In this document: positions 1 to 64,000 of the stretch, one piece after another
Layout: each line of letters opens with the position of its first letter
How positions within the stretch are numbered: the first letter of the stretch is position 1
NCBI RefSeq assembly: GCF_002964975.1
Contig: NZ_PSZM01000001.1
Coordinates: 186,001 to 250,000, forward strand
Source of the DNA: Apibacter adventoris
GTDB taxonomy: Bacteria; Bacteroidota; Bacteroidia; Flavobacteriales; Weeksellaceae
Length of the DNA: 64,000 nucleotides
Direction of reading: 5' to 3'
Translations under genes and position numbers: made by a program
The notes under the pieces: generated by a model
The model's input: the letters and a program-made list of their open reading frames with translations, nothing else
Databases searched by the model: none
Told to the model about the DNA's origin: nothing

Positions 1-1
1 G

Positions 2-730
2 CCTTTAATTACTTTTTATAGATTATATACAACCATCCATCAATATGATATACCAAAAGATGAATATATAGCAGTATATAAACCTTTATTTAATAAAAAA
101 CTTCATGATTTGAAATTTAAACTTTTTTTGGGACAAATCAACTTAATAAAATCCTATCTTTCTTATGAGGAAGAGTCTTTGGACAAAGGTACAGGAAAAA
201 TATTTTTTTCTGATATAAATGCTACTATTAAAAATGTTTCCAGCGGATACAAGGTTAATTCCCTTCCTGATGTAAGTGTTGACTTTAAAAGTAAATTTAT
301 GGATTCAGCTCAGCTATCCGCATTATGGAAATTTAATGTAATGAATACTCAAGGAAATTTCTCTGTTTTGGGAACAATCAAGCATCTACCTGCACAAAAA
401 TTAAATATGTTTATAAAACCCTATTTGCACGTTTCTGCGGATGGAATTATTGATCAGACCTTATTTAACTTTAAAGGGAATGAAAATACAGGAAATGGCT
501 CTTTTGGCATGGAGTACAAAGACCTTAAAATTTCTATATATAAAAACAACGGAAAGGAAGAAAAGAAATTATTATCCTCTCTTGCCAATCTTGCTGTGAA
601 GGATAACAATGGTGATTCTTTAAAAATATATACAATTAAAGAACTAACAAGGTCTAAAGATAAATCTTTTTTTAATTTTTTATGGAAAATGACACTTAGT
701 GGTCTTAAAGAAGCTTTATTTATATTTTAA
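2..730 (+). CDS. C-terminal part of an AsmA/DUF748-like protein (cut by window edge)
   Basis: The reading frame is open from base 2 to the stop at 728-730, so about 242 C-terminal residues are visible and the true start lies outside. A TTG at 110 is internal and not a credible start, because the same frame continues upstream without a stop. The segment is rich in beta-strand-like alternation and ends with a DUF748-like tail (GMEYKDLKISIY near 60 residues before the end). From memory this resembles the C-termini of large AsmA-type envelope proteins of flavobacteria, which act at the periplasm/outer membrane in lipid or protein transport. The assignment is tentative; the presence of a protein-coding C-terminus is certain. 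Confidence 0.6.
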   Translation, partial: PLITFYRLYTTIHQYDIPKDEYIAVYKPLFNKKLHDLKFKLFLGQINLIKSYLSYEEESLDKGTGKIFFSDINATIKNVSSGYKVNSLPDVSVDFKSKFMDSAQLSALWKFNVMNTQGNFSVLGTIKHLPAQKLNMFIKPYLHVSADGIIDQTLFNFKGNENTGNGSFGMEYKDLKISIYKNNGKEEKKLLSSLANLAVKDNNGDSLKIYTIKELTRSKDKSFFNFLWKMTLSGLKEALFIF

Positions 731-962
731 ATCTCTCTTATTTTAAATATATTTTTAGAATACTGAAGAAAAATAATATATGATATGAAAATTTATAATT
801 TACTCAATAACATATATTTATAAATAAACCAACAAATTAAACACCTATTTTTTTTACTATTTTAAGAAATCTAATATATAAATAAATTATTTAATCAGTT
901 ATTTATATTCATTAAATAAAAAATAAATATTCTTTTTTTTCGTTATTCAATATTCAGAATCT

Positions 963-970
963 TACTTTTG
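963..970 (+). promoter_or_regulatory. Candidate -7 promoter element TACTTTTG
   Basis: Matches the Bacteroidota TAnnTTTG -7 consensus and sits 26 bases before an ATG at 996 that opens a broken lipoprotein-like frame. No clear -33 TTG was seen. Confidence 0.35.
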
Positions 971-995
971 AGATTAAAAAATAAAACATAATTAC

Positions 996-1090
996 ATGAA
1001 AAAAAAGAATCTTCTTCAACTTTTATAATAACCTTAAAGAATTTATTAATTTTAGGTATCCTAAGCTTATCATGATTTTGGAAACCAAAA
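996..1090 (+). pseudogene. Possible relic of a lipoprotein N-terminus
   Basis: An ATG at 996 reads MKKKNLLQLL and then meets TAA at 1026. Shifting one base, the frame from 1025 continues IITLKNLLILGILSLS and then TGA (1073-1075) exactly where a lipobox Cys (TGT/TGC) would be expected, followed by FWKPK. The combination of basic start, hydrophobic core and broken LSLS-Cys box looks like a dead lipoprotein signal peptide behind the promoter at 963. The rest of 731-1176 is AT-rich spacer with no gene that I can see. The call rests on pattern only and could be chance in AT-rich DNA. Confidence 0.3.
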
Positions 1091-1176
1091 TAAAACTTAA
1101 AAAAATAGTTTATTTATTTTAATGCGCCTTTTACTACAAAAAATTAAATCAACTCTATATAAAATATATAAATCTA

Positions 1177-2706
1177 ATGACTATGAAAAAATCATTATTA
1201 TTTACTTTTTTTATGATTACAATGAGCTTCATCCAAGCTCAAATACAAGACTTAGCTAGTTTAGCTGTTGGAGAAATTATAGGAAGCAATATCTTATATG
1301 ATTCTCAAGATCAAGTTTATGGATACATTTACTTTTTCAACCAAGGAGAAGTAGATAAAGATAACATTCAAATGGAATATGTAATTTTAGATAAAAATTT
1401 AAATAAGGTATCTAATAATACATTTATAAGAAAAAAATATCATAGATTATTATCTCAAAATTATATTTCTTGCTCTCTCATAAACAATAATGAATTATTA
1501 TTAAAATTCGAACTTAACTATAAGACATTAACATTTGAATCTTATTGTATTATATATATAAAAGAAAAAACTATATCGCCAGATTATTGGTATAAAAATG
1601 GAGATATTATAGAAATATCCAAAAATAAAACTGAATTTAATAAACAGTTAAAAAAAGTTAAATATAAAGGATCAATTTATGTAGATAGAAAGCATAATGC
1701 CATTTGTATTATAGAAAGACAGGAAACCAAAAAGCATTTAAATAAATTTATACGTTACTATAATACGAAAAATGAATTATTATGGAGCTATGAATATAAT
1801 CCTGTGCAAAAAATCAATATTTTTAATACTGTGGCTATTGAAAATATTTCTCAAAATAATATATACCTTTTAGAATGCAATTATAATATATATCCTTTAG
1901 AATATAAAATTATCGCATTAGACCCTACAAATGGAAAAAAGAAATATGAATATATATTTGAAAATACAAGAAGTAAATATAATCATACTTTAATTTCTAA
2001 AGAAATTAATAATCAACTTATTATTTGCGGATCCTATTCTAAATTTTTGAAAAACTCTAATTTTAATCTGGAAAAAAATTTAGGTTTTTTTAAAATTGTA
2101 CTAGATAATAATGGAAAAGAAATATTTAAAAAATACTCTCAATGGAATGAATTTAATAAACAAATAGAAATAGATAAAAATGGAAGAGTAGAAAAAAATT
2201 TCCGTTTATTACCCACCAGTTTTTATATTTTTAAAGATGGTACTATATCTATTTTAACAGAAAAATATAAACCTGAAAAAAACGGTATATGGCTTCCTAT
2301 TCCTATTATTGGTGAGATAACCCAAGGAGTTACTAAAGCGAATAGAAAAACTACAGATTTTATTTTATTTTCTATGGATAAAGATTTTAATTTTAAATCT
2401 GTAAAAACAATTCAAAAGGAGCTAACCAAAGGTTATAGTCATGATTATTTATTTTCTCAATATATAAAAAATGATACAGGTATTGCTTTCTTTTTTATAG
2501 ATTATTTAAAATCCGAGAAAAAATGGATATTAGGGGTAAACACTATTATAAATGGAAAAATTAAAGAAGAAAAAATTCCTATTTATTCTAAAGAAGATAA
2601 ATATACTATATTCCCTATTAAAGCAAAAGAAGGATATATTATATTAAATGAATACAATGAAAAAGAAAAATATAATCAAATACGTTTAGAAAAAATAAAT
2701 TTCTAA
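1177..2706 (+). CDS. Secreted protein of unknown function, 509 aa
   Basis: Residues 1-22 (MTMKKS then a hydrophobic stretch ending IQAQ) form a typical flavobacterial Sec signal peptide with cleavage after AQ; a second Met at residue 3 (1183) is an equally good start. The mature part has repeated short beta-strand stretches, many Lys, Asn, Ile and Tyr, and no transmembrane segment, so it could fold as a beta-propeller-like periplasmic or exported protein. From memory it resembles long secreted flavobacterial proteins of the DUF6770 type, unverified. Codon use is even more A/T-rich than in the neighbouring housekeeping genes. It is convergent with the M48 protease gene and shares a terminator with it. 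No function is claimed. Confidence 0.85.
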   Translation: MTMKKSLLFTFFMITMSFIQAQIQDLASLAVGEIIGSNILYDSQDQVYGYIYFFNQGEVDKDNIQMEYVILDKNLNKVSNNTFIRKKYHRLLSQNYISCSLINNNELLLKFELNYKTLTFESYCIIYIKEKTISPDYWYKNGDIIEISKNKTEFNKQLKKVKYKGSIYVDRKHNAICIIERQETKKHLNKFIRYYNTKNELLWSYEYNPVQKINIFNTVAIENISQNNIYLLECNYNIYPLEYKIIALDPTNGKKKYEYIFENTRSKYNHTLISKEINNQLIICGSYSKFLKNSNFNLEKNLGFFKIVLDNNGKEIFKKYSQWNEFNKQIEIDKNGRVEKNFRLLPTSFYIFKDGTISILTEKYKPEKNGIWLPIPIIGEITQGVTKANRKTTDFILFSMDKDFNFKSVKTIQKELTKGYSHDYLFSQYIKNDTGIAFFFIDYLKSEKKWILGVNTIINGKIKEEKIPIYSKEDKYTIFPIKAKEGYIILNEYNEKEKYNQIRLEKINF

Positions 2707-2737
2707 TATTAGAAATTTATTGTTATCTTAATTATAT

Positions 2738-2770
2738 ACAAAAAGCATCTACTAAGAAGATGCTTTTTGT
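2738..2770. terminator. Bidirectional hairpin terminator between convergent genes
   Basis: Perfect 13-bp inverted repeat, acaaaaagcatct (2738-2750) and agatgctttttgt (2758-2770), loop of 7. A/T runs at both arms let it work on both strands. It overlaps the last codons of the minus-strand M48 gene, whose stop is at 2752-2754. Confidence 0.85.
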
Positions 2771-4056
2771 GTATAATAATCTGTTATATTTTTAATTTCA
2801 TCTAAAGATAAATTCCACATAAAATTTAAAAACTGCTGATAGCTTTCCGACTGTTTTTTAGGATCTACTCTTTCTAAATATCTGTTTAACTGATAATTTT
2901 TTCTTCCTTCATATATTTTTTCAAAACATTTCCCTAACCATTCTTTATAATATATATCTTTTATATTTTCTTGTAAACGTATCAAACACAAATAAATCCC
3001 CAATCCATACTCTTCAAAAAAATACATTGAAGGTACTTGTTCATTTTTAGCTATTCCCTGCAAATTTTTTAATGCAGTACTAGATATAGATTTTTTTGAT
3101 TTTTTTTCTAATTCAGGAAAATCTTTTTTTAACCGATCAATCCTGTTTTTCAATTCAGGATGTGAAGAAAGTGAATCCTTATTTAATTTTTCTTTATACA
3201 AGGAATAATCGTATTGCGAAAAACCTTCTTTATTCAACCACTCATCTCTAAATGACTGGTTTGGCAAATTAAACACTTTTTTATATGTTCCAATATTTAA
3301 TCCTTTAGGTTTTAGAGTATCATACTTTGCCATTAATTGTAAAGCCTCTATAAAAGCCCCTTGGTTATAAGAAGAAGCTTTTACTAAAATTACACCTAAT
3401 GAATCCGCTGAATATTCATTTTTTTTGCTTAATTCACCAGTAGCATATAACTTATTTTTAATTAAATCAAAGGCTATCCTGCTCTTATTGTATTTTTGTT
3501 TTTTTATACTCTTTGCTTCTCCTTTAGACTTTGAGGATAATTCATTTTTTATTAAATACAATTGTTTTTTTAAAGAATGTTCTAAAATTTTATGAGAGAG
3601 TTCATGTGAAACAACTGCAGCTAACTGATCGTCATTACTTAACCAATGAAACAATCCCATATTTAAAACAAAAGTCCCATCGGGTAGGCAATATGCATTT
3701 AAACTAGGATCTTTTGAAATTAATATTTGGGTATTATTTGGAATTAATGGGTTATCCTTCCTTAAATTGGCTAACATTTGATTGGAATAGTCTATAAAAC
3801 GAGAATCAAAACAAAAAGTCCCTTTTTTTATTTCCTCTTCAAAATCTTTAAAAAAACCTTCATATTCTTTAACCATTAATTTTCCTTCTTTTCCAGAATA
3901 TTGTTTTTTTATAGATTCTATATATTGTTTATTGGATTTTTTAAAAGCGGAAACAGCTAAATCTCTTTCACTTTTATCTGCTGTATCTATAGGGATATAT
4001 TTTTGAGAAAAAATAATACCTGAATAAAAAATAAATAATATTTTAATAAATTTCAT
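2752..4056 (-). CDS. Secreted M48-family zinc metalloprotease, 434 aa
   Basis: An N-terminal signal peptide (MKFIKILFIF... ending IIFSQ, residues 1-18) directs the protein to the periplasm. The zinc motif HELSH is at residues 151-155 inside AAVVSHELSHKILEH, and the third ligand is probably Glu214 in NEYSAD, which together are diagnostic of the M48 (HtpX/BepA/LoiP-like) family. Periplasmic M48 proteases take part in quality control of outer-membrane proteins. The C-terminal 150 residues are Lys-rich and helical and not recognised. It is transcribed alone, with a promoter just upstream (4076-4107), and its 3' end lies inside the shared terminator hairpin. Confidence 0.88.
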   Translation of the reverse strand: MKFIKILFIFYSGIIFSQKYIPIDTADKSERDLAVSAFKKSNKQYIESIKKQYSGKEGKLMVKEYEGFFKDFEEEIKKGTFCFDSRFIDYSNQMLANLRKDNPLIPNNTQILISKDPSLNAYCLPDGTFVLNMGLFHWLSNDDQLAAVVSHELSHKILEHSLKKQLYLIKNELSSKSKGEAKSIKKQKYNKSRIAFDLIKNKLYATGELSKKNEYSADSLGVILVKASSYNQGAFIEALQLMAKYDTLKPKGLNIGTYKKVFNLPNQSFRDEWLNKEGFSQYDYSLYKEKLNKDSLSSHPELKNRIDRLKKDFPELEKKSKKSISSTALKNLQGIAKNEQVPSMYFFEEYGLGIYLCLIRLQENIKDIYYKEWLGKCFEKIYEGRKNYQLNRYLERVDPKKQSESYQQFLNFMWNLSLDEIKNITDYYTQKASS

Positions 4057-4075
4057 AGTAGATAATAATTTGAAC

Positions 4076-4107
4076 CAAATTTAAACTTTTAATTAAATTA
4101 AATACAA
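4076..4107 (-). promoter_or_regulatory. Promoter of the M48 protease gene
   Basis: On the minus strand TAAATTTG (4083-4076) is preceded by TTG (4107-4105) with a 21-base spacer, a good match to the Bacteroidota -33/-7 promoter. The predicted start of transcription is about 13 bases before the ATG. Confidence 0.6.
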
Positions 4108-4146
4108 ATCAAAATCACAAAAAACATTTATTTAAAACCTAAATTG

Positions 4147-4154
4147 TAACTTTG
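4147..4154 (+). promoter_or_regulatory. -7 promoter element TAACTTTG of metH2
   Basis: Consensus TAnnTTTG, 14 bases before the metH2 ATG at 4169, leaving a leader of only a few bases. No -33 TTG at the usual distance. Confidence 0.55.
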
Positions 4155-4168
4155 TATACTTTTAAATT

Positions 4169-6838
4169 ATGCAAGAATCATTAAAATTATCTGGTCTAGA
4201 ATCTTTCATTTTATCTTCTGATATTAACTTTATTAATATTGGTGAAAGAACAAATGTTACAGGTTCAAGAAAATTTCTTAATCTTATTAAAAATGAAAAA
4301 TATGATGAAGCTCTTTCTGTTGCCAGAGATCAGGTAGAAGGAGGCGCTCAGATTATTGACATTTGTATGGATGAAGGATTAATAGATGGAGTTAAAGCAA
4401 TGACTACATTTCTTCGATTAATTGCTTCAGAACCAGATATAGCAAGGGTGCCTATAATGATTGATTCATCTAACTGGGAAATTATTGAGTGCGGATTAAA
4501 AAATCTGCAAGGTAAAGGAATAGTTAACTCCATTAGCTTAAAAGAAGGTGAAAAAGAATTTATAAAAAAAGCTAAAATTATTAAACGATATGGAGCTGCT
4601 ATGATTATTATGGCTTTTGACGAAGATGGACAAGCCGATAATCTGGAAAAACGAAAAATTATATCCAAACGCTCCTATGAAATTTTAGTTCATCAGTTAG
4701 GTATTAATCCTTCCGATATTATTTTTGATCTCAATATTTTTCCAGTAGGTACCGGAATGCAGGAACACCGAAGAAATGCCCTTGATTTTTTTGAAGCCAC
4801 TTATTGGGTCAAAAAAAACTTACCCGGATGTTTAGTTTCCGGTGGGGTAAGTAATGTATCTTTTTCGTTCAGAGGAAATAACAAAGTAAGGGAATCAATT
4901 AATGCCGCTTTTCTTTATCATGCTATTAAATATGGTATGGATATGGGAATTGTTAATCCAACTCAAATAGCTATATATCAAGAAATAGAACCTGAATTAC
5001 TAAAAAAAATTGAAGATGTATTATTTGATAAAAATGAAGAAGCTACAGAAAAACTGATTGAATATGCTGAAAATATTTCTCAAGATAAAACTATAAGTCA
5101 TGAAAATAAAATTGAAGAATGGAGAACTTTTCCTGTAAATAAACGTTTGGAATTTGCTTTAATAAAAGGAAATACTGATCATATAGAAGAAGATGTTGAA
5201 GAAGCTCGTTTACAAGCTGCTCGTCCCTTAGATGTTATCGAAGGCCCCTTAATGGATGGAATGAACACGGTTGGAGAGCTCTTTGGCTCCGGAAAAATGT
5301 TTCTTCCACAAGTAGTAAAAACAGCACGAGTAATGAAAAAGGCAGTAGCTTATTTACAACCTTTTATTGAAGCAGAGAAATCTGGAGAAGCTCAATCAAA
5401 TGGCAAAATATTAATGGCTACCGTAAAAGGAGATGTGCATGATATCGGGAAAAATATAGTTGGCGTAGTTTTAGCTTGCAATAACTATGAAATCATAGAT
5501 TTAGGAGTTATGGTTCCCAAGGAAAAAATTTTACAAACCGCTATTGAACAAAAAGTAGATATCATTGGATTAAGCGGTTTAATAACTCCGTCTTTAGATG
5601 AAATGATAGAAGTAGTAAAAGAACTAGAAAAAAGAAATTTGAAATTTCCTGTAATGATCGGAGGAGCTACTACCTCTAAAATTCACACTGCTTTAAAAAT
5701 AGCACCATCATATAGCTATACTACTATACACGTTTTAGACGCTTCCAAATCTGTAACTGTTGCTTCATCTCTTTTATCTTCTCAAAAAGAAAAATTCACA
5801 AAGGAAATAAAAGAAGAATATGAACATTTAAGAAATAATTACCTCAACCGAAGTGTAGATAAAGAATATTTAAGTCTTGCAGATGCCCGTAAAAATAAAT
5901 TTAAAATTGATTGGGCCAAGTTTACTCCATTCAAACCTAAGAAATTGGGAATTCAAGTTATAAATAACATAAATTTGGAGGAGCTATCAGAATACTTTGA
6001 CTGGCAACCTTTTTTCAAATCTTGGGAATTAACCGGTAAATTTCCACAAATACTAACAGATCCAATAGTAGGTAAAGAAGCTTCTATTCTTTATAAAGAT
6101 GCCAAGATTTTATTAGCTAAAATCATAAAAGAAAAATTATTACAACCTAAAGCTGTAATTGGTTTATTTGCAGCAAATTCCAATGAAAAAGATGATATTG
6201 AGCTATATGATGAAAAAGGAAATTTTCTAAATATTTTTAGAACTTTGCGCCAACAATCTAAAAAAACAGCCAATGCATCAAATTTTGCATTATCTGATTT
6301 TATTTTACCAAAAAATTCTGAGTCTATCCATGATTATATTGGTTGTTTTGCAGTAACTATTTTCGGAGCTGAACAATTAGCTAAACATTTTGAAAAAGAA
6401 AATGATGATTATTCAGCTATTATGACTAAAGCCTTATCTGATCGTTTTGCTGAAGCTCTTGCGGAATATATGCACGCAAAAGTACGAAAAGAAATTTGGG
6501 GATATGCTCCAGATGAATCCTTAGAGAATGAATCCTTAATAAAAGAAAAATATCAAGGCATACGTCCTGCCCCTGGTTATCCTGCTTGTCCGGATCACCT
6601 GGAAAAACTTACTATTTGGGAATTATTAGATGTAAAAGATAGTATTGGCTGTGAACTAACCGAAAATTTAGCCATGTTTCCGGCCTCTTCTGTTTCAGGA
6701 TATTATTTTGCTAATCCACAATCCAAATATTTTGGCTTAGGTAAAATTACTTTAGAGCAAATAGAAGACTATGCAAAACGAAAAGAAATAGATTTAGAGC
6801 AAGCTAAATACTGGTTAAAACCTAATATTGCTCAATAA
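4169..6838 (+). CDS. metH: Cobalamin-dependent methionine synthase, pterin/B12/activation half (MetH2)
   Basis: This 889-residue protein carries the C-terminal modules of MetH: a methyltetrahydrofolate (pterin) domain starting at [15 protein letters not shown] (about residue 22), the cap and B12 Rossmann domains with the cobalamin-ligating motif DVHDIG (422-427, axial His424), and the S-adenosylmethionine-dependent reactivation domain with [12 protein letters not shown] at about 799-810. The N-terminal homocysteine/zinc domain is missing here and is encoded separately at 25701-26693, so the two gene products must work together to transfer methyl from 5-methyl-THF through cobalamin to homocysteine. 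A split MetH is common in Bacteroidota, usually with the two halves adjacent; here they are about 19 kb apart and in the opposite order. Confidence 0.97.
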
Positions 6839-7194
6839 AATATTCTAAAAAGAACAATATAAATCTAAAAAATCCAAAATTATAAATCTTAAACTTTAGA
6901 AAATTCGCATTTTATATACTATTTTAATCTATTATATCAATTTTAAAAAAGAATGCAACATTTCTAAATGTTTAAACCTTGATTAAATAATATTTTAACA
7001 CTTTATAACTAATTATTTTTAAATAAACCTTTCTATTTATTTAAAACAATTTAACAATAACTATATTTCACTCATTAAATCACTCAATCACTTATAATGA
7101 ATTTAAAAAATTATGAACTATAATCTATAAAAATAACCCTTATTAGGTACTGATATCTAAATAATAAGAATATGATATTCTAAAAAAGAAACTG
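6839..7194. other. AT-rich spacer, no gene seen
   Basis: About 360 bases between metH2 and the response regulator. All frames are short and broken. Two TCTAA motifs (7156 and 7179) resemble the boxes upstream of the RND operon but are 23 bases apart rather than 22, so autoregulation is only a possibility. Confidence 0.5.
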
Positions 7195-7202
7195 TAAATT
7201 TG
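7195..7202 (+). promoter_or_regulatory. -7 promoter element TAAATTTG of the two-component genes
   Basis: Perfect TAnnTTTG ending six bases before the ATG at 7208, so transcription would start at or within a base or two of the ATG and give an almost leaderless mRNA. Confidence 0.55.
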
Positions 7203-7207
7203 CACTT

Positions 7208-7885
7208 ATGAATATTCTTCTGGTTGAAGACGATTTAAGAGTTTCTGAACTTATAAAAAGAGGTTTGGATGAACAAGGTTTTAACACTACTCAAGCCTAT
7301 GATGGCTTAACCGGGAAAAAACTAATTTTAACACAAGAATTTAATTTACTAATTACTGATATTATATTACCGAAAATAAACGGATTAGACCTTTGTAAAG
7401 AAATAAGAAACTTAAAACCAGAACTTCCTATATTAATGTTAACAGCCTTAGGAACTACGGATGATAAAATAGAAGGGTTTGATGCTGGTGCAGATGATTA
7501 TTTGGTAAAGCCTTTTGAAATGAGGGAATTAGTTGCTAGAATAAAAGCTATCTTAAAAAGAAGCTTAAAAAATAAATCCGAAATTATTTTAAGATTTTCC
7601 GATTTAGAAATGAATTTAAAAACCAAAATTGTAAAAAGAAATAATAAAGAGCTAAGCCTAACCCTTAAAGAATTTAAACTTCTGGAATTTTTATTACAAA
7701 ATCAGGGAAGAGTAATTTCAAGAAAAGAAATTGCAGAAAAAGTATGGAACACTCATTTTGATACCGGAACAAACTTTATTGATGTTTATATTAATTACTT
7801 ACGAAAAAAAGTTGACAAAGAATTTGACAATAAGTTAATTCATACAAAATCAGGAATGGGTTTTATTTTAAAATCTGAAGAATGA
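7208..7885 (+). CDS. OmpR-family response regulator (CusR-like), 225 aa
   Basis: Residues 1-115 are a receiver domain with the acidic pair ED at 7-8, phospho-acceptor Asp51 (in ITDIILPKING), Thr79 and Lys101 (LVKPFEM). Residues about 125-225 are a winged-helix DNA-binding domain of the OmpR/PhoB class (LTLKEFKLLEFLL... RKEIAEKVW... YINYLRKKVD). Its stop overlaps the histidine kinase start by ATGA, so the two are co-translated. Because it sits directly before a metal RND efflux operon, it most likely activates that operon, binding the 11-bp-phased boxes at 9260-9299. The inducing metal cannot be read from the sequence. Confidence 0.93.
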   Translation: MNILLVEDDLRVSELIKRGLDEQGFNTTQAYDGLTGKKLILTQEFNLLITDIILPKINGLDLCKEIRNLKPELPILMLTALGTTDDKIEGFDAGADDYLVKPFEMRELVARIKAILKRSLKNKSEIILRFSDLEMNLKTKIVKRNNKELSLTLKEFKLLEFLLQNQGRVISRKEIAEKVWNTHFDTGTNFIDVYINYLRKKVDKEFDNKLIHTKSGMGFILKSEE

Positions 7886-9246
7886 AAATCCGTATCAAGC
7901 TTACCTTATTATTTTCACTTATAACAGCTACTCTACTTCTTATTTTTGCCTCTATCATTTATTACTCTGCAAAACACAACAGAGACAAAGAATTCTATTC
8001 CTTATTAAAAAAAGAAGCAATAACTAAAGCAAATCTCTTTTTTAAAGCCAAAGTTCCTGCCCAAACTCTGCAACAAATTTACCATAACAATTCCCAAACA
8101 ATTAATGAAGTAGAAGTTGCTATTTATGATAAAAATTTTAACCTTTTTTATCATGATGCAGTAGATATTGATTTTGTGAAAGAAACTCCTGAAATGATTA
8201 ATGAAATTTATAACAAAGGAGAAATAAAATTTCATCAGGGAGACTGGCAGGTAATAGGAATGGCGTATCTATTTGAAGGTAACAAGTATATAGTTACAGC
8301 TGCTTCCTATGATCTTTATGGATATAATGAATTAAGTTCTCTACTAAAAAACACATGTATTATATTTATTTTTTCAATCATTTTTATATTCATAGCGGGA
8401 TATTATTTTTCTAAAAAAGCATTTCAACCCGTTAAAGATTTGAATGATAAAATGAATGAAATATCTGCTAATCATTTAAATTTAAGATTGGACACAAAAC
8501 CAAATAAAGATGAACTATCAGAATTAGCTATTACTTTTAACCAAATGCTTATACGTTTAGAAAATTCATTTGAAGCACAAAAACATTTTGTTTGCAATAT
8601 TTCTCATGAGCTAAGAACCCCTTTAGCTGCTATAATAACCGAACTCGAACTTTCATTAACTAAAAATAAAACTTCCGAAGAATACAAAATAATACTTCTA
8701 AATTCCCTATCGGATGCAAAAAAAATTGCAAAATTATCCAACAATCTATTAGATTTTGCCAAAGCAAACTATGATCCTTCAGAAATAACTTTTAAGCCCA
8801 TACGAATAGATGAAATCTTAATAGAAGCATGCATACAAGTACAGCAAGCTAACCCAGAGTACAATGCAAGCCTATCTTTCAAAAATGATGTTAAATTTGA
8901 AAAAGAATTCATTATCAATGGAAATGAATATTTATTAAAAGTTGCTTTTGTAAATCTTATTGAAAATGGATGCAAATTTTCTGGAGATCATTTATGTAAA
9001 GTTTTCATATCATTCCTCCATAATATAATTCAAATTGAATTTAGAGATAATGGCATAGGCATTTCGCCAAAAGATATTCCTAATATTTTTACTCCTTTTT
9101 ACAGAGGCAAAAATAAAGAATATACTTATGGAAATGGAATAGGACTATCTTTAACCCAAAAAATCATCTGTTTACATTCTGGATCTATTACCGTTAACAA
9201 CAATTCAGACAAAGGAACAACCTTTATTTTACAACTCCCCTATTAG
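7882..9246 (+). CDS. Sensor histidine kinase, 454 aa
   Basis: Two membrane segments (about residues 8-30 and 157-176) enclose a periplasmic sensor loop of about 125 residues. A HAMP domain follows (about 177-230), then the HisKA domain with phospho-acceptor His242 in SHELRTPLAA and a HATPase domain with N box (NLIENGCKFS), G1 (DNGIGIS) and G2 (GNGIGLSL). It presumably senses envelope metal and phosphorylates the response regulator encoded just upstream. The periplasmic loop holds His, Asp and Glu but no Met- or Cys-rich cluster, so the ligand is not obvious. Start fixed by the 4-base ATGA overlap. Confidence 0.93.
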   Translation: MKIRIKLTLLFSLITATLLLIFASIIYYSAKHNRDKEFYSLLKKEAITKANLFFKAKVPAQTLQQIYHNNSQTINEVEVAIYDKNFNLFYHDAVDIDFVKETPEMINEIYNKGEIKFHQGDWQVIGMAYLFEGNKYIVTAASYDLYGYNELSSLLKNTCIIFIFSIIFIFIAGYYFSKKAFQPVKDLNDKMNEISANHLNLRLDTKPNKDELSELAITFNQMLIRLENSFEAQKHFVCNISHELRTPLAAIITELELSLTKNKTSEEYKIILLNSLSDAKKIAKLSNNLLDFAKANYDPSEITFKPIRIDEILIEACIQVQQANPEYNASLSFKNDVKFEKEFIINGNEYLLKVAFVNLIENGCKFSGDHLCKVFISFLHNIIQIEFRDNGIGISPKDIPNIFTPFYRGKNKEYTYGNGIGLSLTQKIICLHSGSITVNNNSDKGTTFILQLPY

Positions 9247-9259
9247 TAAAAAAATAACC

Positions 9260-9299
9260 TTCTAATAAAATTCTAATTTTTTTTTAAGAGGTTTCTAAT
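9260..9299 (+). promoter_or_regulatory. Four 11-bp-phased direct repeats, probable response-regulator site
   Basis: The heptamer TTCTAAT occurs at 9260-9266, 9271-9277 and 9293-9299; the in-phase position 9282-9288 holds a 5/7 match (TTTTAAG). Spacing is exactly 11 bp throughout, as in PhoB/OmpR-type tandem sites read from one DNA face. The last box ends where the -33 element of the promoter at 9322 would lie, a position typical for activation. Confidence 0.6.
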
Positions 9300-9321
9300 A
9301 ACCAACTACAAACCGTTCGCC

Positions 9322-9329
9322 TAGATTTG
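9322..9329 (+). promoter_or_regulatory. -7 promoter element TAGATTTG of the RND efflux operon
   Basis: Consensus TAnnTTTG without a -33 TTG; the phased boxes occupy that place, which suggests an activator-dependent promoter. It overlaps a possible TTG start at 9327, ruling that codon out as the translation start. Confidence 0.6.
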
Positions 9330-9368
9330 CAGAAAAAAAAGAGGTTCACTAAATCAAAAGCGGAGATC

Positions 9369-10487
9369 ATGATATCTATAAAAATCCGAAACTTACACTT
9401 ATTTTTATGGAGTGCACTTACAATGCATTCTTGCCATAAACAAAACACAGAAGAAAAACCTGCATATATCGTAAGTGGAAATACTATTATCTTATCAGAA
9501 AATTCAAATATAAAAAATCATATAAAAATAGAATCCGTAAAAAATGAATGGCTTAGTCCTGATCTATCGACAGTGGGTGAAGTAAAAGCCATACCAACTA
9601 ATTATGCAGAAATTATTCCACCCTTTGCCGGAAGAATAAGCCAATCATTTGTAAGATTAGGACAAAAAGTAAATATAGGAACTCCCCTTTTCACAATCAG
9701 CTCTCCTGAATATTTTAATGCTCAAAAAGATTACTTCGAAGCACAACAAGAATATACATTATCAAATTTAAATTTGAAGAGACAAAAAGATTTATTAAAG
9801 CATGGTGTGGGTATACAACGAGTTGTAGAGGAAGCCCAAACAGACTACCAAACAAAAAAATCAGCGCTCGAAAATGCATCAGCCGCACTAAAAGTATATA
9901 ATATCAATCCTAACCATCTAAAATTAGGTCAGCCCCTTATAGTTACCTCTCCTATAAAAGGTGAAATCATTACTAGCAATATTGTTATAGGACAATATAT
10001 AAAAGAAGATGCCCAACCTATAACTACAATTGCCGAATTAAATAAAGTATGGATTGCCGGACAAATTAAAGAAAAAGACTTAGGATATATCAATAAATTA
10101 AAAGAAGTTACCATCAATGTTGATGCTTTTCCTGATAAAAACATTACCGGCAAAATATTTCATATCAATGAAATAATAGATGAAGGGACCCGAAGTGTTG
10201 AAGTATTGATTGAATGCAGCAACGCTGATAAAATATTAAAACCGGGAATGTATGTAAATGTTCTTTTCAAAAATGAACCCGAAGTAGCTCTTATCATCCC
10301 CACCAAGGCAATTTATCAAGTTAATGATGAACAATTTGTCTTTGTACAAATTGGTAAAAATAAATTTATAAAGAAAAAAGTTACAACTAAAGATATTTCA
10401 AAAGATAAAACCGTAATAAAAAAAGGTTTAAAAACTGGTGAACATATAGTTACCGAAGGAGGAATATATTTACTGGAAGCTCAATAA
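9369..10487 (+). CDS. RND efflux periplasmic adaptor lipoprotein (CusB/CzcB family)
   Basis: The chosen ATG at 9369 lies downstream of the promoter and is preceded by a GGAG motif; the encoded 372-residue protein starts MISIKIRNLHLF and has a lipobox-like end LTMHSC, so it is probably a lipid-anchored periplasmic protein. The barrel-sandwich/lipoyl half (PPFAGRISQSFVRLGQKVNIGTPLFTI), a central alpha-hairpin (about 115-165), a second barrel half (ITSPIKGEI-like) and a beta-barrel domain are in the usual order for metal RND adaptors. It bridges the inner-membrane pump (gene 14 bases downstream) and the TolC-like channel. Metal specificity is not visible. Confidence 0.92.
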   Translation: MISIKIRNLHLFLWSALTMHSCHKQNTEEKPAYIVSGNTIILSENSNIKNHIKIESVKNEWLSPDLSTVGEVKAIPTNYAEIIPPFAGRISQSFVRLGQKVNIGTPLFTISSPEYFNAQKDYFEAQQEYTLSNLNLKRQKDLLKHGVGIQRVVEEAQTDYQTKKSALENASAALKVYNINPNHLKLGQPLIVTSPIKGEIITSNIVIGQYIKEDAQPITTIAELNKVWIAGQIKEKDLGYINKLKEVTINVDAFPDKNITGKIFHINEIIDEGTRSVEVLIECSNADKILKPGMYVNVLFKNEPEVALIIPTKAIYQVNDEQFVFVQIGKNKFIKKKVTTKDISKDKTVIKKGLKTGEHIVTEGGIYLLEAQ

Positions 10488-10500
10488 ATAAAAAAATAAC

Positions 10501-13500
10501 ATGAATAAACTTATTCAAACTATCATACACAAACGTTGGGTACTAGTAACCCTTTTCATTATACTTTCCATATTTGGATATTATTCATGGAAACAACTAT
10601 CCATTGAAGCTTATCCTGATATTGCTGATGTAACTTCTCAAGTTGTAACACAGGTTCCGGGTTTGGCCGCAGAAGAGATAGAACAACAAATAACCATACC
10701 TGTTGAACGGGCTTTAAATGGTCTTCCGGGAATGCATGTTATGCGAAGTAAAAGTACTTTTGGACTTTCTATAATTACTCTTGTTTTTGAAGATGGTGTA
10801 GATGACTACTGGGCAAGAATGAGAATACAGGAACGGCTCAACGATGTAGAATTACCCTACCAAGCCTTACCTGAATTAGATCCACTTACTTCTCCGATTG
10901 GAGAAATTTACAGATATATTATTGAAAGTAAAACACATGATTTACGAGAAATAACTGATTTACAAAATTTTGTTATTATTCCAAGAATCAAACAAGTAGC
11001 AGGAATAGCAGATGTGACAAATTTTGGTGGAATTACCACTCAATTTCAAATAGAGTTAGACCCCAAAATGCTGGATCAATATCAGTTATCCTTAGGAGAG
11101 GTTATTCAAACCATTGAAAATAACAATGTAAACGCCGGAGGAAGTATTCTTCCACGTGGAGATTTAGGATATGTAATACGAGGAATCGGTTTAGTTAAAA
11201 ATCTGGAAGATATAGGTAAAATAGTTGTAAAAACAAAAAGCGGAGTTCCTATTTTATTGAATGATTTAGGTAAACTAAAATATGGAAATATAGAGCGTAA
11301 AGGAGTTTTAGGCTTCACAGATAAAAAACGGAATCAATCTGAAAGTATTGAAGGAATTGTACTCTTATTAAAAGGACAAAATCCATCCAAAGTTTTAGAA
11401 GGTGTACATGAGGCAATAAACGAACTTAATACCCAAATTTTACCCGAAGGAGTAAAAATACATCCTTTTTTAGATAGAACTGAATTAGTAAATACTACAT
11501 TAAATACTGTATCTCATACCTTATTGGAAGGAATGTCATTAGTTTTAGTAGTTTTAATTGTATTTTTAGGTAGTTGGAGAGGAGCTTTACTAGTTGCTAT
11601 TACCATCCCCATTTCTTTACTTATTGCATTTATCCTTATGTATTTTACAGACATTCCTGCAAACTTACTTTCTCTTGGAGCTATCGATTTTGGAATTATT
11701 GTAGACGGAGCTATTGTAATGATGGAAACCATACTTAGAAAACGAGAAGAAGAACCTGACAAGAAATTTCATGAAAAAACGATCGCTCAAAGAGCCACAG
11801 AAGTAGCCAAACCTATATTATTCTCCACTATAATTATCATTACTGCTTACCTACCCTTATTCGCTTTTGAAAGAGTAGAAAAAAAATTATTCACTCCTAT
11901 GGCATTTACCATTAGCTATGCACTTTTTGGAGCCTTACTCGTTGCTTTATTGTTAATACCGGGATTAGCTTATTTCCTATACAAAAAGCCACAAAAACTC
12001 TATCATAATAAATGGTTGGAAAAATTAACCGACAAATATCATTCAAGTATAAAAACGATTATGCAATCACCTAAAAAAATTTTTCTCCCGTTAGGAATTA
12101 TTTTAGGATGTACTTTTTTACTGGCTTTTTATGTAGGAAAAGATTTTCTACCTCCTTTAGATGAAGGGTCCATATGGTTACAAGTACAATTACCTCCGGG
12201 TATTTCTGTTGAAAAATCTAAAGAATTGAGTGATACTCTACGTGCTCGTACCATAAAACATGATGAAGTTACCTATATAATGGTACAAGCCGGAAGAAAT
12301 GATGATGGAACTGACCCTTGGACCGCTTCTCACTTTGAGGTATCAATTGGATTAAAGCCTTATAAGAAATGGAAAAAAGGAAAATCCAAATATGATCTTA
12401 TAGCTGAACTGGAAAAAGAATATGAAACACTTCCGGGTTTTAATATTGGATTTTCCCAGCCTATGATTGATGGTGTCATGGATAAAATATCCGGTGCTCA
12501 TAGTGAGCTGGTGGTGAAAATTTATGGAGATGATTTCAGTGAAACCAGAAGAATTGCAGATGATGTAATGAAAACATTAAAAAATGTAAAAGGAGCTGTG
12601 GATTTAGCTATAGATCAGGAACCTCCGTTACCGCAGCTTCAAATACATGCTAATAGAGATAAAATCGCTCAATACGGTCTCAATGTAGCAGATGTAGCTG
12701 AACTTATTGAAGTTGCCATAGGAGGAAAAGCCATTTCCCAAATTTTTATAGGTAATAAAGTCTACGATATTATATGTCGTTATGATGAGAATAGCAGAAA
12801 TACTCCGAATAAAATTTCAAATCTGATGCTTACATCCGCTACAGGTGCAAAAATACCTTTATCGCAAGTATGTGATATCAAGTTAAGTACAGGAGAAAGC
12901 ACGATCACAAGAGAAATGAATCAAAGGCATTTAACAGTAAAACTAAATTTAAGAGATCAAGATTTGGGGAAATTTTTGGAAGAAGCCCAAAATAAAATTG
13001 AAAAAAACGTAAAATACGATCATGAAAAATACCATATTAAATGGGGTGGACAATTTGAGAACCAGAATAGAGCTTATTCTCGTCTGGCATTTATCGTTCC
13101 CCTATCTCTTGGTATTATGTTTATTTTGTTGTATAGTGCATTTGGAAAATTCAGACAAGCGGGTCTACTTATGAGTATTGTTCCTCTAGCCTTGTTTGGT
13201 GGTTTGTTAGCATTGAATATTAGAAACATGACTTTAAATGTTTCTTCTGCTGTTGGATTTATAGCATTATCGGGTGTAGCCATACAAAATGGAGTAATTA
13301 TGATATCTCATCTAAATTTTTTAAGAAAACAAGGATTCTCCCTTCTCGATTCTGTTATCATAGGAACTAAAGACCGATTTAGGCCAGTATTAATGACAGC
13401 TACTGTGGCTATTTTAGGATTACTCCCCGCAACTTTAGCCACTGGCATTGGGTCTGATGTACAGCGTCCATTGGCTACCGTAATTGTATATGGATTGTTA

Positions 13501-13578
13501 TTCTCTACTATTATTACACTATTTGCCTTGCCCGCTCTATATTATATTATAGAATCTAAATGGGGAAAGAAAAAATAA
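10501..13578 (+). CDS. Heavy-metal RND efflux pump (CusA/CzcA family), 1025 aa
   Basis: Full-length inner-membrane proton-driven pump with the duplicated RND layout: one N-terminal helix, a large periplasmic domain, six helices, a second periplasmic domain and five or six C-terminal helices. The helix-4 signature DFGIIVDGAIVMMET carries the Asp, Asp and Glu residues known to be needed for proton coupling in CzcA, which marks the heavy-metal (HME) subfamily rather than drug pumps. It lies in the operon adaptor-pump-channel with short gaps (13 and 23 bases). Whether the cargo is Cu/Ag or Zn/Co/Cd cannot be decided by eye. Confidence 0.96.
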   Translation: MNKLIQTIIHKRWVLVTLFIILSIFGYYSWKQLSIEAYPDIADVTSQVVTQVPGLAAEEIEQQITIPVERALNGLPGMHVMRSKSTFGLSIITLVFEDGVDDYWARMRIQERLNDVELPYQALPELDPLTSPIGEIYRYIIESKTHDLREITDLQNFVIIPRIKQVAGIADVTNFGGITTQFQIELDPKMLDQYQLSLGEVIQTIENNNVNAGGSILPRGDLGYVIRGIGLVKNLEDIGKIVVKTKSGVPILLNDLGKLKYGNIERKGVLGFTDKKRNQSESIEGIVLLLKGQNPSKVLEGVHEAINELNTQILPEGVKIHPFLDRTELVNTTLNTVSHTLLEGMSLVLVVLIVFLGSWRGALLVAITIPISLLIAFILMYFTDIPANLLSLGAIDFGIIVDGAIVMMETILRKREEEPDKKFHEKTIAQRATEVAKPILFSTIIIITAYLPLFAFERVEKKLFTPMAFTISYALFGALLVALLLIPGLAYFLYKKPQKLYHNKWLEKLTDKYHSSIKTIMQSPKKIFLPLGIILGCTFLLAFYVGKDFLPPLDEGSIWLQVQLPPGISVEKSKELSDTLRARTIKHDEVTYIMVQAGRNDDGTDPWTASHFEVSIGLKPYKKWKKGKSKYDLIAELEKEYETLPGFNIGFSQPMIDGVMDKISGAHSELVVKIYGDDFSETRRIADDVMKTLKNVKGAVDLAIDQEPPLPQLQIHANRDKIAQYGLNVADVAELIEVAIGGKAISQIFIGNKVYDIICRYDENSRNTPNKISNLMLTSATGAKIPLSQVCDIKLSTGESTITREMNQRHLTVKLNLRDQDLGKFLEEAQNKIEKNVKYDHEKYHIKWGGQFENQNRAYSRLAFIVPLSLGIMFILLYSAFGKFRQAGLLMSIVPLALFGGLLALNIRNMTLNVSSAVGFIALSGVAIQNGVIMISHLNFLRKQGFSLLDSVIIGTKDRFRPVLMTATVAILGLLPATLATGIGSDVQRPLATVIVYGLLFSTIITLFALPALYYIIESKWGKKK

Positions 13579-13601
13579 TAGACTCTTAAAAATTGAAATT
13601 T

Positions 13602-14882
13602 ATGAAATTAACACACTGTATTTTTAAACTAATTATTTGTCTTTTACTTATTACTTCTGTTTTAAAAGCCCAAGTGGATACTACTTTTAGTAAAAAACAG
13701 CTGAGTTATACAGATTTTATTAAACAGGTTAAAGAAAATAACTTGGAATACGCAGCACAAAAATATAACGTAAATCTCGCAGAAGCTGAAATAGAAAATG
13801 CTAAGATCATTCCAGATATAGAATGGAATATAGCTGGCTCACACAATCAAAAAAAGATGGGAAACACGCTGGAAACCGGTTTAGGTTGGAATATTGAACT
13901 TGGAGGAAAACGTAAAGCCCGTATTGACCTAGCCAAAAGCCAAGTGACACTAAACCAATATTTACTTCAGGATTTTCTGAGAAATTTATATGCTAATGCT
14001 TCCTTACAATTTCTAGAATGTATCCAAAATAAAAATTTATTGAACGTACAGCTTAATTCCTATAAAATCTTGTCCAATTTGGCTTCATCAGACAGTATTC
14101 GTTATAAATTAGGAGATATTACACTCACAGATTCCAAACAGAGTAAACTAGAAGCTCAATTTATGTTAAACGAGGTTTATAAAGCAGAATCCGAGTGGAA
14201 AAATTCACTCATTACCTTAAATTTATTAATGGGAAAACCACAAAAAGATTCTTTATTTTCTGCCACTAGCACTTTTTCAGATTTCAATAAAGAATTTAAT
14301 CTTTCAGATTTGATAACTACAGCACAAAATAATCGTGCCGATTTACAAGCAGCTATGCAAGACAAAGATATTTCACAAAAAATGATGAAGCTGGCTAAAG
14401 CTAACCGTATTATGGATTTAGGAATCAATGCTGGTATGCAAATCAATGGGAAAGCTACTAATGATGAAGCTCCTTCTCCTTATCATACAGGTATTACAGC
14501 CGGATTAACCATTCCTTTACGTTTTTTAAATAACCGAAAAGGTGAAGTTCAAACTGCTCAATATTCAATTCAAAAAGCAGAAACAGAATACAAACAAATT
14601 GAACTTCAAATTCAGACTGAAGTAACCCAGGCCTATCAAAATTATATAAATACAAAAAAACAAATGCACCAGTTTTCCAACGGTTTACTTTCAAATTCCA
14701 AATCCATTCTTGAGGGTAAGGTTTATTCATACAAAAGAGGAAATACTTCACTACTTGAAGTATTGGATGCTCAAAGAACTTATAATGACATACAACAAAA
14801 TTATTATCAGACCTTATTTAATTACTGTTCAGCTTTAATTGAACTTGAAAGAACCGTAGGAATCTGGGATATTAATTTTTAA
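13602..14882 (+). CDS. TolC-family outer-membrane channel of the metal efflux system, 426 aa
   Basis: The ATG at 13602 is preferred over an upstream in-frame TTG (13593) because it gives a proper signal peptide (MKLTHCIFKLIICLLLITSVLKAQ). The mature protein has two long helical hairpin repeats of the outer-membrane efflux family, with the usual NNLEYAAQKYNVNLAEAEIENA opening split here into shorter pieces and a C-terminal LLEVLDAQRTYND motif. It completes the tripartite efflux complex with the two genes just upstream and is the last gene of the operon; no strong terminator follows. Confidence 0.93.
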   Translation: MKLTHCIFKLIICLLLITSVLKAQVDTTFSKKQLSYTDFIKQVKENNLEYAAQKYNVNLAEAEIENAKIIPDIEWNIAGSHNQKKMGNTLETGLGWNIELGGKRKARIDLAKSQVTLNQYLLQDFLRNLYANASLQFLECIQNKNLLNVQLNSYKILSNLASSDSIRYKLGDITLTDSKQSKLEAQFMLNEVYKAESEWKNSLITLNLLMGKPQKDSLFSATSTFSDFNKEFNLSDLITTAQNNRADLQAAMQDKDISQKMMKLAKANRIMDLGINAGMQINGKATNDEAPSPYHTGITAGLTIPLRFLNNRKGEVQTAQYSIQKAETEYKQIELQIQTEVTQAYQNYINTKKQMHQFSNGLLSNSKSILEGKVYSYKRGNTSLLEVLDAQRTYNDIQQNYYQTLFNYCSALIELERTVGIWDINF

Positions 14883-15006
14883 TCCTATTAAAATATTTTA
14901 TCTCTAAATGGTAAAATGTAATCACATTGATAAATAAATAACACTTTAATCTATATTTTAATAAATTAAATTATATTTATAACTTTATATTTATAAAAAT
15001 ATTTTT

Positions 15007-15744
15007 ATGTTTAAAAATCCTAATATTCAAAATATTATCAATTCCAATTCTCATCGTCCCTGGAAAATTCCTGTTGGTAAATGGGAATACTATCAGGAAT
15101 GGAATAATGCATTATTTTTACATTGGAGTTTTCCTTATGAAGCAATTAGAGAACTTGTTCCTAAAGAATTACAACTTGATTCTTTTGAAGGAAAGTACTA
15201 TATTTCTTTAGTAGCTTTTACTATGCAGAAAATTTATCCAAAAAATTTATTCCCGTTAAAATTCATATCGGATTTTCATGAAATTAATATTCGGACCTAT
15301 GTAGATAATAATGATAAGAAAGGGGTTTATTTTTTAAATATCGAAGCCGAAAAGGCTTTATCTTCATATATTGCAAGAGAACTTTCAGGACTTCCTTATG
15401 AAAAATCAGAAATACATCGTTCTGTTGATACCTATACCTCTATTAATTCTAACAAAAATTTCAGCCTAGATATTGAATATAAAACGGGTAATTTACTCAC
15501 CCATAAATCGAAATTGGATCTTTGGCTTACTGAAAGATACTGTTTATACCTAGATAAAAAAAATCATATTTACCGTTATGAAATCCATCATAAAGAATGG
15601 GATATAAGACAAGTAGAATTTTCCAGATTAGATATAAATTATAAACTTACAAGTAGTATTGATTTAAAAAAGAAAACACCGGATGCTTTTCATTTTTCCG
15701 AAGGAGTGAAAGTAATATCCTGGAAAAAAGAGAAACTCTTTTAA
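15007..15744 (+). CDS. DUF2071 (YqjF-like) family protein, 245 aa
   Basis: Contains the family hallmarks: aromatic N-terminus (WEYYQEWNNALFLHWSFP), the PKELQLDSFEGKYYISLVAF segment and a series of beta strands through about residue 225. No signal peptide or membrane segment, so cytoplasmic. The biochemical role of DUF2071 proteins is unknown to me. Monocistronic, length normal for the family, start ATG 15007 unambiguous. Confidence 0.85.
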   Translation: MFKNPNIQNIINSNSHRPWKIPVGKWEYYQEWNNALFLHWSFPYEAIRELVPKELQLDSFEGKYYISLVAFTMQKIYPKNLFPLKFISDFHEINIRTYVDNNDKKGVYFLNIEAEKALSSYIARELSGLPYEKSEIHRSVDTYTSINSNKNFSLDIEYKTGNLLTHKSKLDLWLTERYCLYLDKKNHIYRYEIHHKEWDIRQVEFSRLDINYKLTSSIDLKKKTPDAFHFSEGVKVISWKKEKLF

Positions 15745-15798
15745 TTTAGGTTCTTTCATTATTCAAATTTCTTCAAAAAATAATTATTTTAAAAATAT

Positions 15799-15806
15799 TA
15801 TTTTTG
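15799..15806 (+). promoter_or_regulatory. Surviving -7 element TATTTTTG in front of the thioesterase relic
   Basis: Matches TAnnTTTG and lies 20 bases before the ATG at 15827, the normal distance for a live gene, although the gene behind it is broken. Confidence 0.4.
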
Positions 15807-15826
15807 CATGAATCAATAGTTAGAAA

Positions 15827-16108
15827 ATGGAATTTAGTACTAGAAGATGGGTAAAATCTGAAAAATTAATCCTTAACAACATTATTTTTTCTAGGGTATT
15901 AGAATGGATAATTGTCTCATTGGGTGTATTTAAAATTTTTCAATTAAAAAAAATAAAATTAATTTCCAGCCATATTTCTGATATTTATTTTTTGTTTCAA
16001 GCTAAATTTAGTTATATTGAAAAGTTTGAAAAATTAAAGAAATCACTGAATTAATCTAACATTAATAAATATAGCATTGATAAAACCTTATTTACAATTA
16101 ATTTATAA
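15827..16108 (+). pseudogene. Decayed acyl-CoA thioesterase (hotdog fold)
   Basis: The frame from ATG 15827 reads MEFSTRRWVKSEKL, then F-x-RVLEWI, then IFQLKKIKLIS, then ISDIYFLFQAK. These line up in order with the conserved N-terminal half of flavobacterial YciA/BACH-like thioesterases (TRKWVKPEDLNPNGTLFGG, RVLEWIDEE, QLENKKVVT, SEINFVSSAK), but the catalytic-site region is destroyed (NPNGTLFGG became ILNNIIFS and the Asp-Glu-Glu after the Trp is lost). A TAA at 16052-16054 interrupts; the same frame then reads NKYSIDKTLFTINL, resembling the family's SILTIDKIVFVNL, to a stop at 16106-16108. Normal length is about 170 residues. The alignment is from memory and should be tested by search. Confidence 0.7.
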
Positions 16109-16119
16109 AACACAGCTTT

Positions 16120-17100
16120 TTGATTACAATCGGAGATATAAAACTTCCTGAGTTTCCTTTTCTTCTTGCACCTATGGAAGATGTAAGCGATCCTCCTTTT
16201 CGCCGTTTATGCAAAATGCATGGAGCAGATCTTATGTATTCAGAATTTATTTCTTCTGAAGGACTTATAAGGGATGCTATGAAAAGCAGAAAAAAACTGG
16301 ATATTTTTGATTATGAACGCCCGGTAGGAATACAAATTTTCGGTGGAGATGAGGAGGTCATGTCTCTTTCGGCCAAAATAGTAGAAACCGTTCAACCCGA
16401 TTTGGTGGATATCAATTTCGGATGTCCCGTTAAAAAAGTTGCTTGTAAAGGCGCTGGTGCCGGAGTTCTTAAAGATGTAGATTTAATGGTACGACTAACC
16501 CGTGCTGTTGTACAAAGTACTCATCTTCCGGTAACGGTAAAAACCCGTTTAGGATGGGATGATTCTTCCATTAATATTGATGAAGTTGCAGAACGATTAC
16601 AGGATGTAGGAATACAAGCTTTAACTATTCATGCACGTACTCGTTCACAAATGTACAAGGGACATTCTGATTGGACACATATTGCACGAATAAAAAACAA
16701 TCCCCGCATTAAAATTCCTATTTTTGGTAATGGCGATATTGATTCACCGGAAAAAGCTAAAAAATATAAAGAGACCTACGGGATTGATGGCATCATGATT
16801 GGACGTGCAGCTATTGGAAATCCCTGGATTTTCAGCCAAATAAAACATTATCTTAAAACCGGTGAAGTACTTCCTGCCCCTACACTTTACCAGAGAATAG
16901 AAGCTGTAAAAAATCATGCTCAATGGTCTGTGGAATGGAAAGGTGAACGCAATGGATTACTGGAGATGAGACAACATTATTCCAATTATTTTCGTGGTAT
17001 TCCTAATTTTAAAGTTCATAAAGCTCAACTTTTATCTGCTCTTTCTTTAGAAGAACTCAATTGGGTTTTTACTTCTATTTTAGAAAAAGAAGTACATTAA
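16120..17100 (+). CDS. dusB: tRNA-dihydrouridine synthase (DusB-like), 326 aa
   Basis: FMN-dependent enzyme reducing uridines in the tRNA D-loop. It shows the family motifs LAPMEDVSDPPFR near the N-terminus, INFGCPVKKVACKGAGAGVL with the catalytic Cys, VTVKTRLGWD, IHARTRSQMYKGHSDW and IPIFGNGDI-DGIMIGRAAIGNPW at the flavin site. The start is TTG at 16120: MITIGDIKLPEFPFLLAP matches the usual beginning of the family, and there is no in-frame ATG before Met35 of the core (APMED), so the non-ATG start is real. Cytoplasmic, single gene. Confidence 0.93.
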   Translation: MITIGDIKLPEFPFLLAPMEDVSDPPFRRLCKMHGADLMYSEFISSEGLIRDAMKSRKKLDIFDYERPVGIQIFGGDEEVMSLSAKIVETVQPDLVDINFGCPVKKVACKGAGAGVLKDVDLMVRLTRAVVQSTHLPVTVKTRLGWDDSSINIDEVAERLQDVGIQALTIHARTRSQMYKGHSDWTHIARIKNNPRIKIPIFGNGDIDSPEKAKKYKETYGIDGIMIGRAAIGNPWIFSQIKHYLKTGEVLPAPTLYQRIEAVKNHAQWSVEWKGERNGLLEMRQHYSNYFRGIPNFKVHKAQLLSALSLEELNWVFTSILEKEVH

Positions 17101-17286
17101 ATAATATCTACCTATTTTTTTCATATCGTTAATATTCCCATTCAAATAACAAAATTAAGTTTAAACAGAAAATTTGATTTAAAAACTATAAAATAAATTA
17201 AGATTATCTTATTCTATTTTATGTAAAATATCATTTTCATAAAAATAAATAAACTATTAACTTTAGAATACTAAATAAACAAAAAA

Positions 17287-18027
17287 ATGACAAACAAAAT
17301 TGCATATGAGGCCAGAGCTGAATTTCTGGAAGGAAAAAATGATACAGGAATCTTGGTTATACACGGTTTTACAGGTTCTACTCAAAGTATGAGACAAGTA
17401 GCCTATAAACTGAATCATCTAGGATATACCATCCAGGTGCCACGACTTCTAGGACACGGAACCACACCCGAAGATATGGAAACCACAGGTTATGAAGACT
17501 GGATTAAATCTGTTGAAACGGCATATAATGAATTAAAACCTAAAGTTAAAAAATTATTTGTATTAGGTCTATCTATGGGAGGAACTTTAACCTTATATTC
17601 TGCTATACATCATAATATTAATGGTGCTATAACTATAAATGCAGCTGTTAATCTTCCTAATTTTCAGGAAATGTATGAAAATGAGAACTCGCCAAGATTT
17701 ATCCCCGGAATTGGTTCAGACATAAAAAAAGAGGGTATAAAAGAATGGGCTTACGATCAAACTCCAAAAAAGTGTATAAATGATTTAATTATTTTAGCTA
17801 AAATAGTAAAAGATAAATTAAATGATATTCATTGCCCTATACTTATTTTCAAATCCAAAGACGATCATGTAGTTCCACCTAATAATCAGGATTATATTTA
17901 TACACATGTTGCAAGTACACAAAAAGAATTATTAGAACTAAAAAATAGCTATCATGTCGCCACTTTGGATAATGATTGGGAATTGATAGTTAAAAAAACT
18001 CATGAGTTTATACAGCAAAATATTTAA
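17287..18027 (+). CDS. Alpha/beta-hydrolase, carboxylesterase Est30-like, 246 aa
   Basis: Compact serine hydrolase with the oxyanion segment VIHGFTGS (24-31), nucleophile elbow GLSMGG with Ser96, a probable acid in KSKDDHVVPP (about 193) and the catalytic His in NSYHVATLD (about 224). Length and motif order match the Geobacillus Est30 carboxylesterase/monoglyceride-lipase-like family. No signal peptide, so cytoplasmic. The substrate is unknown. A strong terminator follows. Confidence 0.88.
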   Translation: MTNKIAYEARAEFLEGKNDTGILVIHGFTGSTQSMRQVAYKLNHLGYTIQVPRLLGHGTTPEDMETTGYEDWIKSVETAYNELKPKVKKLFVLGLSMGGTLTLYSAIHHNINGAITINAAVNLPNFQEMYENENSPRFIPGIGSDIKKEGIKEWAYDQTPKKCINDLIILAKIVKDKLNDIHCPILIFKSKDDHVVPPNNQDYIYTHVASTQKELLELKNSYHVATLDNDWELIVKKTHEFIQQNI

Positions 18028-18043
18028 AATATAAAAATTAAAC

Positions 18044-18080
18044 AAACGCTCCGTTTTATATTTAAAATAGAGCGTTTTTT
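18044..18080 (+). terminator. Rho-independent terminator after the esterase gene
   Basis: Arms aaacgctc (18044-18051) and gagcgttt (18070-18077) with an AT-rich loop that can pair further, followed by T residues to 18080. Confidence 0.8.
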
Positions 18081-18134
18081 ATATTATAATTTTTTAATAT
18101 TTTAGCATAATTATAATAAATATTTATTTTTTAA

Positions 18135-19220
18135 GTGAACAACGATATTTTATATTTAATCGCATTAAAACATTGTCCCAATATAGGTGATTCTATAATA
18201 AAGAAACTAATTTCAAAATTTGGAACAGCGCAAAAAGCTTGGTTTTCTAATCATTCTGAAATACTTACTATTTACAATATTGGTAAAAAAACAATTCAAT
18301 ATATTGGTAATGAATCTATTTTATCTCAGGCTAAGAAAGAGATTCAATATTGTAATAAAAACCAAATAAAAATCATTCATTTATGGGAAAATGATTATCC
18401 TTCTTTGCTTAAAGAATGTCCAGATGCTCCTGTATTGATTTATTACAAAGGAAATATAAAATGGAATATACCTTCTCTAAGTATTGTAGGAACAAGAAAA
18501 ATGACTTCTTATGGAAAAAATTTCACAGAAGATCTTGTGGAATGCCTTAAGGATAGAAAAATAAATATCATCAGCGGTTTAGCTTTAGGTATAGATAGTT
18601 GTGCACATAAAAAATCTGTCGAAATGAATATTCCTACCTTAGGTGTACTTGCTCATGGCTTACAAACCATATATCCCCCACAGCATCAATTATTAGCTGA
18701 AAAAATGGCTGAAAATGGTGGGTTTTTATCTGAATTCGCCCTAAATATCAAACCTGAAAGAGCAAATTTTATTCAAAGAAATCGTATCATTGCCGGCTTA
18801 TCTACCATAACTGTTATCATAGAATCAGCATATGGCGGAGGAGCTATTTCAACAGCAAAATTTGCAAATTCATATAATAGAGATGTATTTGCATTACCCG
18901 GAAAAATAACTGATACAACCAGCCAAGGGTGTAATCGGCTCATTAGAAACCTGGAAGCTCAAATTATCACTCGGCCAGATGATATTCTATCTTTATTGGG
19001 TGAAAATAATTTAAAAAACAATCAGCAAGAATTATTTATAGAATTAACTGAACAAGAAACTGCAATAGTAAACTTTTTAAAAGAAAAAGGAAAAACTCAA
19101 ATTGATAATTTAGCTTTAGAATTTAATACCCCTACACACATGCTTATGTCTATTTTACTTGATTTAGAACTCAAAAATAAGATAATTCCTTTACCTGGAA
19201 AATATTTTTCTATCGCATAA
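18135..19220 (+). CDS. dprA: DNA-processing protein DprA, 361 aa
   Basis: Loads RecA onto incoming single-stranded DNA during transformation. N-terminal helix-hairpin-helix-like region (HCPNIGDSIIKKLISKFG), then the DprA/Smf Rossmann fold with SIVGTRKMTSYG, IISGLALGIDSCAHK, NRIIAGLSTITVIIESAYGGGAISTAKFAN and FALPGKITDTTSQGCNRLI, and a C-terminal winged helix (about 295-361). The start is GTG at 18135, which places the N-terminus where the family expects it. Convergent with the ABC exporter genes; only a weak hairpin lies between. Confidence 0.95.
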   Translation: MNNDILYLIALKHCPNIGDSIIKKLISKFGTAQKAWFSNHSEILTIYNIGKKTIQYIGNESILSQAKKEIQYCNKNQIKIIHLWENDYPSLLKECPDAPVLIYYKGNIKWNIPSLSIVGTRKMTSYGKNFTEDLVECLKDRKINIISGLALGIDSCAHKKSVEMNIPTLGVLAHGLQTIYPPQHQLLAEKMAENGGFLSEFALNIKPERANFIQRNRIIAGLSTITVIIESAYGGGAISTAKFANSYNRDVFALPGKITDTTSQGCNRLIRNLEAQIITRPDDILSLLGENNLKNNQQELFIELTEQETAIVNFLKEKGKTQIDNLALEFNTPTHMLMSILLDLELKNKIIPLPGKYFSIA

Positions 19221-19303
19221 ATTTCTATTTCAATTTTTATATTATCCCTTACTTTATAGGATATATTTACAATGCTAGTTATAAATGTAATGTTTTGGTT
19301 ATT

Positions 19304-21025
19304 TTAATGTACTTTCCAACCATGTGATTTTTGTTGAATTTCCCATAATCGAGCATATATTCCATTTTTATTTAATAACTCTTGATGATTTCCTTTTTCT
19401 GCTATTTCTCCGTCATTTAAAACCAATATTTGTTGTGCTTTTTGAATAGTTGAAAGCTTATGGGCAATTACTACAACGGTTTTTGATTTTACAAGTTCCT
19501 GTATAGCCTGTTGTATATATATTTCATTCTCGGGATCTAAGCTAGCAGTAGCTTCATCCAGCAAAATTATAGGAGCATTCTTAAGCAAAGCTCTTGCTAT
19601 GCTTATACGTTGTTTCTGACCCCCAGATAATTTTCCTCCTCCTTCCCCTACACGTGTATCCATTCCTTCAGGAAAATCTTCTACAAAACTAAGTACTTGC
19701 GCCTTACGTGCTGCTTCCCATATTTCTTCCTGAGTTGCTTCGGGATTTCCTATTTTTATATTATTATAAATTGAATCATCAAAAAGATATACTTCCTGAA
19801 ATACTTCTGCAATCATTTTATAAAAAACTTTCTGATTGATTGAGCGTATATCTATTCCTCCTATTTTAATACTTCCCTCAGTAACATCCCAAAAACGGGC
19901 AATTAAAGAAGCTATGGTTGTTTTCCCAGATCCGGAATGCCCTACAAGTGCTAACATAGACTTTTCGGGTACTAAAAAGTTTAAACTACGTACTGTTAAT
20001 TTATCTTGATATTTAAAATTTACTTCATTAAATTCTATGCTAAATTTTTCGGGAATTAAATTTTCCATAGATTCCATGGTAGGTTCTTTTAATACCCCTA
20101 TGACTCTTTTTAGACTTTCATTCATATAACGAATCGTAAAATAATCTACCATGATCACTTTCATAGGATTATACAAATTATAGCCCATAATCAAAAAAGT
20201 TATGAGTACGGGAATAGTTATAGAACCTACTGAAAGATAATATAGCCCTAAAGCTATCATTAATAGAAAACCTATTTCAAAGAATATACTTGTCGTTACA
20301 AGGAAAGGTCCGGGTAAAGCTTCCATTCGTATGCTTTTTTTACGTAAATCATCAAAAGCATTTTCCAAAGTTTTATTTTTTTCACCAGTAATTCCATACG
20401 ATTTTAAATGTCTAATACCTTGAACATATTCAAGGAATTTAGCCCCTACCTGATTCCTTGCAATAATCTGTTTTTCTCCCAAATGTTTAAATAAATAATT
20501 TGCAAATCCTAAGAAAGGTATAATTAAAGGAATTACAGCTAACAAACACAGGGCTAAACGCCAGTCATATATAAAAAGAAAAATAGAAAGAACACAGGTT
20601 CCAAATACAGCTGATGTAAGATTTCCAAAACTATGTCCGAAAATTCCTTCAAAATTAGCTACATCTTGTAATATAACAGAGGCAATTTCTCCAGGGTCCC
20701 GTTGTTTAAAAAAACCTAAGGAAAATTTTTGAATACGATTTCCTAAGTTAATTCGTAAACGATAAGACAATTCATACACCCAAATATTGGATGTAACCAT
20801 AGCTTTAGATGCTACTATAAATTGTATTATAAGCATAAAAAACATTATTCCAACCACTGTCCATATCCTTGAAATGTTAGGATGGACTGAAAATAACTCC
20901 CATATAATTACTAATAAAACTCCTGAGGGAACTACTAAAAAAATACTATGAATTATTTCCAATAGCATAACCTTACTTGTATCTTTTCTATTATAGGAGG
21001 TTACGTATTTTAAATTTTTAATCAT
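19304..21025 (-). CDS. ABC half-exporter (membrane plus ATPase), second of a pair, 573 aa
   Basis: N-terminal six-helix exporter membrane domain (about 15-320) and ATPase domain with Walker A GHSGSGKT, signature LSGGQKQR, Walker B IILLDEATASLD and H-loop IAHKLST. Catalytic residues all look intact. It resembles the YbtP/YbtQ and IrtA/IrtB type of paired exporter-fold transporters often connected with siderophore or iron traffic. Encoded in one direction with a small membrane protein (gap 28 bases) and the other half-exporter upstream (21933-23684), so the two halves very likely form a heterodimer. The substrate is inferred only from resemblance and the nearby AraC regulator. Confidence 0.9.
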   Translation of the reverse strand: MIKNLKYVTSYNRKDTSKVMLLEIIHSIFLVVPSGVLLVIIWELFSVHPNISRIWTVVGIMFFMLIIQFIVASKAMVTSNIWVYELSYRLRINLGNRIQKFSLGFFKQRDPGEIASVILQDVANFEGIFGHSFGNLTSAVFGTCVLSIFLFIYDWRLALCLLAVIPLIIPFLGFANYLFKHLGEKQIIARNQVGAKFLEYVQGIRHLKSYGITGEKNKTLENAFDDLRKKSIRMEALPGPFLVTTSIFFEIGFLLMIALGLYYLSVGSITIPVLITFLIMGYNLYNPMKVIMVDYFTIRYMNESLKRVIGVLKEPTMESMENLIPEKFSIEFNEVNFKYQDKLTVRSLNFLVPEKSMLALVGHSGSGKTTIASLIARFWDVTEGSIKIGGIDIRSINQKVFYKMIAEVFQEVYLFDDSIYNNIKIGNPEATQEEIWEAARKAQVLSFVEDFPEGMDTRVGEGGGKLSGGQKQRISIARALLKNAPIILLDEATASLDPENEIYIQQAIQELVKSKTVVVIAHKLSTIQKAQQILVLNDGEIAEKGNHQELLNKNGIYARLWEIQQKSHGWKVH

Positions 21026-21053
21026 TCCGGATTTAATTTTTATTTAACCTGTT

Positions 21054-21782
21054 TTATTTCGTACTACTATTTAATTTATTCCTGAATAAAATCAATAATA
21101 TAAGGAAAAACACCAAATAAGAAATATTAAATACGGAAGCTCCTATCCAGCTTTTTAAATTTGAAGTAGGTGGTAGTAATTGTAAGGGCAGTTGTTGATA
21201 TAATGAAATGAAAACCGGGCTTATAAATCCAGCCCATCTCGGTAAAACGGTTTTTTTGAAAAAAACCAATAGAGAAAATAATATCCAGCCTAAAAATAAA
21301 ACAATAATAGCAGGAGCCCAGGCTATATAAAATACTTTCATAAATCCTGAAGCTGTTTTCAATAAATATGGGTGCGCAATTGCATCTGTATGGTAAATTG
21401 TTTTATAAATTTCTCCGGCAAAGAAAAAAACAGAATGTCCTAAAGGCATCAACATTACACTCAAAATTAGAAGAAAATAAGTAACATAAACATACCACGG
21501 ATTTTTATCTTTAATATATTGATATGCCAACCATATTCCCGGTAAAAATAATGAAGCTGTCATAGCTGCAATTAAGGCTCCACACATCAACCTTTCTGTT
21601 GATCCTTGTAACATAAGTATTGAAATATTTGGATCTACTTTTCCTACATAAACTTCAGTAAATAGAGGATAGTCTTTAGGATTAACAGTAAAACCCGCAA
21701 TGAGAATATCTCCTGTAATCCAACATAAAGAAGCTATAATGGCTGAAATAAAAGATCCTTTAATTTTAGTTGAATAAGTCAT
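21054..21782 (-). CDS. Multi-spanning membrane protein of unknown function, 242 aa
   Basis: About seven hydrophobic segments (roughly residues 12-34, 65-90, 97-118, 145-170, 180-205, 215-238) and no enzymatic motif that I recognise; possibly the DUF6796-type family, from memory. It lies between the two ABC half-exporter genes, 28 bases before the downstream one, which suggests it is part of the same transport system, perhaps as an accessory or modifying membrane subunit. Start ATG at 21782 is clear. Confidence 0.75.
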   Translation of the reverse strand: MTYSTKIKGSFISAIIASLCWITGDILIAGFTVNPKDYPLFTEVYVGKVDPNISILMLQGSTERLMCGALIAAMTASLFLPGIWLAYQYIKDKNPWYVYVTYFLLILSVMLMPLGHSVFFFAGEIYKTIYHTDAIAHPYLLKTASGFMKVFYIAWAPAIIVLFLGWILFSLLVFFKKTVLPRWAGFISPVFISLYQQLPLQLLPPTSNLKSWIGASVFNISYLVFFLILLILFRNKLNSSTK

Positions 21783-21932
21783 TTTGAAATTAAATGTTTG
21801 AGTATTTATATTTTTTCTGGCATCATGAAATCTTGTTATTATTGAATGTCTTTATCTTTCTTTCATCATATATGTATTAATTATTAGGTTATCTCTTTAT
21901 ATATTATTTTATCTTTTACTATACGGAATGAT

Positions 21933-23684
21933 TTATATTACAAATTCCTGAGCTCTGATATGCGCATTCCACATTCTTTGATATAAATGACTATTTAAAA
22001 GCAAATCCATATGTTTCCCTTTATCTACAATTCTTCCTTTATCAAATACCAATATTTGATCGGCATCAACAATAGTACTCAAACGATGTGCTATGATCAA
22101 AACTGTTTTATTTTTAATTAACTCACTGAATGCTTGTTGTATTTTATATTCGTTTTCGGAATCTGCAAATGCAGTGGCTTCATCCAGAATAAGAATAGGG
22201 GCATCTTTTAGTATGGCTCTTGCGAGTTGAAATCTCTGTTGTTCTCCTCCACTAAGGTGTACCCCCGATTGTCCGAATAAAGTATCATAGCCATTTGGAA
22301 GGCTTATAATAAAATCATGTATTTGGGCAGCTTTAGCCGCTTGTTCTACTTCTTTAAAGGTTTTATGCATTCCCATGCGAATATTCTCTAGCAAACTCTC
22401 TTGAAACATAAAACTGTCCTGAAAAACAAAAGAAACTAATTTCATCAATTGATCTATTGGATAATCTTTTATATTAATCCCCCCTATTTTAATTGCCCCT
22501 TCATTTACATCCCAAAATCTAGATAAAAGTTGCCCTACGGTACTTTTACCTGCTCCTGATGGTCCTACCAATGCTGTAATACTTTTTTCTCGGACCTGAA
22601 AGCTTATGTCGGATAAAACATTTTGATTTTCTTTATATCCGAAATTAACATTTGAAAATTCAACATGGTTCGCATCAATATGTTGTACAATAGTATTTTC
22701 AGGTAATACTTCTTGATTAACTAAATGATCAATTTGTTCTACCCCTCTGTTTATTATAGAAAGTTGCATTCCCATGTTATTTAATACAAAAAGAGGTTTA
22801 ATATATCCGGTTCCTAGTATTAGAAATAATAATAACACTGGTAAGGTAATTCCATTTTTAAAATATAGATACAATCCAAGCACTAAAACAGGTAATAAAG
22901 CATTGCTTATAAAACTCATAAATATAGCATATGCAGGAGTATTACTCCTAATCCATTTATTTACAAAATGATTAAAATTTTTTACTGCATTCCCATATTT
23001 ATTGAAAGTTTCTGCTGACTGTCCAAAAATTTTCATTACCGGCATTGCCCTTACATATTCTACGATACCAGCATTCATTTCTTCAAGAGATTGATGGTAT
23101 TGCTTAATCAAAGCTTTATTTCTACCCATGTATAAAATCGGCATCCAAATCATCAGTATAGATAAGGGTAAAAAACTGATAAGAGCCATCCTCCAATCCT
23201 GACTAAATAAATAACTGATTGTGATAATAGGTAGGGATATTCCTTTGATAAAATCCGGAATTTGATGAGCTATAAAATTTTCCATTCTTTCAACATCATC
23301 CAAAAGTATTTTTTTTAGAGCTCCAGAATTGCTATTACTAAGAACTCCCATGGATAGTCGTCCCACTTTTTCTGTAATATATTTTCGAAGTTCAAATAAA
23401 ATATTGTATGCCGCAATATGTGATAATATTACTGAACCATAAAACACACATGTGCTTATTACAGCAGCTATTAGAGCATAAATAATATATTCTTTAATGA
23501 TTCCGTAATTAATTGAAGTTTTAGCTAATTCTTTTATAATATAGAATACAAGAATATAAGGAATCATACTCAGCAAGGCATGAATAATTGCTAAAAAACC
23601 GGATATAAAAAGAAGACCTTTTCTTCTCCCTGCAATTTCTAGCAACCGTAAAATACCTTTTTTCTTTTTATTCTTTTTTTTCAT
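21933..23684 (-). CDS. ABC half-exporter (membrane plus ATPase), first of a pair, 583 aa
   Basis: Very Lys-rich N-terminus (MKKKNKKKKG), six-helix exporter domain and an ATPase domain with Walker A GPSGAGKS, signature LSGGEQQRF, Walker B ILILDEATAFAD and H-loop IAHRLST. The D-loop reads AFADSENE instead of the usual ASLDPENE found in the partner, a modest asymmetry of a heterodimer. First gene of the three-gene minus-strand unit; the regulator of the AraC family starts 155 bases away on the other strand, so the unit is probably controlled from that shared region. Confidence 0.9.
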   Translation of the reverse strand: MKKKNKKKKGILRLLEIAGRRKGLLFISGFLAIIHALLSMIPYILVFYIIKELAKTSINYGIIKEYIIYALIAAVISTCVFYGSVILSHIAAYNILFELRKYITEKVGRLSMGVLSNSNSGALKKILLDDVERMENFIAHQIPDFIKGISLPIITISYLFSQDWRMALISFLPLSILMIWMPILYMGRNKALIKQYHQSLEEMNAGIVEYVRAMPVMKIFGQSAETFNKYGNAVKNFNHFVNKWIRSNTPAYAIFMSFISNALLPVLVLGLYLYFKNGITLPVLLLFLILGTGYIKPLFVLNNMGMQLSIINRGVEQIDHLVNQEVLPENTIVQHIDANHVEFSNVNFGYKENQNVLSDISFQVREKSITALVGPSGAGKSTVGQLLSRFWDVNEGAIKIGGINIKDYPIDQLMKLVSFVFQDSFMFQESLLENIRMGMHKTFKEVEQAAKAAQIHDFIISLPNGYDTLFGQSGVHLSGGEQQRFQLARAILKDAPILILDEATAFADSENEYKIQQAFSELIKNKTVLIIAHRLSTIVDADQILVFDKGRIVDKGKHMDLLLNSHLYQRMWNAHIRAQEFVI

Positions 23685-23707
23685 TACTAAAAGATATTAA
23701 ATTATCA

Positions 23708-23718
23708 AGAATGATTCT
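23708..23718. promoter_or_regulatory. Fur/PerR-like palindrome AGAAT-g-ATTCT
   Basis: Five-base arms around one base, in the divergent region between the ABC exporter unit and the AraC gene; the 1-base-centre layout is that of Fur-family sites, but the arms are short and the outer bases do not pair. Weak support. Confidence 0.25.
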
Positions 23719-23839
23719 AAATAATTTACCTATTTTTGCAAATATATCTGATTACAAAATTTAATTAGGGATGTTAAAAGGAGTAAAATTTCCATAATAA
23801 GGATAATTTGAAAGTATGATCTAATGCAAATAAAATAAT

Positions 23840-24835
23840 ATGGCTCTACGATTGTATAATAAAGAAGGAACCGAACTTTTTATGGAAAGTAAATTTCCCT
23901 GTATAGTTGATAATATAATTAATGAACCTATCCATGAAAATATTATTTGTATTGATTCTCATTTGGGGAAAGGATACTACAAAGAAATTTATTTTGATGG
24001 AATACACATGGATTTTTGGGTTTTATCTTTAGCTAAAGATACCTTTTTTTATTTTGAAAGTGATTATGAAAATGTTGAAATGCTTTTTTCATTAAAAGGT
24101 AAAAATACTATTTTTTCAAATAATTTTGTTTCTAATATAAGCTTTGAATCTAATCATCATAATATTATTTATGCAAATGAGGTAAATGGTAAAATAAAAT
24201 GGGAAAGCAAAGATTTACAATTATTTAAAATTAATTTTAATCCTAATATTTTTAAACGTTTCCTCCCAAATGAAAAACTTTTCTATAATTTCAGAAATTG
24301 CATTGAAAAAGGGAAATCTGGAACATTCAGTCCCTATAATTATTGCATAAATCTACAAATGTATACTATAATTGAAGAAATTATAGAATGTAAAAAAATA
24401 GGTTTATACAAAAAAATGTTTTTGGAATCTAAAATTATTGAACTTTTATTGTTACAGTTAGAACAATTCACTGATCAAGGTAATTACTCTTTTACATTAA
24501 AGAAAAGAGATATTGATAAAATTTATGCTGTACGGGAAATTATAATGAAAAACCTTAATAAAAATATATCGCTCATTGAATTGGCACATCTTGTAGGTAC
24601 GAATGAATTTATGTTAAAAAAAGGATTCAAGGAGCTATTCGGAACTACAGTTTTTAAATTCTGGAATGATGCTAAGATGGAGCAAGCAAGATCTATGCTT
24701 ATACAAGAAAATATGAATATTAAAGAAATATCTTATTTTATGGGATATAAAAATCAAAGACATTTCGCTTCTGCATTTAAACGAAAATTTGGATTTCCTC
24801 CTAGTCATTTAAATAATATTTATAGAAATATTTAA
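23840..24835 (+). CDS. AraC-family regulator, PchR/YbtA-like, 331 aa
   Basis: N-terminal ligand-binding region of about 220 residues without a recognisable cupin signature and a C-terminal pair of helix-turn-helix motifs (about 235-331; ISLIELAHLVGTNEFMLKKGFKELFG and IKEISYFMGYKNQRHFASAFKRKFGFPPS). The overall layout resembles PchR/YbtA regulators that respond to siderophores and switch on uptake and transport genes. Its divergent position next to the paired ABC exporters supports a local role. A TATTTTTG element at 23731-23738 could be its promoter, about 100 bases upstream. Confidence 0.87.
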   Translation: MALRLYNKEGTELFMESKFPCIVDNIINEPIHENIICIDSHLGKGYYKEIYFDGIHMDFWVLSLAKDTFFYFESDYENVEMLFSLKGKNTIFSNNFVSNISFESNHHNIIYANEVNGKIKWESKDLQLFKINFNPNIFKRFLPNEKLFYNFRNCIEKGKSGTFSPYNYCINLQMYTIIEEIIECKKIGLYKKMFLESKIIELLLLQLEQFTDQGNYSFTLKKRDIDKIYAVREIIMKNLNKNISLIELAHLVGTNEFMLKKGFKELFGTTVFKFWNDAKMEQARSMLIQENMNIKEISYFMGYKNQRHFASAFKRKFGFPPSHLNNIYRNI

Positions 24836-24916
24836 TTATGCAAATTTAAGTTTTTCTTATTTCCTTAATGAATAAATTAATAAACTTCAACATCAAAACT
24901 AAAATAAAATTTTAAA

Positions 24917-24947
24917 AGAGAATGTAAATTGGGATTCTCTATTTTTT
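24917..24947 (+). terminator. Hairpin terminator after the AraC gene
   Basis: Arms agagaat (24917-24923) and attctct (24934-24940), loop of 10, followed by a T-rich tract. Moderate strength. Confidence 0.5.
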
Positions 24948-24980
24948 ATTTAAATCAAAAAATTTTCATTTACATAAAGA

Positions 24981-25475
24981 TTATATTAATTCTCTATTCC
25001 CTATTTGTTCTATTGCATCTTTTTCTTTCTTCTCTTGTATATCCTTTTCAAATCCCTTAATATTAACTACTCTGGTACTTGACCATTTATCATGCCAACC
25101 TAGATAACCTAGAAAAGAAAGTTGATCAAAAGGAATTATTCGTAAAATATTTCTTAAAGCCAACACTTTCGACGTCGGAGTTTGACCGTTTTCGTAGACT
25201 ACTTTAGTTTTGGTTAAAAACTTCCCTATACTTTGTCCTTTAAATATCACTTCTTGAGCAATCATAAATAAGATGTAAAAAAACATAGTAATCAACCTAT
25301 CCAATAAACTGTTTTCTTCCATGTAACTAAAAAAATTTTCAGCAATTCCTAAAATCCATATAAAAGAAAAAAACGTAACGATAAAAACATAGTAGATAAT
25401 TAAATCTATTATATAATTTATAAAACGAACACCTTTTGAAGCTAAATTATATTCTACTTCGCTATAATATTCCAT
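24981..25475 (-). CDS. RDD-family membrane protein, 164 aa
   Basis: Begins with the family signature around ASKGVRFINYIIDLIIYY (Arg and Asp retained) and has three hydrophobic segments (about 18-45, 60-82, 105-120). RDD proteins are small inner-membrane proteins of unknown or varied function. A promoter-like TACTTTTG (minus strand 25499-25492) precedes the ATG by 16 bases. Confidence 0.85.
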   Translation of the reverse strand: MEYYSEVEYNLASKGVRFINYIIDLIIYYVFIVTFFSFIWILGIAENFFSYMEENSLLDRLITMFFYILFMIAQEVIFKGQSIGKFLTKTKVVYENGQTPTSKVLALRNILRIIPFDQLSFLGYLGWHDKWSSTRVVNIKGFEKDIQEKKEKDAIEQIGNRELI

Positions 25476-25491
25476 CTAATTAGTTTAGCAA

Positions 25492-25499
25492 CAAAAGTA
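25492..25499 (-). promoter_or_regulatory. -7 promoter element TACTTTTG of the RDD gene
   Basis: Minus-strand TAnnTTTG match 16 bases upstream of the start codon; no -33 TTG recognised. Confidence 0.45.
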
Positions 25500-25674
25500 A
25501 AAAATTCTCCTAATTATAAAAATTTATTATAATATATATTATCAATCCTTTTCATTTAGCCTAAACAAATGATCATTTTTTAAATAATTAAAAATGTAAA
25601 AATATATAGACGAACTATATTTTATACTTTATTTTTTATAATTTAATATCATCATAATCTAATAATGTTTTATG

Positions 25675-25682
25675 TACCTTTG
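25675..25682 (+). promoter_or_regulatory. -7 promoter element TACCTTTG of metH1
   Basis: TAnnTTTG match that lies inside the frame opened by an ATG at 25665; transcription would start near 25688, so translation must begin at the next ATG, 25701. Confidence 0.6.
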
Positions 25683-25700
25683 TATGAGGTAAATTTAAAT

Positions 25701-26693
25701 ATGAAAATAGAAGACCTTATTAAAAAGAAGATATTGGTATTAGATGGCGCTATGGGAACCATGATTCAGCAATATAAATTTCAAGAAAAAGAATATCGTG
25801 GAGAAAGGTTTAAAGATTGGAAGACCGATTTAAAAGGAAATAATGATCTTTTATCAATTACTCAGCCAAAAGTTATTCAGAACATTCATTTGGAATATTT
25901 TGAGTCTGGAGCAGATATAGTTGAAACAAATACTTTTAATGCGAATCGTATATCTATGTCCGATTATGGAATGCAAGATCTAGTAAAGGAACTCAATTCA
26001 GCATCTGTAAGTGTAGCTAAACAAGCTAGAGATGAATATTGGGCAAAATATGGAAAAAAACCTTTATTTATTGCCGGATCTTTGGGACCTACTTCTAAAA
26101 CCGCCTCTATTTCTCCAGATGTTAATGATCCTGCATATCGTGAAGTCGATTTTGATTTTTTAGCTGAAATATATAAAGAACAAGCAATATCTCTTATTAA
26201 ATCCGGAGCAGATATTCTTTTAGTAGAGACTATTTTCGATACATTAAATGCTAAAGCTGCTTTTTTTGGAATTGAAGAAGCTTTTGACGAAACTGGAAAA
26301 AGTCTTCCTTTAATGGCTTCAGGAACTATAACAGATGCTGCCGGAAGAACTTTATCAGGGCAAACTACTGAAGCATTTCTAATTTCACTTTCTCATCTTC
26401 CTCTTTTATCTATAGGTCTAAATTGTGCTTTAGGTGCAGAACAATTATTACAATATCTGGAAATATTAGCTAAAAAATCTATTTTTTATATTAGTGCACA
26501 TCCTAATGCTGGTCTTCCTAATCCTTTAGGTGGCTATGATGAAACTCCGGAAATGATGGCTGAAAAAATAAAAGTTTATTTAGAGAACAATTTAGTTAAT
26601 ATTATAGGTGGATGTTGTGGAACTAGTCCGGCACATATTAAACTATTTGCAGAATTAGCCGCTCAATACCCTCCACGTCAAATACCAAATTAA
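25701..26693 (+). CDS. metH: Methionine synthase, homocysteine-binding half (MetH1), 330 aa
   Basis: A stand-alone homocysteine S-methyltransferase barrel: VLDGAMGTMIQ at the N-terminus, VETNTFNANRISM, and zinc-ligand cysteines in GLNCALGAEQ and in IIGGCCGTSPAHIK near the C-terminus. These are the three Cys that hold the catalytic zinc in the MetH first domain. It supplies the module missing from MetH2 at 4169-6838. The start at 25701 (MKIEDLIKKKILVLDG) matches the family N-terminus and agrees with the promoter at 25675; an upstream in-frame ATG (25665) lies before that promoter. No folate or cobalamin domain follows, and the next gene is on the other strand. Confidence 0.95.
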   Translation: MKIEDLIKKKILVLDGAMGTMIQQYKFQEKEYRGERFKDWKTDLKGNNDLLSITQPKVIQNIHLEYFESGADIVETNTFNANRISMSDYGMQDLVKELNSASVSVAKQARDEYWAKYGKKPLFIAGSLGPTSKTASISPDVNDPAYREVDFDFLAEIYKEQAISLIKSGADILLVETIFDTLNAKAAFFGIEEAFDETGKSLPLMASGTITDAAGRTLSGQTTEAFLISLSHLPLLSIGLNCALGAEQLLQYLEILAKKSIFYISAHPNAGLPNPLGGYDETPEMMAEKIKVYLENNLVNIIGGCCGTSPAHIKLFAELAAQYPPRQIPN

Positions 26694-26760
26694 AATTCTC
26701 ATTAAATTTTATTCTAAATTAAAAAAATGTAAAATTTAATATGTTATAAAATCAATAAAA

Positions 26761-26784
26761 AAGTCGGAAGATAACTTCCGACTT
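26761..26784. terminator. Bidirectional terminator between metH1 and hsp20
   Basis: Perfect 10-bp stem aagtcggaag / cttccgactt with a 4-base loop (ataa). On the minus strand it is followed by a run of T, so it mainly ends hsp20. Confidence 0.85.
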
Positions 26785-26804
26785 CTTATATTAGTATTTA
26801 TTTA

Positions 26805-27224
26805 TTATTTTACTTCAATTTGCTTAGGTGCTATTTCTGTTTTTTCTTTTTTTGGTAGGGTTAATTTAAGTACCCCGTCTTTATATGAAGCATCAATTTT
26901 AGCTGCATCTATATTTGCATCATCAATAGTAAAACTCCTACTAAAGCTAGATTGCATATATTCTACCCTATGTGATTTTTTATCTTTATTTTCTATTTTT
27001 TTATCATAACTAATAGTCAAAAGCCCATTTTCTAAATTAACTTTAAAATCATTTTTTTCGAGTCCTGGTGCATATAAATCAACTTCAAAATTATCATTGT
27101 CTTCTGTAATATTTACTGGTGGAAATTTAATTTCTGGCTTATTCCAACCGGTTGATGTACTAAATAATTCATCTAATAAACTACTTAATCCTTTGTTTTC
27201 TGTTTTTATAATATCTGTTGCCAT
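26805..27224 (-). CDS. Small heat-shock protein, Hsp20/alpha-crystallin family, 139 aa
   Basis: ATP-independent holdase chaperone. The alpha-crystallin domain runs from about residue 33 (PPVNITEDNDNFEVDLYAPGL) to 128, with the conserved YKDGVLKLTLPKKE motif near the end (the usual A-x-x-x-n-G-v-L signature) and a short IEVK tail after IAPKQ. Length is typical of the family. Single gene; no CIRCE element or other heat-shock operator was found in its upstream region. Confidence 0.93.
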   Translation of the reverse strand: MATDIIKTENKGLSSLLDELFSTSTGWNKPEIKFPPVNITEDNDNFEVDLYAPGLEKNDFKVNLENGLLTISYDKKIENKDKKSHRVEYMQSSFSRSFTIDDANIDAAKIDASYKDGVLKLTLPKKEKTEIAPKQIEVK

Positions 27225-27448
27225 GATTTAATTATTTTTTTAAATTACATTTACTTATTTTTCAAAATATATACCAATATAAAATAAAAAAAAGGAGATA
27301 CATCTAATAATTTGAAAATCAAAACACTACAATTAACATTAAAATTACACACACATTAAAAAGCGACTTTTTGTCTTATTTTTTTATAAAATAAATATAA
27401 ATACGTCATATTGACTTATTTTTTAAATGTTTTTTTAATAGATTTTCT

Positions 27449-27456
27449 TACATTTG
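27449..27456 (+). promoter_or_regulatory. -7 promoter element TACATTTG of the DedA gene
   Basis: TAnnTTTG match 39 bases upstream of the ATG at 27496; no good -33 TTG. Confidence 0.45.
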
Positions 27457-27495
27457 TTAGCTTATAAGAAATTATATATATTTTAATTAGTTTTT

Positions 27496-28146
27496 ATGGA
27501 ATTTATTCAGTATCTCATAGATTTTGTCATTCATATTAATGTTCATTTAGATGAATTAATGAGTAACTATGGCAATTGGGTATATGCAATTCTTTTCTTG
27601 ATCATTTTTTGTGAAACCGGTCTGGTTGTAACACCTTTTTTACCAGGAGATTCTTTATTATTTTCTGCAGGAGCATTAGCTGCATCTAGTGATCAGCTTA
27701 GTATATATATACTTGCCCTACTTTTTGTTTTTGCTGCTATTATTGGAGATACCGTAAATTTTGAAATCGGAAAATATTTCGGTCATAAGCTTTTTAATAA
27801 TCCTAATTCTAAAATATTTAAACAAAGCTACCTTCAAAAAACTCATGAATTTTATGCAAAACATGGTGGCAAAACTATTATTCTTGCACGATTTGTACCT
27901 ATTGTAAGAACATTTGCCCCTTTTGTAGCCGGTATGGGGCGTATGAGTTATAAGTATTTCATTTCTTATAATATTATAGGTGGCATTGTTTGGGTTTTCA
28001 TTTTCTTATTTCTCGGATATTTAGTAGGAAATAATGATTGGGTTAAAAATCACCTTCCTATATTGATGGTTATCATAATTGTTGTATCTATTCTTCCCGG
28101 AATTATAGAAGTTGCCAGAAATAAATGGGTAAATAAAAAAAATTAG
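27496..28146 (+). CDS. DedA-family inner-membrane protein, 216 aa
   Basis: Shows the DedA/SNARE-associated (VTT) pattern: [38 protein letters not shown], and [33 protein letters not shown], with a C-terminal hydrophobic helix and a basic tail (RNKWVNKKN). DedA proteins are linked to lipid (undecaprenyl-phosphate or phospholipid) flipping and membrane-potential maintenance. The motif pieces quoted contain the conserved Glu, Asp and Arg residues of the family. Length normal; monocistronic. Confidence 0.92.
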
Positions 28147-28340
28147 AACTAAAATATTTTTTATAAAAAAGAACCCTTATTTTCAAAGACTTTATTTAAT
28201 TTATTACACTACAAAATTGAACAAATTCTTCCATAGTCGGTAATTTGGTTTATATTTTCAGATTCGATTTATTATAATATCAAAAATAAATATGAATCAA
28301 AATATTCAGACATAACAAAATTATTACCTTCTTTTTTCAA

Positions 28341-29441
28341 TTAATTTGTTTTTTTATAGCTTAATATAGCTCCAATATTTATCAAAATAGCAAAAATAAT
28401 AATCACATATAAATGTGTAGAAATATCCAAAAGTGTACTTCCTTTCATATAAACCATTCTCATCACTTCAATAAAATAACGTACGGGATTAAATATGGTA
28501 ATTATTTGTGCCCACTTTGGCATGCTACTAATAGGAGTATATAATCCGCTTAATAGAAAAAATATAACCAATAGAAAAAATAGAAGAAAAATAGCTTGTT
28601 GCTGAGTGTTTGAATAGTTTGATATAATTACCCCAAATCCGGTAAATGCAATCAAATAAAAAAAAGCAAAAATATAAATAACCATAAAATGTCCTAAAGG
28701 TAATAAACCATAAATCAACCAGCTAATAAACATACCTAGGGTAAGAATGACTAAGCCCATGACCCAAAAAGGAATTAGCTTTCCTAATATGAAAATTAAT
28801 TTGGGGATAGGGGTTACATTAATTTGATCAATAGTTCCTGTTTCTTTTTCTTTTACAATATTTAAAGAGGATAATGCACCCCCTACGATACTTACAAGCA
28901 TCACAAGAATACCCGGAACCATAAAATTTTGATAATTCATTTCTGTATTATATTGAAAATACGGTTTACTTACTATTTGTACAAAAGTTTTTTCCTGTTG
29001 AATTAATTCCTTATTATATCCAGACAAAATTTGTCCTAAATAAGAAGATCCTAAACCTGCCTTTTGGCCATTTACAGCATTCACAGACAACATTACCTCT
29101 GATTTATGTTCATTAATAAAATCATTTTCAAAATTGTGCGGGATCTCTAATATTAAATCAGCCTGATTCCTTTCCACTGCTTTTAATGCTTCAGTATATG
29201 AAGTTGAATAATCTGCTAATTTAAAATAGCCGGAAGATATCACTTTTTGTATCAGTTTTTGTGAAGCCATGCTATGATCATTATCTATTATACTTAATAA
29301 TATATTTTTCTGTTCAAATGTTGCTGCCCATGGTAATATTAATAATTGGAAAATAGGCATAAAAAAAATCATTCTCAATATTATTTTATTTCTAAATACC
29401 TGAATAAATTCTTTTTGTAGTAAAAACTTTAAAATTTTCAT
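28341..29441 (-). CDS. ABC-2 type permease (YbhR/YbhS-like), 366 aa
   Basis: One N-terminal membrane helix (about 20-40), a large extracytoplasmic domain and five C-terminal helices (from about residue 180), the ABC-2 export pattern, with the cytoplasmic NIVKEKETGTIDQINVTPI motif. Start ATG overlaps the stop of the preceding permease gene by ATGA. Together with that permease it should form the membrane channel of the Ybh-like exporter. Last gene of the operon; no clear terminator seen downstream. Confidence 0.9.
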   Translation of the reverse strand: MKILKFLLQKEFIQVFRNKIILRMIFFMPIFQLLILPWAATFEQKNILLSIIDNDHSMASQKLIQKVISSGYFKLADYSTSYTEALKAVERNQADLILEIPHNFENDFINEHKSEVMLSVNAVNGQKAGLGSSYLGQILSGYNKELIQQEKTFVQIVSKPYFQYNTEMNYQNFMVPGILVMLVSIVGGALSSLNIVKEKETGTIDQINVTPIPKLIFILGKLIPFWVMGLVILTLGMFISWLIYGLLPLGHFMVIYIFAFFYLIAFTGFGVIISNYSNTQQQAIFLLFFLLVIFFLLSGLYTPISSMPKWAQIITIFNPVRYFIEVMRMVYMKGSTLLDISTHLYVIIIFAILINIGAILSYKKTN

Positions 29442-30544
29442 AATCTGTTTTTAAACATTCTAACACTTATTGTTAACAAAAAAATTGTCATTCCTACAAG
29501 AATTAAACACTCTTTCCAAATAGAAAAAAATCCTAATCCTTTTATCATCACATCTTTAACGGCTGATATAAACCAATAGGCAGGCAAAATATTAGAAATA
29601 ATTCTAAGAATTATCGGCATATTTTCTACGGGAAAAATCAATCCTGAAAGTAATAAAGTAGGTAATAACAATCCCATAGAGGAGATAATCATAGCTGCTT
29701 GTTGTGTTTGAGTGACTGAAGAAATTAAAAGACCTAATGACAAAGTGGAAAGTATGAAGATTGTACATAAAAAGAATAGAAGGAATAAATTACCCGCTAT
29801 GGGAACCTCTAAAACATAAACGGATAATATTAAAATTGAAAATACATCTATTATTGATATTAAAAAATAGGGAACTACTTTAGCTAAGATTATGCTAATC
29901 GGTTTTAAAGGAGAAACTAATAAAATTTCCATAGTCCCCTCTTCTTTTTCTTTAACAATAGAAACAGAGGTCATCATAGTACATATCAACATAAAAACCA
30001 ATCCCATAATTCCGGGCACAAAATTATAAGAACTTTTTAACTGGGGGTTATACAACATTTTGACTTGACTTTTTATCACATAAGAACTATTACCATCTTG
30101 ATTTATTGACTGTTGTTGGTATTGTGCAATAATTTGTTGTATGTAATTAACTATAGTTGTTGCTTCATTAGGGTCTGAGGCATCTGCAATAAGCTGTATT
30201 TCGGTTTTTCCTGAATGATAAATATCTCTTCCAAATTCCTGAGGGATAACGATTGCTAATTTTGTTTTTCCTAAGCGAAAAAAATTTTGAATTTCTTCTT
30301 GTTTGGTAAGATAACCCTTTAAATTGAAATATTTACTTGCATTTACTTGAGCAATAAGTTGTGCTGATTCTATTGTTTTAGAATTATCTAAAACTACAAC
30401 GGAAGTATTATTTATTTCTGTAGTTATAGCAAATCCAAAAATCATTAACTGCGCTATAGGCATCATTAAAAGCATAAACAAGGTTCGGATATCTCGCGTA
30501 ATATGGTAAAACTCTTTCTTTATAAAACTTATGAGCTGATTCAT
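29438..30544 (-). CDS. ABC-2 type permease (YbhS/YbhR-like), 368 aa
   Basis: Same layout as the following permease: helix at about 20-40, extracytoplasmic domain, SIVKEKEEGTMEILLVSPLKP before the C-terminal helices and a membrane-embedded end. It probably pairs with the 366-residue permease as a heterodimer. Gene starts 42 bases after the stop of the second ATPase gene and overlaps the next gene by four bases, so co-translated. Confidence 0.9.
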   Translation of the reverse strand: MNQLISFIKKEFYHITRDIRTLFMLLMMPIAQLMIFGFAITTEINNTSVVVLDNSKTIESAQLIAQVNASKYFNLKGYLTKQEEIQNFFRLGKTKLAIVIPQEFGRDIYHSGKTEIQLIADASDPNEATTIVNYIQQIIAQYQQQSINQDGNSSYVIKSQVKMLYNPQLKSSYNFVPGIMGLVFMLICTMMTSVSIVKEKEEGTMEILLVSPLKPISIILAKVVPYFLISIIDVFSILILSVYVLEVPIAGNLFLLFFLCTIFILSTLSLGLLISSVTQTQQAAMIISSMGLLLPTLLLSGLIFPVENMPIILRIISNILPAYWFISAVKDVMIKGLGFFSIWKECLILVGMTIFLLTISVRMFKNRL

Positions 30545-30586
30545 GCTTTTTTCTTATTTTTCTGCTTGTGTTCTAATAATAATAGT

Positions 30587-31318
30587 TTATTCTCTTTTTG
30601 CTCCTCTTGCCAGTAATTGGAACACTTCGTCCATAGTAGTTGCATTATATTTTTTACGCAAACCTGCCGGAGTATCTAAGGCTTGAATCCGTCCATCTAC
30701 CATAATGGATACTCGGTTACAATATTCAGCTTCATCCATATAATGGGTAGTTACAAAAATAGTTATCCCGTTATTGGAGGCATGATAAATCATTTCCCAA
30801 AATGTACGTCGTGCTATAGGATCTACCCCTCCGGTAGGCTCATCCAGAAATACGATTTCAGGAGAATGAAATGTAGACACAGCAAAAGATACTTTTTGTT
30901 TTATACCTAAGGGTAAAGATTTTACCAAAATATCTTTTTCTGCTTCCAGCGAAAGTTCTTTTAGCAACTGTTCTGTTTTTATCTTAATATTTTTAGTATT
31001 CATTCCATAAATACCACCAAATAAACGCATATTTTCTTTTATTGTTAAATCTTCATATAAAGAGAATTTTTGGCTCATATATCCAATATTCTTTTTAATT
31101 TTATCCGATTCTTTGTAAATATCATATCCGGCAACCCTCCCTTCTCCGGATGTGGGCTTTAATAATCCGCAAAGCATTCTCATTGCAGTTGTTTTTCCTG
31201 CGCCATTTGCTCCTAAAAAACCAAAGATTTCTCCTTTGAAAACTTCAAAACTTATATGGTCTACAGCTAAAAAATTACCAAATTTTTTGGTTATATTTTT
31301 AGTTTCTATTGCCTTCAT
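30587..31318 (-). CDS. ABC transporter ATPase, equivalent of the second YbhF domain, 243 aa
   Basis: Nucleotide-binding domain with Walker A GANGAGKT, Q-loop in GYMSQKFSLYEDLT, Walker B IVFLDEPTGGVDP and the H-loop TTHYMDEAE. The signature motif is degenerate: LPLGIKQK replaces LSGGxxQ, so its half of the ATP sandwich may be altered. It overlaps the first ATPase gene by 20 bases. In E. coli the two ATPase domains are fused in YbhF; here they are separate proteins. Confidence 0.9.
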   Translation of the reverse strand: MKAIETKNITKKFGNFLAVDHISFEVFKGEIFGFLGANGAGKTTAMRMLCGLLKPTSGEGRVAGYDIYKESDKIKKNIGYMSQKFSLYEDLTIKENMRLFGGIYGMNTKNIKIKTEQLLKELSLEAEKDILVKSLPLGIKQKVSFAVSTFHSPEIVFLDEPTGGVDPIARRTFWEMIYHASNNGITIFVTTHYMDEAEYCNRVSIMVDGRIQALDTPAGLRKKYNATTMDEVFQLLARGAKRE

Positions 31319-32198
31319 TTCTATTCATTAAATAAATAAAACAATCTTCAATTCCGGGTTCAATTTCATGTATTTCTACACCGGATATATTAATCTTTTC
31401 TGTTTTGAAGTTAACATGTAAATACTCTCCAAAAATATAACAACTAGATATTTCTTCTCTTTTTCGTAGATTTTCAAGCAACTGATAATTATTATCCGAT
31501 TTTATAGCATAGAGTTTATCAGGGTATTGTTTTGTAATTTTTATGGGAGTATTAACTGAAAGTATTTCTCCTGATTGCATCAAGGCTATCCTATCACACA
31601 AACCAGCTTCATCCATGTAAGGAGTAGATACCATAATGGTTATGTTTTGTTGTTTAAGACGAGTTAACATATCCCAAAATTCTTTCCTAGAAACAGGATC
31701 TACTCCTGTAGTGGGTTCATCTAAAAATAAAACTGAAGGTTTATGAATCAAAGAACAGCATAATGCCAGTTTTTGTTTCATTCCTCCTGATAAATTTCCT
31801 GCTTTTCTTTTTTTAAAAGGTTCTATTTGTACATATATATCTTTTATCAAATCATAATTTTCTTCAATGGTGGTATTAAATACATGCGCAAAAAAATTAA
31901 GATTTTCTTCAATACTTAAATCTTGATAAAGCGAAAATTTCCCGGGCATATATCCTACCCTACTACGTATCTCTCTAAACTCATTTACTACATCAAATCC
32001 TTCCACAGTGGCTGTTCCTTGGTCAGGTATTAATAAAGTAGTTAAAATTCTGAAAAGAGAAGTTTTACCTGCTCCATCTGGACCTATTAATCCAAATATT
32101 TCCCCTTTATTTATTTCCAGATTAATATCTTTCAATGCATTTACAACTTTTTTACCTAAATAATTTTTGGATATATTTTTAACAGAAATCACATTCAT
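31299..32198 (-). CDS. ABC transporter ATPase, equivalent of the first YbhF domain, 299 aa
   Basis: Walker A GPDGAGKT, intact signature LSGGMKQK, Walker B VLFLDEPTTGVDP and an extra C-terminal domain of about 70 residues after the H-loop (ending GIEDCFIYLMNR). The H-loop region reads STPYMDEAG, so the catalytic switch His appears replaced by Pro or displaced, in contrast with TTHYMDEAE in the partner. The paired ATPases therefore look complementary: one keeps the signature, the other keeps the His, as in asymmetric ABC exporters. Gene order and overlap support co-translation. Confidence 0.9.
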   Translation of the reverse strand: MNVISVKNISKNYLGKKVVNALKDINLEINKGEIFGLIGPDGAGKTSLFRILTTLLIPDQGTATVEGFDVVNEFREIRSRVGYMPGKFSLYQDLSIEENLNFFAHVFNTTIEENYDLIKDIYVQIEPFKKRKAGNLSGGMKQKLALCCSLIHKPSVLFLDEPTTGVDPVSRKEFWDMLTRLKQQNITIMVSTPYMDEAGLCDRIALMQSGEILSVNTPIKITKQYPDKLYAIKSDNNYQLLENLRKREEISSCYIFGEYLHVNFKTEKINISGVEIHEIEPGIEDCFIYLMNRNEGNRN

Positions 32199-32249
32199 AT
32201 TTTTACTTTATAATTAGATTTTCTCAAATGATGATTGATGATTCTATAC

Positions 32250-33146
32250 TTATCTGAAATCTACATCTCCATACATCCCTATTTTAATAAGACCATCTGT
32301 ATTTTTTACTTCAATTTTTACAGCATAAACTAAATTTTGTCTTTCTTCTTGAGTCTGAATTGTTTTGGGAGTAAATTCTGCTTTATTAGATATCCAAGTG
32401 ATTTTTCCCGGATACGATTTTTGCTTGTCTTTTGAAACATTAATATAGACTGTTACTTTTTGTCCAATTTTAACTTTCTCCAACTGTTCGGAAACAATAT
32501 AAGCTCTTAAAAATAAATTTTTAGTATCGGCTATTTTATATAAAGCTTTACCCTGGGTTACTATTTCTTTTTCTTCTACATATTTATTTAATACTGTCCC
32601 TTGAATGGGATTAATAATTTTACACTTTTTTAGCTGGTCTTCTATCTGTGCAATCTGTACATCATTAGTATTGGTTTCTTCATTTAAACCATTTACAGAA
32701 GTTGAGAGTGAATTTATTTGACCATTGAGAGATTTTTTGAGCACTTCTATTTCTGAATTGGCATCATCTAGCTGTTTTTGAGTGGCTGCATTGTCTTGTA
32801 ACAATCTTTGTATTCTTCTTTTTTCAAATTCTGCTTTCGCTATTTGTTCCTTTATAGACGAAACTTGTACGGAAATATCCGGACGTTTTACCTGAATCGC
32901 TTTATGATTTGCTAATAATTGTTTCTTTTTTAGATACAATTGCACACTATCTACATATCCTATTACCTGATCTTTAGCAAGGACGGTTCCTTCTGTTAAT
33001 TGAAAAGATTCCAATTTTCCATTGGTTTCCGAAGAAACTATAACTTCTGTGGCTTCAAAAGTTCCTGAAGCATCGTGAGCAAATTTATTTCGATTACACG
33101 AAAACAAAATCAAAAATGTGCCTATGCTTAAAACTAACTGTTTCAT
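32250..33146 (-). CDS. HlyD/YbhG-like membrane-fusion lipoprotein, 298 aa
   Basis: Adaptor between the inner-membrane ABC pump and the outer-membrane channel. The ATG at 33146 (MKQLVLSIGTFLILFSC) is chosen over an upstream start at 33206 because it gives a clean lipoprotein signal peptide with lipobox ILFSC. Then come a split biotinyl/lipoyl-like domain (TFEATEVIVSSETNGKLESF and KCKIINPIQGTVLNKYV) around a coiled-coil hairpin (about 80-170) and a beta-barrel. Starts 5 bases after the end of the TolC-family gene. Confidence 0.9.
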   Translation of the reverse strand: MKQLVLSIGTFLILFSCNRNKFAHDASGTFEATEVIVSSETNGKLESFQLTEGTVLAKDQVIGYVDSVQLYLKKKQLLANHKAIQVKRPDISVQVSSIKEQIAKAEFEKRRIQRLLQDNAATQKQLDDANSEIEVLKKSLNGQINSLSTSVNGLNEETNTNDVQIAQIEDQLKKCKIINPIQGTVLNKYVEEKEIVTQGKALYKIADTKNLFLRAYIVSEQLEKVKIGQKVTVYINVSKDKQKSYPGKITWISNKAEFTPKTIQTQEERQNLVYAVKIEVKNTDGLIKIGMYGDVDFR

Positions 33147-33150
33147 ATTA

Positions 33151-34419
33151 TTAATTTCCTTGTATATTTTTATAATTGTAGATACTTTGCAAAAATTGCA
33201 TTTCATGTAATGACTGGGTCACCCTTGCTTGATTTTCAGCATTTATATCTCCAATCAAATCATTCATTTTATATATTCCATTTTTATATTTACTCTCTCC
33301 TGCTTTTTTTACCCGATTCCTGAGGGATATAATTTCTTCATCCTTTTTCATAAGCTTCTCATATTTCAATATTTCATTTTGAATCTGGGTTAATTGAACA
33401 TTTGTGTCAAATAAGAAGGTTTCTCTTTGTACATCTACAGCATTTCTATCGATTTCCAACAATTTATATTCATTTTTTTTAGTATATAAATTCCCGAAAT
33501 TCCAGCTTAAGCGAATTCCCCCCATAGCATAAGTTTTAAAATCAGATTCCAACATATTTAAACCCGGCCTACCTACTCCACCTTGAGCAAATAGAGAAAA
33601 CTTAGGCATATTTTTAGCTTTAATTGCACTCTCCTGTACTTTATACAAAGAATATTGCTTATCATACATTCTAAGTTCCGGCCGATTTATTTCTTCTTGT
33701 ATACTTAAATTTTTATCCGGGATTTGCAAATGAGTGGTTTCATTCAATTCTTCATGAACAAATAAAGAAAGCATTTTTATGTAAGCACTTCGTAAAGTTG
33801 TCAATTCTATTTTATTCTGTTCTGTATCTAATAATTCTACTTTTATCAAGTCCAAATCAGAAACCATAGCCACTCCGTTTTTAAGCATAGCAATTACTAA
33901 ATTATAATTACTTTGTAAATCAGAAGTTAAAACATCTAGTTGCTTTAATTGTTTATCTATTGTAAGAATTCCAAAATATAACTGATTTACTTTTTCTCTT
34001 ATGGTATATAAATTTACTTCTGTCTTTTCTTTTTCTAATGCGGAACTTGCTTTGGTTATTTCGGACTGAGATCGGGTGGCTCCTCCATCCCAAATTAACT
34101 GAGAAACATCCAATGTAATTTTATACTGATCTTTATTCATTTCAGGAACGTTTATTCCAGGAACTTTTACGGGAATTTTTGTCACCTGAGTTTGATAAGA
34201 AGCTTGTCCGTTTAGTGAAACCTGTGGCAGATAATTCTTAATCAGATTATCCAGATTATAATTTTCTGAAAGAGAAATCAGCCTATATTGTTTAATTAGG
34301 GGATAATTATCTTTTGCCTTTTCCTGACATTCTTCTAAGTTTATTTCCGAAACCTGTGAAAACAAGAGACAGGGGAACAAACATATCCACAAAAAAATAT
34401 ACGTTTTTGTATTATTCAT
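33151..34419 (-). CDS. TolC-family outer-membrane channel of the Ybh-like exporter, 422 aa
   Basis: Signal peptide MNNTKTYIFLWICLFPCLLFSQ followed by two outer-membrane-efflux repeats rich in heptad-like helices (for example YNLVIAMLKNGVAMVSDLDLIKVELLDTEQNKIEL in part, and GESKYKNGIYKMNDLI). An alternative ATG five codons upstream (34434) would overlap the tetR stop by eight bases; either start is possible. It gives this ABC exporter its own route across the outer membrane, which the E. coli ybh operon lacks, where TolC is encoded elsewhere. Confidence 0.9.
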   Translation of the reverse strand: MNNTKTYIFLWICLFPCLLFSQVSEINLEECQEKAKDNYPLIKQYRLISLSENYNLDNLIKNYLPQVSLNGQASYQTQVTKIPVKVPGINVPEMNKDQYKITLDVSQLIWDGGATRSQSEITKASSALEKEKTEVNLYTIREKVNQLYFGILTIDKQLKQLDVLTSDLQSNYNLVIAMLKNGVAMVSDLDLIKVELLDTEQNKIELTTLRSAYIKMLSLFVHEELNETTHLQIPDKNLSIQEEINRPELRMYDKQYSLYKVQESAIKAKNMPKFSLFAQGGVGRPGLNMLESDFKTYAMGGIRLSWNFGNLYTKKNEYKLLEIDRNAVDVQRETFLFDTNVQLTQIQNEILKYEKLMKKDEEIISLRNRVKKAGESKYKNGIYKMNDLIGDINAENQARVTQSLHEMQFLQSIYNYKNIQGN

Positions 34420-34426
34420 AGATTTA

Positions 34427-35053
34427 TTATTCATCTAACTTCAACATTGATTTCAACCAAATAGGGACTAAAATAATACGATCTTTTATAAAATTTACAT
34501 ATTCTTTATCTTCCATTTTATAAACATTTTTAAGGAATGGTTGCCCTAGTATGGGAAAAATAGATAAAGAAACCATATTTATAAAAAATTGTATTGAACT
34601 AAATTTCAATCCCTTTTTATCTATTTGCTCTTGAATTTGTTTGAACATATAGCTTTCCTTTAAAAAACCGTCTGAAGCACCAACTCTATCAAATAGTTGC
34701 TGAGGATTTGCCTGTAATTCGCTAAATATAAAAATCGGAAGATGCGGATTTTTAGATATCCCTTCAATATATCTATTTACTCCGGCATCAATTTTTTCAG
34801 ACAACGTGGTGTTTTTATTGTTGATAATATTTTCAATATAAGTAAGCATTTCCTTCACACTTTCATGCATTATTATATCAAACAATTTCTTTTTACTTCT
34901 ATAATAATAATTAAGTAAAGCCAAATTAATTCCGGCCTCTTCAGCAATATCACGTGTTCTAGTCAGTCCATATCCTTTTTGTTGAAAAACTCTTTTTGCT
35001 GCTTCTTTTATTTTTTCTTCTGTTGATATATTTCCTTCTTTTTCCATATTCAT
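34427..35053 (-). CDS. TetR-family repressor (CecR-like), 208 aa
   Basis: N-terminal TetR helix-turn-helix (about 10-56: EKIKEAAKRVFQQKGYGLTRTRDIAEEAGINLALLNYYYRSKKKLF in pieces) and an all-helical ligand domain with a conserved PHLPIFIFSELQ segment seen in the CecR/AefR-like group. First gene of the operon tetR-tolC-hlyD-ABC-ABC-permease-permease, the same set as E. coli cecR-ybhGFSR plus a channel. It probably represses its own operon by binding the palindrome at 35086-35100. Confidence 0.9.
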   Translation of the reverse strand: MNMEKEGNISTEEKIKEAAKRVFQQKGYGLTRTRDIAEEAGINLALLNYYYRSKKKLFDIIMHESVKEMLTYIENIINNKNTTLSEKIDAGVNRYIEGISKNPHLPIFIFSELQANPQQLFDRVGASDGFLKESYMFKQIQEQIDKKGLKFSSIQFFINMVSLSIFPILGQPFLKNVYKMEDKEYVNFIKDRIILVPIWLKSMLKLDE

Positions 35054-35085
35054 TTTTTACTTTTCAAATTTATTTACCTATTACT

Positions 35086-35100
35086 TGCAATTGTATTGCA
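35086..35100. promoter_or_regulatory. Candidate TetR operator TGCAAT-N3-ATTGCA
   Basis: Perfect 6-bp arms around TGT, the only GC-containing palindrome in the region, lying between the promoter at 35124-35154 and the tetR start codon at 35053. A bound repressor would block transcription there. Confidence 0.5.
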
Positions 35101-35123
35101 TTATTCCCAGCATTTTATAAAAG

Positions 35124-35154
35124 CAAAGTTAATTAATAATTTGATTTAAACAAA
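35124..35154 (-). promoter_or_regulatory. Promoter of the tetR-ybh operon
   Basis: On the minus strand TAACTTTG (35131-35124) preceded by TTTG (35154-35151) with a 19-base gap after TTG: a full -33/-7 match. A second -7-like TAAATTTG lies at 35072-35065, closer to the gene. Confidence 0.6.
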
Positions 35155-35221
35155 TGATTAAATTATAATTTTAATTTTTTTGATTAAAACATTAAATAAA
35201 CTAAATTTATATTTTTGAATT

Positions 35222-35774
35222 ATGTTAAACTATTTTAATAGCCTAGGTATTTTAAATCACGAAGAAATCTCTAGTATTATATAAAAAATTTATTTTCGAA
35301 ATTTAAAAAAGGGAGAATTATTTATTAAAGAAAGAGAAATTAGCTTAGAACTAGCTTGGATTAAGAAAGGAATTATACAATCTTTCTACACATCTGAAAA
35401 GGAGAATGAATTTACTTATGGCATCTAGTTTAAAAATTCCTTAATTATTGCTTTATCTTCGAATATCTTTTGTAAACCTACTCCTATAAATTTAGAAACA
35501 ATCAGTAATTTTGAATTAGAAGTAGTAAAAAAAATAGGACTTGATTATGAATAACAATATCAATTTCTTGAAAATATAAAAATGCTTATTGAACAATAAT
35601 ATATTAAACTCGAAAAAAGGGTCTTTTCTTTTCAAAAAGAAAATCAGTAGAACGGTATATTGAACTTCTTAGAAAACAGCCTAATTATATACAACAAATT
35701 CCTTTACAATTTTTAGCCTTTTTTTAGGAATATCCGTTGGACACTTAAGCCGAATAAGAAAATATTTTTTATAG
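35222..35774 (+). pseudogene. Decayed Crp/Fnr-family transcription regulator
   Basis: Starting at ATG 35222 one frame gives a cyclic-nucleotide-binding-like order of segments (NSLGILNHEEISSII, LKKGELFIKERE, AWIKKGIIQSFYTSEKENEFTY) interrupted by stops at 35282, 35426 and 35552. After a frameshift near 35640 comes ERYIELLRKQPNYIQQIP, then, after another shift, LGISVGHLSRIRKYFL to the TAG at 35772-35774, which is the recognition helix of small flavobacterial Crp-type regulators. Three stops and two shifts make it clearly non-functional. It faces the intact oxidoreductase gene 275 bases downstream in the same direction. Confidence 0.75.
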
Positions 35775-36048
35775 ACATTTGTCCTATTCATTAAATATAT
35801 TGTCTCCTATTTTTGTGATAATTTTTTAAATATAATTAACATATTGTTAGTAATATTTATTTTTAATAAAAGAATACACCTAATTATTAATTCTGAGAAA
35901 TAATGGATTTATATATAATTAATAAATAAGCTGAATTTACATTTTTCTTTTAAAAATAAAAATATGAAAAAATCTCTTTTATATCGATGACAATAATAAT
36001 TTTATTTTGATATAACTTAGCAATATTCCTTCATATAAATATAAAAAA

Positions 36049-36627
36049 ATGAAAAATATACTTATAATTAATGGACATCCGAATAAAACAAGTTTAAATT
36101 TCGCATTAGCCGAAGCCTATTATAAAGGAGCTAAAAAATCAGGAGCACAGGTACAATTAATTCATATAAGAGACTTAAAATTTGATCCTAATTTGGCTTA
36201 CGGATATCAAAAACGAATGGATTGGGAACCGGATTTAATAAAAACGTGGGATGCAATAAAAAAGGCAGACCACTTAGTATGGATTCACCCTGTATGGTGG
36301 GGAGGATTTCCTGCTATAATGAAAGGTTTTATAGATCGTGTCTTTCTTCCCGGTGTAACTTTTCAATACATAGAAAACTCAATACATGTTGATAAATATT
36401 TAAAAAGCAAATCTGCTCGTATTATTACAACACTTGATCAACCCGGATGGTTTTACCATTTATTTTATGGAAAACCCAGTATTAACCAATTGAAAAAAAT
36501 AATTTTGAAATTTTGCGGAGTAAGCCCTATTAAAGTAACTTTTATAGAATTTGTAAAAAAATCTAACCATCTTAAGAGAGAAAAATGGTTACAGAAAATT
36601 TATAATTTAGGAGTAAAACAAAAATAA
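36049..36627 (+). CDS. NAD(P)H-dependent FMN oxidoreductase (NQO/MdaB/KefF-like), 192 aa
   Basis: Flavodoxin-fold quinone reductase: phosphate-binding start NILIINGHPNKTSLNFALAEAYY, WIHPVWWGGFPAIMKGFIDRVFLPG with the flavin-binding WWG, and a C-terminal LKKIILKFCGVSPI. Such enzymes reduce quinones by two electrons and protect against oxidative damage. In related genomes, as I recall, a Crp/Fnr regulator often sits next to it; here that neighbour is a pseudogene, so control of this gene may have changed. The sequence 35775-36048 between them shows no gene. Confidence 0.9.
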   Translation: MKNILIINGHPNKTSLNFALAEAYYKGAKKSGAQVQLIHIRDLKFDPNLAYGYQKRMDWEPDLIKTWDAIKKADHLVWIHPVWWGGFPAIMKGFIDRVFLPGVTFQYIENSIHVDKYLKSKSARIITTLDQPGWFYHLFYGKPSINQLKKIILKFCGVSPIKVTFIEFVKKSNHLKREKWLQKIYNLGVKQK

Positions 36628-36926
36628 TAGATTTTTAAAATATTACTAAAAATAATGATTGAACTAATTTTAGAAAAATTGAAAATAAAATATAAAATTC
36701 GTAATTAAATACCTCCAAATAATCATTATACAAATTTTAAAATTATATCTTAATGTTGAGATGAAAAAAATAAAATCAATTAAAAATGATAAAATAAATA
36801 ATTAAAACACTAATTTATTATTTGTAATTATTATTTTTATTTTTTTTTTGAATAATAACCATTTGTCTTTAGTTTTTTAGCATAAAACTAAACAATATAA
36901 GAATATAAAGTTATAAAAGTTAAATT
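36628..36926. other. AT-rich spacer, no gene seen
   Basis: About 300 bases upstream of the pdhA promoter with only A/T homopolymer tracts and short broken frames. Confidence 0.5.
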
Positions 36927-36957
36927 TTGTTATTTCATTGGATTTAATGTAAATTTG
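36927..36957 (+). promoter_or_regulatory. Promoter of pdhA-pdhC
   Basis: TTG at 36927-36929 and TAAATTTG at 36950-36957 with a 20-base spacer, a full Bacteroidota -33/-7 match; -7 ends 18 bases before the ATG. Confidence 0.65.
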
Positions 36958-36975
36958 CCTGACAAATAGTAAAGA

Positions 36976-37977
36976 ATGAAAGAATTCAGTAAAGAAGTCT
37001 ATATCAACTGGTTTGAAAATATGACAAAATGGAGAAGGTTTGAAGAAAAAGCACGCTCCCTATACTTAAAAGATAAAATCAGAGGTTTTTTACATTTATA
37101 TAATGGACAAGAAGCAATTCCTGCAGGATTTACACATGCAATGGACATGTCTAAAGATAAAATAATAACCTCTTACAGATGTCATGCGCATGCTTTAGCA
37201 ATGGGGGTTACTCCCGAGGCTGCTATGTCTGAATTATGCGGAAAAGCTACAGGTACATCCAAAGGATTGGGAGGATCTATGCACTTGTTTAGTAAAGAAC
37301 ATAATGTTTATGGTGGCCATGGTATAGTCGGTGGGCATATTCCTCTGGCTGCTGGTATTGCTTTTGCTGACAAATATTTTGAACGCGATGGAGTAACCAT
37401 ATGTTATATGGGAGATGGAGCAGTAAGACAGGGAACATTTCATGAAACTTTTAATATGGCTATGAACTGGAAACTTCCTGTAGTTTTCGTTTGCGAAAAT
37501 AATCAATATGCCATGGGTACCTCTGTCAAAAGAACAACTAATAATCTAGATATATATCAATTGGGATTAGGATATGAAATGCCTTGTGCTCCGGTTGATG
37601 GAATGGATCCTGAAAAAGTTGCTGAAGCTGCATTTGAAGCTATAGAAAGAGCACGTAGAGGTGACGGTCCAACCTTCTTAGAAGTTAGAACATACCGTTT
37701 CAGAGGACACTCAATGTCCGATGCAGAACCTTACAGAACCAAACAAGAAGTAGAAGATCATAAAAAAGAAGATCCTATTCTAATTGTAAAACATAGAATT
37801 ATCTCTAATAATTGGGCAACAGAAGAGGAACTTGATGAAATAGATAAAAACACTAAAGAGTATATGAACAAGGTAGGAGATTTTGCTGAAAATGCACCCT
37901 ATCCTGAAGAAGAAGAAATTTACAATTGTATATATTCAGAACCTAATTACCCTTTTTTAGATAAATTAGAAAATTAA
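36976..37977 (+). CDS. pdhA: Pyruvate dehydrogenase E1 component, alpha subunit, 333 aa
   Basis: Thiamine-diphosphate enzyme that decarboxylates pyruvate. Signatures: YNGQEAIPAGFTHAM, GGSMHLFSKEHNVYGGHGIVGGHIPLA, the ThDP/Mg motif GDGAVRQGTFHETFNMAMNWKLPVVFVCENNQYAMGT in pieces, and the phosphorylation-loop-like YRFRGHSMSD. Length fits the alpha-type E1. The beta subunit is not next to it, a common flavobacterial arrangement in which pdhB lies elsewhere. Followed after 29 bases by the E2 gene. Confidence 0.96.
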   Translation: MKEFSKEVYINWFENMTKWRRFEEKARSLYLKDKIRGFLHLYNGQEAIPAGFTHAMDMSKDKIITSYRCHAHALAMGVTPEAAMSELCGKATGTSKGLGGSMHLFSKEHNVYGGHGIVGGHIPLAAGIAFADKYFERDGVTICYMGDGAVRQGTFHETFNMAMNWKLPVVFVCENNQYAMGTSVKRTTNNLDIYQLGLGYEMPCAPVDGMDPEKVAEAAFEAIERARRGDGPTFLEVRTYRFRGHSMSDAEPYRTKQEVEDHKKEDPILIVKHRIISNNWATEEELDEIDKNTKEYMNKVGDFAENAPYPEEEEIYNCIYSEPNYPFLDKLEN

Positions 37978-38006
37978 TACCATTTAAAATCAATTAAGAA
38001 ATCAAT

Positions 38007-39629
38007 ATGGCTGAAATTATTAATATGCCTCGTCTAAGTGACACCATGACTGATGGAAAGGTATCAAAGTGGAATGTCAAAGTAGGGGATACAATAAAAG
38101 AAGGAGATATCTTGGCAGAAATTGAAACAGATAAAGCTGTTCAGGATTTTGAATACGACGGAGAAAACGGTGTTCTGCTATATCAGGGAATAAAAGAAGG
38201 GGAATCTGCTCCTGTAGATTCACTTTTAGCTATTATCGGAAAAGAGGGAGAAGACATAAGCTCTTTTATCAATGGAACTTCAAACACAACAAGTCATTCG
38301 GGAAATAATACCCCCGAAGATAAAAAAGAATCAGTCACTGAAACCTCTCAAACTGCAAAGATCCCAGATAATGTAGATGTAATTACAGTTCCTCGTCTTA
38401 GTGATACTATGACAGAAGGAAAAGTTTCCAAATGGAATGTGAAGATAGGTGATACTATCAATGAAGGAGATATTTTAGCTGAAATAGAAACAGATAAAGC
38501 TGTTCAGGATTTTGAATATGATGGTAACGGAGGAACTTTACTTTATCAAGGAGTTAAGGAAGGTGAATCTGCACCCATTGATTCCCTTTTAGCAATTATA
38601 GGGCCTGCCGGCACCGACATAAGTGCTATTGTTTCAGGAACGGGCATTAATACTACTTCTAAAACCGTTGAATCTGCCCCTAAAGAAGAAAAAAATCAAG
38701 AAGAAAAAACAGAAGTATCTTCTTCAATTGTAAATTCTTTAAATCATAGAATATTAGCCTCTCCTTTAGCTAAAAAAGTAGCTAAAGATAAGGGAATTGA
38801 CTTAGCACAAGTTAAAGGTAGTGGAGACAATGGAAGAATTATTAGAAAAGATGTTGAAAGTTTCACTCCACCTTCAGGAGCTTCAAACAAAACTGTAACT
38901 TCTGTAACATCATCTCCTTCAGTTCCAATTAAACCTCAAATAACTCCGGGAGTAGATTCTGAAACAGAAAATTCTTCTATGAGAAATGCTATTGCAAAAA
39001 GTTTAAGCAATAGTTTATTTACGGCTCCTCATTACAACTTAGTATTTGAAATAAATATGGATAAAGCCATAGAAGCTAGAAAAGCCATAAATAGCCTACC
39101 AGATACGAAGGTTTCTTTTAATGATATTGTAATAAAAGCAGTAGCTATCGCATTAAGAAAGCATCCTCAGATAAATAGTTCCTGGGCAAATACGAAAATT
39201 ATCCATCATGGAAATATTAATATAGGAGTTGCCGTAGCTGTTGAAGATGGCTTAGTAGTACCTGTAATAAAAAATACAGATTACCTGTCATTAACCCAAA
39301 TTTCTGCACATGTTAAGGATTTAGCCGGAAGAGCCAGAGATAAAAAATTAAAAGCTAACGAAATGGATGGATCAACTTTTACCATTTCAAATTTAGGTAT
39401 GTACGGAGTAGAATCGTTTAATTCTATTATTAATCAACCTAATTCCTGCATTCTATCTGTAGGTGCCATCATTCAAAAACCTGTAGTAAAAGACGGTCAA
39501 ATAGTTGTAGGTAACTTAATGCAAATATCTTTAGCTTGCGATCATAGAGTAGTAGATGGAGCTACTGGAGCTCAGTTTCTACAAACCCTTAAGGTTTATT
39601 TAGAGAACCCAGTTTCTTTATTAGCATAA
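38007..39629 (+). CDS. pdhC: Pyruvate dehydrogenase E2, dihydrolipoamide acetyltransferase, 540 aa
   Basis: Two N-terminal lipoyl domains (about 3-77 and 125-200) each with the lipoyl-Lys motif ETDKAVQDFEYDG; the two copies are nearly identical. Then a Pro/Ser/Thr/Glu-rich linker, a peripheral-subunit-binding domain (ILASPLAKKVAKDKGIDLAQVKGSGDNGRI in pieces, about 248-285) and the acyltransferase core with the catalytic DHRVVDGATG near the C-terminus. It forms the core of the complex with PdhA; E1 beta and E3 must come from elsewhere. Confidence 0.96.
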   Translation: MAEIINMPRLSDTMTDGKVSKWNVKVGDTIKEGDILAEIETDKAVQDFEYDGENGVLLYQGIKEGESAPVDSLLAIIGKEGEDISSFINGTSNTTSHSGNNTPEDKKESVTETSQTAKIPDNVDVITVPRLSDTMTEGKVSKWNVKIGDTINEGDILAEIETDKAVQDFEYDGNGGTLLYQGVKEGESAPIDSLLAIIGPAGTDISAIVSGTGINTTSKTVESAPKEEKNQEEKTEVSSSIVNSLNHRILASPLAKKVAKDKGIDLAQVKGSGDNGRIIRKDVESFTPPSGASNKTVTSVTSSPSVPIKPQITPGVDSETENSSMRNAIAKSLSNSLFTAPHYNLVFEINMDKAIEARKAINSLPDTKVSFNDIVIKAVAIALRKHPQINSSWANTKIIHHGNINIGVAVAVEDGLVVPVIKNTDYLSLTQISAHVKDLAGRARDKKLKANEMDGSTFTISNLGMYGVESFNSIINQPNSCILSVGAIIQKPVVKDGQIVVGNLMQISLACDHRVVDGATGAQFLQTLKVYLENPVSLLA

Positions 39630-39650
39630 AAAATAAAATTTATAAAATTC

Positions 39651-39684
39651 AAACACTTGGTAGCGATAGTTACCAAGTGTTTTT
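39651..39684 (+). terminator. Terminator after pdhC
   Basis: Perfect 12-bp stem aaacacttggta / taccaagtgttt (39651-39662, 39671-39682), loop of 8, followed by T-rich sequence. Confidence 0.85.
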
Positions 39685-39706
39685 GTATTTTTAAAAAAAA
39701 TTTATA

Positions 39707-40135
39707 ATGAGAACTGACCTTACTTTAACTATGATAAAACCTGATGCAACCTTAAGAGGATTAACTGGTACAATTCTTAAAGAAATTACAGATGCTAAAT
39801 TCTCTATTGTGGCATTAAAACTAATCCAACTTACCTCCTATGAAGCCCAAAAATTTTATGCTATACACCAAGGAAAACCTTTTTTTAATGAGCTTGTCGA
39901 ATTTATGACTTCTGCTCCAATTGTAGCTGCTGTTTTAAAAAAAGAAAATGCAGTAGAAGATTTTAGACAATTAATTGGAGCTACAAATCCAGAAAATGCT
40001 TTAGAGGGAACTATTAGAAAAAAATATGCCGAATCTCTTCAAAGAAACTCTATACATGGTTCAGACAGCAATGAAAATGCATGGATAGAATCTCATTTTC
40101 ATTTTTCCGATAAAGAGATTTATGATTTTTTATAA
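39707..40135 (+). CDS. ndk: Nucleoside diphosphate kinase, 142 aa
   Basis: Transfers gamma-phosphate between nucleotides through a phospho-His. Signatures: [11 protein letters not shown] at the start, [17 protein letters not shown], and the catalytic NSIHGSDS with the active His near residue 118. Length matches the family. It begins 22 bases after the pdhC terminator and is followed by cdd. Confidence 0.96.
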
Positions 40136-40183
40136 CTATAATTTATATAATACATAAATTACTATTCCTTTAAACAACTAAAA

Positions 40184-40660
40184 ATGATTAAAAACTTAAC
40201 TTTAACATATAACGAATATTCTGATTGGAATAAAGTTCCTAAAGAAAATTTGAATTTAATTCAAAAAGCAAAAGAAGCTAGAGAATTTGCTTATGCAAAA
40301 TATTCGGAATTTAAAGTAGGTGCTGCTATATTATTAGATAACGGAATTGTTATAACCGGAAACAATCAGGAAAATGCTGCATATCCCAGTGGTTTATGTG
40401 CAGAAAGAACCGCTATTTTCTATGCAATTGCCAACTACCCTACTGCTACTATTGTAAAAATGGCAGTAGTTGCTGGAAAAAATGTTGAAAATTCTGAAGT
40501 TGTTGCTCCTTGTGGTGCATGTAGACAGGTCCTTTTGGAATATGAAAATCGGCAAAATAAACCTATCGAATTTATGTTTACCGGAATGCAAGGAAGGGTA
40601 ATTAGCTTTTCTCGTTGTTCTGATTTACTTCCTTTCTGTTTTGATGGTAGTTTATTATAA
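40184..40660 (+). CDS. cdd: Cytidine deaminase, 158 aa
   Basis: Zinc hydrolase of pyrimidine salvage. The zinc site is visible as CAERTAIFYAIANYP (ligand Cys and catalytic Glu) and PCGACRQVLLE (two Cys ligands), typical of the homotetrameric CDD type. Start ATG 40184 leaves a short N-terminal extension (about 20 residues) before the core at EAREFAYAKYSEFKVGAA, usual in flavobacteria. Follows ndk by 48 bases, so nucleotide-metabolism genes may be co-transcribed. Confidence 0.95.
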   Translation: MIKNLTLTYNEYSDWNKVPKENLNLIQKAKEAREFAYAKYSEFKVGAAILLDNGIVITGNNQENAAYPSGLCAERTAIFYAIANYPTATIVKMAVVAGKNVENSEVVAPCGACRQVLLEYENRQNKPIEFMFTGMQGRVISFSRCSDLLPFCFDGSLL

Positions 40661-40798
40661 TTTATGAGTATTTAATTTTTTTTTTGTTGCAATAATTTTT
40701 CATTTAACTGAAGTTTAATTGATTTATATGTATATTTTATTCATATTTGTCTCTTAATTAAGCACCTTTACAGGGGTATAACTATTATTTATATTTTT

Positions 40799-41752
40799 AT
40801 GAAAGTTACCGAACATATTGAAAAAGCTAAAGGTAAAACTTTATTTTCTTTTGAAATACTTCCTCCTAAAAAAGGAGATAACCTTCAAACCATTTTTTCC
40901 AATATAGATCCTTTAATGGAATTCAATCCCCCATTTATTGATGTAACTTATCATCGTGAAGAATATGAATATAAAGAACTATCTAATGGACTCCTTGAAA
41001 AAATAATAATCCGAAAACGTCCGGGCACTGTAGGCATTTGTGCAGCTTTACAACTTAAATATAAGGTAGATGCTGTGCCTCATCTTATTTGTGGAGGTTT
41101 TTCTAAAGAAGATACAGAAGATATTTTAATTGATTTAAATTTTTTGGGGATAGATAATGTATTGGTTTTAAGAGGTGATGCTATTAAAAGTGAAGGGATT
41201 TTCAGACCTCATCCTAATGGTTATAAATATGCCAATGAATTAGTTGAACATGTAACTGCTATGAATAAAGGAAAATATTTACATGATGAATATGCTTCTG
41301 GAGCTACAAACTTCTGCATAGGAGTAGCAGGATATCCGGAAAAACATTTTGAATGCCCAAATCTAGATACAGATTTACACTATTTAAAAAAGAAAATAAA
41401 TGCAGGTGCCAAGTATATCGTTACTCAACTATTTTATAATAATCAAAAATATTTTGATTTTGTAGATAAATGCAGGAATATAGGAATAACAGTTCCGATT
41501 ATTCCGGGAATCAAACCTATTTCCATTAAAAATCATTTAACTGTGCTCCCGAATGTTTTCCATATAGATATGCCCCAAGATCTAGTTTTAGAGGTAGAAA
41601 AATGCAAAAATAATAAAGAGGTTTATGAAGTGGGCATTGAATGGTCAATACAACAATGTAAAGAATTAATGAAGCATAATGTTCCTGTACTTCATTTTTA
41701 TTCTATGGGAAGATCTAAAAATATTTTAAAAATCGCAAAAGAATTATTTTAA
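40799..41752 (+). CDS. metF: 5,10-methylenetetrahydrofolate reductase, 317 aa
   Basis: Flavin enzyme making 5-methyl-THF, the methyl donor for MetH. The TIM barrel begins with FSFEILPPKKGDN and carries IDVTYH, NVLVLRGD, IGVAGYPEKHFECPN and AKYIVTQLFYNNQKYFDFVDKC, all conserved in MetF. Stop is immediately followed by the ATG of the folB-like gene. Together with metH1 and metH2 it gives the window a full methyl branch of methionine synthesis. Confidence 0.96.
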   Translation: MKVTEHIEKAKGKTLFSFEILPPKKGDNLQTIFSNIDPLMEFNPPFIDVTYHREEYEYKELSNGLLEKIIIRKRPGTVGICAALQLKYKVDAVPHLICGGFSKEDTEDILIDLNFLGIDNVLVLRGDAIKSEGIFRPHPNGYKYANELVEHVTAMNKGKYLHDEYASGATNFCIGVAGYPEKHFECPNLDTDLHYLKKKINAGAKYIVTQLFYNNQKYFDFVDKCRNIGITVPIIPGIKPISIKNHLTVLPNVFHIDMPQDLVLEVEKCKNNKEVYEVGIEWSIQQCKELMKHNVPVLHFYSMGRSKNILKIAKELF

Positions 41753-42109
41753 ATGCAAAAAATAAAATTAAAAGGTCTAAAAGTTTATGCTTATCATGGT
41801 TGCATGGAAGAGGAGGCTAAGATAGGTTCTTACTACTTAGTTAACCTTACTATATGGCTAAAGTTAAAAAAAGCAGGAAAATCAGATCATCTTGAAGACA
41901 CCATTAATTATGGTGAATTAAGCCAAATCATCAAAGATCAAATGGCTATTCGGTCTCATTTACTGGAAAATGTAGCTCTTCGTATACTTTCCCAAATAAA
42001 GAAACAATTTCATAAAATAAAAAAAGCAAAAGTATCCGTATCAAAGGTTAATCCTCCGGTAAATGCAGATATTAACCATGTAAAAGTAAGTTTCAAGAAG
42101 AAATTTTAA
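41753..42109 (+). CDS. folB: Dihydroneopterin aldolase-like protein, 118 aa
   Basis: Small T-fold enzyme of folate synthesis: starts KLKGLKVYAYHGCMEEEAKIGSYYLVNLTIWL, in which YHGCMEEE is the conserved substrate-site motif (usually GxxxxE), and contains INYGELSQII and a C-terminal VSKVNPPVNADINHVKVSF. The start codon touches the metF stop, so the pair is co-translated, linking folate synthesis to its use in one-carbon metabolism. Confidence 0.9.
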   Translation: MQKIKLKGLKVYAYHGCMEEEAKIGSYYLVNLTIWLKLKKAGKSDHLEDTINYGELSQIIKDQMAIRSHLLENVALRILSQIKKQFHKIKKAKVSVSKVNPPVNADINHVKVSFKKKF

Positions 42110-42140
42110 TTGAAATTTTAGTTTAATCCAAAAAAAATTG

Positions 42141-42148
42141 TAGATTTG
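42141..42148 (+). promoter_or_regulatory. -7 promoter element TAGATTTG of tRNA-Cys
   Basis: TAnnTTTG match 16 bases before the first base of the tRNA. Confidence 0.55.
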
Positions 42149-42164
42149 CAATCTCAAAAAAGAG

Positions 42165-42235
42165 GGCTTTGTGGCCGAGTGGCTAGGCAGAGGTCTGCAA
42201 AACCTTGTACAGCGGTTCGAATCCGCTCGAAGCCT
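42165..42235 (+). tRNA. tRNA-Cys (GCA)
   Basis: Seventy-one-base cloverleaf: acceptor GGCTTTG pairs with CGAAGCC (one G-U), anticodon loop CTGCAAA with GCA, T-arm with GGTTCGAATCC, and discriminator base T, which is a known identity base of cysteine tRNA. The CCA end is not encoded. A hairpin terminator starts six bases later. Confidence 0.95.
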
Positions 42236-42240
42236 CAATG

Positions 42241-42269
42241 AAAAACCATCTCAATAGAGATGGTTTTTT
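42241..42269 (+). terminator. Terminator of the tRNA-Cys gene
   Basis: Perfect 12-bp stem aaaaaccatctc / gagatggttttt (42241-42252, 42257-42268), loop aata, then T. Confidence 0.88.
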
Positions 42270-42740
42270 AAGTTTTCATTAATTCCTTTATAAGGTCTCT
42301 GGTACTAAAAGCCATATTATCTATAACAGACAGAAATGTCGTAACCATGGGATAATAATCTATAAATTCCAGATCTTCTATTTTACACAAAAAAATGATT
42401 CATAATAATTAAAAATTTGTTTCTATCCTTTTCCCAATACTGAATATAATTTTGCATTATGTATAAAAACTTCCTCTAAATAATTATCTATTAGATGTAT
42501 AACTCCAAACTTAAGAAACCCGTCTTGGACCAATTCACACTCATATTCCTCTAATTTTGAATATACTTTATATTTTTCTTGATAATCACTATAATATAAT
42601 TCATTTGGATTATCATCTTTATGACCTACAATCTGGCTAATCATGTCAGGCATTGAAAATAAAAATGTTTTAAAGTTTTGCCATAACCTGTCATTATCAA
42701 TATTTATTTCATCCAGATTATTAAAGCCTATCAATCCCAC
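42268..42740 (-). pseudogene. Frameshifted relic of an unknown gene
   Basis: On the minus strand a frame runs from about 42701 to a TAG at 42423-42425 and codes for an acidic, helical protein segment (YYSDYQEKYKVYSKLEEYECELVQDGFLKFG in pieces; EEVFIHNAKLYSVL). Beyond the stop, the next frame (+1, at the run GGAAAAGGA) reads EKDRNKFLIIMNHFF, and a second shift at a T7 run gives LCKIEDLEFIDYYPMVTTFLSVIDNMAFSTRDLIKEL and a stop at 42268. Read together they make a plausible continuous C-terminus of one protein with two homopolymer frameshifts. The family is not recognised. Its start is fused to the acetyltransferase relic upstream. Confidence 0.5.
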
Positions 42741-42948
42741 AAATTGTTGTTACTCATAAATACAATATTGAATCTGCTGAGTATATAATTTTTGCACATA
42801 TATTCGCATAAATGAGATATCTTAAATTGCATCAACAAAAGATAGCCATTTTCTCAAATAACTCTTTTCCCTGTTTATAGTTGTATAAATATTAGAAACA
42901 TCTTTTAATGATATTAGGCATAAAAAAATTCTTATGTATATGCATCAT
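42700..42948 (-). pseudogene. N-terminal relic of a RimL-type GNAT acetyltransferase
   Basis: The minus strand reads MMHIHKNFF from 42948, then after a shift at a T7 run ISLKDVSNIYTTINREKSYLRKWLSFVDAI, a TAA at 42822-42824, then IYVQKL and QIQYCIYE, another TAA at 42750-42752, then QQFVGLIGFNNLDEIN. These match in order the flavobacterial RimJ/RimL pattern (LR..SL.DV..IY..IN.NR.YLRKWLPFVD ... FVGLIGF...D.IN). The acetyl-CoA-binding half (EIGYWL onwards) is absent and replaced by an unrelated sequence from about 42701, so this is a deletion junction. Confidence 0.6.
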
Positions 42949-43029
42949 ATTATTTCTTATAAAACTTTATAATGCTATATTATCTAACAATCATTAGATA
43001 TAATAAATATGGTATTCCTTTTTAAAAAA

Positions 43030-44211
43030 TTATAAATTTTCGATTACTATAGCACTAGCTCCACCTCCTCCATTACAAATAGCTGCTGCTCCATATTTTG
43101 CGTTATTTTGTTTTAAAATATTAATGAGAGTTACTATAATCCTTGATCCACTGTTTCCTAACGGATGCCCTAGTGATACTGCTCCACCATTTACATTAAC
43201 TTTCTCTGTATTTATATTCAGAATTTTAGCATTAGCTAATCCTACTACTGAAAAGGCTTCATTAAATTCAAAATAGTCTATTTCTTCTATGGAAAGGTTC
43301 GCTTTTTTTAGCGCTACAGGTAATGCTTTAGATGGGGCTATAGTAAATTTTTCAGGTTCACAGGAAGCATCTCCATAACCTATTATCTTAGCCAAAGGTT
43401 TTATCCCTAATTCTTTTGCTTTTTCAGCAGACATAAGTACTAAAGCAGAGGCACCATCATTCAGAGTAGAGGCATTCGCTGCCGTAACGGTACCTTCTTT
43501 TTGGAAAACAGGGGATAATTGTTTCAGCTTATCAAAATTCACATTTTTATATTCTTCATCTTCTGAAATAATTATAGGGTCTTTTTTTCTTTGAGGAACC
43601 TTAACCGAGACTATTTCCTCTTTGAATTTTCCGGATTCCCAAGCTTTCTTTGATCGTATATATGAGTTAATTGCAAATTCATCCTGCTCATCTCTTGATA
43701 TATTATATTCTACAGCACAAACTTCTGCACATACTCCCATATGTTTCTGATCATATACATTGGTTAGACCATCCTTTACCAAACCATCTATTAATTTTTG
43801 ATCTCCAAATTTATTTCCTGTCCTTCCAGAAGATAGATAATAAGGTACTTGAGACATAGATTCCATTCCTCCTGCTATTACAATTTCATTATCACCTGCC
43901 AAAATAGTTTGTGTCCCTATAATTACAGCTTTCATTCCTGAAGCACACACTTTATTTATAGTAGTACAAGGTACTGTATCCGGAATTCCTGATCCTAATG
44001 AAGCCTGTTTTGCCGGAGCCTGTCCCTCATTTGCCTGTAAAACATTACCCAAAAATACTTCTTCAATTAATGAAGGATCTAAATTTATTTTATCTATCGC
44101 TCCTCTAATAGCAATTGCCCCTAATTGTGTAGCAGGAATTGTTGATAGATTTCCTAAGAAACTCCCTATTGGGGTTCTTACAGCCGATACTATAACTATC
44201 TCTTTACTCAT
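43030..44211 (-). CDS. Acetyl-CoA C-acetyltransferase (thiolase), 393 aa
   Basis: Biosynthetic-type thiolase with nucleophilic Cys in TINKVCASGMKAVI (about residue 88), the NEAFSV motif, catalytic His in GGAVSLGHPLGNSGSR and the second Cys in AICNGGGGASA near the C-terminus. It condenses or cleaves acetoacetyl-CoA. There is no fatty-acid oxidation or mevalonate gene next to it, so its pathway cannot be read from context. Single gene, start ATG 44211 clear. Confidence 0.93.
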   Translation of the reverse strand: MSKEIVIVSAVRTPIGSFLGNLSTIPATQLGAIAIRGAIDKINLDPSLIEEVFLGNVLQANEGQAPAKQASLGSGIPDTVPCTTINKVCASGMKAVIIGTQTILAGDNEIVIAGGMESMSQVPYYLSSGRTGNKFGDQKLIDGLVKDGLTNVYDQKHMGVCAEVCAVEYNISRDEQDEFAINSYIRSKKAWESGKFKEEIVSVKVPQRKKDPIIISEDEEYKNVNFDKLKQLSPVFQKEGTVTAANASTLNDGASALVLMSAEKAKELGIKPLAKIIGYGDASCEPEKFTIAPSKALPVALKKANLSIEEIDYFEFNEAFSVVGLANAKILNINTEKVNVNGGAVSLGHPLGNSGSRIIVTLINILKQNNAKYGAAAICNGGGGASAIVIENL

Positions 44212-44303
44212 TATTATAATTAGCTTTGTTATTATATAGGTAAATGTATTAAAATTTAAATAAACGTAAATAACAATATTATTACGAATAAAAGCAAAAT
44301 ATG

Positions 44304-45365
44304 TTAATTATCCATATCAATTACAAGAGTGTTTGTTTTAGGCTGTGCTACACAGGTTAGTATTTTTTTATTTTTAATATCTTCTTCTGTTAACACTAAG
44401 TTTTCACCTAAAATGACTTCCCCTTGCACCCGGGAACATTGACAAGAACCGCATACACCGCCTTTACATGAATATGGAGCATTTATTCCATTGACTAAAA
44501 GAGCATCCAATAATGATGACCCATTATTGATCCAATTCATAGTTTGAGTTTTCCCCTCGTATGTAAACGTAACTTTGACTTCTTTCACTGTAGATCTTTG
44601 AATTTTATCATCATGAAAAACTTTCTCTACAGGTTCATATAATTCATAATGAATATTTTTCTTAGGTATCCCGTAAGAATAAATGACATTTGCTAAATTT
44701 ATAATCATATCCTTCGGCCCACAAATTAATGCTTCATCAACTTCATCCCAATCTACAATTTGATTAATAATTAAATCTACCTTATGTCCATCTAATTTTC
44801 CTTTAAAAAATTTATCTTCAGTTTCTTGTTGAGAATAAAAATAATGTAGAAAAAAATTTTGAGAATATTTTTTTTGTAATTCTTCTAATTCTTCTTTAAA
44901 CATTACTTCTTTTTCATTGGAATTCCCATAAAACAAAAAGAAATTTACCCCTTTTTCATTATATAATGTATCTTTTACGATACTCATAAGCGGAGTTATT
45001 CCGCTACCAGCAGAAAATGCTACTAAAGTCCTTTTTTCATTTGGTCGAGACGGAATACCAAATGTTCCCATAGGAGGAGAAACTGATATTTTATCACCAG
45101 CTTTTATGTTATTTTGAACATATTCTGATATAAATGCTGTTTTAGTTTTTTTTATGGCAACAGAAATATATTTTTCATAAGTAGCAGTACAAATAGAATA
45201 TTCCCTTTCTACTTTTTGCCCATCAATTAAAAACTGAAAACGAATAAATTGACCAGGTTTCCATTTAAATATAGATATCAATTCTGTCGGTATGAATAAA
45301 TCTACTTTAATACTTTTAGTAGTTAATTGTTCTACATTCTTTACAGTTAAAGAATAAAAATTCAT
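44304..45365 (-). CDS. Ferredoxin-NADP reductase-type protein with 2Fe-2S domain (PaaE-like), 353 aa
   Basis: FAD domain (REYSICTA for flavin binding), NAD(P) domain (SAGSGITPLMSIVKD, ALICGPKDMI) and a C-terminal plant-type 2Fe-2S ferredoxin domain with CKGGVCGSCQCSRVQGE and a distal Cys (LTCVAQPKT), thus ligands C-x4-C-x2-C-xn-C. This architecture is that of PaaE, the reductase of phenylacetyl-CoA epoxidase, but no paa genes are near, so it may serve another monooxygenase or reductase. Cytoplasmic. Confidence 0.88.
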   Translation of the reverse strand: MNFYSLTVKNVEQLTTKSIKVDLFIPTELISIFKWKPGQFIRFQFLIDGQKVEREYSICTATYEKYISVAIKKTKTAFISEYVQNNIKAGDKISVSPPMGTFGIPSRPNEKRTLVAFSAGSGITPLMSIVKDTLYNEKGVNFFLFYGNSNEKEVMFKEELEELQKKYSQNFFLHYFYSQQETEDKFFKGKLDGHKVDLIINQIVDWDEVDEALICGPKDMIINLANVIYSYGIPKKNIHYELYEPVEKVFHDDKIQRSTVKEVKVTFTYEGKTQTMNWINNGSSLLDALLVNGINAPYSCKGGVCGSCQCSRVQGEVILGENLVLTEEDIKNKKILTCVAQPKTNTLVIDMDN

Positions 45366-45718
45366 GATTTTTTACTTTTTTTATCGGCATAAAATTAATG
45401 GTTTTTAAAGTAAAAAGTATCTGCTTTGTTGTTATTTAAAATGAATTTTTTCCTGCAACAAAAACAAAAAAATATGAAAAAATATCTTTTATAGAAATAA
45501 TATAACCTTCATTTTATTGAACTACATATATACCATAACAAAATTTCAAAAAATATTTTTATTAATATAACTATTGATTCTTATCAACAATAATTAAGAA
45601 TATAAAAAATAATAAATTTATCTTTAAAATAACTTTAGAAACCTGTTTAAATACGTATCAGTTTATTATTAATAAAATAATAAGTAATAACTTTACAGAC
45701 ATACTTTCGGATTTTATT
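45366..45718. other. AT-rich divergent region, no gene seen
   Basis: About 350 bases between the reductase and the MFS pump. An imperfect palindrome ttattatt-aataa-aataataa (45663-45683) lies before the MFS gene, but palindromes of A/T only are frequent by chance here. Confidence 0.4.
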
Positions 45719-46933
45719 ATGGAAAAATCTTTACAGCGAACAAATATTACATTTACAATTTTGTCATTATTGGCAATATCCCATATGTTCAATGATACAT
45801 TACAATCTATAATTCCGGCTATTTATCCTTTATTAAAAAACTCATTGGCCCTGACATTTACTCAAGTCGGATTAATAAATCTTGTTTATCAAATGTCATC
45901 TTCTATATTTCAACCCATAATCGGATTAATTACGGATAAAAAACCTCAACCCTATTCTTTACCAGTAGGCATGACTTTAAGCATGATAGGAATTATCTCT
46001 TTAGCCTTTGCTTCAGATTTTTTTTATACATTAATAGCTGTATTTTTTATTGGTTTAGGATCTTCTATATTCCATCCGGAAGCTTCTCGGCTTGCTTATT
46101 TGGCATCTGGAGGAAAATATGGGTTAGCTCAATCTATTTTTCAGGTAGGAGGAAATTTCGGGAGCTCTATTGGACCGTTAATTGCTTTATGGATCATTAC
46201 GCCTTATGGTCAAAAAAACATAAGTTGGTTAGCTATTATCGCTTTAATTGCGATTGGAGTTATGCTGATTATAAACAAATGGTATAAAGTCAATATATAT
46301 CGATTAAAATCAAGAAATACAGTCATAAAAAAAAATTCTGATAATACAGAAACAAATTCCAACAATATTCCTAAATCTAAAGTAATAATTGCTATTGTAA
46401 TTTTGCTAATACTGGTTTTTTCTAAATACGTATATATGACAAGCCTTACCAGTTATTATACTTTTTACCTTATTAATAAATTCAATATAAGCATTCACGA
46501 TGCACAGTTATACTTATTCGCTTTTTTATTTGCAATTGCCGCAGGTACAATTATTGGCGGACCTGTAGGAGACCGAATCGGAAGAAAATATGTAATCTGG
46601 TTTTCTATTCTCGGGACAGCTCCGTTTGCTCTTATGATGCCCTATGCAAATCTTATGTGGACTTGTATTTTAAGCATAATTATAGGATTAATATTGTCAT
46701 CTGCTTTTTCGGCTATACTTATTTATGCCCAAGAGCTTGTTCCAGGTAAAGTAGGACTCATAGGAGGGCTGTTTTTTGGTTTAGCTTTTGGAATTGCAGG
46801 AATAGCGTCAGCTATTTTAGGAAGAATCGCCGACCATACAGGCATTCAATATGTATATAGTATATGTTCATTTCTACCCTTATTAGGATTGGCCGCTAGT
46901 TTTTTACCTAATACTAAAAAAAGAAAATCTTAA
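45719..46933 (+). CDS. fsr: MFS transporter, fosmidomycin-resistance (Fsr) family, 404 aa
   Basis: Twelve hydrophobic segments with the family opening SHMFNDTLQSIIPAIYPLLKN, FQPIIGLITDKKP, and FIGLGSSIFHPEASRLAYLASGGKYGLAQSIFQVGGNFGSSIGPLIA in pieces, followed by a central loop rich in Asn and Lys (about 195-220). In E. coli Fsr exports fosmidomycin; the natural substrate is unknown. Monocistronic; promoter is not obvious. Confidence 0.88.
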   Translation: MEKSLQRTNITFTILSLLAISHMFNDTLQSIIPAIYPLLKNSLALTFTQVGLINLVYQMSSSIFQPIIGLITDKKPQPYSLPVGMTLSMIGIISLAFASDFFYTLIAVFFIGLGSSIFHPEASRLAYLASGGKYGLAQSIFQVGGNFGSSIGPLIALWIITPYGQKNISWLAIIALIAIGVMLIINKWYKVNIYRLKSRNTVIKKNSDNTETNSNNIPKSKVIIAIVILLILVFSKYVYMTSLTSYYTFYLINKFNISIHDAQLYLFAFLFAIAAGTIIGGPVGDRIGRKYVIWFSILGTAPFALMMPYANLMWTCILSIIIGLILSSAFSAILIYAQELVPGKVGLIGGLFFGLAFGIAGIASAILGRIADHTGIQYVYSICSFLPLLGLAASFLPNTKKRKS

Positions 46934-47015
46934 AAGAATAAATATTATCATAAAATCACTAATAATCCTTCCATAAAAAACTATAAAAATATCTTCAACA
47001 TTACCTATAAATAAA

Positions 47016-47459
47016 TTACCAATCAAAATCGGAAACTATCATATATTCATTTTTACTTGAATTGTAATGAAAGTAGATATGCTGCAGTCCATTTGTCAAT
47101 AAAATATAGGTCGCTTTAACATTTATATTATACCTAGCAGCTTGTTCAAATGTTTTCCGGGAAATTTGGATTTCCGGAGCTTTACATTCTACCAAAACCC
47201 AAGGATCTGATTTCTTATATAGTAATATGTCTAAACGTTTAATCTGTCTATTTAATTCTATTTTTTTTTCTATCACAAAAGCAGAGTCAGGTGTGTTTTT
47301 TTCACTTTTAATAAAACGAACAATATGTTGACGTACCCATTCTTCTGGAGTGAGAATCAACCATTTTTTTCTAACTTCGTCAAAAATATACCAAAAAGAA
47401 TTTTTCTCTTTAATTTCAAAATCATATTTTTCGGGAAAATTTAAAATCGGTAGTTCCAT
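47016..47459 (-). CDS. HsdR N-terminal-like (PD-(D/E)xK) protein, 147 aa
   Basis: Short protein made only of the type I restriction enzyme R N-terminal domain (HSDR_N): EEWVRQHIVRFI helix, then nuclease-fold core RLDILLYKKSDPWVLVECKAPEI containing the Asp and Glu-x-Lys residues, then FEQAARYNINVKATYILLTNG. There is no helicase part and no restriction-modification gene nearby, so it is not a restriction system. In Bacteroidota a gene of this kind usually sits beside holA; role unknown. Start is 11 bases from the divergent holA start. Confidence 0.85.
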   Translation of the reverse strand: MELPILNFPEKYDFEIKEKNSFWYIFDEVRKKWLILTPEEWVRQHIVRFIKSEKNTPDSAFVIEKKIELNRQIKRLDILLYKKSDPWVLVECKAPEIQISRKTFEQAARYNINVKATYILLTNGLQHIYFHYNSSKNEYMIVSDFDW

Positions 47460-47470
47460 TATTCTGGGTT

Positions 47471-48481
47471 ATGAAAGAATACAATAATTTGGTCAAAGAT
47501 ATTAAAAACAAAAAGTTTTTACCTATTTATTTTCTGGAAGGTGAAGAGCCTTTTTATATTGATAAAATAAGTAATTTACTTGAAGAAAATGTATTAAATG
47601 AAGATGAAAAGGCTTTTAATCAGAATATTATTTATGGAACGGAATCGGATTTGGATCAAATCATTTCCTTGTCAAAACAATTCCCTATGGGTGCAGAAAG
47701 GCAGCTTCTTATCATAAAAGAAGCCAAAGGATTAGCTTTTGATAAATCTGAAGCCTTTGCAAATTATGTAAAAAAACCTCAGCCTTCTACCATTTTAGCC
47801 ATTAATTTTAAATATAAATCATTAGACAAAAGAAAATCACTTACTAAATTATTGACTAAACAAGGATATATTTTTTCCAGTGAAAAATTATATGATAATC
47901 AAGTTCCTGCCTGGATAGGCAGCCTCTGTCAATCTTTAGGATTAGAAATTGATGAAAAATCCAAAGCTTTATTATCCGAATTTTTAGGTACAGACCTTTC
48001 CCGTATTGACAATGAGATTCATAAACTAAAACTAATTATAGGAGAAGCAAAAAAAATTACCCCGGAAATTATTGAACGGAATATTGGTATTAGTAAAGAG
48101 TATAATAATTTTGAATTACGTAAAGCTATTGTAGAAAAAAATAGTACGCAAGCTTATAAAATTGTAGATTATTTTGAAAAAAACCCAAAAGCAAATCCTA
48201 TTGTAGTTACATTTGGTACGTTAATTAGCCTATTCAGCAATATATTAATCGTTCATACACTTTCTATAAAAACCCCTCAGAATATTGCTAAAGAACTACG
48301 CATCAATCCATTTTTTGCAAACGAATACCTTACAGCTATTAAAAATTATTCTTTAAAAAAAACTACTGCCTGCATTGCCTACTTGCGAGATGCCGATATG
48401 AAATCTAAAGGAGTAAATGTGTCTTCCCTAGCTACAAATAAAGATATTCTTATGGAAATGCTTTATAAAATTCTACACTAA
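47471..48481 (+). CDS. holA: DNA polymerase III delta subunit, 336 aa
   Basis: Clamp-loader subunit. Three regions match HolA: an N-terminal domain with FLPIYFLEGEEPFYIDKISN-like opening, a central QVPAWIGSLCQSLGLEIDEKSKALLSEFLGTDLSRIDNEIHKL segment in pieces, and a helical C-terminal collar (from about 210). Length normal. Divergent from the HsdR-N-like gene with only 11 bases between the two start codons, so the promoters must overlap the coding regions. Confidence 0.93.
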   Translation: MKEYNNLVKDIKNKKFLPIYFLEGEEPFYIDKISNLLEENVLNEDEKAFNQNIIYGTESDLDQIISLSKQFPMGAERQLLIIKEAKGLAFDKSEAFANYVKKPQPSTILAINFKYKSLDKRKSLTKLLTKQGYIFSSEKLYDNQVPAWIGSLCQSLGLEIDEKSKALLSEFLGTDLSRIDNEIHKLKLIIGEAKKITPEIIERNIGISKEYNNFELRKAIVEKNSTQAYKIVDYFEKNPKANPIVVTFGTLISLFSNILIVHTLSIKTPQNIAKELRINPFFANEYLTAIKNYSLKKTTACIAYLRDADMKSKGVNVSSLATNKDILMEMLYKILH

Positions 48482-48868
48482 AATTCAAAATACTACAGCA
48501 AATTTTAATTTTATGATTTATTGTGTTTAAATTATTCAATTTAATATAAAGAATAAGTTACCTTTAGCTTTTATTTTTATAGTTTTTAAAATTATTTAAT
48601 AACTATAAAATTCAAGATATACCTGTGTTTTTTATAATATTTTTACCATATATACCTTGCTATAATAGTTAAAAATGTAAAAAACAATATCTATTATTAC
48701 AAAATATATAAATTTCAAAAAATATCCAGATAATTACTTTTCTCTTAAAATAATTATTATATTTTAAAATAAAATTATCAAATTCCTAAAAATAAAATTA
48801 TTTTTTGAAAAATCATTAATTTCATGTTTTTTTTAATATATTTTTAGGATTCTAATATTTTTTTTATT
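48482..48868. other. AT-rich spacer upstream of the his promoter, no gene seen
   Basis: About 390 bases with A/T tracts only. No relic frame could be recognised. Confidence 0.5.
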
Positions 48869-48876
48869 TAAATTTG
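48869..48876 (+). promoter_or_regulatory. his: -7 promoter element TAAATTTG of the his operon
   Basis: TAnnTTTG match; predicted start of transcription near 48882, leaving a leader of about 175 bases before hisG that contains the attenuator. No -33 TTG found. Confidence 0.6.
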
Positions 48877-48899
48877 TATAAATAATTACAAGTATAAGA

Positions 48900-48953
48900 A
48901 TGATTCAATTTCACTTACATCATCATCATTTACAAACTTACACATTCAGGTAA
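48900..48953 (+). CDS. hisL: his operon leader peptide, 17 aa
   Basis: ATG 48900 to TAA 48951-48953 codes MIQFHLHHHHLQTYTFR: five His in 17 residues, four of them consecutive (48918-48929). Placed directly after the promoter and before a strong terminator, this is the classic attenuator leader in which lack of charged tRNA-His stalls the ribosome on the His run. Too short for normal gene finders. No homologue search was possible. Confidence 0.85.
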   Translation: MIQFHLHHHHLQTYTFR

Positions 48954-49022
48954 GGTAGATGATTTTGTATGTGATTTACAAAATAAAATTAAAAAACCGC
49001 CTGAGTCTTCTGGCGGTTTTTT
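48944..49022 (+). promoter_or_regulatory. his: Transcription attenuator of the his operon (antiterminator/terminator)
   Basis: Terminator: stem aaaaaaccgcc (48991-49001) with ggcggtttttt (49012-49022), T run at the end, before hisG. Competing pairing: attcagg (48944-48950, the last leader codons) with cctgagt (49000-49006), seven pairs with one G-U, which would break the left terminator arm. A third helix ttttgta/tacaaaa (48963-48969, 48977-48983) lies between. A ribosome stalled on His codons leaves 48944-48950 free (antiterminator), whereas one reaching the stop codon covers it (terminator). Confidence 0.8.
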
Positions 49023-49056
49023 AATTTATGATTACTTGGGGCACAAAAAAATAAAT

Positions 49057-49914
49057 ATGAGTAAACTGAAAATTGCTATTCAAAAAAGCGGACGATTGAG
49101 CGAAAAATCGTTAGAATTATTACAAGAGTGTGGAATAAAAATATCCAATGGAAATCAAAAATTAAAAACAGTTTCATCTAATTTCCCTATTGAAATCTTA
49201 TTTCTTCGAGATGATGATATTCCTCAATACGTTGAACAAAATGTTGCAGATATTGGAATCTTAGGCGAAAATGAAGTTTGGGAAAAGAATCGAAAAGTAG
49301 AAACTATAAGAAAAGTAGGGTTTGGAAATTGCCGTCTAGCATTAGCTATACCAAAAGATGAAATATATACCGGAATTTCTTATTTCAACAATAAAAAAAT
49401 AGCAACCAGTTACCCTAAAATATTAACTAAATTTTGCCAAGAAAATCATTTAAATGTAGAGATTGAAGAAATTAGTGGCAGCGTTGAAATTGCCCCGGGA
49501 ATAGGGCTGGCAAATTGTATATTTGATATTGTAAGCACTGGAAGCACCCTTTTAATGAACGGATTAAAAGAAGTAGAAACAGTAGCTAACAGCGAAGCGG
49601 TACTAATTAAATCACATAACCTTTCTGGAGAAAAACAAAAAATTCTTGATAAGTTGTTGTTCAGAATTCAATCGGTAATCTATTCTCATGAGAATAAATA
49701 TATATTATTAAATGCCCCTAATGAAAAAGTAAAAGATATTATTTCCCTTTTACCGGGAATGAAAAGCCCTACCGTTCTTCCTTTAGCGGAAAATGGATGG
49801 AGCAGTATTCATTCTGTTATTAAAGAAGATGAATTTTGGGACATTATAGATCTTTTGAAGGAAATGGGGGCTCAAGGTATTTTAGTCGTCCCAATAGAAA
49901 AAATGATTCTATAA
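49057..49914 (+). CDS. hisG: ATP phosphoribosyltransferase, long form, 285 aa
   Basis: First enzyme of histidine synthesis. The long-form HisG has two periplasmic-binding-protein-like lobes (IAIQKSGRLSEKSLELL at the start, GILGENEVWE, and EISGSVEIAPGIGLANCIFDIVSTGSTL with the PRPP loop) and a C-terminal regulatory ACT-like domain (about 215-285) that binds histidine, so feedback inhibition is expected and no HisZ is needed. ATG 49057 is preferred to the in-frame TTG at 49036, which would put the start close behind the terminator. Confidence 0.95.
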   Translation: MSKLKIAIQKSGRLSEKSLELLQECGIKISNGNQKLKTVSSNFPIEILFLRDDDIPQYVEQNVADIGILGENEVWEKNRKVETIRKVGFGNCRLALAIPKDEIYTGISYFNNKKIATSYPKILTKFCQENHLNVEIEEISGSVEIAPGIGLANCIFDIVSTGSTLLMNGLKEVETVANSEAVLIKSHNLSGEKQKILDKLLFRIQSVIYSHENKYILLNAPNEKVKDIISLLPGMKSPTVLPLAENGWSSIHSVIKEDEFWDIIDLLKEMGAQGILVVPIEKMIL

Positions 49915-49996
49915 TAAATTTAAATTACCCCCATATGTGTTTTTTATCTCAAATGATGAAATAAACTAAATCACAGATTAAAAATTGTAAACAGAA

Positions 49997-51277
49997 ATGA
50001 AAATTATAAAAAATCCCTCTCAAAAAAATTGGAAAGAGCTCATTCAACGTCCTCAAAATGAAAAAAATTCCTTACATAATATTGTACAACAGGTTTTCAT
50101 GGATATTCAGGAATCTGCTGACGCTGCTTTAAAAAAATATACCTTTCATTTTGATGGAATAGAGCTCAAACAAATAAAAGTTACACAACAAGAATTAAAA
50201 GAGGCTGAAAACTTACTATCCCAAGAATTAAAACAAGCAATCTTTCAAGCCAAAAGCAATATAGAGAAATTTCATTTTTCACAAAAAGAAAACTCTCAAT
50301 TCATAGAAACTCAACCCGGAATACAGTGTTGGAGAGAATCTCGAGCTATTGAAAAAATCGGTTTATATATTCCGGGAGGAACTGCACCTTTATTTTCCAC
50401 AGTACTTATGTTAGGCGTTCCAGCAAAAATTGCCGGATGCAGGCAGATCGTTTTATGCACTCCTCCTGATAAAAAAGGAAATATACATCCGGCAATTTTA
50501 TTTGCGGCTCAAACTATTGGTATTACAGAAATTTTTAAAGTCGGAGGTATACAAGCCATAGCTGCACTTACTATAGGTACAGAATCCATACCTTCTGTTT
50601 ATAAAATATTCGGACCGGGCAATCAATATGTAACTGCTGCCAAACAGTATGCGCAGGAGTTTAAAGTTAGCATAGATCTTCCCGCGGGTCCCAGTGAAGT
50701 ATTGGTAATAGCTGATTCCCAAGCAAATCCAGATTTTATTGCTGCCGACTTACTTTCTCAAGCAGAACACGGACCTGATAGTCAAGTGATTTTTCTTACT
50801 ACAGACGAATCTATTTTAAATCAAACCATAAATTCTGTAACTGCACAATTAGAAAAAATTCCCCGAAAAGAAATTGCTAAAAAAGCACTAGATAACAGCA
50901 TAGGAATATTATTTGACAATTTAGATACATGTTTCCAATTTAGCAATTTATATGCTCCAGAACACCTAATTTTAGCTATTGACAAAGCAAAAGAATACAG
51001 ACATAACGTTGAAAATGCTGGATCTGTATTTCTAGGAAATTACAGTTGTGAAAGTGCTGGAGATTACGCCAGCGGAACTAACCATACATTGCCAACTAAT
51101 GGCTATGCCCGAAATTACAGCGGAGTTTCATTAGATAGTTTTATTAAAAAAATTACCTTTCAAGAACTAAGTAAAGAAGGTCTTCAAACCATAGGTCCAA
51201 CCATAGAATTGATGGCAGAAGCTGAAAGATTATTTGCACATAAAAATGCTGTGAGTATCCGAATAAACAAAAATTAA
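49997..51277 (+). CDS. hisD: Histidinol dehydrogenase, 426 aa
   Basis: Zinc and NAD enzyme for the last two steps. Signatures: YIPGGTAPLFSTVLMLGVPAKIAGC, FKVGGIQAIAALTIGTESIP, KIFGPGNQYVTAAK, DLPAGPSEVLVIAD, the zinc site QAEHGPDSQ and the catalytic YAPEHL, and NAGSVFLGNYSCESAGDYASGTNHTLPT, in order. Length typical. Follows hisG after 82 bases. Confidence 0.96.
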   Translation: MKIIKNPSQKNWKELIQRPQNEKNSLHNIVQQVFMDIQESADAALKKYTFHFDGIELKQIKVTQQELKEAENLLSQELKQAIFQAKSNIEKFHFSQKENSQFIETQPGIQCWRESRAIEKIGLYIPGGTAPLFSTVLMLGVPAKIAGCRQIVLCTPPDKKGNIHPAILFAAQTIGITEIFKVGGIQAIAALTIGTESIPSVYKIFGPGNQYVTAAKQYAQEFKVSIDLPAGPSEVLVIADSQANPDFIAADLLSQAEHGPDSQVIFLTTDESILNQTINSVTAQLEKIPRKEIAKKALDNSIGILFDNLDTCFQFSNLYAPEHLILAIDKAKEYRHNVENAGSVFLGNYSCESAGDYASGTNHTLPTNGYARNYSGVSLDSFIKKITFQELSKEGLQTIGPTIELMAEAERLFAHKNAVSIRINKN

Positions 51278-51374
51278 ACGAATAAATTTAAAAATTTAAA
51301 TATATATGTATTAAATTTATTTTTATTTATACTACGTATTTAAAATTATCATACAAATATTATAAAATAAAAAA

Positions 51375-52406
51375 ATGAAAACCAATATATCAAAATTAGC
51401 TCGTCCTAATATTCTTGCCATGCAACCCTATTCTAGTGCAAGAGATGAATCAGGAGGAATACAAGGAATATTTTTAGATGCAAATGAAAATCCTTTTGGA
51501 GAAAATAATCGATACCCTGATCCTTATCAAAATAAATTAAAAAATAAACTGAGTCAAATTAAAAATATACCTATAGAAAAAATTTTTGTAGGTAATGGAA
51601 GTGATGAAATCATAGATCATATTTACCGTATTTTTTGTAATCCGGGAAAAGATAAGGCTATGTTTTTTAGCCCTACTTTCGGCATGTATCAAGTAGCAGC
51701 AGAACTTAACGAAGTAGAAATTATTGATATTCCTCTAACATCTGATTTTCAGATTAATATTGAAGAAGCAAAGAAATATTTTAATGATGAAAATCTTAAA
51801 GTTATTGTAATTTGCTCCCCAAATAATCCGACCGGAAATAATATACATCCGAAAGATATAAATTTTATTTTAGAAAATTTTAAAGGTATCATAGCGATTG
51901 ATGAAGCTTATATAGAATTTACAAACCAAAATTCTTACCTGGATAAATTAGATCATTATCCCAACCTTGTAATTTTCCAAACCCTTAGTAAGGCTTGGGG
52001 AATCGCCGGTGTTCGTGTAGGAATGGCTTATTCAAACCCGGAAGTTATTCAACTACTTAATAAGGTAAAACATCCATACAATATCAGTGTTTTAAACCAA
52101 AAAGCAGCTATAAAAGCATTAAGCCAAAAAGAAGAATTTGAAAAAAGAAGAAAAATTATATTCTCAGAAAAGGAAAAAATCCGAAAGGAACTAGAAAAAT
52201 TATCTATAGTAACTAAAATATATCCTTCAGACACCAATTTCTTTTTAGTAGAATTTAAAGAAGCAAACCTTATTTTTCATGAACTACTAAATCAAAAAAT
52301 AATTGTACGAAACCAGACTACTAAAATCCATAATAGTATACGTATAACGGTAGGTTCTCCTGAAGAAAATGAAAAATTAATCACGGTATTAAAAAAACTC
52401 AACTAA
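51375..52406 (+). CDS. hisC: Histidinol-phosphate aminotransferase, 343 aa
   Basis: Pyridoxal-phosphate fold I enzyme: substrate-side [17 protein letters not shown], cofactor-binding [30 protein letters not shown] and the Schiff-base Lys in [16 protein letters not shown], then [15 protein letters not shown] near the end. Length typical of HisC. Starts 97 bases after hisD and ends 5 bases before hisB, so hisC and hisB are translationally close. Confidence 0.96.
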
Positions 52407-52411
52407 ATCCT

Positions 52412-53506
52412 ATGAAAAAAGTACTATTTATAGACCGAGACGGAACATTAGTAATTGAACCTCCTACAAATTACCAATTAGATAGTTTGGAAAAACTTGA
52501 ATTTTACCCGAGAGTATTTCAAAATCTTGCAAAAATTGCTCGGGAAATGGATTATGAGCTGGTTATGGTTACCAATCAGGATGGGTTAGGCACCGAGTCT
52601 TTTCCTGAAGACACTTTTTGGCCTGCACAAAATAAAATAATTCAGGCTTTTGAAAATGAAGGAATTAAATTTTCTGAAATTCTCATAGATAAAAGTTTTG
52701 AATACGAGAATCTTCCTACACGAAAACCAGGAATCGGAATGCTTACCCATTATATAAAAGGAAATTACGACTTACCCAATTCGTATGTGATCGGAGATCG
52801 GCTCACTGATGTTTCGCTTGCTAAAAATTTAGGTTCAAAATCTATTTATATGGGAAAAGAAAAAAATAGCAACGCTACTTTGCATACACAAAATTGGGCA
52901 GAAATCTATCAATATCTGAAAAAGCAACCCCGTAAAGCAAAAGTGATACGAAATACCAAAGAAACAAAAATTTCGTTAGAAATAAATTTAGATGGCTCAG
53001 GTAAAAGTTCTATTCATACAGGTTTAGGTTTTTTTGATCATATGCTGGAACAAATTGCTAAACATGGAAATATGGATTTATGTATTGAAGTTGATGGAGA
53101 TTTGTATGTAGATGAACATCATACAATTGAAGATACAGGAATTGCCTTAGGAGAGGCTATTTTACAAGCATTAGGAAGCAAAAAAGGAATTGAGCGTTAC
53201 GGTTTTCTCCTCCCGATGGATGATTGTTTGGCACAAGTGGCTATTGACTTTGGAGGACGCCCTTGGATTGTTTGGGAGGTAGAGTTTAAACGCGAAAAAA
53301 TTGGGGAACTTCCTACAGAAATGTTCTATCATTTCTTTAAATCTTTTAGCGATAACGCCAAATGTAACTTTAATATAAAAGCTGAGGGGGAAAATGAACA
53401 TCATAAAATAGAGGCCATATTCAAGGCATTTGCAAAAGCCATTAAAATGGCCGTAAAACAAACGGATACTAATTTTGCTTTACCTTCTACGAAAGGTTTA
53501 TTATAA
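52412..53506 (+). CDS. hisB: Bifunctional histidinol-phosphatase/imidazoleglycerol-phosphate dehydratase, 364 aa
   Basis: Two fused enzymes. Residues 1-165 are a HAD-type phosphatase with nucleophile DRDGTLV (8-14), [13 protein letters not shown] and a second-step [15 protein letters not shown]. Residues about 175-364 are the metal-dependent dehydratase with [47 protein letters not shown] and [22 protein letters not shown] in pieces. The fused form is the one known from enterics and Bacteroidota. Confidence 0.96.
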
Positions 53507-53521
53507 TTTTAGATTTTTGAG

Positions 53522-53600
53522 GTACGATTTACGAATAAACTAAATGTTTATAATATAGAACAACACAATAGTAAAAATCGTACTTTATAAATCGTAAATC
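53522..53600. repeat. Short inverted repeats in the hisB-hisH spacer
   Basis: gtacgattt (53522-53530) is the reverse complement of aaatcgtac (53576-53584), and gatttacga (53526-53534) that of tcgtaaatc (53592-53600); the arms overlap. The TACGATTTACGA type of word recalls short dispersed intergenic repeats of flavobacteria, and a related tacgaagtta occurs at 54980. It could also fold as an RNA hairpin within the operon transcript. Confidence 0.45.
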
Positions 53601-53610
53601 AAAATTAAAA

Positions 53611-54189
53611 ATGATTGCAATTATAAAATACAACGCCGGAAATATAAAATCCGTACAAAACGCACTTTTCAGATTGGGAGTTGAGTCTATAGTTACTGAT
53701 GATGAAAAAGCCATTCGTAATGCAGATAAAATTATCTTTCCGGGAGTAGGTGAAGCCGGTAGTGCCATGTTTTACTTACAGGAAAGAGGTATGGATACCT
53801 TACTAAAATCATTAACACAACCTTTTTTAGGAATATGCCTAGGACTGCAACTCATGTGTAAACATTCGGAAGAGGGAAATACAAATTGCCTAAATATTTT
53901 TGAAGTCGAGGTAAGGAAATTTCCTCCTACGGAGATTGTTCCGCACATGGGTTGGAATACCATTTACGATTTAGAAGGAGAAATCTTTAAAAATAATGCT
54001 GGAAATGAGGATGTTTACTTTGTACACAGCTATTATGCGGATTTATGTGAAAGCACCTCTGCAACGTGTAATTACATTCTGCCTTTTAGTGCAGCATTAC
54101 ACAAAGATAATTTCTATGCCACCCAGTTCCATCCTGAAAAATCAGCAGATGTGGGAGAAAAAATATTGAAAAGTTTTATTGAATTATGA
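53611..54189 (+). CDS. hisH: Imidazole glycerol-phosphate synthase, glutaminase subunit, 192 aa
   Basis: Class I glutamine amidotransferase that feeds ammonia to HisF. Catalytic Cys76 in FLGICLGLQLMCKHSEEG, PHMGWNTI, YFVHSYYAD and the His/Glu pair in YATQFHPEKSADVG near the C-terminus complete the triad. The start ATG 53611 gives the usual IAIIKYNAGNIKSVQNAL opening. Partner hisF is about 1.8 kb downstream because of the inserted genes. Confidence 0.96.
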   Translation: MIAIIKYNAGNIKSVQNALFRLGVESIVTDDEKAIRNADKIIFPGVGEAGSAMFYLQERGMDTLLKSLTQPFLGICLGLQLMCKHSEEGNTNCLNIFEVEVRKFPPTEIVPHMGWNTIYDLEGEIFKNNAGNEDVYFVHSYYADLCESTSATCNYILPFSAALHKDNFYATQFHPEKSADVGEKILKSFIEL

Positions 54190-54246
54190 TTCTATATTTA
54201 TGGAAATATCAATAAAAAACAATCTATAATTTAAAAACGTTATTGT

Positions 54247-54978
54247 ATGAAAAAAATTCTTTTCCTATTCTTACTAATTTCGACATCTGGATTTACACAA
54301 AACAATTTAAACGGCTTATGGAAAATTGATGAAATTATTGGTTTATATTCTACAGATGAATATAATTTATCTCCAGCAAAAGAGGATGAATCTTTACAAG
54401 GGTGGAGGTATGGAAACAGTGTAACCTTCAATCCTAACGGTACTTTTAATTCCAGATATTCTGCTTGGTGTGGTAATGATTGTTTTCCTCATTCCAAAGG
54501 AACTTTTGAAAAGATTGATGAAACACACCTCCGTTTAAAATTAGATGTATTGGAAATAACAGGGGATTGTCCATATTCAATAGATTCGACTCATCATGAT
54601 TTAGGAATATTTTTAATAAAAAAAACAGAAAAAGGATATAGACTGATTAAATCCGACTTTACAACATCCGACAAACAACAGGAGAAATATTCTGAAATGT
54701 TAACTGATTTATCTTTAATAAATATGGATAATTCTTTCTATAAAGAAGTAAGATTACCCCCTAATACTCGAGAGAAAAAAGATGTGGAAATTCTTGCAAC
54801 CGGATTAAAGAATATTTCGGGTTTTAAACCTGAAAAAGCAAAATTACTGTATACAAAATATCAATCTCACCAAAAACGATTTGTATTTGAATATAAAAAC
54901 AGGTTATTACTAGCTCTTTATAATCCCGGACCTTCCCAATTCATCTTATATGATATAAAGAAAAAGTCTGATTTATAA
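54247..54978 (+). CDS. Secreted lipocalin-like protein of unknown function inside the his operon, 243 aa
   Basis: Signal peptide MKKILFLFLLISTSGFTQ (1-18) and a mature beta-rich protein starting NNLNGLWKIDEIIG, which recalls lipocalin-like domains (G-x-W). Four Cys residues (in AWCGNDCFPH and GDCPYS) may form disulphides after export. Nothing connects it with histidine synthesis; it sits between hisH and hisA, 57 bases after hisH, where other Bacteroidota his operons continue directly with hisA. Same strand, so it would be transcribed with the operon. Confidence 0.75.
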   Translation: MKKILFLFLLISTSGFTQNNLNGLWKIDEIIGLYSTDEYNLSPAKEDESLQGWRYGNSVTFNPNGTFNSRYSAWCGNDCFPHSKGTFEKIDETHLRLKLDVLEITGDCPYSIDSTHHDLGIFLIKKTEKGYRLIKSDFTTSDKQQEKYSEMLTDLSLINMDNSFYKEVRLPPNTREKKDVEILATGLKNISGFKPEKAKLLYTKYQSHQKRFVFEYKNRLLLALYNPGPSQFILYDIKKKSDL

Positions 54979-55019
54979 AGTACGAAGTTAGAAATATTTT
55001 GACCCTAAAAATTTAATTT

Positions 55020-55127
55020 GTGAATAACTATACAGAACTATTACAAGAAAACCCAAAACTACTTTCTTTCTTTAAAGGTTGGAATTGGGAAGATGGAAAA
55101 AACAACAAATCTCAATTTGATAAATGA
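55020..55127 (+). CDS. Small open frame between the inserted gene and hisA, 35 aa
   Basis: GTG 55020 opens NNYTELLQENPKLLSFF and KGWNWEDGKNNKSQFDK before TGA. Its composition is protein-like rather than random AT (WNWEDG), so it may be a small gene or the surviving N-terminus of a larger deleted gene. No family recognised; start codon is uncertain. Confidence 0.35.
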   Translation: MNNYTELLQENPKLLSFFKGWNWEDGKNNKSQFDK

Positions 55128-55164
55128 AATTGTAATTCATAATTTTAACTTTTAAAAATAAAAC

Positions 55165-55887
55165 ATGCGAATCATACCTGCTATAGACCTTATTAATGGA
55201 AAATGTGTACGACTAACTAAGGGAGATTACTCCACTGAAAAAATTTATAGGGAAGATCCTTTAGATGCTGCCAAAGAATTTGAAGATGCAGGAATTAAAT
55301 ATTTACATTTGGTAGATTTAGATGGAGCAAAATCCAGCCGGATAATCAATTACAAAACGCTGTATAAAATTGCTTCTCAAACTTCTTTAAAAATAGATTT
55401 TGGAGGAGGGTTAAAAAGTGACGAAGATTTAAAAATAGCCTTTGAAAATGGGGCTTCTCAAATTACCGGAGGCAGCATTGCAGTTAAGAATCCAAAATTA
55501 TTTCAATCTTGGCTCACGACCTATGGAAGTGATAAGATAATTTTAGGTGCAGATTGTAAGAATCGTATGATAGCTACTCAGGGTTGGATGGTATCATCTT
55601 CTTTTGACGTTGTTGATTTCATTGAAAGTTATGAAAAAAAAGGAATTTCTTATGTTGTCTGTACAGATATTTCTAAAGACGGAATGCTGGAAGGAACCTC
55701 GAATGACCTCTATAAGGAAATTTTACAAAAAACTTCAGTAAAGCTTATTGCCAGCGGCGGTGTTTCTTCTATAAATGATTTATACAGGTTAAAAGAAATG
55801 GGTTGTGAAGGAGCTATTGTTGGAAAAGCTATTTATGAAAAGAAAATTACTATTAACGATTTACGAATATTGATTGATAAATTATGA
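55165..55887 (+). CDS. hisA: Phosphoribosylformimino-AICAR-phosphate isomerase, 240 aa
   Basis: Half-barrel-duplicated TIM barrel: [22 protein letters not shown] with the catalytic Asp8, [27 protein letters not shown] and the second acid in [14 protein letters not shown], ending [31 protein letters not shown] in pieces. Length typical. Starts 37 bases after the small frame. Confidence 0.96.
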
Positions 55888-56009
55888 CATATAATTCACC
55901 TATTTCATTAATAATGACTTTTATTAACTTAATTTTATATACTTGTTAAACTGAAAATAAATAATAATTAATCGTAATTTGGTTAAAAAAAAATTAAAAA
56001 AATAAAACT

Positions 56010-56762
56010 TTGTTAAAAAAACGTATTATCCCCTGCCTGGATATAAAAAATGGAAGAACGGTAAAAGGAGTAAATTTTGTAAGTCTTACAGATGCCGGAG
56101 ACCCTGTAGAATTAGCTAAAGCTTATGTAAAACAAGGAGCTGATGAACTTGTATTTTTAGACATTACTGCAACCATTGAAAATCGTTCTACTTTAATACA
56201 ATTGGTAGACAAAATAGCACATGAAATTAATATTCCTTTTACGGTCGGTGGAGGGGTTACCTCTGTAGATGATGTTTCTTCTCTTATAAAAGCAGGTGCG
56301 GATAAAATTAGTATTAATTCTTCAGCGGTTAAAAAACCGAAATTGATTTCTGAAATTGCTTCTCAATTTGGAAGTCAATGTGTGGTAGTTGCTATTGATA
56401 CTAAAAAAGAAGAAGACGGCTGGAAAGTTTACACTCATGGAGGAAGAACACCTACCCCTATTTTTACTCTTGATTGGGTAAAACAGGTAGAAAAACTGGG
56501 AGCGGGTGAAATTTTACTTACTTCTATGAATAATGACGGAACCAAAAATGGTTTTGCTTTAGATATTACTAATGAAGTTTCTCAAACGGTTAATATTCCG
56601 GTTATTGCTTCCGGAGGAGCCGGAACAAAAAAACATTTTGCAGATGTTTTTTTAAAAACTAAAGCTTCTGCTGCTCTTGCAGCCAGTATTTTTCATTTTA
56701 ATGAAATTCCTATACCTGAACTAAAAAAATATTTAAAAATTCAAAATATTCCAATAAGATGA
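56010..56762 (+). CDS. hisF: Imidazole glycerol-phosphate synthase, cyclase subunit, 250 aa
   Basis: TIM barrel cyclase: [22 protein letters not shown] with catalytic Asp11, [76 protein letters not shown] in pieces and [17 protein letters not shown]. The start is TTG at 56010: [13 protein letters not shown] is the normal family N-terminus and no ATG lies near, so the non-ATG start is real and could lower its translation. The stop overlaps hisIE by ATGA. Confidence 0.95.
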
Positions 56763-57352
56763 ACATAGATTTTAATAAAAGTAAGGGACTGGTTCCGGTA
56801 ATTATTCAAGACTGCCTGACCTTACAGGTACTTATGTTAGGCTATATGAATGAGGAAGCCTTTGAAAAAACAAAAAAAGAAGGAAAAGTAACATTTTTCA
56901 GCCGTAGCAAAAATCGTTTATGGACCAAAGGAGAAACTTCAAAAAATTATCTTTGGGTGAAAGATATTTCCTTAGATTGTGATCAAGATACTTTATTGAT
57001 CAAAGTGTCGCCAGACGGTCCAACATGCCATACCGGAATGTATTCCTGCTTTGGTGAAAAAACTTCACAAGGTTTTGTTTATGAATTACAAAATGTAATC
57101 GAACAAAGAATTGATAATAAAACTGAGGATTCATATACATACCAATTATACCAAAAAGGCATTAATAAAGTAGCTCAAAAAGTTGGAGAAGAAGCCGTTG
57201 AAGTTGTTATAGAAGCAAAGGATAATAATGAAACCTTATTTAAAAATGAAGCGGCAGATTTATTATACCATTATTTAGTCCTTTTAAAATCGAAGGGCTT
57301 CAAATTAGAAGATATTGAGGCTGTTTTAAGAGAAAGACATAAAAATAAATGA
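56759..57352 (+). CDS. hisI: Bifunctional phosphoribosyl-AMP cyclohydrolase/phosphoribosyl-ATP pyrophosphatase, 197 aa
   Basis: HisIE fusion. N-terminal cyclohydrolase with [36 protein letters not shown], and metal ligands [22 protein letters not shown]-terminal pyrophosphatase (from about 105) with [29 protein letters not shown] and the metal-binding [13 protein letters not shown]. Last gene of the operon, co-translated with hisF by a 4-base overlap, and followed by a terminator. Confidence 0.95.
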
Positions 57353-57414
57353 GCTGCACCTGAAATTAAAATACGTAATCAATTGGGCTTAAAATTACAA
57401 ATGCAACTCATATG

Positions 57415-57441
57415 GTAGTATTATTTTAATACTACTTTTTT
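57415..57441 (+). terminator. Terminator of the his operon
   Basis: Perfect 9-bp stem gtagtatta / taatactac (57415-57423, 57427-57435) with a 3-base loop and six T. The remaining spacer up to 57640 shows nothing else. Confidence 0.8.
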
Positions 57442-57640
57442 AGTTGTTCATTTAAATAAAAATGATGATAATTTTTCATACAATAAAATTGCATTAGTGT
57501 GTGTGTTACAAAATTTTAGAAAAATCATTAACATTTTATTTTCTTAAGTTTTTTAGTAATAAATTATTTTTACAAAATTATATTTAATATATGTTCTTTA
57601 GATTATATATAATCACCCAAATTTTCTAAATTTCTGCCTT

Positions 57641-58492
57641 TTAGGTGGAAATATTATTTAATTTGCGAATATTTCCGGGAGTATCTCCAAAATTTATTTT
57701 ACAAAAATTATTTAAATGTGCAGGAGAATTAAAATCATATTCAAGACTGATTTCTTTAAAAGTTTTCCCACTGCAATTAATTTCATGATAAATATTTTTT
57801 GCTTTTTGTTGTTTTAACCATTTAAATGGTGAAATTCCAAATACCCGTTTAAAACGTTTTTCAAATCCTGAAATACTATAATGTGTTAAATCTGCTAAAT
57901 CTTTAACTGTTTTTATTTTATTATAATTACGCAAAATAAGATCAGAAAATCGGGTATCTTGACTTAACAAAGGATAAAAAAAACACAACAATTTTCTTTT
58001 GCTGTAATACGCTCTCAAAAGAAAAAATAATTCTTTTATTTTAATTTCAAAAAAATAAATACATCTAAGTTGGCCTATAATACAAGTATTCAGCATATTT
58101 ATATAACCAGACATTATCGGATTTATATCTAAAAAATTCTGTTTCTTTACAGTATTAATATTTTCATCTCGCAAAAGTTGTTCTAAGGAATACCTGTCAC
58201 ATAAACGTATCTGTACTCTTAATCTGAATATAGTAATACATGTATCTTCTTTTGCAAGAATTTTTAATTTAGTTGCCGGAGGTATTAATATTATTTTACC
58301 CTGTTGGATTTCTTCCTCTATATCACCAAAAGAAATTTTTATAGCTCCTTTTGTAATAAATATAATTTTTGCAACTTGGGCTTCTGTTTTCCATAGTTTT
58401 CTTTTTAAAATATTTTTAATTTCAATAGTAGGACTACTCCCTCCTTCATAATTTAAACATGAAAGGTGTTCATTAATGTAAAGTAATTGCAT
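57641..58492 (-). CDS. AraC-family regulator, 283 aa
   Basis: N-terminal half with alternating beta strands of a cupin-like ligand domain and a C-terminal AraC DNA-binding domain (about 185-283): VKDLADLTHYSISGFEKRFKRVFGISPFKWLKQQKAKNIYHEI and FKEISLEYDFNSPAHLNNFCKINFGDTPGNIR, both in pieces. Ligand and targets unknown; no obviously related gene is next to it, so it may act elsewhere. Gene ends shortly after the his terminator on the other strand. Confidence 0.88.
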   Translation of the reverse strand: MQLLYINEHLSCLNYEGGSSPTIEIKNILKRKLWKTEAQVAKIIFITKGAIKISFGDIEEEIQQGKIILIPPATKLKILAKEDTCITIFRLRVQIRLCDRYSLEQLLRDENINTVKKQNFLDINPIMSGYINMLNTCIIGQLRCIYFFEIKIKELFFLLRAYYSKRKLLCFFYPLLSQDTRFSDLILRNYNKIKTVKDLADLTHYSISGFEKRFKRVFGISPFKWLKQQKAKNIYHEINCSGKTFKEISLEYDFNSPAHLNNFCKINFGDTPGNIRKLNNIST

Positions 58493-58554
58493 AATAGTTT
58501 ATAAGACTTTTGATTAAAAAACTATCATTTATTTGTTTATTCAAGTCTTTTTTA

Positions 58555-58562
58555 CAAATTTA
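58555..58562 (-). promoter_or_regulatory. -7 promoter element TAAATTTG of the AraC gene
   Basis: Minus-strand TAnnTTTG match, about 62 bases upstream of the ATG at 58492; no -33 TTG found. Confidence 0.45.
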
Positions 58563-58690
58563 TTTATTGTAAAAAATTAGAAATATTTTTTCTATTTAAC
58601 ATCTCCAATATTATGATTAAAATCATAAATTATATAATTATTTATATAAACAAAGAGAAAAACTTAATGATTTTTACTATAATTTAAATA

Positions 58691-60703
<2,013 letters not shown>

Positions 60704-60710
60704 TTAAATT

Positions 60711-60718
60711 CAAAATTA
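60711..60718 (-). promoter_or_regulatory. -7 promoter element TAATTTTG of ligA
   Basis: Minus-strand TAnnTTTG match, 23 bases upstream of the ligA ATG; no -33 TTG at the right distance. Confidence 0.45.
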
Positions 60719-61140
60719 ATAAAAGAGCTCTTGAAAAAAAATTTTATTATTTACAAAATATACCATAATGTAAATAAATAAGTTATAAACGTATTTACAA
60801 ACTATGTTATATGAGCTTTTTTATTTCATTTTAACTATAAAAATATTATAAAAAAGTTTCTTTCCATAATAATTCATCATATAAAACACAAAGAAAAAAT
60901 TCATATTTTTTAAACTTGTACTCAACTAGGTAGTTTTAGATTTTTTATACAACAATTTTTGAGATTAATAATTTTATGGTTTTTTACAAGAAAAAGTAAT
61001 ATTAACTAAAGACTATGTAAGGAGGTAATTTTCCAGACGATTTACTTTTATTTAAATTTCTAAAATAATTAACTTTTTATAAATATATATTAAGCAAGTC
61101 AATATAAATACACATCATTCTAATATAAAAAAATAATTTC
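60719..61140. other. Divergent AT-rich region, no gene seen
   Basis: About 420 bases between ligA and fabI. An AAGGAGGT word at 61019-61026 has no start codon at a useful distance; a short frame (GGNFPDDLLLFKFLK) follows it to a TAA near 61067 but lacks a start. Nothing else could be supported. Confidence 0.45.
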
Positions 61141-61148
61141 TAAATTTG
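61141..61148 (+). promoter_or_regulatory. -7 promoter element TAAATTTG of fabI
   Basis: TAnnTTTG match 26 bases upstream of the fabI ATG. Confidence 0.5.
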
Positions 61149-61174
61149 TCTTATTAATTTTTTAAAAGAACAAT

Positions 61175-61984
61175 ATGTCTTACGGATTATTAAAAGGGAA
61201 AAAAGGAATTATTTTTGGAGCTTTAGATTCTAATTCAATAGCTTGGAAAGTTGCTGAGCAAGCACACGCGGAAGGAGCTGAATTTGTGTTAACTAATGCT
61301 CCTGTAGCTTTACGAATGGGAGAATTGAATGCTTTGGCTGAAAAAACAAATTCAGATGTGGTTCCTGCAGATGCTACTTCTATAGAGGATTTGGGAAAGC
61401 TTTTTGATCATGCCCTAGCTAAATTCGGAAAACTGGATTTTATTTTGCACTCTATAGGAATGTCCATTAATGTCCGAAAAGGAAAGGATTATACAGATAT
61501 TAACTACGATTGGCTGACTAAAGGCTGGGATATTTCTGCTGTTTCATTTCATAAAGTAATGAAAACCGCTTGGGATAAAGATGCCATGAATGAATGGGGA
61601 AGTATATTAGCTCTTACTTATATCGCTGCACAAAGAATTTTCCCGGGATATAATGACATGGCTGATAATAAAGCATATTTGGAAAGTATTGCCCGAAGTT
61701 TTGGTTATGAATGGGGAATTAAGAATAAAGTTAGGGTTAACACCATTTCGCAATCTCCCACTCCAACTACAGCAGGAAACGGTGTAAAAGGATTTGGTGG
61801 ATTTATAGAATTTGCCGAGGAAATCTCCCCTTTAGGAAATGCTACAGCTGATGATTGTGCTAATTATTGTGTTACCTTATTTTCTGACTTAACTAGAAAA
61901 GTTACACTTCAAAATCTCTTCCATGATGGTGGATTCTCCAATGTAGGGGTGAGTGAAAGAGTTATGAAACGTTATGAAAAATAA
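61175..61984 (+). CDS. fabI: Enoyl-[acyl-carrier-protein] reductase (NADH), 269 aa
   Basis: Short-chain dehydrogenase that completes each fatty-acid elongation cycle. Nucleotide loop KKGIIFGALDSNSIAW, substrate region FILHSIGMS, and the catalytic Tyr-x6-Lys seen as YNDMADNK. The family Tyr before it is present in LTYIAAQR, and the C-terminal NLFHDGGFSNVGVSE is usual. Typical FabI length. Single gene with terminator. Confidence 0.96.
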   Translation: MSYGLLKGKKGIIFGALDSNSIAWKVAEQAHAEGAEFVLTNAPVALRMGELNALAEKTNSDVVPADATSIEDLGKLFDHALAKFGKLDFILHSIGMSINVRKGKDYTDINYDWLTKGWDISAVSFHKVMKTAWDKDAMNEWGSILALTYIAAQRIFPGYNDMADNKAYLESIARSFGYEWGIKNKVRVNTISQSPTPTTAGNGVKGFGGFIEFAEEISPLGNATADDCANYCVTLFSDLTRKVTLQNLFHDGGFSNVGVSERVMKRYEK

Positions 61985-62004
61985 TATTCTTATTTACAAT
62001 AAAT

Positions 62005-62034
62005 AAAAAGAGGCTTATTCCTAAGCCTCTTTTT
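62005..62034. terminator. Terminator between fabI and the lipoprotein gene
   Basis: Perfect 13-bp stem aaaaagaggctta / taagcctcttttt (62005-62017, 62022-62034), loop ttcc; A and T runs on both sides allow action in both directions. Confidence 0.88.
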
Positions 62035-62045
62035 ATTTTTATGAA

Positions 62046-62597
<552 letters not shown>

Positions 62598-62619
62598 AGG
62601 TTTTAAATTTAAACTAAAA

Positions 62620-62648
62620 CAAAGTTAATATTTTTTTTCATCAGACAA
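62620..62648 (-). promoter_or_regulatory. Promoter of the lipoprotein gene
   Basis: Minus-strand TAACTTTG (62627-62620) with TTG (62648-62646), spacer 18: full -33/-7 match, 23 bases before the ATG. Confidence 0.6.
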
Positions 62649-62674
62649 TTATAATGTATGTAAGTTTAAAATAG

Positions 62675-62682
62675 TACCTTTG
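62675..62682 (+). promoter_or_regulatory. -7 promoter element TACCTTTG of the ABC-F gene
   Basis: TAnnTTTG match 25 bases upstream of the ATG at 62708. Confidence 0.5.
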
Positions 62683-62707
62683 CCTGTCCAAAAATTCAAG
62701 TATAAAA

Positions 62708-64000
62708 ATGATTTTAGTTCAAAACTTAGGGTTACATTTTGCCGGAAGTTATTTATTTGAAAATGTTAATTTTAGAATTAATAAAAATGACCGGATTGGA
62801 CTGGCTGGTAAAAATGGAGCCGGAAAATCTACCTTATTAAAAATCTTGGCCGGAGAACAACCCTCTACCGAAGGAAATGTGGAGAAAGAAGGAGAAGTAC
62901 GAATTGGATTTTTAAAACAGGATTTGGACTTTGAAAAAGGTCGTACGGTATGGGAAGAGGCTATGCAAGCATTTAAAGAATTGAACAAAATCAATAAAAA
63001 AATTGATACTATTAATCATGAACTGGTTACTCGTACTGATTATGAATCTGAAGAATATCATAAACTCATTCATGACTTAACAGACCTTACAGAACGATTT
63101 TCTCACTTAGGAGGATACAATATAGATGGTGAAATTGAAAAAATATTAAAAGGGTTAGGATTTAAAGAATCTGATTTTACGAAACTTACAGATGATTTTT
63201 CTGGTGGATGGAGAATGAGAATTGAACTGGCAAAATTACTATTGGAGGAAAATGATGTATTGCTTCTTGACGAGCCTACTAACCACTTGGATATTGAATC
63301 TATTATTTGGCTGGAAGGGTTTCTTATTAACTATAAAGGTGCTGTCGTATTAGTTTCTCACGACAAACAGTTTTTAACCAATGTTACCAATAGAACTATT
63401 GAAATATCTAACCGCACTATTCAGGATTATAAAGCCAATTATACTAAGTATCTTATATTAAGACAAGAAAGAAAAGAAAAACTTATTCAGTCTCAAAAAA
63501 ATCAAGAACAGGAAATAAAACGTACAGAACAATTGATTAATAAGTTCAGAGCCAAAGCTTCCAAAGCATCTTTTGCTCAATCACTTATAAAAAAATTGAA
63601 TAAGGTGGAACGAATAGAGGTGGAAGATGAAGATGTCACCCGTTTCCATATAAAATTTGAACCCAGTGTAATTCCTGGTAAAATTATATTTAAAGCAGAA
63701 AATCTGGGAAAATCTTTTGATAAACATATTGTTTTTCAAAATGCAAACTTCTATGTCGAAAGAGGAGAGAAGATTGCTTTTGTAGGCCAGAACGGACAAG
63801 GAAAAACTACTTTGGCAAAAATTATGGATGGTATTTTATCATATAATGGTAAATTGGAAATAGGTCATAATGTACAAATCGGTTATTTTGCACAAAACCA
63901 GGCAGAAGTTCTAAATCCTAATAAAACGATTCTGGAAGAAGCAGAAGATTCGGCAACTGAAGAATCCCGACCTAGAGTAAGAGATTTATTAGGTTCTTTT
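62708..64000 (+). CDS. ABC-F family ATPase, N-terminal about 430 residues (runs off the window)
   Basis: Open frame from ATG 62708 to the window end. It has no membrane domain and two ATPase domains, as in ABC-F proteins (Uup/EttA group) that act on ribosomes. First domain: Walker A GKNGAGKS, signature FSGGWRMRIELAKLLL, Walker B VLLLDEPTNHLDIESI; then a charged interdomain linker (about 240-325, with FRAKASKASFAQS), then the second Walker A GQNGQGKT. The C-terminal remainder lies outside. Confidence 0.93.
   Translation, partial: MILVQNLGLHFAGSYLFENVNFRINKNDRIGLAGKNGAGKSTLLKILAGEQPSTEGNVEKEGEVRIGFLKQDLDFEKGRTVWEEAMQAFKELNKINKKIDTINHELVTRTDYESEEYHKLIHDLTDLTERFSHLGGYNIDGEIEKILKGLGFKESDFTKLTDDFSGGWRMRIELAKLLLEENDVLLLDEPTNHLDIESIIWLEGFLINYKGAVVLVSHDKQFLTNVTNRTIEISNRTIQDYKANYTKYLILRQERKEKLIQSQKNQEQEIKRTEQLINKFRAKASKASFAQSLIKKLNKVERIEVEDEDVTRFHIKFEPSVIPGKIIFKAENLGKSFDKHIVFQNANFYVERGEKIAFVGQNGQGKTTLAKIMDGILSYNGKLEIGHNVQIGYFAQNQAEVLNPNKTILEEAEDSATEESRPRVRDLLGSF

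Follow-up and report, generated by a model that had tools for sequence, protein, structure and literature searches.

In the stretch of Apibacter adventoris DNA analyzed here (64,000 nucleotides, hereafter the window, from a genome of 2.75 Mb), the histidine biosynthesis operon is most likely governed by a ribosome-mediated transcription attenuator, to which many relatives may have added a second layer. The His-rich leader preceding hisG probably shuts off the his genes when histidine is abundant. In many Flavobacteriales, we find a six-segment arrangement in which one RNA strand (region 3, or r3) has three potential partners (r2, r4, and r5) and the terminator loop mimics the start of hisG. 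We lean slightly toward a reading in which a single stalling decision in such a leader would set both transcription and translation, with the six-segment arrangement decaying in Apibacter.

Leader, alternative stems, and operon in the window

The first gene of the operon, hisG, lies at positions 49057 to 49914 of the window on the forward strand, as do the leader elements described below; it begins with an ATG at 49057 and matches Pfam HisG and HisG_C. The gene order is hisG-D-C-B-H-(ORF)-A-F-IE, with a bifunctional hisB; hisF and hisIE were named by translation alone and the remaining his genes also by Pfam scan. The open reading frame between hisH and hisA (243 amino acids, window positions 54247 to 54978) has a signal-like start and no Pfam match. 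Upstream of hisG, a TAnnTTTG element (TAAATTTG, 48869 to 48876) is the likely leader promoter; the original prediction had noted a -7 element here, and we take it to be of the Bacteroidota -7 type. The leader ORF (MIQFHLHHHHLQTYTFR, 48900 to 48953) has 17 codons and encodes five His residues, four of them consecutive, exactly as the original prediction described it. Shuffling the 300 nt that precede hisG 2,000 times (by dinucleotide, or plainly where this failed) never produced four His in 7 residues.

The minimum-energy fold of the leader predicts a 1:2 stem whose 5' arm (region 1, 48925 to 48941) consists of the last His codons and the bases following them, and whose 3' arm (48950 to 48963) overlaps the end of region 2. 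The original prediction had seen no classic three-stem enteric layout in this leader, a point on which this fold departs from it, as the 1:2 stem makes use of the His codons. Region 2 (r2, ATTCAGGT, 48944 to 48951) is the antiterminator strand, assigned from its pairing with 48999 to 49006 and from covariation in relatives. The 7-bp pairing originally proposed, between ATTCAGG (48944 to 48950) and CCTGAGT (49000 to 49006), includes one G-U, and an extra G-U lengthens it to 48944 to 48951 with 48999 to 49006. It stood up to shuffling, as a 2:3 pairing this good arose in only 1 of 1,000 shuffles of the r3 side.

Region 3 (r3, GCCTGAGTCTTC, 48999 to 49010), which is supported by the fold and by covariation with r5 in relatives, comprises the terminator loop and the 5' arm and is the shared strand: it is used by both the 2:3 and the 3:4 pairing, in keeping with the earlier proposal that antiterminator and terminator have bases in common. 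The 3:4 pairing is an intrinsic terminator hairpin with a T run at about 48990 to 49023 (-17.6 kcal/mol, z -6.4), where the original prediction had noted a terminator just before hisG. A simple terminator scan of the window, which allows loops of at most 8, did not detect this hairpin, probably as a result of that loop limit. Because 1:2, 2:3, and 3:4 can all form, the window leader follows the enteric logic in a short form.

According to this logic, when His-tRNA is scarce, a ribosome would stall at the His run, the 1:2 stem would open, and the freed r2 would pair with r3, blocking the terminator and allowing transcription of hisG. When His-tRNA is abundant, the ribosome would reach the stop codon and cover r2, so that r3:r4 would form and transcription would end. 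That a ribosome at the stop codon covers r2 follows from usual footprint sizes; the stalling and the switching are what we infer from the leader's sequence.

Conservation of the leader in Bacteroidota

The His attenuator is widespread in Bacteroidota. The nearest relatives of the window's hisG include Apibacter, a genus of the Weeksellaceae. We gathered 261 hisG loci, 80 of which were named records (the top 80 among 482 relatives), the others coming from genome searches at the level of genus (9), family (197), order (148), class (119), and phylum (99), which are overlapping sets. Removal of 13 loci identical in their last 150 nt left 248 distinct hisG loci. A short His-rich ORF (at least 3 His in seven residues) was present in 215 of these, compared to 18 of 655 shuffled upstream regions, and a terminator preceded hisG in 203. 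Both features, a His-rich frame followed by a terminator, were found together in 196 of the 248, which bears out the search that the original prediction had proposed in relatives. Of 223 loci (identical copies included), 175 have the TAnnTTTG element at most 70 nt before the leader, where plain shuffles gave an expectation of 10.1. The part of the leader before the terminator folded with a z below -2 in 35 of 43 sampled relatives (50 plain shuffles each), and the bases that form 1:2 in relatives were taken from examples only.

The two strands of the antiterminator covary, with CAGGCG accompanying CGTCTG and CAAGCG accompanying CGTTTG (table 62,5/2,26; p 4e-16, with kinship ignored); 31 further loci had no r2 motif. 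At r2, the reading frame of the window leader is shifted by one base from that of locus L002, and r2 is nonetheless retained, which speaks for a constraint on the RNA. Loss of the His codons or of the 2:3 pairing among relatives, named at the outset as evidence that would count against the attenuator, did not occur. Leader-peptide attenuation by His is well supported as a prediction, with leader, terminator, antiterminator covariation, and promoter element conserved in many Bacteroidota. Four features of a ribosome-mediated transcription attenuator are found: a 1:2 stem containing the control codons (in the window's fold), a run of codons for the operon's own amino acid in the leader ORF, an intrinsic terminator between leader and hisG (in the window and in the 203 loci above), and a covarying antiterminator that excludes the terminator (at the p value just given, kinship ignored).

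The leader peptides of many relatives often end in HT[CG]xQA[SR]. Ala near the leader end is encoded by GCG in 115 of 166 codons and Cys by TGC in 90 of 118 (identical copies included), and the r2 pairing gives no explanation for the T-[CG] part.

Several sets of hisG loci are built differently. A second attenuator type occurs in class-level loci (L120 to L149; for example L131, L135, and L149), in which a GGCTTACC...GGTAAGCC-like terminator comes after the His leader; in many of these loci it is so near hisG that there is no space for an r5 (the strand described in the following section). In L018, L031, and L033, no terminator was found and the best short ORFs are without His; these three loci have in common a conserved stretch, TTACCC..GGGTGTTAT, shortly upstream of hisG. 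In L041, L055, and L069, the gap between terminator and hisG is 80 to 126 nt long, looks repetitive, and is without r5.

A strand between the terminator and hisG

The region between the terminator and hisG, unremarked in the original prediction, holds the unusual part of the leader in relatives. In loci of the CG[CT][CT]TGA type, this gap usually contains region 5 (r5; consensus TTTACTCAGAC), which is complementary to r3, the strand made up of the terminator loop and the upper part of its 5' arm (GTCTGAGTAAA). From the end of r5 to hisG the median distance is 17 nt (quartiles 15 and 18; 109 loci). A CG[CT][CT]TGA arm with at least 15 nt downstream was present in 141 of the 248 loci, which form the permutation set. 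The r5 motif anchor, which was built on the consensus and favors conserved loci, was passed by 129 of the 141; the window's own locus (L001) is among the 12 that fail it. A usable start was available for 128 loci, 120 entered the helix energies, and 109 entered the folding and opening tests, this last set requiring an r3:r5 score of at least 14 and favoring bearers of r5. Loci with other arms (for example L226 and L227) lie outside the r5 sets, though some of them pair well. A further set of 41 loci was hand-chosen from 95 for variety and a visible r5, and was aligned without a pairing anchor. Relatedness was partly controlled in the sister-pair and tree comparisons and ignored in the permutations.

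In an anchor-free duplex test of 198 loci of all types, 114 reached p≤0.01 (200 plain shuffles). Scored against its own partner, r3:r5 averaged 16.96, compared to 13.60 for permuted partners (sd 0.21, maximum 14.36; 2,000 permutations, 141 loci, kinship ignored). Among 64 non-overlapping sister pairs, the odds of co-change between r3:r5 partners were 5.85 (p 2e-10), with the pair intact after 20 of 33 double changes; in registers displaced by as many as four positions, the odds were 1.4 to 3.5 and 1 to 6 double changes left the pair intact. On a HisG tree of 128 loci, the pair was preserved in 28 of 33 co-changes (1 to 9 in slid registers). In the MAFFT alignment of the 41 loci, 95.7% of r3:r5 cells were paired (18.6 to 42.3% when slid), and 7 of 11 pairs had changes on both sides, a number equaled in 3 of 500 shuffles. 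The last five r3:r5 columns lie mostly in the terminator loop, where we know of no other partner for them, and all five have changes on both sides. For 3:4, the pair count in the same alignment was 50.8% as drawn, which is one column off, and 95.6% when slid by -1. Covariation gives strong support to the predicted r3:r5 pairing. The pairing also occurs in records labeled Chitinophagales, and in Seramator thermalis (Bacteroidales) 3:5 reaches 10 of 11 pairs while 5:6 is weak (5 of 8).

The same strand matches the start of hisG. Within r5, TTTACTCA is complementary to region 6 (r6, TGAGTAAA; 49058 to 49065 in the window), which consists of the last two bases of the ATG and the following two codons, and all 8 of 8 pairs form in 75 of 128 loci. 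Bacteroidota are mostly without Shine-Dalgarno signals. The r5:r6 score was 12.05, compared to 10.3 with permuted partners (sd 0.17; 128 loci, kinship ignored). Where the gene start differs, r5 often differs with it: hisG starting ATGAACAAA is accompanied by r5 TTTGTTCA in 6 of 8 loci, ATGAGTACA by TGTACTCA in 3 of 3, and ATGAATAAA by TTTATTCA in 2 of 2. The sister pairs contain 15 double changes, of which 6 preserved the pair (0 or 1 in slid registers), with odds of 7.45 compared to 5.2 and 4.3 in neighboring registers. In the 41-locus alignment, 93.8% of r5:r6 was paired (28.6 to 38.8% when slid); the covariation score was reached by 0 of 500 shuffles, and 56 of 500 had as many pairs with changes on both sides. 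On the HisG tree, the pair was preserved in 7 of 14 co-changes (0 to 5 in slid registers).

Because support on the tree is thin and the odds are closer to those of neighboring registers, r5:r6 is less secure than r3:r5. The stem on the start codon that characterizes a translational attenuator is conserved in relatives, with the weaker showing on the tree. Of the 128 loci, 89 are strong in both 3:5 and 5:6, 23 in 3:5 only, 6 in 5:6 only, and 10 in neither; isolates with both pairings include Flavobacterium rivuli, F. rakeshii, F. beibuense, Algoriella xinjiangensis, Faecalibacter rhinopitheci, and Planktosalinus lacus. The hisG gene starts with ATG AGT in 88 of 121 ATG-start loci with r5, compared to 11 of 70 others (kinship ignored, identical copies included). 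A copy of the hisG start within a terminator loop is an unusual constraint, and it might help explain why ATG AGT is so frequent in loci with r5.

In the window itself, r5 (TTACTTGGGGC, 49032 to 49042), identified by where the conserved r5 of relatives lies, is degenerate. Its pairing with r3 is at chance (155 of 1,000 shuffles equal it; p 0.04 in a longer stretch, 200 shuffles), as is 5:6 (224 of 1,000), so that in the window the start-codon stem of a translational attenuator does not rise above chance. Loci of the genus differ in this respect: r5 pairs strongly with r3 in L085 and is weak or missing in L003 and L005. The second layer is degenerate in this genome and may be lost. Since 3:5 and 5:6 are at chance and the r5 anchor failed, we read the window as a sound attenuator that retains, at best, a vestige of the second layer.

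For many relatives we favor, if only modestly, a second layer in which r5 would alternate between r3 and the hisG start codon. When the terminator locks r3, r5 would close on the hisG start and silence transcripts that leak through; when r3 has escaped through 2:3, r5 would take r3 from r2 and the hisG start would remain open. As r5 is made before r6, it could take r3 before r6 appears. Both this order of events and the effect on hisG translation are deduced from the arrangement of the segments.

Energies only partly fit such a switch. Median helix energies in 120 loci were -15.7 kcal/mol for 3:4, -9.7 for 3:5, -6.7 for 2:3, and -5.7 for 5:6, and 3:5 was more stable than 2:3 in 86 of the 120 and than 5:6 in 108. 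In only 35 of the 120 loci did 3:5 by itself outweigh the sum of 2:3 and 5:6, so under starvation the hisG start might finish up hidden, contrary to the model. We also considered equilibrium folding as proof of the switch and rejected it, as the terminator dominates nearly always: 3:5 exceeded 3:4 in only 9 to 10 of 109 loci, a result that counts against the second layer. With the place of the ribosome blocked, 2:3 and 3:4 shifted as expected in 107 of 109 loci, in tiny amounts, and forcing 3:5 cost a median of 5.9 kcal/mol.

The better conservation of r3:r5 than of r5:r6, together with the thin tree support for the latter, would also suit a transcription attenuator only, with an r5 that has no role in translation. 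Its pairing with r3 might prevent refolding of the read-through RNA, or protect or process the mRNA, and its complementarity to the start of hisG would be left over from a common ancestral sequence. We consider this account possible but unlikely: the distance from r5 to the hisG start is tight, r5 differs in step with the second and third codons of hisG in several groups, and no shuffle reached the r5:r6 covariation score.

The extent of the pairing raises a further thought, as in the examples it spans the terminator loop and the upper 5' arm, much as a loop-seeded contact would. A terminated leader RNA might act in trans, its loop (r3) pairing with r5 of read-through his mRNA, and trans-acting leader RNAs have already been published, as far as the available portions of those reports go. 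This is improbable, however, as opening r3 and r5 is costly (just 2 of 109 loci have an estimated total energy below 0) and as trans pairing of r5 would expose the hisG start rather than hide it, the opposite of what an RNA produced under histidine excess should do. More doubtful still, and in our judgment very improbable, is that r3, r5, and r6 form no RNA pairing and instead serve a DNA-binding regulator as half-sites (TGAGTAAA / TTTACTCA). One octamer is indeed found in three copies, inverted and direct, but r3:r5 reaches 11 bases, register-specific changes preserve pairs that include G-U, and the spacer separating r3 from r5 is constant neither in length nor in sequence.

The r5 that we propose to alternate between r3 and the gene start seems particular to hisG in the small sample of other operons covered. 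At trpE, pheA, and ilvD loci from the order, the filter retained 18 terminators, 14 of them with enough room for the r5 test; an r5 at p≤0.01 was found before 0 of these 14. Several of the 18 peptides, including this genome's, are probably not real leaders. Short ORFs before terminators, rich in Trp, Phe, Ile, or Leu, were seen in L263, L266, L272, and L275 (trpE), L308, L312, and L313 (pheA), and L319 and L323 (ilvD), and these likely represent leader attenuation of other amino acid operons in the order.

Relation to known leaders

In the enteric his attenuator, a leader peptide with a His run is followed by alternative 1:2, 2:3, and 3:4 stems and a terminator before hisG. The window differs in its Bacteroidota-type promoter, and relatives add the r5 and r6 pairings past the terminator, for which we know of no enteric counterpart. 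Amino acid leader attenuators in Bacteroidetes were reportedly predicted in a comparative study of 2004. The His-run leader, the three stems, and the terminator before hisG are common to the window and the enteric His_leader of Rfam (RF00514), to which the window scores 31.3 bits (E 0.0016), less than the 49 set as gathering score. The match to Thr_leader is nearly as close (29.2 bits, E 0.0008), which makes the resemblance to Rfam leaders a generic one.

The original prediction regarded a compact leader-peptide attenuator in an AT-rich flavobacterium as worth describing, and flavobacterial attenuation of this class is already in print. Clues of such attenuation before amino acid operons of F. 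psychrophilum have been reported, together with a conserved structured element before hisG that is also present in other genera and has no Rfam match (PMC9723704). That element comes from the same phylum and precedes the same gene, and the available portion of that paper describes neither its anatomy nor a start-codon pairing. With flavobacterial attenuation and a hisG element both published there, the core of our finding is known.

Other reports set the wider frame. One cites a comparative study of 2010 (PMC4833913), and another describes short ORFs reminiscent of leader peptides in B. thetaiotaomicron, its excerpt giving no his case (PMC7366714). According to the excerpt of PMC2965389, leader peptides were known only in Proteobacteria and Actinobacteria, to which that study adds one in bacilli. 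His attenuators occur in Firmicutes, and some attenuators are noted to hide the ribosome-binding site rather than terminate (PMC9413887), and an account of Bacteroidota his genes mentions attenuation, in its excerpted part, for enteric bacteria only (PMC8305728). No description of the r3:r5:r6 arrangement appeared among the matches listed in a literature search that covered a minority of subscription journals.

Two known systems come nearest to the proposed second layer. In the yxjB leader of B. subtilis, stalling on a leader peptide prevents both termination and hiding of the gene start (PMC6851288). Control by this leader is dual, as it would be in the his leader, but the signal for yxjB is tylosin rather than an amino acid; in the portion of the report available, yxjB is without an identified antiterminator overlapping the terminator, and what it hides is the Shine-Dalgarno sequence and first translated region. 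The LEU element of leuA in Actinobacteria (PMC1262725) resembles the his leader in its codons for the operon's own amino acid, its alternative structures, and a stem that reaches the gene's Shine-Dalgarno sequence; unlike the his leader, it involves a pseudoknot, has no terminator described in the available excerpt, and belongs to another phylum and gene. Taken together, these comparisons place the core of the leader as a His attenuator known in kind, which extends a textbook system to much of a phylum in which amino acid control is little described. The start-codon pairing of relatives is the part worth following, and would be a further variation on this kind if it works as proposed: a single leader would gate RNA polymerase and the ribosome through one shared strand.
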